Shown in pieces: positions 1 to 56,665 of a DNA stretch of 56,665 bases; position 1 is the first letter of the stretch; the number at the start of each line of letters is the position of its first letter. The stretch covers positions 1 to 56,665 of the forward strand of contig DUQH01000080.1 in the NCBI GenBank assembly GCA_012837895.1, in the 5' to 3' direction. The notes below the pieces were generated by a model, which worked only from the letters and a program-made list of their open reading frames with translations, made no database searches and had not been told where the DNA came from. The stretch comes from Candidatus Fermentithermobacillaceae bacterium. Lineage in GTDB: Bacteria; Bacillota; Sulfobacillia; Fermentithermobacillales; Fermentithermobacillaceae. Made by a program: the position numbers and the translations under genes.

Positions 1-1
1 A

Positions 2-286
2 GGTCTGGCTGTTGCACGACTGACTGCTTATTTCGGCTTGGCTGCTGTTTATGCAGTTGTGGGGAGCGACTCAGCAGCAGAGGAACTGGACCGAGCGGGG
101 ATTCCATACGAGTTTGCAGAGAGCGTTCCTTTGATAATGAACCGATCTGGTGACGGCAGATGTCCCATAGAGAACCTGGCTGCATCCGGCGGCACTCCGG
201 AAGATACCTACAGGGTGCTGGTGCGGTTCTTGTTCGGTAAAGAGGACGTCGTACACTCTGGCGTGGCAAAGGGCATCCAACTATGA
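2..286 (+). CDS. DUF1893 family protein, 3' part (5' end outside window)
   Basis: The reading frame is open back to the first bases of the window, so the gene begins upstream and only the C-terminal ~95 residues are seen. The run PYEFAESVPLIMNRSGDGRC followed by PIENLA resembles the conserved C-terminal part of DUF1893 proteins (loop IxNRxxxGxCPME). The biochemical function of that family is not established. An internal TTG at position 38 could be mistaken for a start, but the preceding residues (VARLTAYFGLAAVYAVV) also fit the family. The stop codon overlaps the start of the downstream MFS gene (ATGA), implying translational coupling with the transporter. Confidence 0.7.
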   Translation, partial: GLAVARLTAYFGLAAVYAVVGSDSAAEELDRAGIPYEFAESVPLIMNRSGDGRCPIENLAASGGTPEDTYRVLVRFLFGKEDVVHSGVAKGIQL

Positions 287-1530
287 AGAACCGTGGACTC
301 GGATATGAACGGTCGCTCCTGCTTCTCCTCGGGTCACTAAGTATGTTTTTGTACGGAACTATATACAGTTGGTCCATATTCATCGAGCCTCTAGAAACTG
401 AGTTCAGTTGGAGTCGCTCCCAAGTGACTATGGCTTACAGCATCGGGATGGTTGCCCTCTACATCGGGATGACCTTGCATGGGGTCCTTGCCTCAAAAAA
501 GTCTTCGCGTTATTCCATGTTACTGGGGGCGTCATTGATACTGGCGGGTTATAGCACGGCAAGTCGCATCGGGCCCGATATGCAGGACATCGCGCGTCTG
601 CTAGTGCTGTGGTTGTCTTACGGTGTGTGCGGCGGGCTTGGCGTAGGCATATGCTACAATGGTTGGCTCACAACTGTCGTAGAAAGGCTCCCCGATCGGC
701 CCGGCCTTGCGTCGGGCTTGCTGCTCATGGGCATGGGCATTGGAGGTTTTGCGTCGGCTCAAGCGGCCGATCTGATGATTCGCAGTTTCTTGGGATGGAG
801 ACACACTTTACTCGTCTTCGGCCTTCTAATGGGAATGATGTCACTGCTTTCCATTGGGTTTCTTGCGCATGTAACCAAAGACACTTCTTCCCTACGGCTG
901 GTCAAGCAGGCCGGTTCAGATGTCGGCCCTTCAGAAATGCTCCGGAAAAAGTCTTTTTGGGCCTTTATGCTGTGGAAGATGGTACTTCTCTGCAGCGGTT
1001 CCGCGGTGATCGGGCAAGCAGCGAGAATCGCTGCCGATGCCGGTGCAAGTCCGTCGGTGTCTTCCGTGGCGGTGGGGTTGCTGAGCATAGGTAACGCGGT
1101 CAGTCGCGTAGTGTTTGGGGTCTTGGCAGACAAAATGGGACAAAGGAAAACAATGCTATCACTTGCATCGGTGATGTTGGTAGCCTCACTGGTATTGGCA
1201 GGCACATACCAAATGAAGATCCCTGCGACTGTTGCCGTTTGCTTGTTCCTGTTCGGGATTTGCTACGGTGGTTCCATTACGATTTCACCCAACTACATCC
1301 GGTCAATGTACGGCTACAAGTACTTGAAGACAAACATAGGGGTAAGCAGCTTGATATCATGTATCCCCACCCTTGCGGTGTCGTCGCTTATAGGCGCGAT
1401 CAAAACAACTACCGGATCTTATGCGTCTTTCTTTTGGATAGTGACCGGTACCAGCATTTTGTCAATTTGGTTTGCCATCGGTGCTTCACCGTCGGTGGAC
1501 CCTGCAACCCGTGGCCGGACATCTCCTTGA
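283..1530 (+). CDS. MFS transporter, oxalate/formate antiporter (OFA)-like
   Basis: A 415-residue integral membrane protein with about 12 hydrophobic segments spread along its length. The N-terminal helix with the pattern YSWSIFIEPLETEFSWSR is typical of OFA-type major facilitator transporters, which exchange small carboxylates across the cytoplasmic membrane. A loop ADKMGQRK after mid-protein corresponds to the family signature loop between transmembrane helices. The ATG overlaps the DUF1893 stop codon by four bases (ATGA), so the two are probably co-translated. The divergent-function neighbour downstream is an IclR regulator, which suggests inducible uptake or export of an organic acid. Substrate cannot be read from sequence. 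Confidence 0.85.
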   Translation: MKNRGLGYERSLLLLLGSLSMFLYGTIYSWSIFIEPLETEFSWSRSQVTMAYSIGMVALYIGMTLHGVLASKKSSRYSMLLGASLILAGYSTASRIGPDMQDIARLLVLWLSYGVCGGLGVGICYNGWLTTVVERLPDRPGLASGLLLMGMGIGGFASAQAADLMIRSFLGWRHTLLVFGLLMGMMSLLSIGFLAHVTKDTSSLRLVKQAGSDVGPSEMLRKKSFWAFMLWKMVLLCSGSAVIGQAARIAADAGASPSVSSVAVGLLSIGNAVSRVVFGVLADKMGQRKTMLSLASVMLVASLVLAGTYQMKIPATVAVCLFLFGICYGGSITISPNYIRSMYGYKYLKTNIGVSSLISCIPTLAVSSLIGAIKTTTGSYASFFWIVTGTSILSIWFAIGASPSVDPATRGRTSP

Positions 1531-1708
1531 TCTCATGGGTCGCGCAGCACACAAGTGTAGGCATACAAGTGGAACTGACCGGATACGAGTCTACTCGTTG
1601 CCTCAGGTGATGCACAGATGCGCTAACGATGTACTTATGACTAAAGATGCGCTGGATGAATACCGACAGAAAAGGTGGGAGATATCCCAGTCTAGAACGT
1701 GCATGATA

Positions 1709-1737
1709 TTGAAAGTGTCGGGATTATCTGTTATACT
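1709..1737 (+). promoter_or_regulatory. Predicted sigma-A promoter of the IclR gene
   Basis: TTGAAA (1709-1714) and TATACT (1732-1737) are separated by 17 bp. Transcription would start near 1744, only about 12 bases before the first possible ATG, so the leader is very short. The 1531-1708 stretch upstream holds no gene; it contains a small palindrome ACGAGT-CT-ACTCGT (1585-1598) without a T-run. Confidence 0.65.
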
Positions 1738-1755
1738 GTCTAGGCGTGAGAAACG

Positions 1756-2541
1756 ATGTTAGGTATGGTGAGACGTATGAGTAAGAATACAGTGAAGTCC
1801 GTCGATAGAGCATTGAACATACTCTGCATAATCGGAGAATCTACAACACCGGTCGCAATCAAAGGGCTTAGCGAGTACTTGGGATTGCCCCGCACCACTC
1901 TGTACGCCACACTAAACAGCCTTGAGAATTTCGGTTTCATAGCCCGCCATGAAGATACACGGTCATATCGGCTTGGATGGCGGGCATATGTACTAGGCAT
2001 GGAGTTTCTGAAGAGGCGCATAGATCATAGCGCGGTGGAAGAGGCGCGGACCCTTACCTACAAGTGGAACTATAGTTCGAACATCAGTGTATATGTGGGA
2101 AACAACAGAGTTGCCTTTCTACACACGGAGTTGCCCAATAAACCCCACCTTGTGCTTCCAAGGCTGGGTTACATGTCGTGGGCCCATAGCACGGCCAGTG
2201 GTAAGGTGTTGCTCGCCTATTTGGGCAAGACCGAGTTGGATCGTGTTTTGGCAAGGGAACTCGAGGCGATGACGCCCTACACCATTACAGATCCGGCGAG
2301 GCTGGCTGAGGAATTAGCTAAGATAAGAGAACAGGGATGGGCTCTGGACGACCAGGAGAGCGTGCTGGGACTTGGTTGTATGGCGGTACCCATAAGGGAT
2401 GCTCTCGACAGGTGCGTCGGAGCAATCAGTGTCTCCGGATCTATAGACGAAATAAAGGCGAGCATGGAGGAAATAAGTGACGATCTCCTCGCGACAGCCA
2501 AGCGGATTTCTCAGATACCTAAGGCAGCGATTCTGGAGTGA
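1756..2541 (+). CDS. IclR family transcriptional regulator
   Basis: A 261-residue cytoplasmic regulator. The N-terminal winged helix-turn-helix starts with VKSVDRALNIL, a hallmark of IclR proteins, and contains GLPRTTLYATLNSLENFGF as the recognition region. The C-terminal effector domain shows HSTASGKVLLAYL, the alpha/beta ligand-binding core common to the family. It likely controls the adjacent MFS transporter in response to a small aromatic or carboxylic ligand; that is inference from position. The start is ambiguous: ATG at 1756 is closest to the promoter, but ATG at 1777 (MSKNTVKSVD) has a GGTGAG a few bases upstream and fits the usual length of the family better. Confidence 0.9.
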   Translation: MLGMVRRMSKNTVKSVDRALNILCIIGESTTPVAIKGLSEYLGLPRTTLYATLNSLENFGFIARHEDTRSYRLGWRAYVLGMEFLKRRIDHSAVEEARTLTYKWNYSSNISVYVGNNRVAFLHTELPNKPHLVLPRLGYMSWAHSTASGKVLLAYLGKTELDRVLARELEAMTPYTITDPARLAEELAKIREQGWALDDQESVLGLGCMAVPIRDALDRCVGAISVSGSIDEIKASMEEISDDLLATAKRISQIPKAAILE

Positions 2542-2683
2542 CGAATTTGGCGGAATCTGTACAATCTGAGATCTCAAGCCTTGTACTGATTTTGCGCCAC
2601 TTAGTTTGCTATCTTTAGATTTGGTACATTACGCTTACACGGTGACAATATCACTGGCTGTCAGTACGCTGTTGAGAAAACAC

Positions 2684-2713
2684 TTGACCCGGAATCTGTT
2701 TTTGAATTAAGAT
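2684..2713 (+). promoter_or_regulatory. Predicted promoter of the pyr operon
   Basis: TTGACC (2684-2689) and TAAGAT (2708-2713) are spaced by 18 bp, placing the transcript start near 2720, just upstream of the PyrR-binding leader. The region 2542-2683 between the IclR stop and this promoter shows no gene and no obvious terminator. Confidence 0.5.
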
Positions 2714-2740
2714 TTGGACAAGTTAATAGAGGAATCAGGC

Positions 2741-2776
2741 CGGTCCTTTAATTTGGCCCAGCGAGGCGAAAAGGAG
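2741..2776 (+). promoter_or_regulatory. PyrR-binding RNA element in pyr leader
   Basis: In the leader RNA, CCTTT (2745-2749) can pair with AAAGG (2770-2774), enclosing CCCAGCGAGGC. This matches the general PyrR anti-antiterminator plan: a CCTTT/AAGG stem with a purine-rich conserved side containing a GAGG core. When PyrR binds with UMP it would stabilise this hairpin and allow the terminator at 2791-2834 to form. The assignment rests on pattern resemblance and on position directly before pyrR. Confidence 0.75.
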
Positions 2777-2790
2777 GCGAAACCATATGA

Positions 2791-3414
<624 letters not shown>

Positions 3415-3462
3415 CGGGCACGCCTAGGGACAATTATCTCAGACAGAGGGAGGGCCAGTGAT

Positions 3463-4386
3463 TTGTCACTTCGCGGAAACGACCTGTTATCCCTAAGGGA
3501 GATGAGCCCGGAAGATATGGAACTGGTGCTGTCTACAGCCCGTTCCCTCAAAGAGATCCTTTCAAGGCCCATTAAGAAGGTCCCCACCCTCAGGGGGAAA
3601 GTGGTTTGCACCTTGTTCTATGAGCCTTCCACCCGGACCAAGACATCTTTCGAACTGGCTGCCAGGTACATGTCTGCAGACGCAGTTTCATTTTCCAGTG
3701 CTAGCTCTTCAGTGAAAAAAGGTGAATCCCTTGCAGATACTGCACGCAATCTGACTATGATGGGCATTGACCTTGCCATCATGCGGCACAGCGTTTCCGG
3801 TTCATGCCATTTTCTCGCAAAGGTGCTGGATATCCCGGTGGTGAACGCAGGCGACGGTATGAACGAACATCCCACTCAGGCACTGTTAGACATCTTCACC
3901 ATACTCGATTACAAGTCGCGCATCAGGGGCCTGAAAGTGGCGATAATCGGCGACATCCTTCACTCCAGGGTGGCCCGGTCAAACATTTTCGGGCTGACCA
4001 AGATGGGGGCAGAGGTTTGTGTTGCAGGCCCTTCGACCTTGCTTCCGCCGGATATTGAGAGACTTGGGGTTAAGGCATACACCAGGCCTGAAGAAGCCAT
4101 CGAAGGGGCAGACGTGGTATATGTACTCCGGTTGCAGCTGGAAAGGCAAGCTAAGAGCTTGTTCCCCTCCAAGAGGGAATACCGCGATTTCTTCGGCATT
4201 GACAGGCACAGGCTAAGTTACGCCAAAGACGATGCCATTGTAATGCACCCGGGCCCCATGAACCGGGGTGTTGAGATTACCACAGATATAGCAGATTCGC
4301 CCAGGTCAGTGATTCTGGATCAGGTAACCAGCGGGGTAGCTGTAAGGATGGCGATTCTCTATCTTATCCTGGGAGGCTGGGACTGA
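3463..4386 (+). CDS. pyrB: Aspartate carbamoyltransferase catalytic subunit
   Basis: PyrB joins carbamoyl phosphate and aspartate to carbamoyl-aspartate, the first committed step of pyrimidine synthesis. The 307-residue protein shows the carbamoyl-phosphate motif STRTKTSFE (residues 56-64) and the HPTQALLD segment. It starts with TTG at 3463, supported by GGGAGGG (3448-3454) eight bases upstream. Its TGA overlaps the pyrC ATG by one base. No pyrI regulatory subunit is present, consistent with a Gram-positive type enzyme. Confidence 0.96.
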
Positions 4387-5690
4387 TGGCAAAAGACTTG
4401 CTCATAAAGGGAGGCAGGGTCATTGATCCTTCTTCCCGAACAGACCAGGTGCTTGATGTATTGGTCGTTGACGGGAAAATTGCAGATCTTTCTGAAAACA
4501 TTGAGCCTGAAAACGCGGCAACAACAGTTCTTGACGCCACCAGGAAGATTGTTATGCCCGGGTTCATTGATATGCATGTCCACTTAAGGGAGCCCGGTTT
4601 TGAGCACAAAGAGGATATCGAATCAGGTACCAGGGCAGCTGCCAAGGGTGGTTTCACGGCTGTAGCATGCATGCCCAATACTGAACCTGCTTGCGATAGT
4701 GATACGGTGGTCACGGGTATCCTGGAAAAGGCAAGAAAAAGAGCGTGTGTAAGGGTATATCCCATCGGCGCTGTCACCAAGGGCCGGGCAGGGAAGGAAC
4801 TGGCGGAAATGGGTGAGATGAGGGCTGCAGGCGCAGTGGCGTTTTCAGACGATGGTTCGCCTGTAGCAACCGCTGAAATCCTGCGCTGTGCGTTGGAATA
4901 CCTAAAGTCATTTGATGCAGTGCTTATCGAACACCCTGAAGATTTATCCCTTTCGGCTGGGGGACAAATCAACTACGGACTGGTTTCCACTGTGTCTGGG
5001 TTGCGCGGGATTCCAAGGGAATCAGAGGAAGTTGCAGTTGCCAGGGATTTGCTCATCGCGAGACTTACAGGGGGACGGCTCCACTTCGCCCATATTTCCA
5101 CCAAAGGCGCAGTGGACTTGATAAGGCAAGCCAAAGCCAGGGGGATTAATGTAACATGTGAAGTCACCCCACATCACCTGATACTAACAGATGAGATGGT
5201 GCTTGAAACGGCTTATGACACCAGTACAAAGGTGAACCCGCCCCTTAGGACACAGGAAGATGTAGATGCGCTCAGGGACGCCCTGGCTGACGGTACCATT
5301 GATGCTATCGCCACTGATCATGCGCCCCATCACATAGACGAGAAATGGGTTGAGTACGATTATGCTGACTTTGGGATAAGCGGCCTTGAAACAGCCGTGA
5401 GTCTGATTATCGACAGGCTGGTCTTGCCTGGAATCATCAGTTGGATGAAAATGGCCGAACTTATGAGCTATAACCCTGCCAGGATCCTTGGTGTACCTGG
5501 TGGTACACTCAAACCAGGCGCACCCGGGGATATTACCATCATTGACCCTGATTGCGAATACTCGATACTCCCCCACAATTTCGAGTCTAAGGGCAAGAAT
5601 AGCCCGTTCGTGGGTTGGAGGGTGATCGGGGCCCCTTATGGCACTGTTGTAGGGGGCAAGGCAGTTATGTACGACAGGAGACTGATTTGA
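4386..5690 (+). CDS. pyrC: Dihydroorotase
   Basis: This amidohydrolase-fold enzyme cyclises carbamoyl-aspartate to dihydroorotate. The metal-binding HVHLREPG motif is at residues 64-71 and the second motif ATDHAPHH is near residue 315; 434 residues is normal for the type I bacterial enzyme. Start and stop codons overlap those of pyrB and pyrK by one base each (TGATG arrangement), showing a tightly coupled operon. Confidence 0.96.
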   Translation: MAKDLLIKGGRVIDPSSRTDQVLDVLVVDGKIADLSENIEPENAATTVLDATRKIVMPGFIDMHVHLREPGFEHKEDIESGTRAAAKGGFTAVACMPNTEPACDSDTVVTGILEKARKRACVRVYPIGAVTKGRAGKELAEMGEMRAAGAVAFSDDGSPVATAEILRCALEYLKSFDAVLIEHPEDLSLSAGGQINYGLVSTVSGLRGIPRESEEVAVARDLLIARLTGGRLHFAHISTKGAVDLIRQAKARGINVTCEVTPHHLILTDEMVLETAYDTSTKVNPPLRTQEDVDALRDALADGTIDAIATDHAPHHIDEKWVEYDYADFGISGLETAVSLIIDRLVLPGIISWMKMAELMSYNPARILGVPGGTLKPGAPGDITIIDPDCEYSILPHNFESKGKNSPFVGWRVIGAPYGTVVGGKAVMYDRRLI

Positions 5691-6514
5691 TGGATTTACG
5701 GCAGATTCATGATGTAGACGCCAGGATAGTCCGGCTTAGCAATATCCGGGGAAATTTGTACAGCATGTGCCTTGAAGCCCCAGAGATAGCCCGGACGGCT
5801 AAACCTATGCAATTTGTGAACATAGCTTTGGGCGACTCAACTGATCCTTTGTTGAGGCGGCCTTTCAGCCTGTCAGGAATACATCCTGACCGCGGGACCA
5901 TCGGGATAACCTGGGCAGTGGTTGGCCGGGGCACTCAAATCATGGCAGGCTGGCAGGCGGGCCGGTCAGTCCGGGTGCTAGGCCCCCTGGGAAACGGTTT
6001 GGGTATAGACAGGCTGTGTATTGACCACGGGTTAGTGCTTGTGGCGGGGGGAACAGGGATTGCCCCGCTGACGCCCTTAGCTTCCCAGGCGCTCGAGAAA
6101 GAGGCAGAGCTTCAAGTATTCTACGGTGCGCGTTCAGCAAGTGAACTCCTGGATACCGGGGATTTGGGAGCAGCTTGCATGGTGCACCTGGCCACGGAAG
6201 ACGGCAGTGTTGGTTTTGGCGGTTTGGTCACTGGATTGTTGGAAGCCCGCCTTAGTGCCGGGGCGCTTGGTAACGGTAGACCCACGGTAGTCTCGTGTGG
6301 CCCGAAACCAATGCTCAACCATGTTAAACAAATCTGTAACAGGCACGGTCTCCCGCTGCTTGTTTCACTGGAAGCGCGCATGGCATGTGGTTACGGTGTG
6401 TGCCAGGGTTGTGTTGTGCCAAGGGCAGGGGGGAAGCAGGGATACTACCGTGTATGTACCGACGGCCCGGTATTCCGGGCAGAGGACATTGAGCTAGGGG
6501 AGTGCACTGGATGA
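5690..6514 (+). CDS. pyrK: Dihydroorotate dehydrogenase B, electron-transfer subunit
   Basis: PyrK carries FAD and a [2Fe-2S] cluster and passes electrons from dihydroorotate oxidation in PyrD to NAD. The flavin-binding RRPFSLSG, the nucleotide-binding VAGGTGIAPLTPLA and a C-terminal cluster MACGYGVCQGC with a further Cys in YYRVCTDGP (C-x4-C-x2-C...C) are all present. I chose ATG 5690, which overlaps the pyrC stop; an upstream in-frame start at 5615 lies inside pyrC and has no separate support. The protein is 274 residues. It overlaps pyrD by four bases. Confidence 0.95.
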   Translation: MDLRQIHDVDARIVRLSNIRGNLYSMCLEAPEIARTAKPMQFVNIALGDSTDPLLRRPFSLSGIHPDRGTIGITWAVVGRGTQIMAGWQAGRSVRVLGPLGNGLGIDRLCIDHGLVLVAGGTGIAPLTPLASQALEKEAELQVFYGARSASELLDTGDLGAACMVHLATEDGSVGFGGLVTGLLEARLSAGALGNGRPTVVSCGPKPMLNHVKQICNRHGLPLLVSLEARMACGYGVCQGCVVPRAGGKQGYYRVCTDGPVFRAEDIELGECTG

Positions 6515-7419
6515 ATCTTTCTACACACATTGGCGGGCTTGCGTTAGAGAACCCGGTGATAGCTGCATCAGGCACTTTCGGATATGGGGAGGAGTACATA
6601 AAGGCGGGGGATGTCAGCTGGTTCGGTGCAGTATCTATCAAAGGCACCACAATCGCACCAAGGGCCGGGAACCCTCCGCCCAGGACTTGCGAAACCCCTT
6701 CTGGGCTTCTCAATTCAATTGGGCTTGAAAACCCCGGTGCCAGGGTAGTCATCGGTCAAAAGCTGCCGTGGCTAGCCCGGTTCAGTGTGCCTATCATAGC
6801 TAATATTTCCGCCGTGTCGTGCGAAGAGTTTTCAGAGCTTGCAGGAATGTTTGCAAAGTCTCCGCATGTATCAGCCCTGGAAGTCAATGTATCCTGTCCC
6901 AATGTGAAGGCAGGTGGCATAGCCTTCGGTACAAGCGCTGATATGTGCTATGAGGCCACAAGGGCTGTAAGGAAAGCGTGGAAGGGCCCTCTCATAGTGA
7001 AACTCACCCCTAACGTTGCAGACATGAGAGCCATTGCCAAAGCGGCGGTGGAGGGAGGGGCAGACGCGCTTTCGTTGATCAACACGCTGGTTGGCATGGC
7101 AATAGATATCCATTCCATGAGGCCTGTGCTGGGAAATATAACAGGTGGGCTTTCAGGGCCTGCCATAAAGCCTGTGGCCCTGAGGTGCGTTTGGGAAGTC
7201 TCCCAGGCAGTGTCCGTTCCTGTGATAGGTATGGGCGGAATATGTTCTGCCACAGATGCCCTGGAGTTCATAATGGCAGGCGCCAGCGCCGTTGCCATTG
7301 GTACAGGGCTTTTGATTGACCCTGAACTACCCAGGAAGGTGACCCAAGGGATCAAGGAATATTGCGAATCCAGGGGGATTGAAAGCCTTCAAGAAATAGT
7401 GGGCGCGGCCTGGCGATAA
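6511..7419 (+). CDS. pyrD: Dihydroorotate dehydrogenase B (NAD+), catalytic subunit
   Basis: A class 1B dihydroorotate dehydrogenase of 302 residues that works with PyrK to oxidise dihydroorotate to orotate using FMN. The catalytic cysteine lies in NVSCPNVKAGG, the class 1 signature (class 2 enzymes have serine). ATG 6511 has AGGGGAG (6496-6502) upstream and overlaps the pyrK stop (ATGA); GTG 6502 lies within that ribosome binding site. It is the last gene of the pyr operon here; pyrF and pyrE are not in the window. The 24-bp gap to convergent rqcH shows no T-rich terminator. Confidence 0.95.
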   Translation: MNLSTHIGGLALENPVIAASGTFGYGEEYIKAGDVSWFGAVSIKGTTIAPRAGNPPPRTCETPSGLLNSIGLENPGARVVIGQKLPWLARFSVPIIANISAVSCEEFSELAGMFAKSPHVSALEVNVSCPNVKAGGIAFGTSADMCYEATRAVRKAWKGPLIVKLTPNVADMRAIAKAAVEGGADALSLINTLVGMAIDIHSMRPVLGNITGGLSGPAIKPVALRCVWEVSQAVSVPVIGMGGICSATDALEFIMAGASAVAIGTGLLIDPELPRKVTQGIKEYCESRGIESLQEIVGAAWR

Positions 7420-7443
7420 TCCGGCGCGGCGACCGGGGCTTGC

Positions 7444-9177
7444 TTAGTCATCCTGGTCTTGGATCTTGACAACGATGGTCCTAGCACCTGTGTAAGTCAC
7501 GAAACCCGGGGGGCTGCCTCCGGGTTTTCTGATAGCTCCGGCGTCGACCCAATCTACTTCGACTTTGCCTGATGAAGCGGCTTCTGAATGCCTGGCTGCC
7601 AAGCTTGCAGCCCAATCCAGGGCTTCTGGGGTGACTTCCCTCCCAGGCGCAGGCCTCAGAAGTACATGGGCGCCTTTTACCCCTTTGGCGTGGAGCCATA
7701 CATCGCCAGGTCTCCTTAAATGGCGTATCAGGTAGTCGTTGCCCGCTGAACTCATGCCGATATGTACAACGGTGCCATCAGGCCCTTGATGAGTTTCCAC
7801 GTTCTTGTCCCGTTTCCGGGAAACCTTCTTCTCCCGGGTGCCTTGCCTTGACGCTCCATGCTTACGTATGGGTATACGGATGTTGCCGGCCCTGGCAGTA
7901 TCCACAAGTTCATCTTGTATCAACAAGAGCGTGCTGATGTCATCTGCCTGGTCCAACCGCAGTCCAGTGTCCTTAAGTAACGCAACCTGGGACCTTACTT
8001 CCTTCAAAGAAGCTTGCAGCACTTTAGCAGTCCGCTGGAGTTTTGAGTACTTGGCATAGTACCTCCGGGCGTTTTCACCTGAACTGTACCTGGGATCAAG
8101 GGGAACGTAGGTTTCCCTGGGTGGATCCTGGTAATAATCAAGCACCTTCATTTCATTGTGGCCTCTGGGAAGCTGCTGCCCGCTTGCGTGGATTAGTTCT
8201 CCCCAAATCCGGTACTTGTCGTATTCTTTGGCCTTTTGAAAGTCGTCCTCCTGGGCTATGAGCTTCGCCGTCAATTTGGCGGTAATTCTGTTGTACATTG
8301 ACCTGACCTGGGCTTCAATTGACTTAAATGCCACGAAGTGCAAGAAATATTCCCTGTATCCGGATGTAGCTTCAAGCACCGACCGGTAGGTTCTTGCGGA
8401 TTCCATATGATGCAAGGGCAATACGCCGAGCAAAGGCTCTCCCGACCGGCGCAAGTACAAAGCAGGGGAGAACTGCCTTTTTATGAGCAGGTTCTTGGTT
8501 TCCTCAAGAATTCCGGCCACCGCTTCCACGTTTTCCTGCGTCAACCGTTTTCGGTTGGGCAGGCCTGTCCATGAAAGTATGCCAGAGGCGTGCTCTTTGC
8601 CTATCCCCTCCACGTGCGAGACCAGAGCCATTTGGGCAGGCATGTTTGACGAACAGATTTGATGGGCAAGACGGGTTAGGTCCGGGTCTAGCAGCAAGTT
8701 ATGTTTTGTTGATTCTGGCGGTATGTATGGGCTTCCTGCTTCTAACCTGTACCTTGCCGGGGTGACGCTCAGCTCGGTTATGCCCCCGGATAGGAGGCCG
8801 ATGCCGCCCTTTCCGCCTGCGCCATCAAACACAAGGGTGTAATCCCTGGTATTTCCCAGTTCATCATAGCCTGAGAAGTCAAGATACAGTATCCTGTCGA
8901 GGCTTTCCTGGCGGATTTGCGCGAGCGTCCCGCCTTCAAGGCGTTTTCGCAACCCAAGGCATATGCCTGATGGAACCCGCGGAGTTTCAGGTTTGTCCTC
9001 TGTGATTCCCACAAAGGGCCGTGCGTGCTCTAGAGACAGCACCAGATTCAACTTGCACTTGTAGCTCCAGAGGGCAAATAGCAGTTGTTTTTCCGACGGG
9101 TGGTATATTTTTTGCACCTTCAACGGAAGGTATCCTGCGATTTCATGGCGTATAGCATAAAGGGATATCCCGTCCAA
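7444..9177 (-). CDS. rqcH: RqcH / NFACT family ribosome quality-control factor
   Basis: RqcH binds stalled 50S subunits and recruits tRNA-Ala to add C-terminal alanine tails. The 577-residue protein has the NFACT-N domain with the DR motif (ESLDRILYL, D94-R95), a central helical/coiled-coil region, and a C-terminal NFACT-R (DUF814) domain with GDVWLHAKGVKGAHVLLR. The start is TTG at 9177, with GAGGTGG a few bases upstream on the minus strand. Older names (fibronectin-binding protein A) describe the same family. It is convergent with the pyr operon and divergent from the small gene at 9252. Confidence 0.93.
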   Translation of the reverse strand: MDGISLYAIRHEIAGYLPLKVQKIYHPSEKQLLFALWSYKCKLNLVLSLEHARPFVGITEDKPETPRVPSGICLGLRKRLEGGTLAQIRQESLDRILYLDFSGYDELGNTRDYTLVFDGAGGKGGIGLLSGGITELSVTPARYRLEAGSPYIPPESTKHNLLLDPDLTRLAHQICSSNMPAQMALVSHVEGIGKEHASGILSWTGLPNRKRLTQENVEAVAGILEETKNLLIKRQFSPALYLRRSGEPLLGVLPLHHMESARTYRSVLEATSGYREYFLHFVAFKSIEAQVRSMYNRITAKLTAKLIAQEDDFQKAKEYDKYRIWGELIHASGQQLPRGHNEMKVLDYYQDPPRETYVPLDPRYSSGENARRYYAKYSKLQRTAKVLQASLKEVRSQVALLKDTGLRLDQADDISTLLLIQDELVDTARAGNIRIPIRKHGASRQGTREKKVSRKRDKNVETHQGPDGTVVHIGMSSAGNDYLIRHLRRPGDVWLHAKGVKGAHVLLRPAPGREVTPEALDWAASLAARHSEAASSGKVEVDWVDAGAIRKPGGSPPGFVTYTGARTIVVKIQDQDD

Positions 9178-9251
9178 GTATAATCCACCTCACGCATTTG
9201 AGTATATCTGTAAACACAGGTGGGGTTCAATACAGGAAAGAGGTGACACCT

Positions 9252-9620
9252 GTGACCACTCTGTTCGATGCTGATGCTTTCCAGCAACTAGGATTCCGTG
9301 TCGTGGGGCAAGAACCTGATGGCATCAAAGTGGTGAAAGGGCATTGCGAAATACATATCCGGACGGTCAGGGAAGGCACTGCCTTGGACTTGCCGGTTAT
9401 GCGTTTCCGGGAAAACCGGACTCCTAGTGAGACGCTCTTGAATTACCTGCTTGAGAGGAACGGGTCAATGAACGGGCCAGGGTTTTTCGCAATAAGGGAA
9501 GATTGCATTTACTACCGGGCCATTGCCGGTTGTCATGAGAATATTGAGCAGCTGGCCCTTGATATGCAGCAGACCGTGGAAAAACTGGGGCCTAAGGTCA
9601 TCAATATAGCTAGACAGTAA
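9252..9620 (+). CDS. Small protein of unknown function
   Basis: A 122-residue soluble, slightly acidic protein that I do not recognise. It has no signal peptide or membrane segment. Alternating hydrophobic strands in the first half (FRVVGQEPDGIKVVKG, CEIHIRTVREG) and a helical C-terminus suggest a small alpha/beta fold. GTG 9252 is chosen because AAAGAGGTGA (9236-9245) lies six bases upstream; a longer frame from 9198 includes that ribosome binding site. It lies 30 bases before a HAD phosphatase gene and 74 bases from divergent rqcH, with no clear promoter in the gap. Confidence 0.7.
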   Translation: MTTLFDADAFQQLGFRVVGQEPDGIKVVKGHCEIHIRTVREGTALDLPVMRFRENRTPSETLLNYLLERNGSMNGPGFFAIREDCIYYRAIAGCHENIEQLALDMQQTVEKLGPKVINIARQ

Positions 9621-9650
9621 ATTAACCAAGGCTGGGCTGGAGAGGACAAG

Positions 9651-10472
9651 ATGAATGAGTGTAACGTAAGACTGATTGTGTGCGACCTTGACGGTACTTT
9701 GACAGGACCGGCGGATAGGGGGTTGGAGGTTGCCAAGCATACCCTGGATTTCTGTCGCCGGAAAGGAATCAGGGTTACCGTTGCAACCGGAAGGGCATTT
9801 GCAGCGGCAGAGAGATACCTTGTGTATTTAGGCATAGACGAGCCCATAATAACTAATGGGGGAGCGCTTATCGCCAGGCTAGGCCAATCACCTATATATG
9901 AAAAAACAATAGAAAGGGATCTGGCTCAGGGAATCGCATTGCAGCTTAAGGCATTGGGATACCCCTTTTTCTTTGTGGTCCAGAAGCATATGTACACTCA
10001 CGTGAAAGGACGGCAAACAGAAGAGTATTCCAGGGCTTTGGGCTACGACATAAAGACAGTTGATTCTATCCGTGAAATACCTGGAGAACCCACTCAGATA
10101 GTCCTGAGGGTGCCGGATGAACAATGCGACAGCATCCTGAGGAGTTTGCATGCGAGATGGCTGCCGAAAGTAACTGTGATAAAGAGTTTGCCGCACCTGA
10201 TAGAGATACAGCCGCCAGGGGTGTCCAAGGCAAAGGCAGTTGAGTTTCTGGCTGACTCTATGAAGGTGGAAAGGGAACATGTATTGGCGATAGGAGACGG
10301 GCTCAATGACCTTGACATGCTAATGTGGTCAGGGATGAGGGCTGCTGTTGGGAACGCCCACGAGATAGTCAAACGGAATGTGTCTTACGTATCCCAGATG
10401 CCTTATTCTGAAGGGGTACGTGACATAGTAGAGGAGTTCGCCGGTGCGCGGATACAAGTGCCCGGAACATAA
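9651..10472 (+). CDS. Cof-type HAD superfamily phosphatase
   Basis: A 273-residue haloacid-dehalogenase hydrolase. Motif I is CDLDGTLTG near the N-terminus (nucleophilic Asp), and motif IV is IGDGLNDLDML near residue 215, the usual class IIB Cof signatures. Such enzymes dephosphorylate sugar phosphates, flavin or nucleotide substrates in the cytosol; the substrate is not evident here. A GGAGAGG ribosome binding site (9639-9645) precedes ATG 9651. Its stop overlaps the next ATG (TAATG), so it is likely co-translated with the M20 amidohydrolase. Confidence 0.9.
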   Translation: MNECNVRLIVCDLDGTLTGPADRGLEVAKHTLDFCRRKGIRVTVATGRAFAAAERYLVYLGIDEPIITNGGALIARLGQSPIYEKTIERDLAQGIALQLKALGYPFFFVVQKHMYTHVKGRQTEEYSRALGYDIKTVDSIREIPGEPTQIVLRVPDEQCDSILRSLHARWLPKVTVIKSLPHLIEIQPPGVSKAKAVEFLADSMKVEREHVLAIGDGLNDLDMLMWSGMRAAVGNAHEIVKRNVSYVSQMPYSEGVRDIVEEFAGARIQVPGT

Positions 10473-11815
10473 TGAAAGGCAGGCGGGGAAGTATTATGAC
10501 CAAAGAAGAGATAAAAAGGTCAGTGCTGGAACAAATAGACAAACACCGGGAAAAAATCATAGAGCTGGGGCAGCAGATAATGGCCAATCCTGAACTCGGA
10601 TACAAAGAGTTCAAGACTTCTGCCCTGGTGCGTGAAAGTCTCACAGAACTCGGGCTGGAGGACATAACCGGCGGGCTGGCAATCACCGGCGTGTCCGGGG
10701 TACTGTCTTCAGGCAAAGCCGGCCCTAATGTATGTATCATGGGAGAGCTTGATGCTGTTGTTTGTCCAGGACATCCCTTTGCAGATCCGGTCACCGGTGC
10801 GGCCCACGCTTGCGGGCACAACGGACAAGTTGCATCAATGATTGGGTCAGCAATAGGGCTGGTACATTCAGGAGCTATCGCGCACCTTTCAGGTAAGATT
10901 ACCTTCCTGGGGGTGCCTGCCGAGGAATATGTGGAAGTGGAATACAGGCAGAACCTCAGGAAACAAGGGAAAATCAGTTTCCTAGGGGGCAAGCAGGAAC
11001 TTCTGGCCAACGGCTTTTTCGATGATATAGACATGGCAATGATGGTTCACATGGCTTCCCTCAAGCCCGGCACAAAAGTCGTGGTCGGGGGTACTTCAAA
11101 TGGGTTCATTGGAAAACTTGTTAAGTATAGAGGTAAAGAGGCTCATGCAGGCGGAAGCCCCCACATGGGTATTAACGCCCTTAATGCTGCGCTCTTAGGG
11201 CTCATGGCGGTTCACCTGCAAAGGGAGACGTTCAAAGATGACGATCACATAAGGGTTCATCCGATCATAACAAAAGGCGGGGACCTGGTTAACGTGATCC
11301 CGGCCGATGTAAGGATAGAAACGTATGTAAGAGGCAAAACCCTTGAAGCAATCCAGGATGCCAACAGGAAAGTCACAAGGGCGCTCAGGGCAGGCGCAGA
11401 AGCTATCGGGGCCCGGGTGGAGATCGAAGATATTCCTGGTTACCTACCCAGGGTCAGCAACGAAATGCTTGACGAAGTGTTTAGGGCGAATGCAGAAGCT
11501 CTTGTAGGAAAACATATGGTAGATAGTGGCACTCACGGCACCGGATCATCTGACATGGGGGATATTATGCACTTGATTCCGGCTATTCACCCGTCCTGCG
11601 GAGGTGCAAGGGGAACGGCCCATTCTGAGGAGTTCGTGGTCGACGACCCGGAGACGGCATACATAGTACCTGCCAAGCTATTGGCGCTGACTGCGATAGA
11701 TCTTTTGTGGGATGACGCGTCGCTAGGGCGTGAAATCGTTGAGAACTTCGAGCCGCTTATGACCAAAGAAGAGTATCTCGATGCTTGGGAGCGGCTTACA
11801 CAGGACGGTGATTAA
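10472..11815 (+). CDS. M20 family metallo-amidohydrolase
   Basis: A 447-residue M20D-type hydrolase of the aminoacylase / IAA-amino-acid hydrolase group. GELDAVVCPGHPFADPVTGA precedes the metal-binding AHACGHNGQ, and SPHMGINALNAAL belongs to the dimerisation (lid) domain. The common form of the motif is CGHDxH; here it is CGHNGQ, a variant that I believe also occurs in related enzymes. It probably removes an acyl group from an amino acid or dipeptide in the cytoplasm. ATG 10472 overlaps the upstream stop; ATG 10496 (MTKEEIKRS) after GGCGGGGAAG is an equally plausible start. Confidence 0.85.
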   Translation: MKGRRGSIMTKEEIKRSVLEQIDKHREKIIELGQQIMANPELGYKEFKTSALVRESLTELGLEDITGGLAITGVSGVLSSGKAGPNVCIMGELDAVVCPGHPFADPVTGAAHACGHNGQVASMIGSAIGLVHSGAIAHLSGKITFLGVPAEEYVEVEYRQNLRKQGKISFLGGKQELLANGFFDDIDMAMMVHMASLKPGTKVVVGGTSNGFIGKLVKYRGKEAHAGGSPHMGINALNAALLGLMAVHLQRETFKDDDHIRVHPIITKGGDLVNVIPADVRIETYVRGKTLEAIQDANRKVTRALRAGAEAIGARVEIEDIPGYLPRVSNEMLDEVFRANAEALVGKHMVDSGTHGTGSSDMGDIMHLIPAIHPSCGGARGTAHSEEFVVDDPETAYIVPAKLLALTAIDLLWDDASLGREIVENFEPLMTKEEYLDAWERLTQDGD

Positions 11816-11839
11816 TGGCGAAGGGGGTTTACATAGCAG

Positions 11840-14545
11840 ATGCCAGCGCAAAGATGGTTTTGGATTCTAGTTGGTGTGGCTGTAGCTCTTGCTCTGGCTT
11901 CAACCAGGATAGCTTTTTTCTTTACAGAAATATGGTGGTTTGAAGATCTGGGTTACAGTCCTGTGTTTTGGACCATTGTTAAAGCCAGATGGCTTGTGGC
12001 CTTAGCTGGGGGTCTCTTATTTTTCGTTGTTGCCCTTTCCAATTTGGCGGCAGTTATGTGGAAACGGCGGAGGCTAGATGTGGTGGGAGGATTGGTCATG
12101 CCTGTCCCGGTCCAATCACCCGACAGGTTGTGGCAATGGATCTTAGTTGCGGCCGCTGTAGTAGGGGTATTGGGAGGCCTGTCCGGCTACAGCCAATGGC
12201 ATGTTGTGCTGGCACACCTCAATGCTACTTCGTTTGGGATAGACGATCCCTTTTTCGCCAAAGACGTTGGGTTTTATATCTTCAACCTCCCTTTCATACG
12301 CTTACTCCAGCAGCACTTGTGGGTTGCTTTCATCGCGGCCTTGGCCCTTTCGGCGGTAATGTACTTCATTTTCGGGGACTTGCGCCTTACCGACAGGAGA
12401 GTAATTGCATCCCGCAGGGCACGTGTACATATTTCGATCCTGTCAGCCGTGTTGTTCGGGCTGAAGGCTTGGAGTTACAGGATAGACATGTGGAACCTCA
12501 TGTATTCGCCCAGAGGGGCGGCTTTTGGGGCGTCATATACTGATATCCATGCCCAGGTGCCGGCATACAAAGGACTGATGGCAGTGGCCCTGGTGGGCGT
12601 CGGATTCTCACTAATGGGCCTGGTGATCAGGAATTTCAGGTGGATAGGATACGCGGTGCTCGGTATGGTCGTCATGTCGTTTGCAGTGGGATATGCATAT
12701 CCTGCATTCATCCAGCAGTTTACGGTATCGCCAAACGAAATCGCCTATGAAGAGCCGTTTATCGAGAAGAACATAACGTTTACCAGGGATGCTTTTGCGC
12801 TTAACAATATAGATATTATTGAGTATCCGGCCGAAGACTTGCTCACCAGGGAAGATATCCTCAATAACCCTGATACAGTTGCCAATTTGAGGCTGTGGGA
12901 TTACAGGGTGCTCAAGGACACGTTCAGCCAGGTGCAGGAAATCAGGATGTACTACAGGTTCAACGATGTGGATATAGACAGGTATGTGGTAAACGGTGAT
13001 CTCCGTCAGGTCTTGCTCTCTCCCAGGGAACTGGATGTAGATCTCTTGCCTGGCGAGGCAAAAACTTGGATCAACCTTCACCTTAAGTACACCCACGGAT
13101 ACGGTGTGGTAATGAGCCCTTCCCGTGTAGTTACAGGAGACGGCATGCCTGCATTCTACTTCAAAGACGTCCCGCCAAGGACAACTACAGACCTTTTACT
13201 GGATAGACCTGAGTTATATTTTGGAGAATTGACGAACCACTACATTATCGTCAACACCAAAGAACCCGAGTTCGATTATCCGACTCTGGACTCTGAAACC
13301 TTGGAGCCAACGTTCTACCAGGGTAAAGCGGGCATAAGACTAGACAGTCTCATCAAGAAACTTGCCTTTACCATCAGGTTCAGGGATTATCAGATTTTGG
13401 TTTCAGGAGCCTTGACCCCTGATTCAAGACTGATCATGAGGCGGAACATCGTGGACCGGGTGCAGAGGATAGCACCGTTTTTCCTCTATGACAAGGACCC
13501 TTATCTGGTTGTAGCTGATGGAAGGCTTTACTGGATCATCGATGGGTATACCGTATCATCCAGTTACCCATATAGCCAGCCTGACAGCGTAATGAGGGTG
13601 AACTACATGAGGAATGCGGTAAAGGCGGTAATCGACGCGTATGACGGAACTACAAGCTTCTACAGGGCAGATCAAGATGATCCGATCCTGAAGATGTATG
13701 AGAGCATTTTTCCTGGACTTATAAGGCCCATAGAGGAAATGCCCGTTGCGCTGAAGCGTCACATCCGCTTCCCGCAGGACCTGTTTATGGTGCAGGCCAG
13801 GATGCTCAAGACATATCACATGACCGATCCAAAGGTGTTTTACAACAAAGAAGACTACTGGGAGATTCCCAGTGAGTATTACGGCGACCGGGAGATTCCG
13901 GTTGAACCGTATTATATCCTCGCGTCTTTGCCTGGGGAAACGGTTACTGAATACGTGCATATGATACCGTTTACACCAAGGGGCAAACCAAACATGGTTG
14001 CGTGGCTGGCAGTACGGTGTGAACCTGAGAGATACGGGCAAATGCTGCTGTATAGGTTGCCGAAAGACAAACACATCCCAGGCCCTATGCAAGTCGAATC
14101 CCTTATCTCACAAAATCCTGAGATTGCAGAAGCTATGACCCTGTGGGGCCAGGCAGGCTCCCAGGTGATCAGGGGAAATCTTGTGACCATACCCATGGAC
14201 GGTTCTTTCCTGTATGTTGAGCCCTTGTATATCCAGGCTGAAAGGGTGAAGATTCCCGAACTCAAGCGTGTGATCATGTACGCAGGAGGACAGGTGGCCA
14301 TGGGAACCAGTGTTGAAGACGCCCTGAACAGGTTAGTTGGCTGGGTTGCTGAGCCGCCTTCGGGGGAATCAGAGCCGGGGGAAATCACAGGACTACCGGA
14401 CCTTATAGCAAGAGCTAATGAAGTGTGGTCTGAAGCCCAGGCCAGGCTGAGAAGCGGGGATTGGGCAGGCTACGGCGAACTGATAGAGGAACTTGGCGAA
14501 ATCTTGAGACAACTGCAGAGACACAGCACTGGCTTGGAGCAATAA
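11840..14545 (+). CDS. UPF0182 family membrane protein
   Basis: A 901-residue protein of the UPF0182 (COG1615) family. The first ~300 residues contain about seven hydrophobic helices, beginning with WFWILVGVAVALALAS and the family-typical FFTEIWWFEDLGYSPVFW; the rest is a large, probably extracytoplasmic domain rich in beta segments. No enzymatic activity is established for the family. An AAGGGGG stretch lies 12 bases before ATG 11840. It follows the M20 gene by 24 bases and precedes asnS. The last ~50 residues are helical and acidic. Confidence 0.88.
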   Translation: MPAQRWFWILVGVAVALALASTRIAFFFTEIWWFEDLGYSPVFWTIVKARWLVALAGGLLFFVVALSNLAAVMWKRRRLDVVGGLVMPVPVQSPDRLWQWILVAAAVVGVLGGLSGYSQWHVVLAHLNATSFGIDDPFFAKDVGFYIFNLPFIRLLQQHLWVAFIAALALSAVMYFIFGDLRLTDRRVIASRRARVHISILSAVLFGLKAWSYRIDMWNLMYSPRGAAFGASYTDIHAQVPAYKGLMAVALVGVGFSLMGLVIRNFRWIGYAVLGMVVMSFAVGYAYPAFIQQFTVSPNEIAYEEPFIEKNITFTRDAFALNNIDIIEYPAEDLLTREDILNNPDTVANLRLWDYRVLKDTFSQVQEIRMYYRFNDVDIDRYVVNGDLRQVLLSPRELDVDLLPGEAKTWINLHLKYTHGYGVVMSPSRVVTGDGMPAFYFKDVPPRTTTDLLLDRPELYFGELTNHYIIVNTKEPEFDYPTLDSETLEPTFYQGKAGIRLDSLIKKLAFTIRFRDYQILVSGALTPDSRLIMRRNIVDRVQRIAPFFLYDKDPYLVVADGRLYWIIDGYTVSSSYPYSQPDSVMRVNYMRNAVKAVIDAYDGTTSFYRADQDDPILKMYESIFPGLIRPIEEMPVALKRHIRFPQDLFMVQARMLKTYHMTDPKVFYNKEDYWEIPSEYYGDREIPVEPYYILASLPGETVTEYVHMIPFTPRGKPNMVAWLAVRCEPERYGQMLLYRLPKDKHIPGPMQVESLISQNPEIAEAMTLWGQAGSQVIRGNLVTIPMDGSFLYVEPLYIQAERVKIPELKRVIMYAGGQVAMGTSVEDALNRLVGWVAEPPSGESEPGEITGLPDLIARANEVWSEAQARLRSGDWAGYGELIEELGEILRQLQRHSTGLEQ

Positions 14546-14613
14546 CTCTTATCAATTCACGCCGTGAGTGCTACACTTAACCTAGGACAAGTGTGTGAAG
14601 GAAGTGTAATCGT

Positions 14614-15930
14614 ATGGATATTAGTGATGCAAACCTCTATGAGACTACCGTACGCAATATCGGTACATATGAAGATAAAAAGGTTACGTTGAAGGGCTGG
14701 TTGTACAACAAGCGTTCCTCAGGGAAGATCATGTTCCTTATCCTGCGGGATGGCACTGGAATCGCCCAGTGTGTCGTATCAAAGAGTGACGTAGGGGAAG
14801 AACTGTTTTCCCGGCTTGATAAATTGAACCAGGAGTCCAGCCTGGTAATGCAAGGACTTGTCAGGAAAGACCACAGAGCGCCAGGCGGATATGAGCTAGG
14901 CGTCACTGCTTGTGAGATCGTGTCGGAGTCTCTTGACGACTATCCCATAAGCCTCAAAGAACACGGGGTTGAGTTCTTGCTTGACAACAGGCATTTGTGG
15001 ATGAGGACCCCCCGTCAAAGAAACATTCTGCTCATACGGTCGGAGATCATTAAAGCCTGCAGGGACTTCCTCCATAGTGAAGGATTTGTCAATGTGGACG
15101 CCCCCATAATGACGCCGGCTGCATGTGAAGGCACCACTACACTGTTCCCCGTCAAGTACTTCGGGGAGCAAGCTTACCTCAGCCAGAGCGGGCAGCTGTA
15201 CAACGAGGCAGCCATCATGTCTCTGGGGAAAGTGTATTGCTTCGGGCCAACTTTCAGGGCGGAGAAGTCGAAAACCAGGCGCCACCTTACTGAATTTTGG
15301 ATGGTTGAACCTGAAGCCGCTTTCATGGAATTTGGTGAGATGCTTGAACTTGAAGAGAGGATGGTATGTTACATCCTGAAGCATGTACTGGATAACTGTG
15401 AGGCCCTCCTAACGGAAATAGGCAGGGATCCGGAGACGCTGAAGCAAGTCAGCCCTCCGTTTCCACGGATTACGTATACGGAAGCAGTTGACCTCCTGGC
15501 ACAGAAGGGAATAGACATAAGCTGGGGGGACGATTTCGGAGCGCCCCACGAAACGGCGATCGCATCTGAGTACACTAAGCCTGTTTTCGTCACCCATTTC
15601 CCGACGAAGATAAAAGCCTTCTATATGCAACCGGATCCCGATAATCCCGATACAGTTTTGGGGGCGGATCTTCTCGCTCCTGAGGGATACGGGGAGATAA
15701 TCGGCGGCGGCGAACGGATACACGATTACAACCTATTGCTTGAAAGGCTCAAGGAGCATAATCTGCCTTTGGAGGATTATGAATGGTACCTTGATTTGAG
15801 GAGATACGGGTCTGTACCTCACTCTGGCTTTGGAATGGGAATAGAGCGTGTTGTTGCCTGGATATGCGGTCTTGAGCATGTTAGAGAGACAATCCCGTTT
15901 CCCAGGATGATTAACAGGCTAAGGCCGTAA
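14614..15930 (+). CDS. asnS: Asparaginyl-tRNA synthetase
   Basis: A class IIb aminoacyl-tRNA synthetase of 438 residues charging tRNA-Asn. It has an N-terminal OB-fold anticodon-binding domain ([18 protein letters not shown]), motif 2 in [17 protein letters not shown] and motif 3 in [13 protein letters not shown]. Asparagine-type signatures ([19 protein letters not shown]) separate it from aspartyl and lysyl enzymes. ATG 14614 follows GAAGGAAG. The 68-base gap upstream is too short for a T-box leader; it holds only a weak hairpin (ACACTT 14573-14578 / AAGTGT 14589-14594). Confidence 0.96.
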
Positions 15931-15949
15931 ACGCTAAGGAGGTAATACA

Positions 15950-16825
15950 ATGGCTGAGGAGGTCAGGAATGGCAGACATGAAAAACTGGTAGAGCTCGGT
16001 GAATTGATTAGGGCGCGCAGGGAAAACCTGGGGTTATCAATCGAGGAAGTACAAGAGAAAACCAAGATCCGGTCAAGATACCTAAGGGCAATCGAAGCAG
16101 GAGATGACAGGATTCCGCCGGGTAAAGCTTATTTCCGGGTGTTCCTCAAGTCATATGCTGAATTTCTGGGCTTGGACGGGCTGGAGTTGTCCCGGGCGTA
16201 CAAGGAAATAGCTGAAAGCAATAACCGGTACAGGCCTCCGGTTACTCCTGTTCAAGATGGCCCAAAGGCCTCTCAGCCCAGGCCTAGACGGAGACCCCGC
16301 CGGAGAAAGGGCATGGGCGCCGTAACAAAGACCCTGCTGGCCCTGGTTCTCCTGGCAGGTGCGATTTTCGGGATTACCAGGTTGTACGGCCTATACTCGT
16401 CCCGGGGCGAAGACCCAGGTGGTATAGTTGATCCGGAAAACGGTCCTGTTGTAGAAGAACCTGATCCCAGCCAGGGAAAAGAGGTGCCGGAAGAGCCTGT
16501 CCTTGAGGTGATTATCGACAGGAAAGATCCAAGCGAGGAAGTCACCGTGTTTACCATCAACCAAAGCCCTTTGACGGTCATCCTTGAGACCTTTCCTGAA
16601 GAAGGCACCAGGTGTTGGATTCAGGTGCAGGCTGACGGGGAAACGGTTGTAGAGGAGACTATGGGCCCTGACCAGACAGTTGAAGTTACCGCTGAAGAGG
16701 AAATCAAGGTGAGGGCAGGTGCACCATGGGTGCTTACGTTGACATTGAATGAACAAGATCTTGGTGTCGGCGGGCCCTATGGCCCTGTGAAAGACTTGAT
16801 ATTCCGTTATGATGAAGAATTGTAG
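15950..16825 (+). CDS. RodZ-like helix-turn-helix membrane protein (HTH_25 / DUF4115)
   Basis: A 291-residue bitopic protein. Residues ~10-75 form a HTH_25 domain (LGELIRARRENLGLSIEEV, IRSRYLRAIEAGD). A basic patch RPRRRPRRRKG precedes one transmembrane helix (KTLLALVLLAGAIFGI). An acidic linker leads to a C-terminal DUF4115 beta domain (TRCWIQVQADGETV). This is the architecture of RodZ, which links the MreB cytoskeleton to the elongation machinery, and of B. subtilis YmfM. ATG 15950 has AGGAGGT upstream. It lies 19 bases after asnS and before a carboxypeptidase gene, consistent with a cell-wall role. Confidence 0.85.
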   Translation: MAEEVRNGRHEKLVELGELIRARRENLGLSIEEVQEKTKIRSRYLRAIEAGDDRIPPGKAYFRVFLKSYAEFLGLDGLELSRAYKEIAESNNRYRPPVTPVQDGPKASQPRPRRRPRRRKGMGAVTKTLLALVLLAGAIFGITRLYGLYSSRGEDPGGIVDPENGPVVEEPDPSQGKEVPEEPVLEVIIDRKDPSEEVTVFTINQSPLTVILETFPEEGTRCWIQVQADGETVVEETMGPDQTVEVTAEEEIKVRAGAPWVLTLTLNEQDLGVGGPYGPVKDLIFRYDEEL

Positions 16826-16831
16826 ACGTTA

Positions 16832-16867
16832 AACATCATACCGCTACAGTGTTTCCCATATGATGTT
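16832..16867 (+). repeat. 9-bp inverted repeat before the carboxypeptidase gene
   Basis: AACATCATA (16832-16840) and TATGATGTT (16859-16867) are perfect inverted copies separated by 18 bases. No T-run follows, so it is more likely an operator or weak stem-loop than an intrinsic terminator. It fills most of the 77-base gap between the RodZ-like gene and the carboxypeptidase gene. Confidence 0.4.
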
Positions 16868-16902
16868 CTTGATCCCCTCAAGCCTCAGAGTGGTGGTATG
16901 AC

Positions 16903-18057
16903 ATGGAAAGTTGTTCCTTCAAGAGACTGTTGGCCGTGGTCCTGATAGTAGTCTGGTTATGCGCCGGCAAACCGGCCATGGCGTCAGCACCTCCTGAGAT
17001 ATCTGCAAGAGCTGCAATCCTGATTGAGTGGCAAACAGGAACTGTACTCTTGGAGAAACGTGGGTTTACACGGATGCACCCGGCCAGTTTGACCAAGATG
17101 ATGACTGCTCTCTTAGCTGTTGAACTGGGACGGTTGGAGGACTTGGTCCATGTGTCAGAGGAAGCCGCCTCCCAAGTTGGTTCGTCAATGAACCTGAGAC
17201 CGGGAGATGTTTTCACCTTACAGGATCTGCTGTACGGGTTGATGCTGGTCTCAGGAAACGATGCAGCCTGGGCAATAGCAGAACACATCTGCAACGGGAA
17301 AGCTTCTGAGTTTTTCAAACTGATGAACCAGAGGGCAAAGGAGCTGGGGGCGATCAATACAAGGTTTGAGAACCCCCACGGCCTTACCGACCCTAATCAC
17401 TATACCACAGCCTTCGATCTTGCCATCATTGCCAAAGCATGTATGAGACATCCGTACTTCAAACAACTTGTTGCTACCAAAGAGAAGGATGCGATTGAAG
17501 CTGAATCAGGGGTACGCCTGTCCCTTGAAAACACCAACAGGTTGCTGTGGTTTGTTCCGGGAGCTGACGGCGTAAAAACAGGCACAACGCAAGCTGCCGG
17601 ACAGTGCCTGGTTGCCTCAGCCACCAGAGACGGTATGCGGCTGCTTTCGGTGGTGTTGGACAGCATGGACAGGTGGCGTGACACTTCCACACTCCTGGAA
17701 TACGGGTTTAGTGATTTCAAATATGTGAAAGTTGTGCCTGCAGGGGAAATGATTGTTACGTTGCCCGTATCACGTTCTGCTACACGACAGGTACCTATCG
17801 TTTGCATGAATGATCTTGATGCCTGCATACCGAAAAACGCCTTCGGACTCAGGATTGAACTGGACTTACCTGACAGGATTTATCCGTGCCCCGCCGGAAC
17901 AATAGTAGGCCAGGCAACTCTCCGCTTGGGTGAACAGGTTGTAGGCTATTCAGACCTTGCGACAGGTATCTGGACTAGCCCCAGCACACCTCTCCGCCTA
18001 GTAGCGTGCCTGGCCTCGAAGACCATTGCCATTCTCTTAAGTTTGGGACTCTTGTGA
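16903..18057 (+). CDS. Serine-type D-alanyl-D-alanine carboxypeptidase (PBP5/DacF-like)
   Basis: A 384-residue low-molecular-weight penicillin-binding protein that trims the terminal D-Ala of peptidoglycan stem peptides outside the membrane. A signal peptide (RLLAVVLIVVWLCAGKPAMA) is followed by the S-x-x-K motif SLTK, the SGN motif in LVSGNDAAW and the KTG triad KTGTT. The C-terminal PBP5-like beta domain ends in a hydrophobic stretch (ASKTIAILLSLGLL) that may be a membrane anchor. In spore formers such genes are often DacF (cortex) or DacA (vegetative); the sequence alone does not decide. Confidence 0.92.
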   Translation: MESCSFKRLLAVVLIVVWLCAGKPAMASAPPEISARAAILIEWQTGTVLLEKRGFTRMHPASLTKMMTALLAVELGRLEDLVHVSEEAASQVGSSMNLRPGDVFTLQDLLYGLMLVSGNDAAWAIAEHICNGKASEFFKLMNQRAKELGAINTRFENPHGLTDPNHYTTAFDLAIIAKACMRHPYFKQLVATKEKDAIEAESGVRLSLENTNRLLWFVPGADGVKTGTTQAAGQCLVASATRDGMRLLSVVLDSMDRWRDTSTLLEYGFSDFKYVKVVPAGEMIVTLPVSRSATRQVPIVCMNDLDACIPKNAFGLRIELDLPDRIYPCPAGTIVGQATLRLGEQVVGYSDLATGIWTSPSTPLRLVACLASKTIAILLSLGLL

Positions 18058-18073
18058 ACCTTGACAGTCGGGA

Positions 18074-18799
18074 CTACCTCATTCCCCTGATAAGGGAAGA
18101 CAAGGTTACCAGGGAAAACCCGCGGTCCTGGACGTACCGGGCTAGTTCGTGCACATATTCAGGTTTTGGCACCATACCCTTCTTGGTTACACGGATGATA
18201 AGTATATCTCCGGGCTTGAGCGAGTCGCCCAGTTTCCTGGCGGCTTTCTCAGGATTACCCCTGAGGGTCTTGCCGTCAACAGAACCTTTGACCGCATAAA
18301 ACCCCTGCTCAAAAGCTGCGTTAATAAGTTCCGTGTTGAAACGGCCTGATGGGGGATAGAAAAATGGCATAGGCTCTGATATCTTCATCAGGGCATCCCT
18401 TGCGCGGCTCAAGTTCACTTCAACTTCTTCGTAACTTAACCGGTCCATAGCCCTGTCGGCGGTACCTGACAGCCCAAACTCGTAGCCGGCCTCAATGATC
18501 TTCTGGATGAGATCTGCCTGGCTTTCTGCAAAGGTTGCAGAACAGAACCATGTTGCGCCCATCTCATTTTCCAGCAGCACCGAAAGACACTGATCAACTG
18601 CATCAGGGGCAGCCTGGAAAACTTCAACCATCACTCCAATTGCAGGTTCTTGGGTGGCTACCCTTACCAAGGGCGTTATCTTAGCAGTAGCAGCCGGCTC
18701 CCGGACCGCGACTCCCAGTCTCGCGCCTAGAACTACTAAAGCGAAAGCAGCAAACAGTGCTATCCTTTGAAAATGGCGCGGTGTTATGCGGATGAGCAA
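18074..18799 (-). CDS. Polysaccharide deacetylase-like protein, catalytic residues missing
   Basis: A ~241-residue protein with an N-terminal signal anchor (RIALFAAFALVVLGARLGVAV) and a NodB-like fold. The weak fold match rests on GATWFCSATFAE and FFYPPSGRFN, which correspond to the ATFF and RPPxGxxN motifs of YlxY/PdaB-type deacetylases. The catalytic Asp-Asp of motif 1 is replaced (GVMVEVF) and the HxxxH metal motif is lost (GLSGTADRAMD), so it is probably an inactive, binding-only relative. TTG 18799 is preferred because GGAAGGAGGGG lies just upstream; a longer frame from 18847 contains that site. It is convergent with the carboxypeptidase gene, 16 bases apart. Confidence 0.65.
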   Translation of the reverse strand: MLIRITPRHFQRIALFAAFALVVLGARLGVAVREPAATAKITPLVRVATQEPAIGVMVEVFQAAPDAVDQCLSVLLENEMGATWFCSATFAESQADLIQKIIEAGYEFGLSGTADRAMDRLSYEEVEVNLSRARDALMKISEPMPFFYPPSGRFNTELINAAFEQGFYAVKGSVDGKTLRGNPEKAARKLGDSLKPGDILIIRVTKKGMVPKPEYVHELARYVQDRGFSLVTLSSLIRGMR

Positions 18800-18857
18800 G
18801 AAGACCCCTCCTTCCTCCGGGCAAGGGGCAAAACCGGGATATCTCAACTGCTAATTA

Positions 18858-20111
18858 CTATGAATCCAAAGCTGAGATGATTCTGGAGAGGCGCCTCTTT
18901 CTTGAAGCTAACGGCCTGGGAATGGAATCTCCTGATTTGTGACAATGCTCGATGCAGTCGAGTACGATCTGAAAGGACGTTTCAACGTCGTCAAGGCACA
19001 GTTCGTAGTACCTTGCCAGCCATAGGTAATCTTCATACCTCGCCTGGCCGCTGCTTATCAAGGTTTTCCAGATTGATGCAGCCTTATCCCAATCACCTTG
19101 TTTTCTCAATACAGTTGCTAGCATCCTGCTGTGAGCCGCCGTGGTTTCTGAATAGGATGGACCGGCGTTATCCAGGGCGGCCTGCAGGAAGTGCCTGGCA
19201 AGCTCCAACTGTCCCTGGGTTACGTAGTGTCTTCCTACCCCTGCAAGCGCAGACGGATCATTGCAGGATTCATAACCCTTGGTGAAAAGGTGCGCTATAT
19301 ACCTTAAGAGCACCACCATGTCCAGGATATCAAGACGGTTGTGCCTGAATACCTGGCTTAAGACAGAAATGTCATGGTCGCGTTCGTACATGAAATAGAG
19401 GGCAGGTATCATCCTTCCCGGAATGTCATCCAGCCGCTTGATCCCGGGAAACCGTTCTGCACATTCCTTGAGGCTCATCCCGTAAAAGGGATGCCTTCCC
19501 AGTTTCCTTACCACGGAATAAAGGTCAAGGTGGATTTTGTCTTCAATATCCGGAACAAAGTGTGACATGCCGTTCATGATGAACCTGGTTTGTAGTACAG
19601 GTATATCAAAGCACTTGCCGTTGAAGGTCACCAGTACATGTGCAGCAGCGATTTGTGCACCGATTTCCGCAAGCATGTCTCCTTCTGAGTCACGGTTTTC
19701 CAGGAAAAACTGGGTAAGCTCAAATCCGCCGTCTGTCCACCTGCCCAGGCCGGTGAGGAAAGCTACAGTGCCCGCCCCGGAAAGCCCTGTGGTTTCAATA
19801 TCAAGGAAAAGCATTTGGCTGCCTGAACCGGGCCTGGATTCTTGGAATCCTGCCAGGGGTAGGACTGTTTCCAGGGACGTGGGATGGAGCCATTGGTTTG
19901 AACCCGCGCTGTAAACCGCTGTATAGACGCTGAACCCTTCTTTAGTCGCCACTTGTAGCTTCACGTCCGGATAAGCGCAGTCACTCAGGTAGGCAGCCGC
20001 GCCGGATGCCCTGGGTTCTTTTCCGGACCGGGCGTACCCGGTAGATTCGTGTTGCCTCAGGATATCATCAATGCGTTTTCTAAGTTTCTCGATAATCTCC
20101 CGGTTGGTCAA
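18858..20111 (-). CDS. mrfB: MrfB/YprB-like DEDD 3'-5' exonuclease
   Basis: A 417-residue protein with an RNase H-like DEDD exonuclease domain: LFLDIETTGLSG (motif I), VTFNGKCFDIPVL (motif II) and HNRLDILDMVVLLRY (motif III). The C-terminal ~150 residues are helical and TPR-like (YVTQGQLELARHFLQAAL). With MrfA it forms the mitomycin-repair pair known from B. subtilis (YprA/YprB). TTG 20111 is preceded by AGGAGG and the gene overlaps the 3' end of mrfA by 32 bases, so translation is coupled. Confidence 0.88.
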   Translation of the reverse strand: MTNREIIEKLRKRIDDILRQHESTGYARSGKEPRASGAAAYLSDCAYPDVKLQVATKEGFSVYTAVYSAGSNQWLHPTSLETVLPLAGFQESRPGSGSQMLFLDIETTGLSGAGTVAFLTGLGRWTDGGFELTQFFLENRDSEGDMLAEIGAQIAAAHVLVTFNGKCFDIPVLQTRFIMNGMSHFVPDIEDKIHLDLYSVVRKLGRHPFYGMSLKECAERFPGIKRLDDIPGRMIPALYFMYERDHDISVLSQVFRHNRLDILDMVVLLRYIAHLFTKGYESCNDPSALAGVGRHYVTQGQLELARHFLQAALDNAGPSYSETTAAHSRMLATVLRKQGDWDKAASIWKTLISSGQARYEDYLWLARYYELCLDDVETSFQIVLDCIEHCHKSGDSIPRPLASRKRRLSRIISALDS

Positions 20112-22395
20112 ATCGGGCCTCCTGGGTTATGGATCTTAGCACCTTGACAGCTAACCGCTTGACGCCTTCACCAACCTGTTGTTCCGGGCCGGTGCATCCC
20201 GGGCAACCTTTGGTGCACGGGCAAGACGAGATCAGGTCAAGCGAAGCCTGCAAAATTCCAGGCAGCATTTTGAATGTCTTTTCTGCCAGTCCCACTCCAC
20301 CTGGGTAGGAGTCGTACAAGTATATTGTGGGCCTGCCGTCATAGACTGAACGCACCTCTACTGCTACCCCTAAGTCTCTCTTGTCGCTCATCAGGAACAA
20401 GGGAGCTACGTTGAGCAACACATTTGCGATTCCCGAAAGCACGCCTCCTACAGAATGGGGGTCCATCCCTTCAGTAACGTCCTGAGAAAGGCTGAACCAC
20501 ATGCCCTGGGTGTGCAAATTCATTTCAGGGATACTAATCTCCCCGGAACCTATGTTCTCGTTGGTGTAAAGCTTGAGTTTCTTGTAGATTGTAGCCAGGG
20601 CGGTGACTATGAGCTCGCCGAAATTCACTTTCACATTGGTAGAGTGATATAGATCATCAACAGCCATCACCCTGACTCCCACGGCCAGGTTTGCGTCTGT
20701 GTAATAGTCTACATCTACCTGCTTCACATACGCTTTCCTGTCATGGTAGTCCAATTTGATCACATGGTACTGCTGTCCTCCGTGCATGTAAATAGCTTGA
20801 TCGTGGATGAGCATAGGGGCGGAGGCCCAATCCACTTCACCTATGACGTCACTGCCGTGGGTGGTATCTATTATCACGAAGTTTTCATTTGTGGCAGATC
20901 GCAGGCTAATGCCGGCGGCGGGGAATGAGTCTGATGACCAATTCCACTTGGTTGCTCCTTTATGCAGGATCTTCTGTTCTGCCAGGTGCTCCAGTATATG
21001 TTCCACACCGGTTTGGCCCAGCTTTTGCGGCGCTGCGTCACCGTGGTTGAAAGGCAGTTCGTAGGCTGCACATTTAACATGCTGTCCAAGGATGTAGGGG
21101 TTGTCCGGGTTGATCAGGGCATATTCAGGAGACTGGGCGAAGAAATAATCTGGGTTGTTGACTATGAAACGGTCAAGGGGGGAACCACCTGATATCAGGA
21201 TGGCCACTGATTTGCCTTGCTTTCTGCCTGCACGCCCGGCTTGCTGCCAGGTACTCGCAATCGTTCCCGGATATCCTGCCATGATTACAGCGTCGAGTCC
21301 TCCGATATCGATCCCGAGTTCAAGTGCGTTTGTCGCTGCAATCCCCAGGATATCTCCTTCCCGGATCCCTTTTTCGATGGCCCTTCTTTCACTGGGCAGA
21401 TAGCCTCCCCGGTACCCTTGGATCCTGTGTTTTTCGAACTCATTGGGGTAAGAATCCCGTAGATATTGCACGAGAAGTTCACAGGACATACGCGACCTTG
21501 CAAATACAAGGGTTTGGATGCTCTTCTTGACGAACCGTGCAGCGATCCTGGCAGCTGCGTTTATCGCCGAATGATGTACTGCACCATCCCCATCCGGGCC
21601 TGAGGGATTGCAAAAAATGAAATCCTTTTCTGATGTGGGCGCGCCGCTCCGGTCAATCACTGTGACACGTTCTCCTGTGAGATTCAGGGCAAGTTCCCCC
21701 GGGTTTGCGATTGTCGCAGATGCCAGCACAAACTTGGGTTGCGTACCGTAAAATGCGCAGATCCGCTTGAGCCGCCTAAGTACGTTAGCCACGTGGCTGC
21801 CGAACACGCCCCTGTAGTTGTGCATTTCATCAACTATGACGTACTTCAGGGAGTTGAACAGTTTTGCCCACCTGGGATGATGGGGGAGGATCGCTTGGTG
21901 CAGCATGTCAGGATTGGTGATGATGATCTGGCCCGTTTCCCTTGCAAGCCGCCTTTTGCTGGCAGGTGTGTCGCCATCAAAGGTAAAACCCTTCACCTTG
22001 AAACCACCTTGTTTGGCTGTGTCCTGGATTTCAGCCAACTGGTCCTGGGCGAGTGCTTTGGTAGGGAATATGTAAAGCGCTCGCACACCGTCATCTTTGA
22101 GTATGGCGTCAAGCACAGGCAAGTTATAGCATATTGTCTTGCCTGACGCAGTGGGTGTCACAACGCATATATTTTCCCCTTGTCTTACGAGGTCGTAGGC
22201 CTGTCTTTGATGCGAGTACAAAGCCTCTATTCCTTTGTTTGCCAATGACTGCTTCAGGGCGGGATGCAAGTCATCAGGAATATCCAGGTACGAACCGGGA
22301 GTCGCCGGAAAATGATGCCATGCTGTTACACAAGCGATAAACCGGGGATCCTGGCGCAATTCAGCCAACACATGTTCCAGATCTTTGCCCTTCAT
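20080..22395 (-). CDS. mrfA: MrfA/YprA-like DEAD/H-box DNA repair helicase
   Basis: A 771-residue superfamily 2 helicase. The N-terminal motor has Walker A PTASGKT, motif II DEMH and motif VI QQAGRAGRKQGKS. The C-terminal DUF1998 region holds four cysteines in CPCTKGCPGC, a metal site typical of MrfA. Together with MrfB it excises mitomycin-type DNA lesions independently of UvrABC. ATG 22395 is chosen because AGGGAGG lies eight bases upstream; a frame running to 22512 would start upstream of the predicted promoter (22465-22493). Confidence 0.92.
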   Translation of the reverse strand: MKGKDLEHVLAELRQDPRFIACVTAWHHFPATPGSYLDIPDDLHPALKQSLANKGIEALYSHQRQAYDLVRQGENICVVTPTASGKTICYNLPVLDAILKDDGVRALYIFPTKALAQDQLAEIQDTAKQGGFKVKGFTFDGDTPASKRRLARETGQIIITNPDMLHQAILPHHPRWAKLFNSLKYVIVDEMHNYRGVFGSHVANVLRRLKRICAFYGTQPKFVLASATIANPGELALNLTGERVTVIDRSGAPTSEKDFIFCNPSGPDGDGAVHHSAINAAARIAARFVKKSIQTLVFARSRMSCELLVQYLRDSYPNEFEKHRIQGYRGGYLPSERRAIEKGIREGDILGIAATNALELGIDIGGLDAVIMAGYPGTIASTWQQAGRAGRKQGKSVAILISGGSPLDRFIVNNPDYFFAQSPEYALINPDNPYILGQHVKCAAYELPFNHGDAAPQKLGQTGVEHILEHLAEQKILHKGATKWNWSSDSFPAAGISLRSATNENFVIIDTTHGSDVIGEVDWASAPMLIHDQAIYMHGGQQYHVIKLDYHDRKAYVKQVDVDYYTDANLAVGVRVMAVDDLYHSTNVKVNFGELIVTALATIYKKLKLYTNENIGSGEISIPEMNLHTQGMWFSLSQDVTEGMDPHSVGGVLSGIANVLLNVAPLFLMSDKRDLGVAVEVRSVYDGRPTIYLYDSYPGGVGLAEKTFKMLPGILQASLDLISSCPCTKGCPGCTGPEQQVGEGVKRLAVKVLRSITQEARFDQPGDYRET

Positions 22396-22464
22396 ATCAT
22401 GATCCTCCCTTGCTTTGGGATACGTTCCACGTTTTACCTGATGAATATGGCTTTTGTATGCGGT

Positions 22465-22493
22465 AGTATCTACATATGACCACCTTATGTCAA
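22465..22493 (-). promoter_or_regulatory. Predicted sigma-A promoter for mrfA-mrfB
   Basis: On the minus strand TTGACA (plus 22488-22493) and GATACT (plus 22465-22470) are spaced by 17 bp. The transcript would start near 22458, giving a leader of ~60 bases before mrfA ATG 22395. No LexA-like box was found around it. Confidence 0.7.
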
Positions 22494-22514
22494 GGAAGAA
22501 GGAGGGTACCATTA

Positions 22515-23417
22515 ATGGGAAAAGCTAGACCATTGACCGCTCCCTCAACCAAAACTATAGCCCTTGCTGCACTTGTGATCATCATTCTCCTTATTCCTGT
22601 TCGAGGTGATGCAGCCCCTCTCCTCCGCCTGGGTGATTATGGTGACAGTGTAGCACAACTGCAAGAGCTGCTCGTGAATGCAGGCTTCGATCCAGGGCCT
22701 GTGGACGGGATCTTTGGCCCAAGGACCCAGGCAGCTACAATGAGTTTTCAAAGAAGCGCAGGTCTGGTTGTAGACGGTATTGCAGGCCCTGTTACGTGGG
22801 GCGCCTTGGAACGCCTGTCAGGTGTATCTAGGGGCGCAGGCCCGTTAAGGGGGAGGACCATTGTAATAGATCCGGGACACGGTGGGCCGGAACCTGGCGC
22901 AATATCATACTGGGGTGACAAGGAGAAGGATTTTACCTTGGGCATTGCCACCAAGGTGAGGCGCTATCTTGAAGACCAGGGCGCTATTGTAGTCATGACC
23001 AGGTACGGGGACTATTCCCCGGGCAGCGATTGGTCACCCCGTCCAGACGAATTGCTTGCCAGGGTGTCCATAGCTAACTCCAGAGGTGTTGACCTTTTTC
23101 TCAGCATACATATTAACGCGTACCCGAAAGACCCCGGCGTGTCAGGGGTAATGGGTTTCTACAGGGCTGGCTCGTGGGAGTCGCAGCAGCTTGCAAGAAC
23201 ACTTGCCGCTTGCGTGTCAGATTCTACCGGTTTGAGGTACATTGACACCCAACAGGGCCCGTACTACGTGCTCAACAACACGTACATGCCTGCAGCCTTG
23301 ATGGAAATAGGCTTTATGACCAACTGGAACGACGTAAGCCTGCTAAGGCAGAACTGGTTCCAGGAAGCAGTGGCAAGAGGTCTCGCCAGGGGAGTAAGGG
23401 AGTTTCTGAACCGGTAA
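22515..23417 (+). CDS. N-acetylmuramoyl-L-alanine amidase with peptidoglycan-binding domain
   Basis: A 300-residue exported hydrolase that cuts the bond between muramic acid and L-Ala of peptidoglycan. A signal peptide (TIALAALVIIILLIPVRGDAA) is followed by a PG_binding_1 domain (GDYGDSVAQLQELLVNAGF, FGPRTQAATMSFQ) and an Amidase_3 domain with zinc residues in IVIDPGHGGPEPG and LSIHINA, and the catalytic Glu in LMEIGFMTN. This is the CwlC/SleB-related architecture used in growth or sporulation. ATG 22515 has AGAAGGAGGG upstream; a longer frame from 22476 includes that site. Confidence 0.93.
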   Translation: MGKARPLTAPSTKTIALAALVIIILLIPVRGDAAPLLRLGDYGDSVAQLQELLVNAGFDPGPVDGIFGPRTQAATMSFQRSAGLVVDGIAGPVTWGALERLSGVSRGAGPLRGRTIVIDPGHGGPEPGAISYWGDKEKDFTLGIATKVRRYLEDQGAIVVMTRYGDYSPGSDWSPRPDELLARVSIANSRGVDLFLSIHINAYPKDPGVSGVMGFYRAGSWESQQLARTLAACVSDSTGLRYIDTQQGPYYVLNNTYMPAALMEIGFMTNWNDVSLLRQNWFQEAVARGLARGVREFLNR

Positions 23418-23450
23418 GACAAAATATCACTGAAAACAGGATATGCAGGG

Positions 23451-23491
23451 AAACCGGTACCTGTGGTTCGCGCGGGTACCGGTTTGTTTGT
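23451..23491 (+). terminator. Intrinsic terminator after the amidase gene
   Basis: An 11-bp perfect stem AAACCGGTACC (23451-23461) / GGTACCGGTTT (23475-23485), loop of 13, is followed by GTTTGTT. It lies 34 bases past the amidase stop. Confidence 0.8.
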
Positions 23492-23584
23492 TAACCCTGT
23501 TCAGGCAAATCAAGGTGCGCTTGGTAACCATCAAGCGTAGAGCCCATCTATTACCTTATGAGTCCCCAAATCCGCTTGATATAC

Positions 23585-23616
23585 TTATGTCAACTATACG
23601 TTATGTTAACTATATC
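23585..23616 (+). repeat. Tandem 16-bp repeat resembling XerD arms of dif
   Basis: TTATGTCAACTATACG (23585-23600) is repeated as TTATGTTAACTATATC (23601-23616), 13 of 16 bases identical. The 11-mer TTATGTTAACT (23601-23611) is identical to the XerD arm of the dif site at 56030-56040, and the first copy differs from it at one base. It sits 26-57 bases before the downstream ATG, so it could instead be a regulator-binding site. Confidence 0.5.
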
Positions 23617-23641
23617 CGATTGAGGAGGCAGGCCGGATAAT

Positions 23642-24175
23642 ATGGCCATGGGAAACATCCGTTGGAAATATGTGTTGCTGTGGGCTTTGTTGGCGCTGTC
23701 TGTACTAAGCCTTGGCAGTTACTGTTATAGAGCATATGCATTGGAGCGTCCCCTTGAAAAGAAGCTGGCAGAGGACGCTGAAGTGCTAATGGCACAGATT
23801 GAGAAAGCAAACGGCAAGACTACTGTCGTTGTCAAACTCAAGTATGTGGACAACCTTGCCCAGGCCTATTCCCGGATTGAAGGCACAGTCAAGGCGTCTT
23901 TGGGTACACGCGATTATGAAATACTACTCGAAGACAATTCCGATGAAGTCTTGGAAAAAGCGTATGCGTCGATTCACTATTACGTTGAAGAAGCCAGAAT
24001 CCGGGGCAATTTCGGTGAAATGGCCCACAGGTCACAGACGGCGCTTGAGGATACAAACATAGAGGATTTCCTGCTCACTGTAGACGGGGAAAGAGTTTTC
24101 GTTCAGATGCGCATGGACGACAAGTATCTTTACCGGGTGAGGGAAGTCAATTCTAAAGGGGGCACAGAGTCTTGA
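23642..24175 (+). CDS. Single-pass membrane protein of unknown function
   Basis: A 177-residue protein that I do not recognise by family. Residues ~10-32 form one transmembrane helix (YVLLWALLALSVLSLGSYCY), and the remaining ~145 residues are soluble, helical at first (KKLAEDAEVLMAQIEKANGK) then mixed alpha/beta. GAGGAGG lies at 23622-23628, a rather long 13 bases from ATG 23642. Its stop codon overlaps the start (TTG 24172) of an FtsH-like protease, so the two are translationally coupled; it may supply the extracytoplasmic domain that the protease lacks. Confidence 0.8.
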   Translation: MAMGNIRWKYVLLWALLALSVLSLGSYCYRAYALERPLEKKLAEDAEVLMAQIEKANGKTTVVVKLKYVDNLAQAYSRIEGTVKASLGTRDYEILLEDNSDEVLEKAYASIHYYVEEARIRGNFGEMAHRSQTALEDTNIEDFLLTVDGERVFVQMRMDDKYLYRVREVNSKGGTES

Positions 24176-25710
24176 AGCACAAGGAACTGTTGGTTGGAAC
24201 AGCCCTTGGAATTCTGGGCTTCCTGGTAACGTTGAGGGTTAATGTCTGGCCTGTACTTGTCCTATGCGGGCTTGGATATTTGCTGTACACTTCCGGTGGG
24301 CAGATCAGGGGAATCGGCAAGAGCAAAGTGGGGACTGTGATCGCTTACACCTCTACTGTCAGGTTTGAAGACATAGGAGGACAAGACGTTGCCAAGAGGG
24401 AACTGATCGAAGCCCTTGAATTCCTGCGTGACTATGAAAGGGCGAGCGCACTGGGAATCCGCCCCTTGAAAGGGGTGCTGTTGTCAGGCCCTCCGGGAAC
24501 GGGTAAGACACTCCTGGCAAAAGCTGCGGCCAGCTATACCGATTCTGTGGTTATCTCAGCTTCGGGCTCTGAGTTCATTGAAGTCTATGCGGGGCTTGGC
24601 GCTCAACGGATACGTGAATTGTTTTCAGGAGCCAGGAAGCTTGCCAGGGAATACAAGAAGCAAGGGGCAGTGATTTTCATAGATGAAATTGAAGTGCTGG
24701 CAGGAAAACGCGGCGCCCAAGTGGGCCACCTTGAGTATGACCAGACCTTGAACCAACTGCTGGTGGAAATGGACGGGCTCAGGTTTGACTCTGATGTAAG
24801 GATTCTTGTGATAGCGGCTACAAACCGCCCGGATCTGCTGGACCCGGCCATTATGCGGCCTGGCAGGTTTGACCGTACGGTGACTGTAGGCCTTCCAGAC
24901 AGGAAGGGCAGGCTGGAGATTCTCAAGATCCACCTCCGCAACAAACCTGTTGCAGATGAGGTTGACCTTGAAGACCTTTCCAGGGAAACCTTTGGCCTGT
25001 CAGGAGCTCACCTTGAGAGCTTGTGCAATGAAGCTGCCATCAGCACTTTGCGCAGGGGCGGGGTGACTATAAGCTCCCAGGACCTTGCAGAAGCGCTCAA
25101 CAAGGTCATCCTTGGGGAGAAACTGGAAAGACGTCCGTCTGACGGGGAGATGCAGCGTGTGTGCGCACACGAGGCAGGCCATGCCATAGTGGCTGAAACG
25201 ATAAGGCCAGGCTCGGTTGCTCATATTACCGTTTCTCCCAGGGGAAACGCACTGGGTTTTGTGAGGCATTCTCCGGCTGAAGACAGGTATCTTTGCCCTA
25301 GGGAAGTGCTTGAAGAAGAAATCCAGATCCTGCTTGCTGGTGCTGCCGCCGAGCAATTGATGTTTGGTTCAAAAAGCACTGGGGCAGCCAATGATTTCCG
25401 TAGGGCTCTGGACCTTGCCAAGAGAATCGTATTGTACGGCATGTCTCCCCTGGGGGTTGTTGATAAAGAGACAGTGTCCCCGGACTTGCTTGCAAGGGTC
25501 ACAAATGACATCATTCAAAATGCAGAGAGAAATGCCATGAGGATTCTCAACATGCACAGGGCTGTGCTTGAGAGGTTATTTCATGAGCTGTTCGAAAAAG
25601 AGACTGTTTCATCAGCTGAGTTCAGGCATTATCTCCATGTGCCCGGCAAAGTGTCGTGGAGATGGAGGAAACCACCTGCCCGGAAGAGTAGAATAAGAAG
25701 AAGGATTTGA
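24172..25710 (+). CDS. Short FtsH-like AAA+ zinc metalloprotease
   Basis: A 512-residue membrane-bound ATP-dependent protease. Two adjacent hydrophobic helices at residues ~5-40 replace the usual TM-periplasmic-TM module of FtsH. The AAA domain has GPPGTGKT (106-113), Walker B FIDE (169-172), pore-loop segment FIEVYAGLG and RPGRFDR (229-235). The protease domain keeps HEAGH (333-337) and the third zinc ligand in GAANDFRRAL, so it should be active. It lacks the FtsH extracytoplasmic domain and is shorter than standard FtsH (~600 residues). It is coupled to the upstream membrane protein and 28 bases before cinA. Confidence 0.88.
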   Translation: MKHKELLVGTALGILGFLVTLRVNVWPVLVLCGLGYLLYTSGGQIRGIGKSKVGTVIAYTSTVRFEDIGGQDVAKRELIEALEFLRDYERASALGIRPLKGVLLSGPPGTGKTLLAKAAASYTDSVVISASGSEFIEVYAGLGAQRIRELFSGARKLAREYKKQGAVIFIDEIEVLAGKRGAQVGHLEYDQTLNQLLVEMDGLRFDSDVRILVIAATNRPDLLDPAIMRPGRFDRTVTVGLPDRKGRLEILKIHLRNKPVADEVDLEDLSRETFGLSGAHLESLCNEAAISTLRRGGVTISSQDLAEALNKVILGEKLERRPSDGEMQRVCAHEAGHAIVAETIRPGSVAHITVSPRGNALGFVRHSPAEDRYLCPREVLEEEIQILLAGAAAEQLMFGSKSTGAANDFRRALDLAKRIVLYGMSPLGVVDKETVSPDLLARVTNDIIQNAERNAMRILNMHRAVLERLFHELFEKETVSSAEFRHYLHVPGKVSWRWRKPPARKSRIRRRI

Positions 25711-25738
25711 GCGCGTGCCTGACTCCGGGGGTGGTGCT

Positions 25739-27004
25739 TTGCAGGCAGAGATACTTTCAATAGGTACTGAACTTTTGCTGGGTGAAATCGTAGACACTAA
25801 CGCCCAATACGTCTCGTCAAGGTTGCGAGATATTGGGGTTAACGTATACAGGAGAGTGACAGTGGGGGACAACCCTGAGAGGCTTTTGTCCGCTTTCCAG
25901 GATTCCATAGGGCGGTCGGACATTGTGATAGCAACAGGAGGGTTGGGCCCCACTGATGATGATGTCACAGCCAGATGCCTCGCCTCAGCCCTTGGGCGCG
26001 GTCTATGCTTCGATGAGGATGCCTGGAACAGCATGCGCCAATCGTACCTCAGGCGCGGGCGGACCCTTGATGAGGGTAGCCTTTCAGCTAGAAAGCAGGC
26101 ATTCATAGTAGAGGGCGGGTTCTTCATTCCAAACCCTGTGGGCACAGCTCCAGGCCAAGGCATTATGGTAGACGGTAAACTCATCTTGTTGCTTCCAGGT
26201 CCTCCATCCGAAATGCGGCCTATGTTTGAAAACCACGCTATCCCACTTATCACCAAGTCATTTTCCAGCCTCACACCTATTTATTGCGTGAACCTCAATA
26301 TCGTAGGGCTGGGAGAATCACAAGTGGCTGAGGCATTGGCTGACCTGCTGGGAGGCTCGAATCCTACAGTAGCCCCATACGCAGACTCAGGCCAGGTAAG
26401 GCTCAGGATAGCTGCCCAGAGCGCCGATAAGAACGAGGCATTGTCTAGGATCTCAGGCGTGGAGAAGGAAGTGCGCCGGAGACTGGGTCACCACGTTTAC
26501 GGTAAGAACGAAGAAACTCTTGAGATGGCCATAGGCAGACTGCTTGCCAGAAGAGGCCTTACACTTGCTGTGGCTGAGTCTGTCACCGGTGGTTTGATCT
26601 GCCACCGGATAACGGGGGTTCCTGGCAGTTCCAAGTATTTCAAAATGGGTATGGTGGCATATCACCCTGAGGTCAAGATCTCAACCCTGGGGCTCCCGCC
26701 TGGCGTGGTACACCGGGAAGGATCCGTGAATGAAGAAGTGGCCTCCGGTATGGCTGAGAGTGTCCGGCTGCTTGCCGGCGCCACCCTGGGCCTAGCTACT
26801 ACAGGATTTGCAGGTCCTGACGGAGGTACTTGTAATGAACCTGTGGGTGCGGTATACATGGGGCTCAGCCATAAGAAAGCCGGCACAATCACAGAGAAAG
26901 CGATTTTCTCCGGCTCAAGAGACAGGATTAAGGTGTTTGCTGCGCAACGCGCCTTGTATCTCCTGTACCACTTTCTTATAGAGCCCGGCAAGAATAGGGG
27001 ATAG
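25739..27004 (+). CDS. cinA: CinA family protein (competence/damage-inducible; NMN deamidase-like)
   Basis: A 421-residue cytoplasmic protein. The N-terminal MoCF-like domain (MQAEILSIGTELLLGEIVDTNA; here cited in part as SIGTELLLGEI) acts as an ADP-ribose or nucleotide pyrophosphatase in characterised members, and the C-terminal CinA/PncC domain (AVAESVTGGLICHRI, GPDGGT) is an NMN amidohydrolase. TTG 25739 places the conserved AEILSIGTE at the very N-terminus, as in homologues, with GGGGGTGG upstream; the frame extends to GTG 25715. The cinA-recA neighbourhood is conserved in many Firmicutes. Confidence 0.92.
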   Translation: MQAEILSIGTELLLGEIVDTNAQYVSSRLRDIGVNVYRRVTVGDNPERLLSAFQDSIGRSDIVIATGGLGPTDDDVTARCLASALGRGLCFDEDAWNSMRQSYLRRGRTLDEGSLSARKQAFIVEGGFFIPNPVGTAPGQGIMVDGKLILLLPGPPSEMRPMFENHAIPLITKSFSSLTPIYCVNLNIVGLGESQVAEALADLLGGSNPTVAPYADSGQVRLRIAAQSADKNEALSRISGVEKEVRRRLGHHVYGKNEETLEMAIGRLLARRGLTLAVAESVTGGLICHRITGVPGSSKYFKMGMVAYHPEVKISTLGLPPGVVHREGSVNEEVASGMAESVRLLAGATLGLATTGFAGPDGGTCNEPVGAVYMGLSHKKAGTITEKAIFSGSRDRIKVFAAQRALYLLYHFLIEPGKNRG

Positions 27005-27009
27005 TCCAG

Positions 27010-27609
27010 ATGGCGGCCGATAGTCTAAGAGGCTTTGTGTGTGTATCTCTTGCGCCAGAGGTTAGAGTGTTTCTAAGAGATTTCATGGCTGAGGCCAGGA
27101 AGTCGTTTCCGGCCTTCCGGTTCGTGCCAAGCGACAACCTTCACATCACCCTTGAGTTTCTGGGCAATGATGTTCCGAGGGCTACGGTTCCCAGGCTTCT
27201 TGAAGCTATAGGGGGATCGGTTGAAGACATCGATCCTTTTGACCTGTGTTTGGGATACGCATCGGCGTTTCCCCCTAAGGGGCTGCCAAGAGTCTTGTAT
27301 GTAGGGACAGGGAAGGGAACTGACCGGCTTGTGCAACTTGCCCATAGTGTAAGGTCAGCTTTGCGCCCCCTTGGATTTGAGGCGGATAAGCCATTTCAGT
27401 CGCACATTACCCTGGCCAGAAGGAAGAGAGGGGTCCATCCTGCGGGGGCTCCTAATGAACGTGCCCTATGGAAAAAGGCGTTTTCCCGATGGTGCGATGC
27501 AAGCTTGTGCTGGCACGTCTCTGAAGTGCTTCTAATGGAGAGTACTTTGGCCCCTACAGGTGCTGTATACAGTGAACTGGGCCGGGTGGCATTGCCAGGG
27601 CGCCGGTGA
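27010..27609 (+). CDS. thpR: RNA 2',3'-cyclic phosphodiesterase (LigT/ThpR)
   Basis: A 199-residue 2H phosphoesterase that opens 2',3'-cyclic phosphates on RNA. The two catalytic HxT motifs are HITLEFLG (about residue 40) and HITLARRK (about residue 132), spaced as in the family. ATG 27010 lies five bases after the cinA stop, with AGGGGAT upstream, so it is co-transcribed with cinA. The recA promoter lies just downstream. Confidence 0.92.
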   Translation: MAADSLRGFVCVSLAPEVRVFLRDFMAEARKSFPAFRFVPSDNLHITLEFLGNDVPRATVPRLLEAIGGSVEDIDPFDLCLGYASAFPPKGLPRVLYVGTGKGTDRLVQLAHSVRSALRPLGFEADKPFQSHITLARRKRGVHPAGAPNERALWKKAFSRWCDASLCWHVSEVLLMESTLAPTGAVYSELGRVALPGRR

Positions 27610-27616
27610 GGCGAGA

Positions 27617-27645
27617 TTGCCCCTTGTTCTTCCTAATGTTATACT
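27617..27645 (+). promoter_or_regulatory. Predicted sigma-A promoter of recA
   Basis: TTGCCC (27617-27622) and TATACT (27640-27645) are spaced by 17 bp. The transcript would start near 27652, ~49 bases before the recA ATG. Only a half site similar to the lexA operator (GTTTG, 27648-27652) is present; no full CAAAC-N4-GTTTG palindrome was found here. Confidence 0.6.
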
Positions 27646-27700
27646 TTGTTTGGGAATAGACTGCCAGGGTTTGAGGCGACTCTAAGGAGTGAAATGCTAT

Positions 27701-28744
27701 ATGTTGGAAAAAGAAAAAGCTCTGGAGTTGGCCGTTGCTCAGATTGAAAAGCAGTTTGGCAAAGGGTCAATAATGAGATACGGCGATGCTCCTCAGAAGA
27801 TGGCGGTGGAGGTTATACCAACCGGTGCCCTGGCGCTGGATGTTGCCCTTGGAGTAGGGGGCATTCCCCGCGGGCGTATAGTAGAGATTTACGGTCCTGA
27901 AGGCTCAGGCAAGACTACCGTAGCTTTACATATCGTTGCAGAAGCACAGAAGGCCGGGGGAATTGCCGCATTTATTGATGCTGAGCACGCTTTGGATCCG
28001 GTATATGCCAGCAACCTCGGCGTTGATATTGAAAATCTGCTTATTTCCCAGCCTGACACCGGAGAGCAGGCGCTTGAAATTGTAGAGGCTTTAGTTAGAA
28101 GCGGTGCGGTAGATTGCATCGTTGTAGACTCAGTGGCAGCTTTATCTCCCCGCGCTGAAATCGAAGGCGAAATGGGCGATGCCCACGTAGGACTTCAAGC
28201 ACGGCTTATGTCCCAAGCTCTGAGGAAACTTACTGCCGTGGTGTCTAAGTCGAAGTCAACGGCGATTTTCATAAACCAAGTGCGGGAGAAAATAGGTATC
28301 ATGTTTGGAAATCCTGAGGTTACCCCCGGCGGAAGAGCCCTGAAATTCTACTCTTCTGTAAGGCTGGACGTAAGGAGAATCGAGAACCTGAAGCAAGGCA
28401 CTGAGACAATAGGTGCCAGAACCAGGATAAGGGTTGTGAAGAACAAGTTAGCCCCGCCTTTCAAGGAAGCTGAAGTAGACATTATCTTCGGAGAGGGGAT
28501 TTCCAAGGAAGGCTCTCTCTTGGATGTAGGCGTTGAGAAGGGTATCTTGACAAGGACGGGCACCTGGTATTCTTACGGGGACATCCGCCTTGGCCAGGGG
28601 AAAGAAAATGCCAGACAGTTTCTTAAGAACAATCCTGAAGTCAGCCAGGAGGTTGAAGCCAAGATTAGAGCCCTGCTAAACCCGGATAAGGCTGATACAG
28701 GAGATGCGGATGATGGCAAGTCCGGCAAACAGGGTAAGAAATAA
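27701..28744 (+). CDS. recA: Recombinase RecA
   Basis: RecA forms filaments on single-stranded DNA, catalyses strand exchange and triggers LexA self-cleavage. The 347-residue protein has the starting segment [11 protein letters not shown], Walker A GPEGSGKT, the [10 protein letters not shown]-like C-terminal region and the loop 2 region [19 protein letters not shown] 27701 is chosen: AAGGAG at 27684-27689 lies 11 bases upstream, whereas GTG 27689 overlaps that site. No intein or intron interrupts it. recX overlaps its 3' end. Confidence 0.98.
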
Positions 28745-29204
28745 GACGCCGATGTATGCTGCCCTGAACATTTTGTCAAGGCGGCAAGTGAGCACAGGCC
28801 AAATGCGGTTTATGCTCTCGAAAAAAGGGTTTGCACCTGATGATATAAGGGAGTGTATCGGGAAACTTGAGGAATGGGGTTATCTTAACGATGTGGTGCT
28901 TGCCAGGAATATCGTAGAAGCGATTATTCGTAATAGTCCATGCGGTAAGAAACGCTGCTTATACGAGCTCGAGAAACGACAATTCGACAGGGATCTGGCA
29001 AAAACCGTGGTAGAAGAAGTATATTCTGAGTATGACGAACGGGAACTGGCACATGCTGCAGCTAAGCAGTATGCACGAAACAAGACCGAATGGACCAACA
29101 GAGATAAGGAACGCCTGGCCCGGTGGCTATATGGCCGTGGATTTACTCATTCAACCATATTCTCTGTAATCAGGACATTTGGCCAGGCAGGAGACTATGA
29201 GTAG
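28710..29204 (+). CDS. recX: Regulatory protein RecX
   Basis: RecX binds and modulates RecA filaments. The ~164-residue protein shows the three-helix RecX repeats: [40 protein letters not shown] and a C-terminal [22 protein letters not shown] 28710 follows AGGAGA (28697-28702) and overlaps recA by 35 bases; ATGs at 28704, 28713 and 28752 are also possible. The overlap suggests translation coupled to recA, the usual arrangement. Confidence 0.88.
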
Positions 29205-29291
29205 CCGAACGAATGCTGGCTCTGCCTATGTTGATACCTGGGTACGTTTGTTGCGGAAGGATCCGGTAACTTGTGTTATGACACGTTAACA

Positions 29292-29309
29292 GATTGCGGC
29301 TGCGCAATC
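29292..29309 (+). repeat. Small perfect hairpin in the recX-rny gap
   Basis: GATTGCG (29292-29298) and CGCAATC (29303-29309) form a 7-bp stem with a 4-base loop. No T-run follows. It is in the 239-base gap between recX and rny, upstream of the leader terminator. Confidence 0.35.
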
Positions 29310-29392
29310 GTGTGAATATTTGCAATAATCTACACCATAACTTCCTGTTGCATATATAGGATCTTTACCAGGTAGACGGGGTTTTGACCAGT

Positions 29393-29418
29393 AAGCCGAG
29401 CGTGCTGCTCGGCTTTTT
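29393..29418 (+). terminator. Intrinsic terminator in the rny leader
   Basis: A 9-bp perfect stem AAGCCGAGC (29393-29401) / GCTCGGCTT (29407-29415), loop GTGCT, continues into a T-run. It ends 25 bases before the rny ATG, leaving no room for a promoter between it and rny, so it probably terminates recX read-through and may also attenuate rny. Confidence 0.8.
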
Positions 29419-29443
29419 CCACTTGCAGAGGAGGTGACAGGAA

Positions 29444-30973
29444 ATGCAGTATGTCTGGTATGTTGTAATGCTTGTTCTGGGTGCCTCGATAGGATACTTG
29501 CTTCGCAGGATCATCGGCGAAGCCAAGATAGCATCTGCTGAAACTGAAGCTCAGAGGATATTGGATCAGGCCATAAAAACGGCCGAAACCAAGCACAGGG
29601 AGATTGTACTCGAAGCCAGGGACAATGCTCAAAAGCTCAGGGCTGAGCTTGACAAGGAGTCCAGAGAAAGACGTCTTGAACTGCAGCGGTTGGAACGCAG
29701 GCTTATTAACAAGGAAGAAGGTCTAGACCGGAGGCAGGAATCCCTGAGCCGGAAGGAAGAGTCCCTGTCACGGCAGGAAAAATCACTTGCGCATAAACAG
29801 CGTGAACTTGAAGAATTGCACGAAATGTCCATCAAGGAACTTGAACGTATTTCAGGACTGTCGAGGGAAAGCGCTCGTGAGAGGATTCTCCAGGAAGTCA
29901 GGGAGACCCTTAAGGCAGAAACTGCGAGACTGATCAGGGATGCAGAAGATCAGGCAAAGGCAGAGGCTGAACGGAAGGCAAGGAGCATAATTGCCCTGGC
30001 TATTCAACGGTGTGCCGCCGACCATGTAGCAGAGAATACAGTGTCAGTAGTTGAACTCCCCAACGACGAGATGAAAGGCAGGATTATCGGCAGGGAAGGC
30101 AGGAATATCCGTACCCTCGAAACTCTTACAGGTATTGAACTCATAATTGATGATACCCCTGAGGCAGTTATCCTGTCTGGCTTTGATCCTATCAGGCGGG
30201 AAGTGGCCAGGCTTGCCCTTGAAAGGCTTGTTGCTGACGGACGGATCCACCCGGCACGTATAGAGGAAATGGTGGAAAAGGCAGAAAAGGACGTAGAGGC
30301 AATCATAAAGCAAGAGGGCGAACAGGCAGCAATCCGTCTAAGCGTACACGGCCTTCACCCTGAACTCATAAAACTGCTGGGCAGGTTGAAGTTCAGGACG
30401 AGTTACGGCCAGAACGTGCTGAAACATTCGGTCGAGGTAGCTCAGCTAGCTGCAAACATGGCCGCAGAGATCGGTGCCGATGTGAATCTTGCCAAACGTG
30501 CAGGGCTCCTGCATGATATTGGGAAGGCAGTGGACCACGAAGTTGAAGGTTCTCACGTAGGCATCGGGGTCAATTTGCTCAAGAGGTACAGGGAGTCCCA
30601 GGGTGTAATCAAGGCCATCGAAGCTCACCACGGCGATGTAGAGCCTCAGACTGTCGAAGCTTTCCTGGTAGCTGCAGCAGATGCTATATCCGCTGCACGT
30701 CCAGGTGCAAGAAGGGAAACCCTCGAGATGTATCTCAAACGGCTTGAGAAACTTGAGGAGATCGCCAATTCATTTGAAGGTGTAGAGAAGTCATACGCCA
30801 TCCAGGCCGGCAGGGAGATCAGGATCATGGTCAAACCTGAGAGAATAGATGACCTGGGCGCAGTTACCCTTGTCCGGGATATAGTCAACAGGATCGAGAA
30901 GGAACTGGAATATCCTGGTCAGATTAAGGTTACTGTGATCAGGGAAACAAGGGCTGTGGGTTACGCCAAGTAG
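29444..30973 (+). CDS. rny: Ribonuclease Y
   Basis: RNase Y is the membrane-anchored endoribonuclease that starts mRNA decay in many Firmicutes. The 509-residue protein has an N-terminal transmembrane helix ([18 protein letters not shown]), a long charged coiled coil (~30-200), a KH domain ([15 protein letters not shown]) and an HD domain ([20 protein letters not shown]). A GAGGAGGTGA ribosome binding site precedes ATG 29444. The order recA-(recX)-rny-ymdB-spoVS is conserved. Control may involve the leader terminator at 29393. Confidence 0.97.
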
Positions 30974-31029
30974 AAAATGCAGGGGCGCCGGTCCCGGCGC
31001 TCCTGATGTCAAACACGGAGTATACAGCA

Positions 31030-31581
31030 ATGTCTGAGAAGAAAGAGAACAGGGAGAACAAAACAACGCACACAAGAATGCACAGTGGAGTATCTCACAA
31101 CGAGATCGAAATACTTGCCGCACTGCTCGTGGCCTTTCCCCAGATATCAAGAGTCACTTTTGACCCGGAAAAGCGCATGCTAAGCATGGCGTTTTTGTGT
31201 GAAGGCCCAGTGAGCCAAGCTAAACGGAAGCAACTCCAATCGCTGTACCTTGACTCAATAGATGTCTACAGGGCGCTCACAAACAAAGACATGAGTACGG
31301 TCAAGTGCTACTGGGAAACCATTGACCAGTTTCATTGTTTTCATGTGGAAAGGGACGTGGCTTCCCTATCTACTGCTGAATTGAACCTGACAGCAACTTT
31401 GATTGCCGGGCAAGTCCAGCTGGTTTCAGATACAGATGAACCCTTTGCCGGTGAAGCTGAGTTTTCCTGGTCTGCAAAACTGCTCTTGCAGGAGATGCTG
31501 GAGCGAATCCGTGAACTGGAATGTCCAAGAACCCTGGTTGCCCTACGTGAAGGCGAAAAAGTAATCGTATTCCATAAGTGA
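31030..31581 (+). CDS. Protein of unknown function between rny and ymdB
   Basis: A ~183-residue soluble protein that I do not recognise. After a charged N-terminal tail it has ILAALLVAFPQISRVTFDPE and then a mixed alpha/beta pattern; HCFHVERDV is a His/Cys-containing stretch of unclear meaning. No membrane segment. ATG 31030 follows ACGGAG; ATG 31006 is also in frame. A G+C-rich hairpin (GCGCC/GGCGC around 30983-30998) without a T-run separates it from rny. It ends nine bases before ymdB, so the two are probably co-transcribed. Confidence 0.7.
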   Translation: MSEKKENRENKTTHTRMHSGVSHNEIEILAALLVAFPQISRVTFDPEKRMLSMAFLCEGPVSQAKRKQLQSLYLDSIDVYRALTNKDMSTVKCYWETIDQFHCFHVERDVASLSTAELNLTATLIAGQVQLVSDTDEPFAGEAEFSWSAKLLLQEMLERIRELECPRTLVALREGEKVIVFHK

Positions 31582-31590
31582 GGTATACTG

Positions 31591-32370
31591 ATGAATCTGC
31601 TCTTTATCGGAGACGTATTTGGTTCTCCAGGCCGTTCGTTCCTAAAGGCTATGCTCCCGGAACTTACTGAGAAGTACCAGATCGATCTAACCATAGTAAA
31701 TGGTGAGAACGCAGCAGGAGGAGCAGGCCTTACGGGGCCTGTGGCCCAAGAGTTGTTTTCCATGGGTGTAGATGTGATAACTTCGGGCAATCACATCTGG
31801 GATAAGAAAGAGATTTACCAGGTCATTGATGCTGAAGATAGGATCTTGCGACCCGCCAACTACCCGCCGGGTATCCCAGGTAAGGGATCAGGCATTTATA
31901 CAGCCAGGGATGGTACGGCAGTAGGGATCATAAATGTGTGCGGCAGGGTATTTTCACCCCAGAGTTTCGACTGTCCTTTCAGGATCCTCGACGAGGAAAT
32001 CGCAAGGCTAAGAGAGGTTACTCCAGTCGTGGTCGTAGACTTCCATGGGGAAGCGTCGTCCGAGAAAGTATCAGCCGGCTGGTATGTGGACGGAAGAGTC
32101 ACTGCCCTTTTCGGGACGCATACCCATGTCCAGACCGCCGATGAGATCATCCTTCCCAAGGGCACAGCTTACATAACTGATGTAGGTATGACAGGCAGCT
32201 ATGAAGGAGTTATCGGTGTCAAGCGAGAAGTAATAATAAAGAATTTTTTGGCGCAGTTGCCTGTCCGGCATGAGCCTGCTAAAGGAAAAAGGCAGTTATG
32301 CGCAGTGTACTGCGTCATAAACCCGTCAGGCAGAGCAGAGAGCATACAGCGTATCATGATCAGGGAATGA
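31591..32370 (+). CDS. ymdB: YmdB family metallophosphoesterase
   Basis: A 259-residue TIGR00282 protein. Metal-binding residues are seen in GDVFGSPGR, NGENAAGG, SGNHIWDKKE and GTHTHVQT. B. subtilis YmdB hydrolyses 2',3'-cyclic AMP and influences biofilm, motility and spore decisions. It acts in the cytosol and often follows rny, as here. ATG 31591 follows the preceding stop by nine bases; GTGAGGT lies at the end of the preceding gene. Confidence 0.95.
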   Translation: MNLLFIGDVFGSPGRSFLKAMLPELTEKYQIDLTIVNGENAAGGAGLTGPVAQELFSMGVDVITSGNHIWDKKEIYQVIDAEDRILRPANYPPGIPGKGSGIYTARDGTAVGIINVCGRVFSPQSFDCPFRILDEEIARLREVTPVVVVDFHGEASSEKVSAGWYVDGRVTALFGTHTHVQTADEIILPKGTAYITDVGMTGSYEGVIGVKREVIIKNFLAQLPVRHEPAKGKRQLCAVYCVINPSGRAESIQRIMIRE

Positions 32371-32388
32371 CAAGACCTTTCTGCCCAG

Positions 32389-32415
32389 GCCGGAACAAGC
32401 GATAGCTTCCAGAAT
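32389..32415 (+). promoter_or_regulatory. Possible sigma-H-type promoter before spoVS
   Basis: GCCGGAACA (32389-32397) and CCAGAAT (32409-32415), 11 bases apart, loosely resemble the sigma-H pattern (RNAGGAWWW ... RNNGAAT), each with one or more mismatches. spoVS of B. subtilis is sigma-H dependent, which motivated the search. The rest of the 163-base gap holds a short AGAAT/ATTCT inverted repeat (32411-32426). Confidence 0.3.
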
Positions 32416-32533
32416 CGGAAAATTCTACTTGTCAAACGAGAGAATTGCCATTAGAATGGAAATACACCAAGATCCGGCAGTTTCATTGCTGTTTGCAGGC
32501 TGTTGACTGTCAGTTTAGCAGTATGGAGGGATA

Positions 32534-32839
32534 ATGTTGGGAGTAAGCAACATAGATCGGCGAGATACCACGTCTGTTGAAGTTCTCAAAGTTTCTTCCA
32601 AGTCAAGTCCCAATGCAGTCGCCGGTGCCCTGGCGGGTGTCATCAGGGAGAGGGGCTATGCCGAGATTCAAGGTATAGGCGCCGGTGCCATTAACCAGGC
32701 CATCAAAGCAGTGGCGATTGCACGGGGATTCGTAGCGCCAAGTGGAGTAGATCTCGTTTGTGTCCCGGCGTTTACTGACATCACAATAGACGGACAGGAA
32801 CGAACAGCTATCAAACTTATAGTAACCTCACGGAATTAA
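32534..32839 (+). CDS. spoVS: Stage V sporulation protein S
   Basis: A 101-residue Alba-like protein. The core VEVLKVSSKSSPNAVAGALA and AINQAIKAVAIARGFVAPSG match SpoVS very closely. It has a ~15-residue N-terminal extension relative to the usual 86-residue protein, supported by GGAGGG just before ATG 32534. SpoVS is needed for late sporulation (coat/cortex, septation control). Its stop abuts the PHP reading frame. Confidence 0.97.
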   Translation: MLGVSNIDRRDTTSVEVLKVSSKSSPNAVAGALAGVIRERGYAEIQGIGAGAINQAIKAVAIARGFVAPSGVDLVCVPAFTDITIDGQERTAIKLIVTSRN

Positions 32840-33778
32840 TTGAACCCAGATCAGTCTCAGTCGCAGCTTAATCAAAAATCTTATGTGACTTCTCCGGCTG
32901 AAGGATGCTTTAGCCGCAGGGGTCTTTATTGTTTTTTTTGCGACCTTCACATCCATACTACTGCATCTGATGGCCACCTTACATCCGGTAATGTGGTTCA
33001 ACACTCGCTTGCCTTGGGCCTAAGAGCTATTTCCATATGTGATCATGACACCATGTCAGGCTATCTGGAGCTTGCAGGCATGTACACACCAGGCAAGCTG
33101 GGGATAATCAATGTCAACGGCCTCGAGGTGGTTCCAGGCATAGAGATAAACAGCAAATGGGAGCAAAGAGAATTGCACATCCTGGGGTATTTCGTTGACC
33201 CCTTAAGCAGCGGGTTCTCACAGCTACTTTCGGGCCTCAGGGATTCCCGGCTCCAGAGGGTACACGCCATGGTAGGGAAACTTGCTTCCCTTGGCATGCC
33301 CCTTGAAATCTCCAGGGTGTTGGAACTGTCCCAGGGTGATTCAATCGGCCGCCCCCATATTGCTGAAGTGATGGTGGAGAAAGGCTATGTGTCAAGTATA
33401 AAAGAAGCTTTCAGTCTTTATCTCGGCATGGGAAAACCCGCATATGTAGACAGGCGGCATCTAACCCCGGCTCAATCAATAGCTGCAATACGTGCGGCAG
33501 GAGGTATTGCAGTGTGGGCGCATCCAGGGGTAACAGGCGCCGACTGGCTTCTCAATGAACTTATAGAGTCTGGCCTCCAAGGGATCGAAGTCTATCATCC
33601 TGAACACGACGATGAGGAGCAGCAGAAATACTTGGATATGGCGCGGGAAAACAGCTTGGCCGTTACCGGCGGCTCGGATTTCCATAGCATAACTTCGTCT
33701 GAAGGCGCAACCATAGGTGACTTCGGCATAACCTATGAAAACTTTGAAATCATGAAGCGTCTTGCGGCAGCACAATAA
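32840..33778 (+). CDS. PHP domain metal-dependent phosphoesterase
   Basis: A PHP-fold phosphoesterase (COG0613 type) of up to 312 residues, with metal ligands in CDLHIHTTASDG, ICDHDTMSG, PGIEINSK, AVWAHPGV and GGSDFHS. Such enzymes release phosphate from nucleotides or act as 3'-5' nucleases. The start is doubtful: TTG 32840 and GTG 32885 lack ribosome binding sites and add ~34 residues not typical of the family. A TTG at 32929 with GCAGGGG upstream would begin MFFCDLHIHT if the T8 tract 32932-32939 were one base shorter. Confidence 0.85.
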   Translation: MNPDQSQSQLNQKSYVTSPAEGCFSRRGLYCFFCDLHIHTTASDGHLTSGNVVQHSLALGLRAISICDHDTMSGYLELAGMYTPGKLGIINVNGLEVVPGIEINSKWEQRELHILGYFVDPLSSGFSQLLSGLRDSRLQRVHAMVGKLASLGMPLEISRVLELSQGDSIGRPHIAEVMVEKGYVSSIKEAFSLYLGMGKPAYVDRRHLTPAQSIAAIRAAGGIAVWAHPGVTGADWLLNELIESGLQGIEVYHPEHDDEEQQKYLDMARENSLAVTGGSDFHSITSSEGATIGDFGITYENFEIMKRLAAAQ

Positions 33779-33958
33779 TCACTCCGGCACAAAGGGTGTT
33801 TCCGGATCATGGATTTCATCATGATATGGTTTCGGCTCCAAACTCAGCGCAGGCCGGCGTTTCCTTTTCCTTCGTTTAGGGCTCTTTTGGGCCTTTTTCG
33901 TTTCCTGGGTTTGCGATTCCGGTCGATGCACGGTTGGCACAGTGGGATCGTGTGACAT
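33779..33958 (-). CDS. Possible small basic protein
   Basis: A ~59-residue open frame (MSHDPTVPTVHRPESQTQET...) with a strongly basic centre (KKAQKSPKRRKRKRRP) and a Pro/Glu-rich tail. I see no homology. GGAGGT lies ~15 bases upstream of ATG 33958, too far for a good ribosome binding site. It fills the gap between the PHP gene (stop codons abut) and the acyl-CoA synthetase gene. It may be a real small nucleic-acid-binding or spore protein, or chance. Confidence 0.35.
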   Translation of the reverse strand: MSHDPTVPTVHRPESQTQETKKAQKSPKRRKRKRRPALSLEPKPYHDEIHDPETPFVPE

Positions 33959-33990
33959 GTGGACTAGGCACAGACCTCCTTGGATGCTGA

Positions 33991-34030
33991 TTGCAGGTAA
34001 CCGGGCACATGGCCCGGCTACCCGCTGCAA
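33991..34030 (-). repeat. Long imperfect hairpin downstream of the acyl-CoA synthetase gene
   Basis: TTGCA...TGCAA ends enclose GGTA-a-CCGGGC (33996-34006) and GCCCGG-c-TACC (34012-34022), giving a stem of 15 or more pairs with few mismatches around loop ACATG. It starts 21 bases after the synthetase stop in the direction of its transcription. No T-run follows, so it could be a transcript-stabilising 3' hairpin. Confidence 0.55.
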
Positions 34031-34051
34031 ACCTACTAATGGCCTACCTAC

Positions 34052-36157
34052 TTACGACGAAAGCTTGATTTTTATATCAAGCGCGCTCAGTCCCTTAGGA
34101 TACGCAAAAACCGGGTTAATATCCAACTCGGATATCTGCGGGAAATCCCGGCACAACTGGGCTACTCTGGCGATTGCTTCGCAGATAGCAGGGATGTCGT
34201 CGGCTTCGGCGCCTCTAAAGCCCTTTAGTATGGTATATGCTTTGGTCTCGGTTATCATTTCTTCGACTTCACGCTTGGTGAGTCCTGAAGCTAACCTGAA
34301 CGAGGCATCCTGAAGCAGGTTTACCAGGATTCCGCCTGAACCGAAGGCAACCATTGGCCCGAAGGTGTGATCCTTGATCATTCCGATGATGATTTCGTCG
34401 CCCTTGGGCATCATCTTTTGGACTTCAACGCCGTAGATCTTGGCGTCAGGAGCTGCCTTCTTTGAATTCTCCATGATGGACCTAAAGGCGGCCCTTACTT
34501 CTTCCCCTGACTTGAGCCCGACTTTGACCCCGCCTATATCTGTCTTATGCATGATATCAGGTGAAGAGATCTTCATGACTACAGGGAAGCCCATTTCCTG
34601 AGCGAATTTCTCCGCTTCTTCTTCTGAAGTAGCCAAGCGGGAAGGAGCTGCAGGAATCTTGTATGCTTCGGCTACCTCAGCAGCTTCCGGGCTGAGCAGC
34701 AGATCTCTACCGTCTGCCAGCACTTTATCGAAAATGGCCTGGACCTTTTCTTTATCCACATCTTCGAAAGTCCATTCCTCTTGGTCTTGGACAGCTTCCT
34801 TTAGTTCAGCGTATTTAGCCATACCGATAAGGGTATGTATGCCTGGCTCAGGGAAAGCGTATGTGGGTACACCGTTTTCACTCAGGTAATTTACGGCTTT
34901 CTCCACTGCAAACCCACCGGTGAAGGCGGCAGTCACAGGTTTGTCCGGATACTTGCTTCTGGCTTCAACTATGACCTCTGCTACTTTGTTTACTTCGATG
35001 ACAGCGGTAGGGGAGAGAAGCACTGTTGCGGCATCGACATTGGGATCGGCCAAGGCTGCATTGAGAGCGTTTTCATACCTGTCGTAGTGTGCGTCTCCGA
35101 TAACGTCGATTGGGTTATGGATGTTGGCCATTGACGGCATGGTTTCTTTGAGGAAGTCCAGGGTGTTCTCGCTGAACTCGGCCATTTGCATGCCGCCCAG
35201 CTCGATTGAGTCGCTGGCAACAATTCCAGGCCCGCCGGAGTTGGTGATGACTGCCACACGCTTGCCCTTAGGGATGGGCTGTGTTGTGAAGGCGCTGGCC
35301 AGGTCGAAAAGCTCAGTCATGGTTGACGCCCTGAGTACACCCGCATGCTTGAAGGCGGTTTCATAAGCAGTGTCAGAACCTGCAAGCGCGCCGGTGTGGG
35401 ATGATGCCGCCTTTGCGCCGGCTGCGCTGACCCCTGACTTAAGGATGATGACTGGTTTCCGCTTGGTGGCTTCCCTTGCAACCTCGATAAACTTGGGCCC
35501 GTCCACTATATCTTCGAGGTACAAGCAAATCACTTTGGTGTTTGGATCGTTAGCTGCGATTTCAATGAAGTCAGCTTCATTGAGGTCTGATTTGTTGCCG
35601 AAACTCACAAACTGGCTGAAACCTAAGCCGGTCTTAAGGCTCCAGTCCAAAATGGCCAAACACAGCGCGCCACTTTGGGAGATGAAAGCTATGTTGCCCT
35701 TGAGCGCCATGTTCTTGGCAAAGGTAGCGTTGAAAGGTGTGTGGGTGTCCATGACACCGAGACAGTTCGGCCCGACGATTGTCATGTTGTACTTGCGGGC
35801 GACCGCCACCAGTTTTTCCTCAAGTTCGCGGCCTTCTTTTCCTACCTCTTTGAACCCTGCAGTGATCACGATCATGTGCTTTACTCCGGCCTGACCGCAT
35901 TCCTCTGCAACGGGAACTGATACCTTGGCCGGAACGCAGAGCACTGCCACGTCGATAGGCTTCTTAACATCTACGATTGAGGGATATGCCTTGATCCCGC
36001 AAACTTCCGGGTCTTTGGGGTTAATAGGATAGATCTCGCCTTGAAATCCTGAGGACTTCATGTTTTCAACAACTGCATTGCCAATCTTGCCTGGTGTGTT
36101 AGAGGCACCTATAATGGCTACAGATTGGGGACTCATAAGAGACATAAGCTTACTCAT
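34052..36157 (-). CDS. ADP-forming acyl/acetyl-CoA synthetase (fused alpha-beta)
   Basis: A ~701-residue acetate-CoA ligase (ADP-forming) type enzyme that makes ATP from acyl-CoA, ADP and phosphate. The order is CoA-binding domain (SVAIIGASNTPGKIGNAV), succinyl-CoA-ligase-like domains with the phospho-histidine region ASSHTGALAGSD, and a C-terminal ATP-grasp domain (FPVVMKISSPDIMHKTDIGG). The fused alpha-beta form is common in anaerobes and fermenters. ATG 36157 (MSKLMSLMSPQS) is preferred over a longer frame to 36223; AGGAAGG is 12 bases upstream. Divergent from the MerR-like gene. Confidence 0.9.
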   Translation of the reverse strand: MSKLMSLMSPQSVAIIGASNTPGKIGNAVVENMKSSGFQGEIYPINPKDPEVCGIKAYPSIVDVKKPIDVAVLCVPAKVSVPVAEECGQAGVKHMIVITAGFKEVGKEGRELEEKLVAVARKYNMTIVGPNCLGVMDTHTPFNATFAKNMALKGNIAFISQSGALCLAILDWSLKTGLGFSQFVSFGNKSDLNEADFIEIAANDPNTKVICLYLEDIVDGPKFIEVAREATKRKPVIILKSGVSAAGAKAASSHTGALAGSDTAYETAFKHAGVLRASTMTELFDLASAFTTQPIPKGKRVAVITNSGGPGIVASDSIELGGMQMAEFSENTLDFLKETMPSMANIHNPIDVIGDAHYDRYENALNAALADPNVDAATVLLSPTAVIEVNKVAEVIVEARSKYPDKPVTAAFTGGFAVEKAVNYLSENGVPTYAFPEPGIHTLIGMAKYAELKEAVQDQEEWTFEDVDKEKVQAIFDKVLADGRDLLLSPEAAEVAEAYKIPAAPSRLATSEEEAEKFAQEMGFPVVMKISSPDIMHKTDIGGVKVGLKSGEEVRAAFRSIMENSKKAAPDAKIYGVEVQKMMPKGDEIIIGMIKDHTFGPMVAFGSGGILVNLLQDASFRLASGLTKREVEEMITETKAYTILKGFRGAEADDIPAICEAIARVAQLCRDFPQISELDINPVFAYPKGLSALDIKIKLSS

Positions 36158-36282
36158 GTTGTTACTGCACCTTCCTCTAGCATTTATTGCACAAAGAAAG
36201 ACCACCAAGCCTAAGTCTAACACAACTTATCTTTACCAGTAAACAAAGAGAGGCAAACTGACAAATGTGCCTTGGCTCAGCT

Positions 36283-36314
36283 ATACCATTTTTTGTATGG
36301 TGTGGTATTATACG
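36283..36314 (+). promoter_or_regulatory. Nested inverted repeats / possible operator before MerR-like gene
   Basis: ATACCA (36283-36288) and TGGTAT (36303-36308) form one inverted repeat, and ACCAT (36285-36289) with ATGGT (36297-36301) another. TATTATACG follows. The arrangement lies ~40-70 bases before ATG 36352 and would suit binding by a dimeric MerR-like regulator. No convincing -35/-10 pair with normal spacing is seen. Confidence 0.35.
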
Positions 36315-36351
36315 TATGGAGACTAATGGAAACATGGCTGGGGGAAGTGCA

Positions 36352-36933
36352 ATGGATGAAGTCTATTGGTCTGACGTAGGCGAGCGCCTTGGCCTCTCAA
36401 AATCCGTTATGAAAGAGATAAACGCCAGATTTGGGGCGATACTGGGAATCACCGCGTCTAACAAAGTGCCTAGAAGGGCTTTGGGTGCGATTTCCATGAT
36501 TGTGATCATGCAGGAACAAGGGTTTTCAGATGATGAAATCACAGAAGCCCTCATAGAAACCAAAGAAGGCCAGGGCTGGCCTGACATAGTCCTGGGCAGG
36601 ATTAGGGAAGAAACGGTGTCGACGGCAACCAGTGAACTTGCATCTAGGATTGTGGAAATGCCTGATGATTCAGGGCGGTCGTGGCTGGGTTGCCTTGAGG
36701 AGATGGCGAGGGAGCAAAGGCGCGAGACATCTGTACAGGATATGATCTTGGATCTAAGGCGAGAGATTTGCACAAATACAGTCTCTGAAAAGGAGCAAAT
36801 CCAGAGGCTGGTTCAAGTGGTTGAACGCCTTATTACAGAGGTCCGGGACTTAAGGTACGCGCTCGTCATGGCCGCTTCCAGGAAAGACAGGAAGAAGGGG
36901 CTCAAAGGACTGTCCAGATTGCTCAATCAGTGA
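36352..36933 (+). CDS. MerR-like DNA-binding protein with C-terminal coiled coil
   Basis: A 193-residue protein. The N-terminus (VYWSDVGERLGLSKSVMKEI, then VPRRALGAISMIVIMQEQGF) resembles a MerR-type winged helix; the C-terminal half is helical and charged (EKEQIQRLVQVVERLITEV) and ends in a basic tail (RKDRKKGLKGLSRLLNQ). This plan resembles RacA-type chromosome-anchoring proteins as well as ordinary regulators; I cannot decide between them. ATG 36352 has CTGGGGGAAG upstream; ATG 36334 and 36316 are alternatives. Its 3' end overlaps convergent ttcA by 11 bases. Confidence 0.65.
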   Translation: MDEVYWSDVGERLGLSKSVMKEINARFGAILGITASNKVPRRALGAISMIVIMQEQGFSDDEITEALIETKEGQGWPDIVLGRIREETVSTATSELASRIVEMPDDSGRSWLGCLEEMAREQRRETSVQDMILDLRREICTNTVSEKEQIQRLVQVVERLITEVRDLRYALVMAASRKDRKKGLKGLSRLLNQ

Positions 36934-37663
36934 CCGGCACTTGCCGCCAGACTGATTGGAGCACATTTTGCATCTTGCGCTTGAGTCCAGGTATTTTCAC
37001 GCTCAGTTCCGACACGACATCTTTCATGTACTGCCGGTTCGTATTGCCTGAGTAGCTACATGAAGGGGGAGCAACAGGAAGCCCAAGCCTGTCTGCGGCA
37101 CGCCTTATCCACGGCTCTTCCACGTACACCATGGGCCGTATAACCTCAATGTTACGCCGTGAGAGGTAAGTTTTCGGTTTGAAGCAACGTAAGCTTCCTT
37201 GGAAAAACATGTTTAGGAACAGAGTCTCTATGGCGTCATCCAAGGTGTGGCCCAAGGCTAATTTGTCGAATCCAAGATCGTTAGCTGCCTGGTGAAGGCT
37301 ACCTCTTCTAAGGTTGGCGCACAAAGAGCAAGGTGTCTTCTTCCCGTGTTGTTTGGTCACTATCCTGGCTACATTTGAGCTTATCACGTGGTGGGGGATT
37401 TCAATGCCGGCCAGGAAGCGGCTTATGGCTGAAAGCTGGGCTTCGCTGAACTGCCATGGCTCTCCGGGATCAATGGTCACAGCTTCCAGGGAAAACTTGG
37501 CAGGAGATCTCTTGCGTATATCTGCCAGGGCCCAGGCCATGAGCAGACTGTCTTTACCGCCTGAAACTGCAAGCAGTATGCGGTCACCATGCTGTATCAT
37601 CCGATAATCTGCTATTGCCTTGCCTATGCTGCTGAAAATACGCCTGTGGTGTTGCTTGCCCAC
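36923..37663 (-). CDS. ttcA: TtcA-like tRNA thiolation enzyme (PP-loop ATPase)
   Basis: A 246-residue ATP-pyrophosphatase of the TtcA/TtuA family, which thiolates tRNA (2-thiocytidine 32 in TtcA). The PP-loop is AVSGGKDSL; a CxxC (PCSLCANLRRG) and a third Cys (PSCSYSGN) could hold the [4Fe-4S] cluster; LGHTLDDAIETLFLN is the typical second motif. GTG 37663 is chosen because GGAGG lies six bases upstream; a frame to 37720 lacks a ribosome binding site. It is divergent from a cysteine desulfurase gene, the likely sulfur source. Assignment to TtcA rather than a paralogue is moderately sure. Confidence 0.82.
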   Translation of the reverse strand: MGKQHHRRIFSSIGKAIADYRMIQHGDRILLAVSGGKDSLLMAWALADIRKRSPAKFSLEAVTIDPGEPWQFSEAQLSAISRFLAGIEIPHHVISSNVARIVTKQHGKKTPCSLCANLRRGSLHQAANDLGFDKLALGHTLDDAIETLFLNMFFQGSLRCFKPKTYLSRRNIEVIRPMVYVEEPWIRRAADRLGLPVAPPSCSYSGNTNRQYMKDVVSELSVKIPGLKRKMQNVLQSVWRQVPVTD

Positions 37664-37832
37664 ATTTAACCTCCGCCTGTAAGTTGTGCGCCAGCTATAT
37701 TGTACATGTAGTTTTTTCACAGTAGAAGTGCCGGCAGCTTCAATGTGCTTTAATATATGGTGTGAGGCTGGGGATGAAAGAGGATAATATGAAGTAGGGC
37801 AGGAATCCCGTTCTGCTATTGGAGGTATGGAC

Positions 37833-39014
37833 TTGAGTACAAACTCTGCGCCTGTCTATATGGATAATTCAGCAACTACCAGGCCTTTTCCTGAAGTGAT
37901 AGAAGCCATGACTGACGTATACAGAGAGCAGTTTGGCAATCCGTCGTCACTTCACTGGATGGGTTATGAAGCTGAGAAACTTGTGAGCAAAGCCCGGAGG
38001 TCCGTTGCATCATTGTTGGGAACCGGGGAAGATCAGGTCTATTTCACTTCAGGTGGCACTGAAGCTAACAATTGGGCCATCTTTGGAAGTTTAAGGTCGG
38101 CGGGAGAAAGATATAAGCACGTCGTCACTTCAGCCGTGGAGCACCCGTCGATTCTGGCCACCATGGAGTATCTTGAGCAGCTGGGTTACAGGGTTTCAGT
38201 GGCTCCTGTGGACAGGTATGGCAGGGTGAACCCTGAAGAGGTTTTGTCACTGGTGGCGGAAGACACCTGTCTCGTATCGGTAATGTATGTACAGAATGAA
38301 ATAGGAGCAGTCCAACCCTGCGCAGAAATAGGAGCAGGCCTATCCGAAATGGGCCCGAGACGCCCGCGGTTTCACGTAGATGCTGTCCAGGGGTTTGCAC
38401 GGCTGGAGATTGACGTAAGTAAGTGGGGGATAGACCTTATAAGCATCAGTTCCCACAAAATCCACGGCCCCAAAGGGATGGGTGCGTTGTATATCCGGAA
38501 GGGCGTTCCCATGCATCCTTTGATCTTCGGCGGAGGCCAGGAGCAAGGACTCCGTTCAGGTACTGAAAATGTTCCTGCGATTGTAGGCTTCGGCGTGGCG
38601 TGCGACATTTGGGCTCAAATAGCTCACCAGGTAAGAGATAATCTGTACAACTTGAGAAAACGGCTTATAAGCGGAATTGCCGGTGTGTTCCCTGATGCGG
38701 TACTCAACGGTCCTCCACTTGAGAATGTTGCGCCTCATATCGTCAACTTCTCATTCCCCGGGTTCCGCGGTGAAACGCTTCTCAACGCCTTGGAGCAACG
38801 CAATGTGTTTGTGTCTACAGGGTCGGCGTGTTCTTCCCGGAAAAGCAAACCAAGCCCTGTAGTCCTTGCCTTAGGCAAGAGCGAAGCTGAAGCGCTGTCT
38901 GCTATCAGGTTTTCCATGTCACCCTTCACCACCGCTGAGGAAGTAGACATCACAGTGTCAGCTCTTGAAGACGCATTGAAGGAACTGGGCCCCTGGCGCA
39001 GGAAGTTAACTTAG
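37833..39014 (+). CDS. Cysteine desulfurase (NifZ/IscS-like)
   Basis: A 393-residue PLP enzyme that moves sulfur from cysteine as a persulfide. YMDNSATTRP at the N-terminus, the PLP lysine in SSHKIHGPKGMGALY and the catalytic Cys in STGSACSS are all present. TTG 37833 is preferred: GGAGG (37821-37825) is seven bases upstream, but ATG 37827 only one base away. It lies directly before thiI, like B. subtilis nifZ-thiI, so it probably feeds ThiI for 4-thiouridine. Confidence 0.93.
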   Translation: MSTNSAPVYMDNSATTRPFPEVIEAMTDVYREQFGNPSSLHWMGYEAEKLVSKARRSVASLLGTGEDQVYFTSGGTEANNWAIFGSLRSAGERYKHVVTSAVEHPSILATMEYLEQLGYRVSVAPVDRYGRVNPEEVLSLVAEDTCLVSVMYVQNEIGAVQPCAEIGAGLSEMGPRRPRFHVDAVQGFARLEIDVSKWGIDLISISSHKIHGPKGMGALYIRKGVPMHPLIFGGGQEQGLRSGTENVPAIVGFGVACDIWAQIAHQVRDNLYNLRKRLISGIAGVFPDAVLNGPPLENVAPHIVNFSFPGFRGETLLNALEQRNVFVSTGSACSSRKSKPSPVVLALGKSEAEALSAIRFSMSPFTTAEEVDITVSALEDALKELGPWRRKLT

Positions 39015-39058
39015 ACCGCTCTCGGGAGATACGACTAGCACATGAAGGAGCATGGACC

Positions 39059-40246
39059 ATGGAAAGAGTGTTACTAATCCGCTACGGGGAGATAAGTCTC
39101 AAAGGGCGAAACAGAAGACAGTTTGAGAACAGACTGCATGAAAACATTGTTAGCGCCCTTTCAGCCCTGGATAAGAATGCACGCGACAGGGTGTCCAGAT
39201 CCCATGGGAGGTTCTATGTAGCAGGCCTCCAGACGGCGCAGTTAGAAACACAGGCCATAGACGTACTGTCCCGCGTTCCGGGCATTGTAGCTATAAGCCC
39301 TGGGTTTGCAGTGGACAGCGACCTGGAGGCAATCAAAAAGGCCGCCATATCTGCAGTAAAACTAGCTATGGAAGACTTAAGCCAGCCTGTGACTTTCAAA
39401 GTTGACACCAGGAGGGCGGACAAGAGTTTTCCCCTTACTTCGCCTGAAGTGAATCAGGAATTAGGGGCGGCTATTCTCAGGAATGTGCCCGGGATCGGCG
39501 TGGACGTGCACAACCCCTCTATTCATCTGACTGTCGAGATTCGTCCAGGACGCACTTATATCTACAGGGGCCAGGTGCCAGGCCCAGGCGGATTGCCTGT
39601 AGGTACGTCAGGCAGGGGGATCCTGCTCCTTTCAGGAGGCATTGACAGTCCTGCGGCAGGCTACCTGGCCATGAAGCGGGGAGTAGCCGTGGATGCGCTG
39701 CACTTCTGGAGCTACCCTATAACCGGTGTGCGCGCCAGGGACAAAGTGGTTGATATATGCAAAGTCCTGAGGAAGTATAGCCCCGATCTAAGGCTCTTGG
39801 TAGCCCCGTTTACGAAAATCCAGACTGAGATCATGGACAAGTGTCCTGAGAAGTACCGGGTAATAATCATGAGGCGGATGATGATGAGGGTAGCTTCTAG
39901 CATCTGCCGGGACGTGGGTGGGCTGGCCATTTTCACAGGCGACAACCTGGGACAGGTTGCCAGCCAGACGCTTGAGAGTTTGAGGGTAATCGGAAGCGTT
40001 TCAGAATACCCGGTGTTAAGGCCGCTTCTGTGTTTTGACAAGGTGGAGACTGTACGCCTGGCCCAACAAATCGGCACCTACGACATCTCAATATTGCCCT
40101 ACGAAGATTGCTGTTCAGTATTTGTACCTAAACATCCTGTAACCAAGCCGCGGCTGGACGCGGCTGAAGAGGCAGAAGAGTTCCTTGATGTTGACGCACT
40201 TGTCGAGGAGTGTGCCACGAACACTGAAGTGTTTGACCTGGGCTAG
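39059..40246 (+). CDS. thiI: tRNA 4-thiouridine synthase ThiI
   Basis: ThiI makes 4-thiouridine at tRNA position 8 (and can serve thiamine synthesis). The 395-residue protein has a ferredoxin-like N-terminus (LLIRYGEISLKGRNRRQFE), a THUMP domain and a PP-loop ATPase (LLSGGIDSPAAGYLAMKRG). It lacks the C-terminal rhodanese domain of the E. coli protein, as is usual in Gram-positives, so sulfur must come from the adjacent desulfurase. ATG 39059 is preceded by AAGGAG. Confidence 0.95.
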   Translation: MERVLLIRYGEISLKGRNRRQFENRLHENIVSALSALDKNARDRVSRSHGRFYVAGLQTAQLETQAIDVLSRVPGIVAISPGFAVDSDLEAIKKAAISAVKLAMEDLSQPVTFKVDTRRADKSFPLTSPEVNQELGAAILRNVPGIGVDVHNPSIHLTVEIRPGRTYIYRGQVPGPGGLPVGTSGRGILLLSGGIDSPAAGYLAMKRGVAVDALHFWSYPITGVRARDKVVDICKVLRKYSPDLRLLVAPFTKIQTEIMDKCPEKYRVIIMRRMMMRVASSICRDVGGLAIFTGDNLGQVASQTLESLRVIGSVSEYPVLRPLLCFDKVETVRLAQQIGTYDISILPYEDCCSVFVPKHPVTKPRLDAAEEAEEFLDVDALVEECATNTEVFDLG

Positions 40247-40296
40247 GTGCTACTGCAGATAGGCGTTGCGGCAAGATCCGTGCTATTGCGGGGCAT

Positions 40297-40325
40297 TTGT
40301 GCCGTTGCCCCGGCAAAACTATAAT
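40297..40325 (+). promoter_or_regulatory. Predicted sigma-A promoter before miaB
   Basis: TTGTGC (40297-40302) and TATAAT (40320-40325) are spaced by 17 bp. It overlaps a stem GGGGCA (40290-40295) / TGCCCC (40306-40311), which lies downstream of thiI but is not followed by a T-run. Confidence 0.65.
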
Positions 40326-40368
40326 ATGAGGGTAGAGACTATACCATCCGGAGTGCAAGATTATAGAA

Positions 40369-41742
40369 ATGAAGGATAACAAACTCACCTACTTCATAGA
40401 GACATTTGGGTGCCAGATGAACGAGAGGGACTCTGAGTCTATCGCCGGCCTGTTGGAGCGGGAGGGGTTTTCGCCGGCGCAAAATGCGTCCGATGCAGAC
40501 GTGGTAGTTGTAAATACATGCGCAGTAAGGCAATCTGCCGAGGAAAAGGTATGGAGCCACTTAGGAAAACTGGCCTATGAATCCGGCAGAAGCGGCAAGG
40601 TTCCTGTAATGGTGTTGGCAGGGTGTATGGCCCAGCTGCCCCAGACAATAGAAAGGATAAAGCGGAGAGTCCCGTATGTGAGAGTTGCAGTGGGCCCGGG
40701 GCACATCCACAGGATTCCGGAACTGGTGCGGCAGGCGCGCGAACAGCCATCTGCGAAACTGGTTACAGCGGTTTCCCCTAACAGGACTGAAGCGCACAGG
40801 ACCGAATCTACCCAGATGCTTCCGGAGCGACTCCCTAGGATCAAAGTGCCTGGTGTAAGCGCATATGTGACAATTATGTACGGGTGCGATAATTTCTGCT
40901 CATATTGTATCGTGCCCTATGTGAGAGGCCCCCAGGTATCACGTGAACCCAGGTTCATTATCCGGGAGATTGAGGAGCTTGTGAGCCAGGGATATGCCGA
41001 AATCACCCTTTTGGGGCAGAACGTAAATGCCTATGGGCATGACTTGGATAACGGCACAGGATTTGCCCGGCTATTGGAACAGATTGACCGGATACCGGGC
41101 ATCCGGAGGATACGCTATTTCACGTCCCATCCCAGGGATTTCACCGAAGATATGGTTGACACAATAAAGCAATCCAGCCATGTTTGCGAGCACTTCCACC
41201 TGCCTCTCCAATCCGGGAGCAACCGGATACTCAAACTGATGCACAGGGGGTATACCCGGGAAGAGTACATGGAACTGGTTCACTATATCAAAGAGCAAAT
41301 CCCAGCTGCCTCTGTCACCACCGATATCATAGTCGGGTTTCCAGGAGAGACGGGCGAAGATTTTCAAGACACCCTTGACTTGGTTGAACAGCTGAGGCTG
41401 GACGGTGCATTTATGTTCATATTTTCGCCAAGATCAGGTACAGCCGCTGCCAGGATGGACAATCAGCTTTCCCGGAAACAAAAATCTGATAGGCTACAGG
41501 CACTGGCAAAGCTACAAAATCAGATTACGAAAGATATCAACAAGTCACTAATAGGAACTGTTCAAGAAGTGCTTATCGAAGAACCTGATCCTAAGAACCC
41601 AGAGTATTACCGCGGACGTACCCGCACAAACAAGCTTGTAGTATGTACCTCTAAATGGCCGCGACCAGGCGATATGGTGAACGTAAGAATAGAGGAAGCA
41701 GGCACATGGTACCTGAAAGGCCCTGTAGTCGAGGCCGGATAA
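40369..41742 (+). CDS. miaB: tRNA-2-methylthio-N6-dimethylallyladenosine synthase
   Basis: A 457-residue radical-SAM methylthiotransferase that adds the ms2 group to i6A37 in tRNA, downstream of MiaA. The N-terminal UPF0004 domain holds the auxiliary-cluster cysteines in FGCQMNERDSE, NTCAVR and AGCMAQ. The radical-SAM motif is CDNFCSYCIVPY (CxxxCxxC), and a C-terminal TRAM domain follows. No strong ribosome binding site precedes ATG 40369. It is the first gene of a likely miaB-mutS-mutL operon. Confidence 0.96.
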   Translation: MKDNKLTYFIETFGCQMNERDSESIAGLLEREGFSPAQNASDADVVVVNTCAVRQSAEEKVWSHLGKLAYESGRSGKVPVMVLAGCMAQLPQTIERIKRRVPYVRVAVGPGHIHRIPELVRQAREQPSAKLVTAVSPNRTEAHRTESTQMLPERLPRIKVPGVSAYVTIMYGCDNFCSYCIVPYVRGPQVSREPRFIIREIEELVSQGYAEITLLGQNVNAYGHDLDNGTGFARLLEQIDRIPGIRRIRYFTSHPRDFTEDMVDTIKQSSHVCEHFHLPLQSGSNRILKLMHRGYTREEYMELVHYIKEQIPAASVTTDIIVGFPGETGEDFQDTLDLVEQLRLDGAFMFIFSPRSGTAAARMDNQLSRKQKSDRLQALAKLQNQITKDINKSLIGTVQEVLIEEPDPKNPEYYRGRTRTNKLVVCTSKWPRPGDMVNVRIEEAGTWYLKGPVVEAG

Positions 41743-41769
41743 CAGATTTGAGGACCGGAGGTCGATTTA

Positions 41770-44463
41770 TTGTCAGGCAAGACTCCTATGATGCGTCAGT
41801 ATGAGGTGCTCAAAGCAAAGTACCGGGATTGTCTGCTTTTCTTCAGGCTCGGCGACTTTTATGAGATGTTTTTCGAGGACGCGAAAACAGGGTCAGAAGA
41901 ATTGGGCATTGCGCTTACCAGCCGGGGCTCGGTGAAAGGCGAGCGGGTCCCAATGTGCGGGGTGCCTTACCATTCAGTTGATGAGTACATAAGAACCCTT
42001 GTGTCCAAAGGGTACAAAGTTGCCATCTGCGAGCAAGTGGAAGACCCGTCAAAGGCAAAAGGGCTCGTGAAAAGAGACGTGGTAAGAGTCATAACTCCTG
42101 GTACGTACTGGGAAGGAGCAGAGGACGCTGCTTCAAACTACTTATCTGTAGTGTATGTAGGATACAAGGGGTTGGGGCTTGCCGGTTCAGTGGGGTTGTG
42201 TTCGGCTGACCTGTCTACTGGAGAAGTGCTGCTTGCCTGGTTTGACCCTGAGCAGACAGACGGTGGACCAAATCTCCACTTGAACAACGTCCTAGATGAA
42301 CTCACCCGCTTGCTGCCAAAGGAATGTGTGTTTCCTGCGAGCTTGGAAGGGACAAGCTTAGTTGGGGCAGTGTCAAAGAACCTCCCCGGGGTTCCTGTGA
42401 GTTTCCAGGATGATGATGAGTTTTGCCCTGAGAAGTACCTGAACTTGTTTGAGACAGGGTGGGGGCTAAACGATCTACCGGAACCTGCATACAGGGCGCT
42501 GGCAGGACTAATGGCTTACCTGGATGCCACTCAGATGATGGAACCAAGCCACCTGAAAAGACCCAGTCTTTATCTAGAAGAAGCTTTTGTGGAACTCGAT
42601 CAAGCTACCAGGAGAAACCTTGAACTGACTAAGCGCCTTCAAGGTGAAACCTACGGTTCACTTGCCTGGGTTCTGGACAAGTGTTGTACCACCATGGGGT
42701 CCAGGTTGCTGAAAAAATGGATAGAGCGTCCGCTGAGGGATCCTGTTTCGATACAGGAGAGGCTGGATGCAGTAGACGAAATCCATAGCAACGCATCATT
42801 GAGGAACAGCTTGCGGCAATCCCTTTCAGGCATCCGGGATTTGGAAAGGCTGGTTGCAAGGATTTCTTACAGGTCATGTAGCGCAAGGGACCTGATTGCG
42901 GTTGCTGCTTCCCTGGAACAAGTACCCCGTCTTAAGGAGCAAACAGCAGCTACTTCATCCCGCCTGCTTCAACGGATATCAGGTAACCTTGATGAAGTGC
43001 CTGAAGTGGCCAGTGCTATACGGGCAGCTATCGTGGATGATCCCCCGGTATCTGTGACAGAAGGGGGCATAATACGTCCAGGATACAGTCCTGAGGTGGA
43101 TGGACTGAGAGATCTGGCTACCGGGGGCAAACACTGGCTGGTTGAACTTGAAGCCAGGGAGCGGGAGAGGACCGGCATAAGATCCCTCAAGGTGGGATAT
43201 AACAGGGTTTTCGGATATTACTTGGAAGTGACCAAGCCCAACCTGAGTCTGGTGCCTGATGACTACATAAGGAAGCAGACGCTGGTATCGGCTGAGAGGT
43301 TCATCACCCCTGAGCTAAAAGAGAAAGAAACCGCCATTCTAGGAGCAGAAGAAAAACTGTTCAAAGAAGAGTACAGGCTCTTCTGTGAGTTGCGGGATTT
43401 TGTCGAATCCCATATCAGGAGATTGCAGCAGACTGCTGCAGCTATAGCCCAGCTGGATGTATGCTGCAGCTTAGCTGAAGTTGCATGCCTTTACGGGTAC
43501 GTCAGGCCTGAGGTGACCGGGGACGGGCCTATTATCATTAAAGAAGGGCGGCATCCTGTGTTGGAAAGGGTGCTTCCGCCTGGCAGTTTTGTGCCCAATG
43601 ACCTGGTACTCGACGAAAAGCAGAGCGTCTTGATTATCACCGGCCCTAATATGGGCGGCAAGTCAACCTATTGCCGTCAAACTGCCCTAATAGTGCTCAT
43701 GGCTCAAATGGGTTCATTTGTGCCATGCAGGTCTTGTACTATTTCGTGTGTGGACAGGATTTTTGCCAGGGTAGGCGCGTATGATGACTTGGTCCTGGGC
43801 CAGTCTACCTTCATGGTTGAGATGGACGAAGTGTCACGAATCCTGCGCAATGCCACTTCAAAGAGCCTTGTGATTCTTGATGAAATCGGCAGGGGCACCA
43901 GTACTTTCGACGGGCTTTCCGTTGCATGGGCAGTTGTAGAATTCTTGGCAGATAAGAAGACCATGGGCGCCAGGGGGCTTGTAGCTACCCACTACCGTGA
44001 ACTAACCCTGCTTTCTGATTTGAAAGAGGGGGTAGCCAATTATCACGTCACTGTCAAGAAATCAGGCGATGATATTGTGTTCCTAAGGAAAGTCCGGAAG
44101 GGGGTAGCCGAAGGCAGCTTCGGGATAGACGTTGCCCGTATGGCGGGCTTGCCTGACAGTGTGACGGCTAGGGCCAGGGAGATCCTTCATGCCCTTGAAA
44201 CTGAAGCCCGCAAAGGCGGTTCGGCCAAAGGAATTCTGGGCAAAGTGGCTTCGAGGAGTTCAGGAACTATGTTTGTACCTGAAGGCCAACATCTGTTGCT
44301 GGGTGCCGGGAGTTCACGTCCTGAAGATCATGTGCCTGAGAGTCACAGGGTAGTGATTTCCAAACTCAAGTCCCTTGATGTAAACAGCATGACGCCTCTG
44401 CAAGCCTTGGAACTACTACATACGGTTACGCAAGAATTGCGCCGTGAACAGGGTGATACCTAA
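41770..44463 (+). CDS. mutS: DNA mismatch repair protein MutS
   Basis: MutS recognises mismatches and recruits MutL. The 897-residue protein has the mismatch-reading Phe-x-Glu at F30-E32 (GDFYEMF), the clamp and lever domains, Walker A GPNMGGKSTYCRQ and Walker B LDEIGRGTSTFDG, and ends with a MutS C-terminal tail. The start is TTG 41770 with CGGAGGTCG upstream. Its stop overlaps the mutL ATG by one base (TAATG). Confidence 0.98.
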   Translation: MSGKTPMMRQYEVLKAKYRDCLLFFRLGDFYEMFFEDAKTGSEELGIALTSRGSVKGERVPMCGVPYHSVDEYIRTLVSKGYKVAICEQVEDPSKAKGLVKRDVVRVITPGTYWEGAEDAASNYLSVVYVGYKGLGLAGSVGLCSADLSTGEVLLAWFDPEQTDGGPNLHLNNVLDELTRLLPKECVFPASLEGTSLVGAVSKNLPGVPVSFQDDDEFCPEKYLNLFETGWGLNDLPEPAYRALAGLMAYLDATQMMEPSHLKRPSLYLEEAFVELDQATRRNLELTKRLQGETYGSLAWVLDKCCTTMGSRLLKKWIERPLRDPVSIQERLDAVDEIHSNASLRNSLRQSLSGIRDLERLVARISYRSCSARDLIAVAASLEQVPRLKEQTAATSSRLLQRISGNLDEVPEVASAIRAAIVDDPPVSVTEGGIIRPGYSPEVDGLRDLATGGKHWLVELEARERERTGIRSLKVGYNRVFGYYLEVTKPNLSLVPDDYIRKQTLVSAERFITPELKEKETAILGAEEKLFKEEYRLFCELRDFVESHIRRLQQTAAAIAQLDVCCSLAEVACLYGYVRPEVTGDGPIIIKEGRHPVLERVLPPGSFVPNDLVLDEKQSVLIITGPNMGGKSTYCRQTALIVLMAQMGSFVPCRSCTISCVDRIFARVGAYDDLVLGQSTFMVEMDEVSRILRNATSKSLVILDEIGRGTSTFDGLSVAWAVVEFLADKKTMGARGLVATHYRELTLLSDLKEGVANYHVTVKKSGDDIVFLRKVRKGVAEGSFGIDVARMAGLPDSVTARAREILHALETEARKGGSAKGILGKVASRSSGTMFVPEGQHLLLGAGSSRPEDHVPESHRVVISKLKSLDVNSMTPLQALELLHTVTQELRREQGDT

Positions 44464-46193
44464 TGCAAGCTCCCATCAGGAAATTGGATCCTTTGCTTTC
44501 CAGCCAAATAGCTGCAGGAGAAGTTGTAGAACGGCCTGCATCAGTTGTAAAGGAATTGGTCGAAAACGCCATTGATGCCGGAGCCGACAGGATCTCAATA
44601 GAGATAGTTGACGGGGGAATGGAACTGATCAGGGTGAGCGACAATGGCCGTGGAATGACCCGGGAAGACGCCCTCTTGTCCCTTGAACGGTTTGCCACAT
44701 CAAAGATAAGCTCAATAAGCGATCTGGATAATATGGAGACGCTTGGTTTCAGGGGTGAAGCCCTGCCCTCGATCGCGTCATGTTCGAGAATAGTGATGGA
44801 AACCAAGACGGCAGACTCTGAAACCGGGACCTATTTGCGTGTTGAGGGTGGCAACATGATTGACGTTGCAGAAAAAGGGCTGCCCCAAGGTACCACCATT
44901 ACAGTAACAGATTTGTTCTTCAATACCCCTGCCCGGTTTAAGTTCATGAAATCGAGGGCCACTGAAAGGAACGCAGTGGTTGAAACTGTTGAGCGGCTTG
45001 CCCTTGCGTGGCACCACATAAGCTTTACCCTCATGTCCCAGGGTAGGGCGGTGCTTCATACAACAGGCAAAGGACTGGAGGATGCACTGGCAAACATATT
45101 CGGGCCTGAAACAATTGAGTCAATGGCGGAAGTGTCAGGCGATTATGGCGGCATCAGGATCTGCGGTTTTGCAGGCCTGCCCAGATGTTACCGGAGGACC
45201 AGGGACAGGCAGTTGTTTTCTGTCAACCAGAGGCCGGTGAAAAATACTTCGCTTGGGTGGGCGCTGGATCACGCTTATGCCGGCCTGTTGCCGCCCAAGA
45301 CGTACCCCGTGGCGGTAATAGACCTCTCACTTGAACCAGGCGCCATAGACGTAAACGTACACCCTACAAAAGCAGAGATAAGGTTCGGGAATGAATCCCT
45401 TATAAGGCGCAGTATTACCCAAAGCGCGAAAGATGCTCTATCCCGTGCGGGCTACCTGAGTGAACCTGAAGCCAGGCACGGTCAGCCTCTTGGTAGGCAG
45501 GGTCAACCGGCTAGCATGTTCACGCCAAGAAGAGAGAATCAGCAAGATATCATCCAAGGCATCAGGCAGATGCAGATACAACCGTCAACCTTTCATGAGA
45601 AAGGGCCTCAGTTGATAGGTGAAGACACTTGTGAATGGCAGTACTTGGGCTCACTTCAGGACATATATCTTGTAGCTAAGACACCTCAATCCCTGCTTGT
45701 CATTGACCAGCATGCTCTAGCCGAAAGCCTTGCATATCACTCCATGTGCAGGGGGGAAAGCAGCAGCCAGGAGCTGTTGCTCCCTGAGGTCATCCAGTTG
45801 GAACCAACGGAAGCCTTGCTTTACGAGGAGTACAGGGATGAGTTGGAACAGGTTGGGTTCTCAACCAGGCTCATTGGCACACGGACTGTGTTGGTAACAG
45901 GAGTACCTGTTATCCTAGGACAACCCCTACCGGCAGCTTCAGTCAAACAGGTATTATTAACCGCCTATGAAGGATCACAGGACATGTCCCCCGACAGGGC
46001 CGTGGCGCAAGCCCGGATAGCTACCGCTGCCTGCCATGCATCCATCAAGGCCAAACAGTCCCTGACCAGACAGGAGGCACAGGTGTTGGTACAATCCCTG
46101 TGGGCCAACCCTGAAGCCCGGACATGCCCCCACGGAAGGCCGACAGTGCATGTAATTCCGGTTGCTGAGTTGAACAGGTTTTTCGGCCGTTAG
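44463..46193 (+). CDS. mutL: DNA mismatch repair protein MutL
   Basis: A 576-residue GHKL ATPase with an endonuclease C-terminus. ATP-binding motifs are ELVENAIDAGA, SDNGRGM and RGEALPSIAS. The C-terminal domain has the endonuclease motif DQHALAESLAYH (from D415), ACHASIKA and CPHGRPT. The usual motif is DQHA-x2-E-x4-E; here the final Glu is His426, which may still bind metal. mutH is absent, as expected for a nicking MutL. Start overlaps mutS. Confidence 0.97.
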   Translation: MQAPIRKLDPLLSSQIAAGEVVERPASVVKELVENAIDAGADRISIEIVDGGMELIRVSDNGRGMTREDALLSLERFATSKISSISDLDNMETLGFRGEALPSIASCSRIVMETKTADSETGTYLRVEGGNMIDVAEKGLPQGTTITVTDLFFNTPARFKFMKSRATERNAVVETVERLALAWHHISFTLMSQGRAVLHTTGKGLEDALANIFGPETIESMAEVSGDYGGIRICGFAGLPRCYRRTRDRQLFSVNQRPVKNTSLGWALDHAYAGLLPPKTYPVAVIDLSLEPGAIDVNVHPTKAEIRFGNESLIRRSITQSAKDALSRAGYLSEPEARHGQPLGRQGQPASMFTPRRENQQDIIQGIRQMQIQPSTFHEKGPQLIGEDTCEWQYLGSLQDIYLVAKTPQSLLVIDQHALAESLAYHSMCRGESSSQELLLPEVIQLEPTEALLYEEYRDELEQVGFSTRLIGTRTVLVTGVPVILGQPLPAASVKQVLLTAYEGSQDMSPDRAVAQARIATAACHASIKAKQSLTRQEAQVLVQSLWANPEARTCPHGRPTVHVIPVAELNRFFGR

Positions 46194-46214
46194 GTGTAAC
46201 CGCAGCCCATACTA

Positions 46215-46220
46215 TATAAT
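46215..46220 (+). promoter_or_regulatory. Possible -10 element before miaA
   Basis: TATAAT at 46215-46220 lies within a CCCAT (46206-46210) / ATGGG (46219-46223) inverted repeat. No good -35 hexamer is seen at 16-18 bp, so the promoter is tentative. Confidence 0.35.
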
Positions 46221-46264
46221 GGGATTATTAGGGGCAATCGAACGTATGAGAGGGTGTAGGGGTT

Positions 46265-47200
46265 ATGTTGAGCAAAGTGCTTGTAATCACAGGACCGACT
46301 GCTTCGGGGAAATCGCAGTTAGCTTTGGATTTGGCCGCAACATATCCCCTTGAGATTATATCTGCAGATTCAATGCAGGTTTATCGTTATATGGACATCG
46401 GCACCGACAAAGCTACCCCAGAGGAAATGAACCGGGTGCGCCACCATTTAATCGACATAAAGTATCCCGATGAAGACTGGAGTGTGAGCGAGTTCCAGGA
46501 ACTTGCCAGAAAGGCGGTAGCTGATATCGTACACAGGGGCCGCCTGCCATGCATAGTCGGGGGTACCGGGTTCTATATAAGGGCGTTGCTGTACGATTTC
46601 CCACTGAAGGATGCACCCCCCAACAGGAAGCTGCGGCAAGAACTGAGCGACCTGGCAAAACGCCGTGGCAACGCTGTAGTCCACGATATGCTTAAACACG
46701 TCGATCCTGAGTCATACAGGAGCCTTCACCCTAATGACCTGAAAAGGGTAATAAGGGCGATTGAATATTACCAGGCGACAAACCGCCCAATATCTGAACG
46801 CAAACATCTCGAAAAAGAGCGCATCTATGACTCCCTGATGATAGGACTCAAATGGGATCGTAAAGAATTGTATGAAAGAATCGATGATAGAGTGGACGAA
46901 CAATTTAGTAGAGGGCTTGTTGAAGAAGTACTGGTTCTTGTAGATAAGGGATATTCCGAAGATCTAAATAGTATGCAAGGGTTGGGATACAAAGAGGTAT
47001 ACTGGATGCTCAAAGGGTTGGCCACAGAAGCTGAAACGAGAGCCATATTGAAAAGAAATTCCAGGAGGTTTGCGAAGAGGCAACTGACATGGTTTTCCAA
47101 GGAGGAAGGCATAATTTGGCTGCCCTTTGGTAAGCATAAGTCTCGAAATCAGCTTATAGAACAAGCCCGGCGTTTGATTGATGATTGGCTTGAAACATGA
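46265..47200 (+). CDS. miaA: tRNA dimethylallyltransferase
   Basis: MiaA transfers a dimethylallyl group to A37 of tRNAs, making the i6A substrate of MiaB. The 311-residue protein begins with the P-loop [17 protein letters not shown] and has [18 protein letters not shown] and [15 protein letters not shown], all diagnostic. ATG 46265 follows a GAGGGTGTAGGGG stretch. hfq follows 34 bases downstream, the same order as in many bacteria. Confidence 0.97.
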
Positions 47201-47234
47201 TTCATGCACCGGAGGACAACTGGAGGGAACAAAC

Positions 47235-47519
47235 ATGGGTGCGAAAAGTGCGATCAATCTTCAGGACAGCTACTTGAACCAGATCAGAAAGGACAACGTT
47301 CTTACCACAGTATACCTTGTCAACGGATTTCAACTTAAGGGTCTGGTAAAAGCTTTCGACAGCTACACGGTTCTTCTTGATGTAGACGGCAAACAAATGC
47401 TCATATACAAACATGCCATTTCCACGATCAACCCTTTAAGGCCTGTGAGCCTTTCAGTCCAGCGCGACAGGGGATCTGACGAGGATGCAATAGTAGAAGA
47501 TGAGCTCTCTCAGAGTTAA
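47235..47519 (+). CDS. hfq: RNA chaperone Hfq
   Basis: Hfq is the hexameric Sm-like RNA-binding protein for sRNA-mRNA pairing. The 94-residue protein has the Sm1 region ([20 protein letters not shown]), [18 protein letters not shown] and the Sm2 motif YKHAIST, then an acidic C-terminal tail. ATG 47235 has GGAGGG seven bases upstream; a longer frame from 47178 overlaps miaA and includes that site. Confidence 0.96.
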
Positions 47520-47556
47520 GCAGCTGTAGCCGGTGTTCTGAAGCCAGATGGTCTTC

Positions 47557-47586
47557 TGGCATGAATTCAGCGCCTTTGGGTATACT
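47557..47586 (+). promoter_or_regulatory. Weak promoter candidate before the YHS gene
   Basis: TATACT (47581-47586) with a poor TGGCAT (47557-47562) 18 bases upstream. A stem GCCAGA/TCTGGC (47543-47560) sits between hfq and this element without a T-run. Confidence 0.3.
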
Positions 47587-47622
47587 CCTCTCTGAAAGCG
47601 GTGTTTTCAGGGAGGTGATAAC

Positions 47623-47841
47623 ATGCCAAGGGACCCTGTGTGTGGAATGAATGTCCGCGATCGAGACGAGTCCTTACAGTCAGAGTTCAGAGGTCAGACC
47701 TATCATTTCTGCTCAGACAGGTGTCTGGCCACCTTTGAGCAGGATCCGGAGACGTTCTCACAACTCTTGGAGGATGAACAATCCCAGAAGCAGAGAAAAC
47801 GCAGTAGAAAGCAAGACCAAGGGCGTGAGCGGTTTACGTAG
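47623..47841 (+). CDS. Small YHS-domain protein
   Basis: A 72-residue protein. Residues 3-48 form a YHS domain (DPVCGMNVRDRDESLQSEF, YHFCSDRCLATFEQDPE) with the metal-binding cysteine pattern C...CxxxC known from heavy-metal ATPases and other metal proteins. A basic, highly charged tail (QKQRKRSRKQDQGRERF) follows. AGGGAGGTGA precedes ATG 47623. A role in metal handling is the usual inference; no metal transporter gene is nearby. Confidence 0.88.
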   Translation: MPRDPVCGMNVRDRDESLQSEFRGQTYHFCSDRCLATFEQDPETFSQLLEDEQSQKQRKRSRKQDQGRERFT

Positions 47842-47879
47842 AGGCACTGTGTGTCTCATGGATGATTAGACAAGAGACG

Positions 47880-47892
47880 GGTACATTGTACC
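47880..47892. repeat. Perfect 13-bp palindrome
   Basis: GGTACA-T-TGTACC, a perfect inverted repeat with one central base, 38 bases after the YHS gene. It has operator-like symmetry, but no promoter can be assigned to it. Confidence 0.35.
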
Positions 47893-47929
47893 ATCGAGCA
47901 AACTATATAGCGCCAATTGTGCCAACGAT

Positions 47930-47962
47930 CAGCCTCTGCCTGCAGGAAGCAGGCGGGGGCTG
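47930..47962 (+). terminator. Strong hairpin, possible terminator after the YHS gene
   Basis: CAGCC-tc-TGCCTGC (47930-47943) pairs with GCAGGC-ggg-GGCTG (47949-47962) around loop AGGAA, then TTGTGTGTTGT. The T-run is interrupted by G, so termination may be partial. Confidence 0.5.
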
Positions 47963-48038
47963 TTGTGTGTTGTCCTCACTATCATACCTGCATCTTGATG
48001 CGTATAATGATCCGGCAACGCCAAGTCACAAGTGTTAG

Positions 48039-48971
48039 ATGTGGGGAGGAATCAAAATCGCTGTTCATGGCAACAGACCTACCCTGAAGGTTGTATCAAC
48101 CAGAGATCCCGTGCCCTCTCAGAATTCCCAGGTACAGGAACATGTGTTCAAGGGATTGATGCGCGGGAAGAGCGCTTTGGAAGAACTCAATTCCTTGGTG
48201 GGGATGTCACACATAAAAGACCTTATACTTGAAATCTACGCGTTCGCTGAAGTGCAAAGGCGCAGGAGCAAGGCCGGACTGTTACAAGAGAACACAACAC
48301 TTCATATGATCTTCAAAGGCAATCCTGGCACGGGAAAGACCACTATTGCGAGGATTCTCGGAAAACTGCTTTTTCAGGCAGGACTTCTGGCCAAAGGACA
48401 CGTGGTAGAAGTTGAACGGGCGGATCTTGTGGGCGAGTATATCGGCCATACGGCGCAGAAGACCAGGGAGAACATCCGTAAAGCTCTGGGAGGCATCCTT
48501 TTCATAGACGAAGCTTATTCTTTGGCCAGGGGCGGGGAGAAGGATTTCGGCAAGGAATGCATCGATTGTATCGTCAAAGGTATGGAAGACCACGCCAAGG
48601 AGTTAGTCGTCATCCTGGCCGGCTACCCTAAGGAGATGGAGCACTTTCTCGATACTAACCCGGGTTTGCGTTCCCGGTTTCCAATCCACCTGACCTTCCC
48701 AGATTATACGATCGATGAGCTGGTTCAAATAGGTTGCCTCATGCTTAAGAACAGGGATTACCGGCTTGCCGACGGCCTAACCCCGGTGTTCGAAACCATC
48801 ATCAGGGAGAAGGCCGGGCAAGAGTTAATCCCGTCTAACGCGAGGATGGTTAGGAACCTGATTGAAAAGGCAATCCGGAGGCAAGCTGTCAGGTTAATGC
48901 AGTGCAATTCTTTCAATAAACAAGATCTCATGACTATAGCTTCAAGGGATCTGCTTGAAGCTTCGGTGTGA
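48039..48971 (+). CDS. spoVK: SpoVK-like AAA ATPase (CbxX/CfxQ family)
   Basis: A 310-residue AAA+ ATPase with Walker A GNPGTGKTTIAR, Walker B ILFIDEAYSLARGG, sensor ILAGYPKEMEHFL and NPGLRSRFP, the signature set of the CbxX/SpoVK family. B. subtilis SpoVK is needed for late spore maturation and sits next to ynbA/hflX and ynbB as here. The start is uncertain: ATG 48039 has no ribosome binding site, while GGGGAGG (48043-48049) lies just inside without an in-frame start codon at proper distance. TATAAT at 48003-48008 may be the -10 element. Confidence 0.9.
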   Translation: MWGGIKIAVHGNRPTLKVVSTRDPVPSQNSQVQEHVFKGLMRGKSALEELNSLVGMSHIKDLILEIYAFAEVQRRRSKAGLLQENTTLHMIFKGNPGTGKTTIARILGKLLFQAGLLAKGHVVEVERADLVGEYIGHTAQKTRENIRKALGGILFIDEAYSLARGGEKDFGKECIDCIVKGMEDHAKELVVILAGYPKEMEHFLDTNPGLRSRFPIHLTFPDYTIDELVQIGCLMLKNRDYRLADGLTPVFETIIREKAGQELIPSNARMVRNLIEKAIRRQAVRLMQCNSFNKQDLMTIASRDLLEASV

Positions 48972-49074
48972 TGTCACAGCTTTGACTTGTTCACACTAAT
49001 TTCCTATCCAAATGCGGAACTTATCAGCTTTCCATCACACCCCGCACAGTTTCTGTTAAGTTCCTGTTATAGTA

Positions 49075-49080
49075 TATAAT
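49075..49080 (+). promoter_or_regulatory. Predicted -10 element before hflX
   Basis: TATAAT (49075-49080) lies 32 bases before the hflX TTG. The -35 region is poor (TTCTGT, 49051-49056, 18 bp away). Confidence 0.4.
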
Positions 49081-49111
49081 CAGTTGGGAGTGATAATCAG
49101 GAGGGAAATAC

Positions 49112-50401
49112 TTGAACAACCTCTCTGAAGCAACTAGCATGAAGGCAATTATCTGTGCCTTAGATATCAAAGCGCCCAGACTCAGGGATATGAACGAAAT
49201 ATCCCTTACGGCAGAGGAGTCAGCCCAGGAGCTTGCCCGCCTTGCCGAGACTCTTGGGCTGGAAGTGGTGGATACCGTGATCCAGGAAAGATTTTCACCT
49301 GACCCTGCCACTTACTTAGGCAAAGGCAAGGTCCAGGAGATCGCGGGGCTCGTCTCGGACAAGGGAGCTTCCTACGTGTTGATTGACGGCCAACTGTCCC
49401 CGTCCCAGTCCCACAACTTAGAAGAAGCACTTGGGGCTCTGGTGCTTGACCGGACAGAGGTCATCCTCAGGATCTTCGCCCAGCGCGCAAAGACCAAGGA
49501 AGGCAAATTACAGGTGGAACTTGCTACCCGGAGGCATGAACTTACCCGGCTTACAGGCCACGGCACAGCCATGTCCAGCTTGGGAGGGGGGATTGGCACC
49601 CGTGGACCGGGAGAGCAAAAACTGGAGATGGACCGGAGAGTCCTTAGAAGACGTATATCCCAGCTGACCAGGAGCCTGGACAAAGTACGCAGGGTAAGGG
49701 AAGGGCAGCGGAAACGCAGGAGGCAGTCGCGGATTCCACAAGTATCCCTGGTTGGCTACACCAATGCAGGGAAGTCCACTCTGTTTAGGGCGCTTACAGG
49801 CGAAGAAGTGCTGTGTGACGATATGCTTTTTGCAACACTCGACCCTTGGACCAGAAGGTGGGTTCTGCCGTCTGGAATGGTAGTGTTACTGTCTGACACT
49901 GTTGGGTTCATACAAGGGTTGCCCCACGAGCTGGTCTATGCATTCAGGGCCACTCTAGAGGAATCTCTCGAAGCAAACTTGCTTATACACGTGGTCGATG
50001 CTTCTTCAGTCACATGGATACACCAGGTTGAGACTGTAGAAGCTGTGCTGGGTGAATTAGGTGCATCCGATATTCCAACCATTACGGTGTTCAATAAGGG
50101 AGATATGCTCTCAGAGAAGGACCTGGATAATATGGTCATGGAAACCGGAGGCAGCACTCTGGCCATTTCGGCCTTGCATGGCCATGGCCTGGATGAGCTG
50201 GCTGCATTGGTTGAAGAGGAACTCCTGGCGGATTCACACCTTGTTTCCCTCTTAGTGCCTTATTCAAAGTGGGACATTGTTTCTGAAATACGCGCTTGCG
50301 GGTCAATACTTGACGAGGCACATGGAGATTCAGGAGCAGTGATTACATGCAGGTTAAGTCCTGTAGAATTCCAGAGAATAAAGAAAAAGCTTTCAGGGTG
50401 A
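49112..50401 (+). CDS. hflX: Ribosome-splitting GTPase HflX
   Basis: HflX binds 50S subunits, splits stalled or hibernating 70S ribosomes and uses GTP. The 429-residue protein has the N-terminal HflX domain (RFSPDPATYLGKGKVQEIA), a coiled-coil linker, the GGGIGTRGPGEQKLE motif and a G domain with GYTNAGKSTLF (G1), DTVGFI (G3) and FNKGD (G4). TTG 49112 follows AGGAGGG. Same order as B. subtilis spoVK-ynbA(hflX)-ynbB. Confidence 0.96.
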   Translation: MNNLSEATSMKAIICALDIKAPRLRDMNEISLTAEESAQELARLAETLGLEVVDTVIQERFSPDPATYLGKGKVQEIAGLVSDKGASYVLIDGQLSPSQSHNLEEALGALVLDRTEVILRIFAQRAKTKEGKLQVELATRRHELTRLTGHGTAMSSLGGGIGTRGPGEQKLEMDRRVLRRRISQLTRSLDKVRRVREGQRKRRRQSRIPQVSLVGYTNAGKSTLFRALTGEEVLCDDMLFATLDPWTRRWVLPSGMVVLLSDTVGFIQGLPHELVYAFRATLEESLEANLLIHVVDASSVTWIHQVETVEAVLGELGASDIPTITVFNKGDMLSEKDLDNMVMETGGSTLAISALHGHGLDELAALVEEELLADSHLVSLLVPYSKWDIVSEIRACGSILDEAHGDSGAVITCRLSPVEFQRIKKKLSG

Positions 50402-50408
50402 TGTGACA

Positions 50409-51722
50409 TTGAGATTGCACCATAGTCAGTTTGATGTATCACAGAACACGTTTGAACTAGCGCAGGACTGTATCGCCGGATTATCAGATGTTTGGAAACG
50501 CATAGATGATCTCGTGTTTTCAAATCAGGCCAGGGTACTGCGAGCTTTTGGCAACACCAGGGTGTCACTTTCGCACATGTGGCCTTCCACCGGCTATGGG
50601 TACGGGGACGCTGGCCGGGACGGTTTGGAACAGTTGTTCGCCGAGGTGTTTGGCGGAGAGTCGTCCCTTGTGAGGCTCGCCTGGACCTCTGGAACCCACG
50701 TCCTTAAGACTGCCCTTTTCGGGCTCTTGCGCCCGGGGGATGTACTCCTGTCAGTTACCGGAACACCCTACGAAACTCTCCGGCCTGTAATAGGCATTTC
50801 CTCTCAGGAAAGCGAGGTTTCAGGCAACAGTTTGATCGGTCTGGGTGTTGGGTACCGTGAGTGTTCGTGCCTGGTTGATTTTGAGTCAGGACTGATTGAC
50901 AGCAATGATCTAGAGAACGCGCTGGCTCAACACATTACCCAGGATAACACGGTGATCCTCGTTCAACGTTCAAGAGGGTATTCAAGCAGGAAGACTATTT
51001 CAATGGAATCTCTCAAGAGGTTCATGGAAATCGTAGGCAGACGATGGCCTAATGTCATGACCTTTGTGGATAATTGCTACTGTGAGTTTACCGATGTCTA
51101 TGAACCACCGGCGCTTGGCGTATCAATTACTGCAGGTTCACTCATTAAGAACCCCGGAGGCGGGTTGGCAGCCACAGGAGGGTATGTGGTAGGACATAAG
51201 AAGTACGTAAATCTAGTCGCAGAGTCCTTATATGCTCCAGGGCTTGGAAGTGATGCAGGAAGTAATCCATACGGATACAGGGATGTGTACCAGGGGTTGT
51301 TTCTCGCGCCAAAGGTAGTGGGCGAGGCTCTTAAGGGGGCGTGTTTCGCATCCCTGTTTTTCAGCAAGTTGGGTTACAAGACAGATCCGGGGCCTTTTGA
51401 AAGCAGGGGGGACATTGTGCAGCAGATCATAATGGAAAAGCCTGAGGCGCTGATAGCTCTTGCCAGGGCGGTGCAAGCTGCTTCGCCTGTGGATTCGTTT
51501 GCTTCACCTGAACCGTGGGATATGCCTGGATATTCCCACCCGGTAATCATGGCGGCAGGGACGTTTGTGCAAGGGGCATCGATAGAATTCTCTTGCGATG
51601 GGCCCTTCATCCCTCCTTATTCTGCTTACCTCCAGGGAGGGCTTACAAAGGAGCACGTGGTTTATGCATGTATGAAGGCGAAAGATGCTTTAGATGCGCT
51701 GGAAATAATCCCTGATCGATAA
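50409..51722 (+). CDS. ynbB: YnbB-like PLP-dependent enzyme (aluminium-resistance / methionine gamma-lyase family)
   Basis: A 437-residue fold-type I PLP enzyme. The cofactor lysine lies in GSLIKNPGGGLAATGGY, and LAWTSGTHVLKTALFGLL is the phosphate-binding region. COG4100 members are annotated as aluminium-resistance or methionine gamma-lyase-like proteins; the true reaction is unknown. TTG 50409 is preferred: AGGGTGA at 50395-50401 is seven bases upstream, while GTG 50403 is too close. It starts just after the hflX stop and is likely co-transcribed; it is convergent with lexA. Confidence 0.9.
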   Translation: MRLHHSQFDVSQNTFELAQDCIAGLSDVWKRIDDLVFSNQARVLRAFGNTRVSLSHMWPSTGYGYGDAGRDGLEQLFAEVFGGESSLVRLAWTSGTHVLKTALFGLLRPGDVLLSVTGTPYETLRPVIGISSQESEVSGNSLIGLGVGYRECSCLVDFESGLIDSNDLENALAQHITQDNTVILVQRSRGYSSRKTISMESLKRFMEIVGRRWPNVMTFVDNCYCEFTDVYEPPALGVSITAGSLIKNPGGGLAATGGYVVGHKKYVNLVAESLYAPGLGSDAGSNPYGYRDVYQGLFLAPKVVGEALKGACFASLFFSKLGYKTDPGPFESRGDIVQQIIMEKPEALIALARAVQAASPVDSFASPEPWDMPGYSHPVIMAAGTFVQGASIEFSCDGPFIPPYSAYLQGGLTKEHVVYACMKAKDALDALEIIPDR

Positions 51723-51762
51723 TGGCGGGAAAGACGCGCAAGCTATTGCATCAAGCCACGTT

Positions 51763-52374
51763 CTAGTGGAGGGAGCGGTACAACCCTATCACTTTGCCTA
51801 GTATCCTGACGTCCTTTGAGATGATTGGGCTCATTTCCGGGTTCTCAGGCTGTAGCCTGATGGCTCCTTCCTCTTTGTAAAAGGTTTTTACTGTAGCTTC
51901 ATCGTCAATGAGCGCTACTACAATATCGCCATTATCTGCAGTTTCTTGCTGTCTTACAAGCACAAGATCCCCGTCATGGATACCGGCGCCGATCATGCTG
52001 TCGCCTTCAACCTGAAGCATGAATACGTTCTCGCTTCTCACAAATGAGCGTGGAAGAGGCACAAATTCTTCTATGTTCTCAACAGCAAGCACAGGCACGC
52101 CGGCACGGACCATGCCTACTACAGGAACCATTACAGTCGGTGCAGCTTGTTCATGTACGTTATCTCCTACTATGGCATAGGCGCGGGATTTCTGGGCAGC
52201 CTTGAGCAGATACCCCTTGCGTTCAAGGGTTCTAAGATGACTATGCACGGTAGCTGTAGATTTGAGGCCTAGCTTTTTCCCCAGTTCCCTGACTGAGGGT
52301 GGATAGCCGGTTTCGTGGATGTGCTGCCGGATAGTCTCGAGTACCCTGGCTTGCTGGTAAGTGAGCTTTTCCAT
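51763..52374 (-). CDS. lexA: LexA repressor
   Basis: LexA represses the SOS genes and cleaves itself when RecA filaments form. The 203-residue protein has a winged helix (PPSVRELGKKLGLKSTATVH), the cleavage site A91-G92 (MVRAGVPVLAVEN), catalytic S126 (EGDSMIG) and K163 (ATVKTFY). ATG 52374 follows AAGGAGAGG on the minus strand. A palindrome overlapping its own -35 (52454-52467) suggests autoregulation. recA lies ~24 kb upstream. Confidence 0.97.
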   Translation of the reverse strand: MEKLTYQQARVLETIRQHIHETGYPPSVRELGKKLGLKSTATVHSHLRTLERKGYLLKAAQKSRAYAIVGDNVHEQAAPTVMVPVVGMVRAGVPVLAVENIEEFVPLPRSFVRSENVFMLQVEGDSMIGAGIHDGDLVLVRQQETADNGDIVVALIDDEATVKTFYKEEGAIRLQPENPEMSPIISKDVRILGKVIGLYRSLH

Positions 52375-52427
52375 GATTACCTCTCCTTTTGAACCTGTTT
52401 GTGAGAGAAGTTATGGCTTCTGGTAAG

Positions 52428-52467
52428 AGTTTACCATCAACCCATCGCTAAAGCAAACGTCAGTTTG
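52428..52467 (-). promoter_or_regulatory. lexA promoter with overlapping LexA-box-like operator
   Basis: On the minus strand TTGCTT (plus 52451-52456) and TAAACT (plus 52428-52433) are spaced by 17 bp. The palindrome CAAAC-GTCA-GTTTG (52454-52467) overlaps the -35 and is close to the Gram-positive SOS box (CGAAC-N4-GTTCG). Confidence 0.65.
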
Positions 52468-52600
52468 GTATTGCCATGCTACTTGTACTTGTAAAGGGAT
52501 GTGATGGCAGCGCCGGCTATCACAGGCAAGCTGAATATCCAAGCGAAAAGGGGGGAAACGCTCTACTGAAACAACGAAATCGCGCAAAGGGGGAAGACCG

Positions 52601-52903
52601 ATGATTGAAGACAAGTGGGAGAAAGACCAGGTGTTTCCGGATCCTCTTGGCGAAAAGCCGGATCAACCTCCGGATGAGCCCTATGAAGAAATCCTAGAAC
52701 CGCATTATCATGAGCTGGATTTGACTCAAGACACTGATGCCACAACGGACAAGGACGACCCTGGCATCGGGGATCCGGGTATGGACCCGGAAGAGGAATG
52801 GTTCTGGAAAGAACCTGAGAACTTCTGGCTCGATCAGGACATTTGGCCATGGCCCCCGGCACGGTCAAAGCGCTCGCCAAAGCCTGAAAACCCGCTGAAG
52901 TAG
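52601..52903 (+). CDS. Small acidic proline/tryptophan-rich protein
   Basis: A 100-residue protein with no recognised domain. It is strongly acidic and rich in Pro, Asp, Glu and Trp (DPEEEWFWKEPENFWLDQDI), probably disordered, with no signal peptide or membrane helix. AAAGGGGGAAG lies just before ATG 52601, supporting translation. It is divergent from lexA and lies 99 bases before the LysM gene, so it may belong with spore or envelope proteins, which is only inference. Confidence 0.65.
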   Translation: MIEDKWEKDQVFPDPLGEKPDQPPDEPYEEILEPHYHELDLTQDTDATTDKDDPGIGDPGMDPEEEWFWKEPENFWLDQDIWPWPPARSKRSPKPENPLK

Positions 52904-53002
52904 CAGGGCCAAGTAACCAAAACCATTTCAAGGACATAGGTTGAAAGAGAGACTGCCGTATGTCCCATTTCTATTGTTCCAGGGGGAGAGAGGAGAGGGG
53001 AA

Positions 53003-53857
53003 ATGACTGAGAGCACACTTCATGAGGCGTGCCACTTTATCTTTTCAACTGAAAGACAGATGGTTCCGGTACTGGAAAAATGCCTTGAACTCGCAGGCAG
53101 GCACGACTGCCTTGAAGAAGTAGATGAGCTGGTGTCTATTCACAGGCATGTGATTCACGACTGTGATGAGCTTATGGTTGTCATGGGGGTGGAGAGTACA
53201 ACTGGAGTAGTTGAGATGACCATTCCCAATGATTTTGCGACTTGTATCATAGTTATTCACAGGCACTTTGTAAGGGTAATCGATGACGGGTACATCATTA
53301 TCGATCCACGCGCTTCCGATCCTGGCCAAAAGTCGGTGCTTGAGAGGGTAACAGGGCGGAAGGCAGAGCAAATGCGGTTGCTGCGGAGGATCGCTGCGAA
53401 ATGCGGAATAAGCCTCTCAGACGAGGATGACGACCCATCATCAAGACGGCCTGACAGGCGTCCTGAGATGCCTGAAAGGCCTAGGGAAAGAACAGAGTAT
53501 GTGGTCCAACAAGGCGATACCATGTTCAGCATCGCCAGGAAGTTCGGTGTGCCCCTTGAAGTCCTTATACGTGCTAACCCGCAAGTCCGCAACCCGGACA
53601 TGATAATAGTGGGAGAAATAATCATTGTGCCAAGGGGACCCCATCATGAGCACCGTCCAGACCGCGACCATGACCACCGCCCTGAGTATGGCAGGAGGTA
53701 TGTTGTGAGGCAGGGGGACACTATGTTCCTTATAGCTCAAAGGTTCGCTATCAACCTGTCCGAGCTTATTGCATTCAACCCTCAAATCGAAGACTCAAAT
53801 GTACTGGTACCGGGGCAGATAGTACTGATCCCGACATCAGGCGGGGCAGTTGGCTAG
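53003..53857 (+). CDS. Protein with helical N-domain and two LysM domains (spore coat/SafA-like)
   Basis: A 284-residue protein. Residues ~1-135 are helical and His/Cys-rich (HEACHFIF, VSIHRHVIHDCDELM, CIIVIHRHFVRV), hinting at a four-helix or metal-binding bundle. Two LysM domains follow (165-210, YVVQQGDTMFSIARKFGVPL; 232-277, YVVRQGDTMFLIAQRF), separated by a His/Arg/Asp-rich linker. No signal peptide is visible, as in spore coat proteins such as SafA that enter the forespore coat from the mother cell; this role is inferred. GGGAGAGAGGAGAGGGG precedes ATG 53003. Confidence 0.85.
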   Translation: MTESTLHEACHFIFSTERQMVPVLEKCLELAGRHDCLEEVDELVSIHRHVIHDCDELMVVMGVESTTGVVEMTIPNDFATCIIVIHRHFVRVIDDGYIIIDPRASDPGQKSVLERVTGRKAEQMRLLRRIAAKCGISLSDEDDDPSSRRPDRRPEMPERPRERTEYVVQQGDTMFSIARKFGVPLEVLIRANPQVRNPDMIIVGEIIIVPRGPHHEHRPDRDHDHRPEYGRRYVVRQGDTMFLIAQRFAINLSELIAFNPQIEDSNVLVPGQIVLIPTSGGAVG

Positions 53858-53870
53858 TACCGGAGACATG

Positions 53871-53910
53871 AGGCGGTATTTACCTGCCTCAGGGAAATAC
53901 CGCCTTCTAT
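53871..53910 (+). terminator. Terminator between LysM and NlpC/P60 genes
   Basis: An 11-bp perfect stem AGGCGGTATTT (53871-53881) / AAATACCGCCT (53895-53905), loop of 13, between two convergent genes. TCTATCC follows on the plus strand; the perfect symmetry lets it act in both directions. Confidence 0.75.
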
Positions 53911-53955
53911 CCTGCAAGGACAAACTGAGCACCGACGACCTGACTCCTGGGTACA

Positions 53956-55215
53956 TTACCTTATTATCCTGCGGCCTTCAAGAAATTTGTCATGTAAGGA
54001 TGCTGAGTAATCTGAATGGGAAGGATTAAAGCTGTTAATGGCTACACCTCCCGAACTCCCTGAATGGATATACCGGTAATCACCGATGTAAATCCCTACG
54101 TGAGACGGGCCAGGCCTGTATGTTTCGAAAAACACAAGATCGCCCGGCTCAAGTTCTTCTATCAACTTCACCGGGGTGCCCTGTTCATATTGGAGGTCTG
54201 CGTCTCTCCTGAGGTGATAGCCATTCATCTTGAAACAGAATTGAGTGAACCCTGAGCAGTCAAATCCATAAGCAGTGCAGCCACCCCAAAGGTAGGGAAG
54301 GCCGAGGTATAGCTCAGCAGTCTCAATAACGTCAGCAGCGGTTTTTTGTTCAACAAACACACTGTCCAGGTCCGGGAAAACCATTGCACTGTCTGCCTCA
54401 ACAAAGGTGCTGCCTCCGCCGGGCAAGCTAAGTTCAATCCATCCGTGGTCAACAGACGATACTGGCAGTACAGAACCTTGTACCAACCACCTAGCGAACA
54501 ACAGGCGTCCGTCAGGGCTGTCCAAAGCTTGCGTCATCTTAGCGGTTATCAGGGCAACCTCTCCCGACCAGAAAGTATCTAGTGAATCATGATCGTAAAG
54601 CGCGATACTTGCAGGGCTCACCCAACCAAGGTAATTATCTTGCATTTGAACCAGATACCAGCCGTCCTGTTGATCTAGGACGCGCACTATATCGCCCATT
54701 CTCGCCTGGGTAACTGTGCTGCTTCCTTCCGAGCGGCCGGGAGCTTCCCCAAGGTTTATCACGGGCTGTTTGACAATTCCATATGTCTTATCGCCCAATT
54801 CAGGAGCCGGCAAGACGGTAAGGCAGTCGCTTACCGTTATCCCAGGGATCTGGGAGATCGCGTCAAACAGGGACTGTTTCAATTGTTCATCAGAAGTCTT
54901 GCCTGTCAAAGCTACTGTTCCATCCTCAACTCCCGGATCGATCTCCAAAACTGTCTCTCTGTAACACAGATTGGCTTCTTCTAGAACATCTTCTATGGCA
55001 GAGTTGACACTTGCGAGTATTTCATCATCGGAATAGGCAGGGGCGGGCTCGGAATGGGGAGGTTCAGAATGGGGAGGGGTAACTTGTTGTGCCTGCGGCT
55101 GACACCCTGCTATCAGTACCACTAGGCCTAAGAACGCCAGAAGTAGCAGTCGCTCCAAAACGAGATACCTGAATCTCACGTGTTTCCTATGCCGGCCATT
55201 AGTGCAACAATTCAC
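53956..55215 (-). CDS. NlpC/P60 lipoprotein with BON-like and SH3 domains
   Basis: A 419-residue exported peptidoglycan hydrolase. A lipobox (LVVLIAGC, C38) ends the signal peptide. After a Pro-rich linker comes a BON-like segment (~60-130), an SH3-like domain (~165-205, IVRVLDQQDGWYLVQ), and an NlpC/P60 catalytic domain with C320 (DCSGF), H372 (SHVGIYIGD) and H384. It should cut stem-peptide bonds at the cell surface. GTG 55215 has AGGAGGAG seven bases upstream on the minus strand. Its promoter region has unusual tandem repeats (55307-55354). Confidence 0.9.
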   Translation of the reverse strand: MNCCTNGRHRKHVRFRYLVLERLLLLAFLGLVVLIAGCQPQAQQVTPPHSEPPHSEPAPAYSDDEILASVNSAIEDVLEEANLCYRETVLEIDPGVEDGTVALTGKTSDEQLKQSLFDAISQIPGITVSDCLTVLPAPELGDKTYGIVKQPVINLGEAPGRSEGSSTVTQARMGDIVRVLDQQDGWYLVQMQDNYLGWVSPASIALYDHDSLDTFWSGEVALITAKMTQALDSPDGRLLFARWLVQGSVLPVSSVDHGWIELSLPGGGSTFVEADSAMVFPDLDSVFVEQKTAADVIETAELYLGLPYLWGGCTAYGFDCSGFTQFCFKMNGYHLRRDADLQYEQGTPVKLIEELEPGDLVFFETYRPGPSHVGIYIGDYRYIHSGSSGGVAINSFNPSHSDYSASLHDKFLEGRRIIR

Positions 55216-55279
55216 AAATAACTCCTCCTATTGCAGCCAAGAAATATCGGTTCGGAAGATTTCTGAAACTCGCCTGACT

Positions 55280-55292
55280 GTCCGATTCGGAC
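55280..55292. repeat. Palindrome at the predicted start site of the NlpC/P60 gene
   Basis: GTCCGA-T-TCGGAC, perfect and 13 bp long, at the predicted transcription start of the minus-strand gene; operator-like. Confidence 0.5.
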
Positions 55293-55298
55293 TCTAGA

Positions 55299-55304
55299 AG
55301 TATA
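55299..55304 (-). promoter_or_regulatory. Predicted -10 element of the NlpC/P60 gene
   Basis: TATACT on the minus strand (plus AGTATA). No good -35 is seen because tandem repeats occupy that position, which suggests activator-dependent transcription. Confidence 0.45.
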
Positions 55305-55306
55305 TT

Positions 55307-55354
55307 GCTGAATGTGCTTGTTGAATGTGTGCTGAATGTGATCGTTGAATGTGT
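55307..55354. repeat. Two tandem 24-bp repeats
   Basis: Two 24-bp copies (55307-55330 and 55331-55354) differ only at two bases in the CTT/ATC spacer. Each holds GCTGAATGTG and GTTGAATGTG, so four copies of G(C/T)TGAATGTG lie in a row, immediately upstream of the -10 element of the minus-strand NlpC/P60 gene. Confidence 0.75.
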
Positions 55355-55501
55355 GTTGTGAATAAGTCTTCAAACTCTGGATGGGCAGTCATGTTCAATT
55401 CTCTAGTTCTCCCGTCACGGGACAAACACCTTCTCATAGGGATCCAACTATATCCTATTGGGGTCTTGTCCTCATGATGTTTCTGATCGTGGTTCTAGGT
55501 G

Positions 55502-55694
55502 AAAAAAGCCCCCATACCCGCAAAAATACCCCCGCGCGACTCCTTATCCGGCTGATGGCAAGCAAGGAGCAAATCATAAGAAATCAAGGCTTCCTGCAAA
55601 ACGAAAAGGCGTTTTAGACGCATTTTAAGCCCTTTTATATGTGGGATAGGTATCTTAGGTCATGACACACCCAAACGAGCTTATGGAGGGCTAT
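55502..55694 (-). ncRNA. Candidate structured non-coding RNA (or MITE remnant)
   Basis: On the minus strand an extended -10 (TGC-TATAAT, plus 55701-55709) precedes a ~190-base segment whose ends pair: AGCCC-t-CCATA (plus 55682-55692) with TATGGGGGCT (plus 55507-55516), then CTCGT with GCGGG. Inside, CCTATCC (55644-55650) pairs with GGATAAGG (55542-55549), and GCAGGAAGC with GCTCCTTGC forms a hairpin. The 3' arm runs into TTTTTT. The size and long closing stem recall 6S RNA, but I cannot confirm a family. The same pairing could be terminal inverted repeats of a 186-bp MITE. The rest of 55216-56158 has no convincing gene. Confidence 0.4.
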
Positions 55695-56012
55695 GAACGT
55701 ATTATAGCAGTTAGGGCCACTAAACAGCCCGTGCCGGCCTCGGGATCGCCCCGTTCCGGGCAACATGGAAGGGAAAACAGGGCCAAGCTCACCCAATAAG
55801 GAGACCAATCCTGTTTGATCCGGTTCCGATGATGCATCCGCCGGAGGCGCCCAGGGGACAGTGTGCGCTGGAAACAGCGAAGTTCGTTTTCAGCACCAGC
55901 CGGTTTCAGCAACGGTCTCAGCAGCCCTTCCCAGCAGGTGTGATGTCTCACGGAATAGGGGACTGGGGTGTGTTCCGGAATGTGTCTTGTGGAGCCGGGA
56001 TTTTTCCATTCA

Positions 56013-56040
56013 ACGTCCGATAATATACATTATGTTAACT
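56013..56040 (+). other. dif: dif chromosome-dimer resolution site (XerC/XerD)
   Basis: The XerC arm ACGTCCGATAA (56013-56023), central hexamer TATACA (56024-56029) and XerD arm TTATGTTAACT (56030-56040) match known dif sites: recalled B. subtilis dif arms are ACTTCCTAGAA, TATATA and TTATGTAAACT (23 of 28 positions equal), and the E. coli XerD arm is TTATGTTAAAT. It is intergenic and lies beyond lexA, as in B. subtilis. It marks the replication terminus, where XerCD with the FtsK/SpoIIIE translocase resolves chromosome dimers. Confidence 0.9.
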
Positions 56041-56158
56041 AAGATCTTATCCAAGGTAGAGGCCTTATTCGGGCATGTGAAAAGCCCTGGATGTTATTCC
56101 GGGGCCATTTATGTCCAAACTGGTCTGATCTGAATGGACTCTAGTCGTGTAGTCTTTG

Positions 56159-56644
56159 TCAGTCTGAGAGTCCGAACGACTCCCAGAAAGCTTTGAAAGC
56201 TTCCACTGCTTGATTGTAAGCAGCTTCTTTTTCAGCTAATTGCTGTTCGCTTATCTCGCCGTCTCTATAAAGCACCTTAGCTAGTTCAAACTCAAGTTTC
56301 TTTATCTGGTATTCCTGCTTCATCAGAGTGCCTTCAATAGCGCCTATGGAGTTGCTGTAAGCCATCGACTGTTCACCCGGCGGCATAGAAACCTCCCTGA
56401 GCATGCCTACCCTTTCCATGGCGTTGGCCAGGGAAAATCTGGTATTGAAGGTGTAGCTTACATCCTCGTCAGGATGAACCGGCTGGAGCTCTTCTTCTAT
56501 GGAAGGTTCCATGGCTACAGGCTCCTTTTGAGCTTGCGGTGCTTCTGTGGTGCATCCGGATACAGCCAGTGCCAGTACTACAAGGCAAGTTGTTAGCCAA
56601 AGCAAGTGCGTCTTTTTCAGCAGAATCACCTCCAAACTGGTCAC
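56159..56644 (-). CDS. Small lipoprotein of unknown function
   Basis: A lipoprotein of up to 161 residues: hydrophobic signal (LLWLTTCLVVLALAVSGC) with lipobox Cys, then a Glu/Pro-rich linker and a helical C-terminal domain (KQEYQIKKLEFELAKVLYRD). I do not recognise a family. The start is unclear: GTG 56644 gives the longest form, but a strong TTGGAGGTGATT site lies just inside and points to a CTG at 56623 or 56620 (LLKKTHLLWL), which would give a normal signal peptide. It is the last gene in the window, 118 bases beyond dif. Confidence 0.75.
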   Translation of the reverse strand: MTSLEVILLKKTHLLWLTTCLVVLALAVSGCTTEAPQAQKEPVAMEPSIEEELQPVHPDEDVSYTFNTRFSLANAMERVGMLREVSMPPGEQSMAYSNSIGAIEGTLMKQEYQIKKLEFELAKVLYRDGEISEQQLAEKEAAYNQAVEAFKAFWESFGLSD

Positions 56645-56665
56645 GTATGTACGACCCCAAGCTGG

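Follow-up and report, generated by a model that had tools for sequence, protein, structure and literature searches.

The DNA analysed here, called the window throughout, is a stretch of 56,665 nucleotides from a Candidatus Fermentithermobacillaceae bacterium (contig DUQH01000080.1 of GenBank assembly GCA_012837895.1). Close to its right-hand end, in a 943-bp intergenic gap between two minus-strand genes with lipoboxes, lies a 28-bp XerC/XerD recombination site (dif) that is preceded by a long run of conserved genes. Curated models identified recA, recX, rny, mutS, mutL, miaA, hfq, the gene of a SpoVK-like ATPase, hflX, a ynbB homologue and lexA, and the features of the locus are as follows:

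27689–31581, plus strand: recA (start 27689), recX, rny (RNase Y) and a small gene, 24–28 kb from dif
41770–51722, plus strand: mutS (start 41770), mutL, miaA, hfq, spoVK-like gene, hflX and ynbB, a conserved run up to lexA and dif
51763–52374, minus strand: lexA (TIGR00498, 242.9 bits against a cut-off of 110.95)
52454–52467: palindrome CAAACGTCAGTTTG with perfect arms upstream of lexA, a candidate LexA operator
53003–53857, plus strand: double-LysM gene (284 aa, SafA-like), divergent from lexA
53956–55215, minus strand: left neighbour of dif, a lipoprotein with SH3 and NlpC/P60 domains (lipobox ...LVVLIAGC)
56013–56040, plus strand: dif, 28 bp, ACGTCCGATAATATACATTATGTTAACT
56013–56023: XerC arm of dif, 11 bp, ACGTCCGATAA
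56024–56029: central hexamer of dif, 6 bp, TATACA
56030–56040: XerD arm of dif, 11 bp, TTATGTTAACT
56159–56644, minus strand: right neighbour of dif, a putative lipoprotein of 161 aa belonging to no family (lipobox ...LALAVSGC)

An earlier note on this DNA had placed the site between two lipoprotein genes and had described the gene order recA, mutSL, hfq, hflX, lexA and dif; both minus-strand neighbours do carry lipoboxes, and the genes are all present in that order. The lexA gene lies 3.6 kb from dif and is transcribed away from it, head-on to the incoming replication fork. The SH3/NlpC-P60 lipoprotein gene adjoins dif in all family members examined. The gene for the 161-aa protein adjoins dif in two relatives (G001 and G002), is 6.6 kb from it in a third (G003) and was not seen next to dif in the remaining genera fetched.

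Most bacteria that have a circular chromosome can be expected to possess a dif site, and that of B. subtilis was reportedly described by Sciochetti, Piggot and Blakely in 2001. Comparison with reference dif sequences (taken from PMC3025954) showed that the window 28-mer is identical to B. subtilis dif at 23 of 28 bases and to E. coli dif at 19 of 28, and that every other position of the window reaches at most 17 of 28 against the B. subtilis site. The E. coli dif/XerCD/FtsK system shares the same architecture despite the lower identity, and B. subtilis dif likewise consists of 28 bp with two 11-bp arms and a 6-bp centre, differing in its hexamer (TATATA in place of TATACA). A 19-base dif core had no mismatch at the window site, as compared with 0.22 matches expected in shuffled windows at up to three mismatches. 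This 11-6-11 layout and the identity to B. subtilis dif bear out the 28-bp XerC/XerD site with arms and hexamer that had been described from the letters of the window, and the single-copy check proposed along with it also came out in its favour: at up to three mismatches the 28-mer was found once in its own genome assembly (2,047,056 bases in 146 contigs, 96% complete, with about 4% of the genome absent), where a reversed control sequence gave no match in the same search. The 28-mer is present with 0–2 changes in its 23-base core in six family members (G001, G002, G003, G007, G010 and G012), and has been kept in relatives where the sequence to its left has diverged. An identical 25-mer also occurs in other, partly distant Bacillota, among them two Candidatus Fermentithermobacillaceae contigs, a Syntrophomonadaceae MAG and Ferroacidibacillus/Sulfoacidibacillus. 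Directly after dif, at 56041–56046, the motif A(A/G)GATC is found in all four members of the genus (the window and G001–G003), a short extension of the conservation past the 28-mer on the XerD side.

A search for xerC and xerD, which the earlier note had suggested, recovered two PF00589 tyrosine recombinases from the genome of the window. XerD was identified with 412 bits against a cut-off of 329.6; the second recombinase is XerC-like and falls just under the NCBIfam XerC cut-off (317.7 against 335.15 bits), but its gene is found in the order topA-xerC-hslV-hslU, which is also that of B. subtilis. The genome further encodes a single FtsK/SpoIIIE protein, made up of alpha, motor and gamma domains (PF01580, PF17854 and PF09397), and resembles the B. 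subtilis system in having both recombinases and FtsK. By analogy with the E. coli and B. subtilis systems, FtsK would bring two sister dif sites together at the septum and its gamma domain would activate XerD, after which strands would be exchanged across TATACA by XerD first and then by XerC, turning a dimeric chromosome into two monomers. We infer the binding of the Xer proteins to dif, as well as this order of exchange and the activation of XerD, from those two systems, and the window dif appears as an ordinary site of a known type that very probably works as it does in B. subtilis and E. coli. Around dif in the family members, the analysis did not establish any orienting motif for FtsK: candidate motifs GGGNAGGG and GAGAAGGG had low counts, and GGGNAG was skewed toward dif, a bias that may merely track base composition or GC skew because AGGAGG was skewed likewise. 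A KOPS orientation like that of the E. coli system was likewise not established.

The relation of dif to the replication terminus was determined from GC skew and from the distance to dnaA. Skew is positive over most of the length of the window, and as the contig ends 625 bp past dif the switch lies outside its view; both measures were read from relatives, the genome of the window itself being divided among 146 contigs. Five family members (G002, G003, G007, G010 and G012) show a change of skew sign no more than about 4 kb from dif, with mean values that are positive on its left side and clearly negative on its right. In some of these a dip is already visible over the final 4 kb leading up to dif, a segment that has lexA and the NlpC gene on the minus strand. 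Sampling of the complete chromosome of another family member (G006; 2,316,832 bp) in 20 pieces of 20 kb gave positive skew from dnaA as far as dif and negative skew over the other arm, back to dnaA. The skew changes from +0.054 to −0.051 in the 4-kb bins around dif and switches a second time between the samples that flank dnaA, and dif and dnaA of G006 are separated by 0.48 of the chromosome. A separation of 0.42–0.49 of the chromosome was obtained for 18 of the 19 genomes in which a single complete or near-complete contig carries both dif and dnaA; some of the genome sizes behind these fractions are rounded. The sole exception was G120, in which dif (C1:2578187) is only 0.24 from dnaA (C1:53939). 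The lexA gene of this genome (C1:1436298) lies at 0.42, and the short distance of dif may reflect strongly unequal chromosome arms, a recent inversion or an assembly error. The relatives checked have dif in the same orientation with respect to the replichore, and E. coli dif has the same arm order relative to the replichore as the window site.

The GC-skew check proposed in the earlier note, run here on relatives, therefore shows a switch at dif, and the claim that dif puts the window at the replication terminus is supported by the five family members and by the complete chromosome of G006. It follows that the contig breaks off at the terminus, at position 56665, that the window represents the last 56 kb of one replichore and that dif anchors an otherwise fragmented genome. 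From their position, the repair genes near dif would be at low copy number in growing cells, with a small effect in slow growers.

We conclude, with a probability of about 0.95, that positions 56013–56040 are the chromosomal dif of Fermentithermobacillaceae-type Bacillota, where the two replichores meet. The 28-mer could instead be the att remnant of a mobile element using host Xer enzymes, as elements that exploit Xer are known (PMC5357621), ten IMG/VR contigs each possess one close dif-like 22-mer and more than one dif-like site is present in two of the relatives (G023 and G135). This origin is nonetheless highly improbable in view of the single copy in the genome, with no second dif flanking foreign DNA, of the turn of the GC skew at dif in relatives and of the recurrence of the same site with the same left neighbours throughout the family, and no integrase, phage or transfer gene was seen nearby. 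The site is also AT-rich and intergenic, as a palindrome formed by chance between genes might be, and we give such an accident practically no weight: the core match is exact where 0.22 matches were expected even at three mismatches, the identity to B. subtilis dif is well separated from the background of 17 of 28, the 28-mer was kept as its left flank diverged, and its conservation at the same position in other species rules chance out.

The ten IMG/VR loci (L083–L092) may be phages using host Xer enzymes or fragments of host termini, and no matches to the window genes were found in them. The paired sites in G023 (C46 and C119) and G135 (C127 and C137) are both good dif-like sequences in each genome, for which Xer-integrated elements or duplicated or mixed contigs are possible explanations.

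Gene mapping around the chromosomal dif demonstrated that its left neighbourhood is conserved. Wherever the fetched contigs of the family reach, the order is recA-recX-rny-...-mutS-mutL-miaA-hfq-(spoVK)-hflX-ynbB-lexA-NlpC-dif, and in G007, G010 and G012 the recA-recX-rny block has the same order 20–24 kb from dif, with recA at about 23–24 kb. In the class sample of 151 relatives, 48 had dif and lexA on one contig; lexA was within 10 kb of dif in 36 of these (18 families) and pointed away from it in all 48. An evenly drawn phylum sample of 199 genomes included 64 with a strict dif and a listed lexA, 56 of them with both on one contig, and here the two were separated by at most 2 kb in 27, 10 kb in 43 (24 families) and 30 kb in 50. 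Of the latter, 47 had lexA on the XerC-arm side, on the minus strand and pointing away from dif, and in the closest cases dif was 150–900 bp upstream of lexA. By simple arithmetic, the chance of any one gene lying 10 kb or less from a given point of a 2.5-Mb genome is below 1%, although the phylum genomes, being related, are not independent trials. Most of 20 genomes fetched around dif showed parts of the mutS/L-miaA-hfq-spoVK-ynbB-lexA run, a left-side conservation that is partly preselected because nearly all of these were chosen for a nearby lexA, and the fair measure of the linkage is the unselected class and phylum counts. On the other flank, no gene family recurred within 6 kb of dif in four or more of the 20 genomes.

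The earlier note had held the terminus neighbourhood to be conserved in this lineage, and the conservation is wider than claimed, extending through family, class and phylum. The mutSL-miaA-hfq-spoVK-hflX-ynbB-lexA(-)-dif neighbourhood is phylum-wide, and the genes from recA through mutSL, hfq, hflX and ynbB to lexA on the XerC-arm side represent an ancient terminus arrangement that has remained linked to dif. The B. subtilis neighbourhood was represented by a stand-in, G264, a genome with a dif identical to the B. subtilis one; its ynbB and lexA lie on the same flank of dif as in the window, but lexA is 22 kb away as compared with 3.6 kb in the window, and its right flank had no match to the window genes. 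The gene neighbourhood of E. coli dif is unrelated to that of the window. No paper stating the lexA-dif linkage was found in the open-access texts searched, though the linkage may have been reported elsewhere.

The region between lexA and dif was analysed for elements of the SOS response. The strict form of CAAACGTCAGTTTG occurs once in the window and is unchanged in G001–G003, and CAAAC-N4-GTTTG is kept in G007, G010 and G012. No GAAC-N4-GTTC operator was found between lexA and the LysM gene of the window, the family having CAAAC-N4-GTTTG, and CAAACGTCAGTTTG looks like a shifted LexA operator relative to the GAAC-N4-GTTC of other Bacillota. A divergent pair of lexA and an SOS division inhibitor, lexA-yneA (sosA), is already known in Gram-positive bacteria (PMC6851548). 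Many relatives possess a comparable arrangement directly beside dif, with lexA, a small LysM-containing membrane protein encoded divergently from it and, in the space separating the two, palindromes resembling LexA boxes; a small YneA-like gene was found between lexA and dif in 11 of the 20 genomes fetched around lexA-near dif sites. Six of the 11 were tested and had NF010723 as their best match, two of them above its cut-off, and the gap between lexA and yneA in several YneA-carrying genomes contained as many as three palindromes of the GAAC-N4-GTTC type. The window differs from this pair in its putative CAAAC-N4-GTTTG operator and in the double-LysM gene that occupies the slot. Identity of the latter as a YneA-type SOS division suppressor was not supported, as it scored 25.8 bits against an NF010723 cut-off of 60, over part of the LysM only, and encodes 284 aa with two LysM domains rather than a small protein with one. 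No counterpart was found at this slot in G007, G010 and G012. The YneA-like gene has been lost or replaced in the family of the window, and the double-LysM gene is a possible replacement of yneA.

The simpler reading of the lexA-dif linkage is inherited gene order rather than selection. As a yardstick, lexA and ynbB were within 10 kb of each other in 45 of 49 of the same phylum genomes and always convergent, and since this pair is kept at least as well as lexA-dif, plain inheritance explains the linkage; dif acts much as an additional element of a conserved series of genes would. Selection through late replication, gene dosage or SOS control of division at the terminus may have acted in addition to inherited order, rather than in its place, and would agree with the short distances in 24 families and the near-uniform orientation, with the YneA-like genes in 11 of 20 genomes, several preceded by LexA-box-like palindromes, and with the right flank of dif showing no comparable conservation. 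We regard this addition as doubtful, as inversions symmetric about the terminus also hold terminal genes near dif, the YneA-like gene was not retained in the window's own family, lexA is 22 kb from dif in the B. subtilis-like G264 and the yardstick pair is kept at least as well. Similarly unlikely is an ancient Bacillota terminus block of lexA, a divergent SOS-induced division-suppressor gene and dif, one that selection would maintain and that would link the response to DNA damage and the arrest of division with the point that is replicated last and at which dimers are resolved. The linkage raises the question of whether the terminus position of the SOS repressor and division inhibitor matters.

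The occurrence of lexA near dif, on one side and in one orientation in at least 24 families, provides a simple dif finder for draft Bacillota genomes, which is to look upstream of lexA. In G169, one of the phylum genomes, lexA and the accepted dif-like match are 2.2 Mb apart, and this match is perhaps a false dif.
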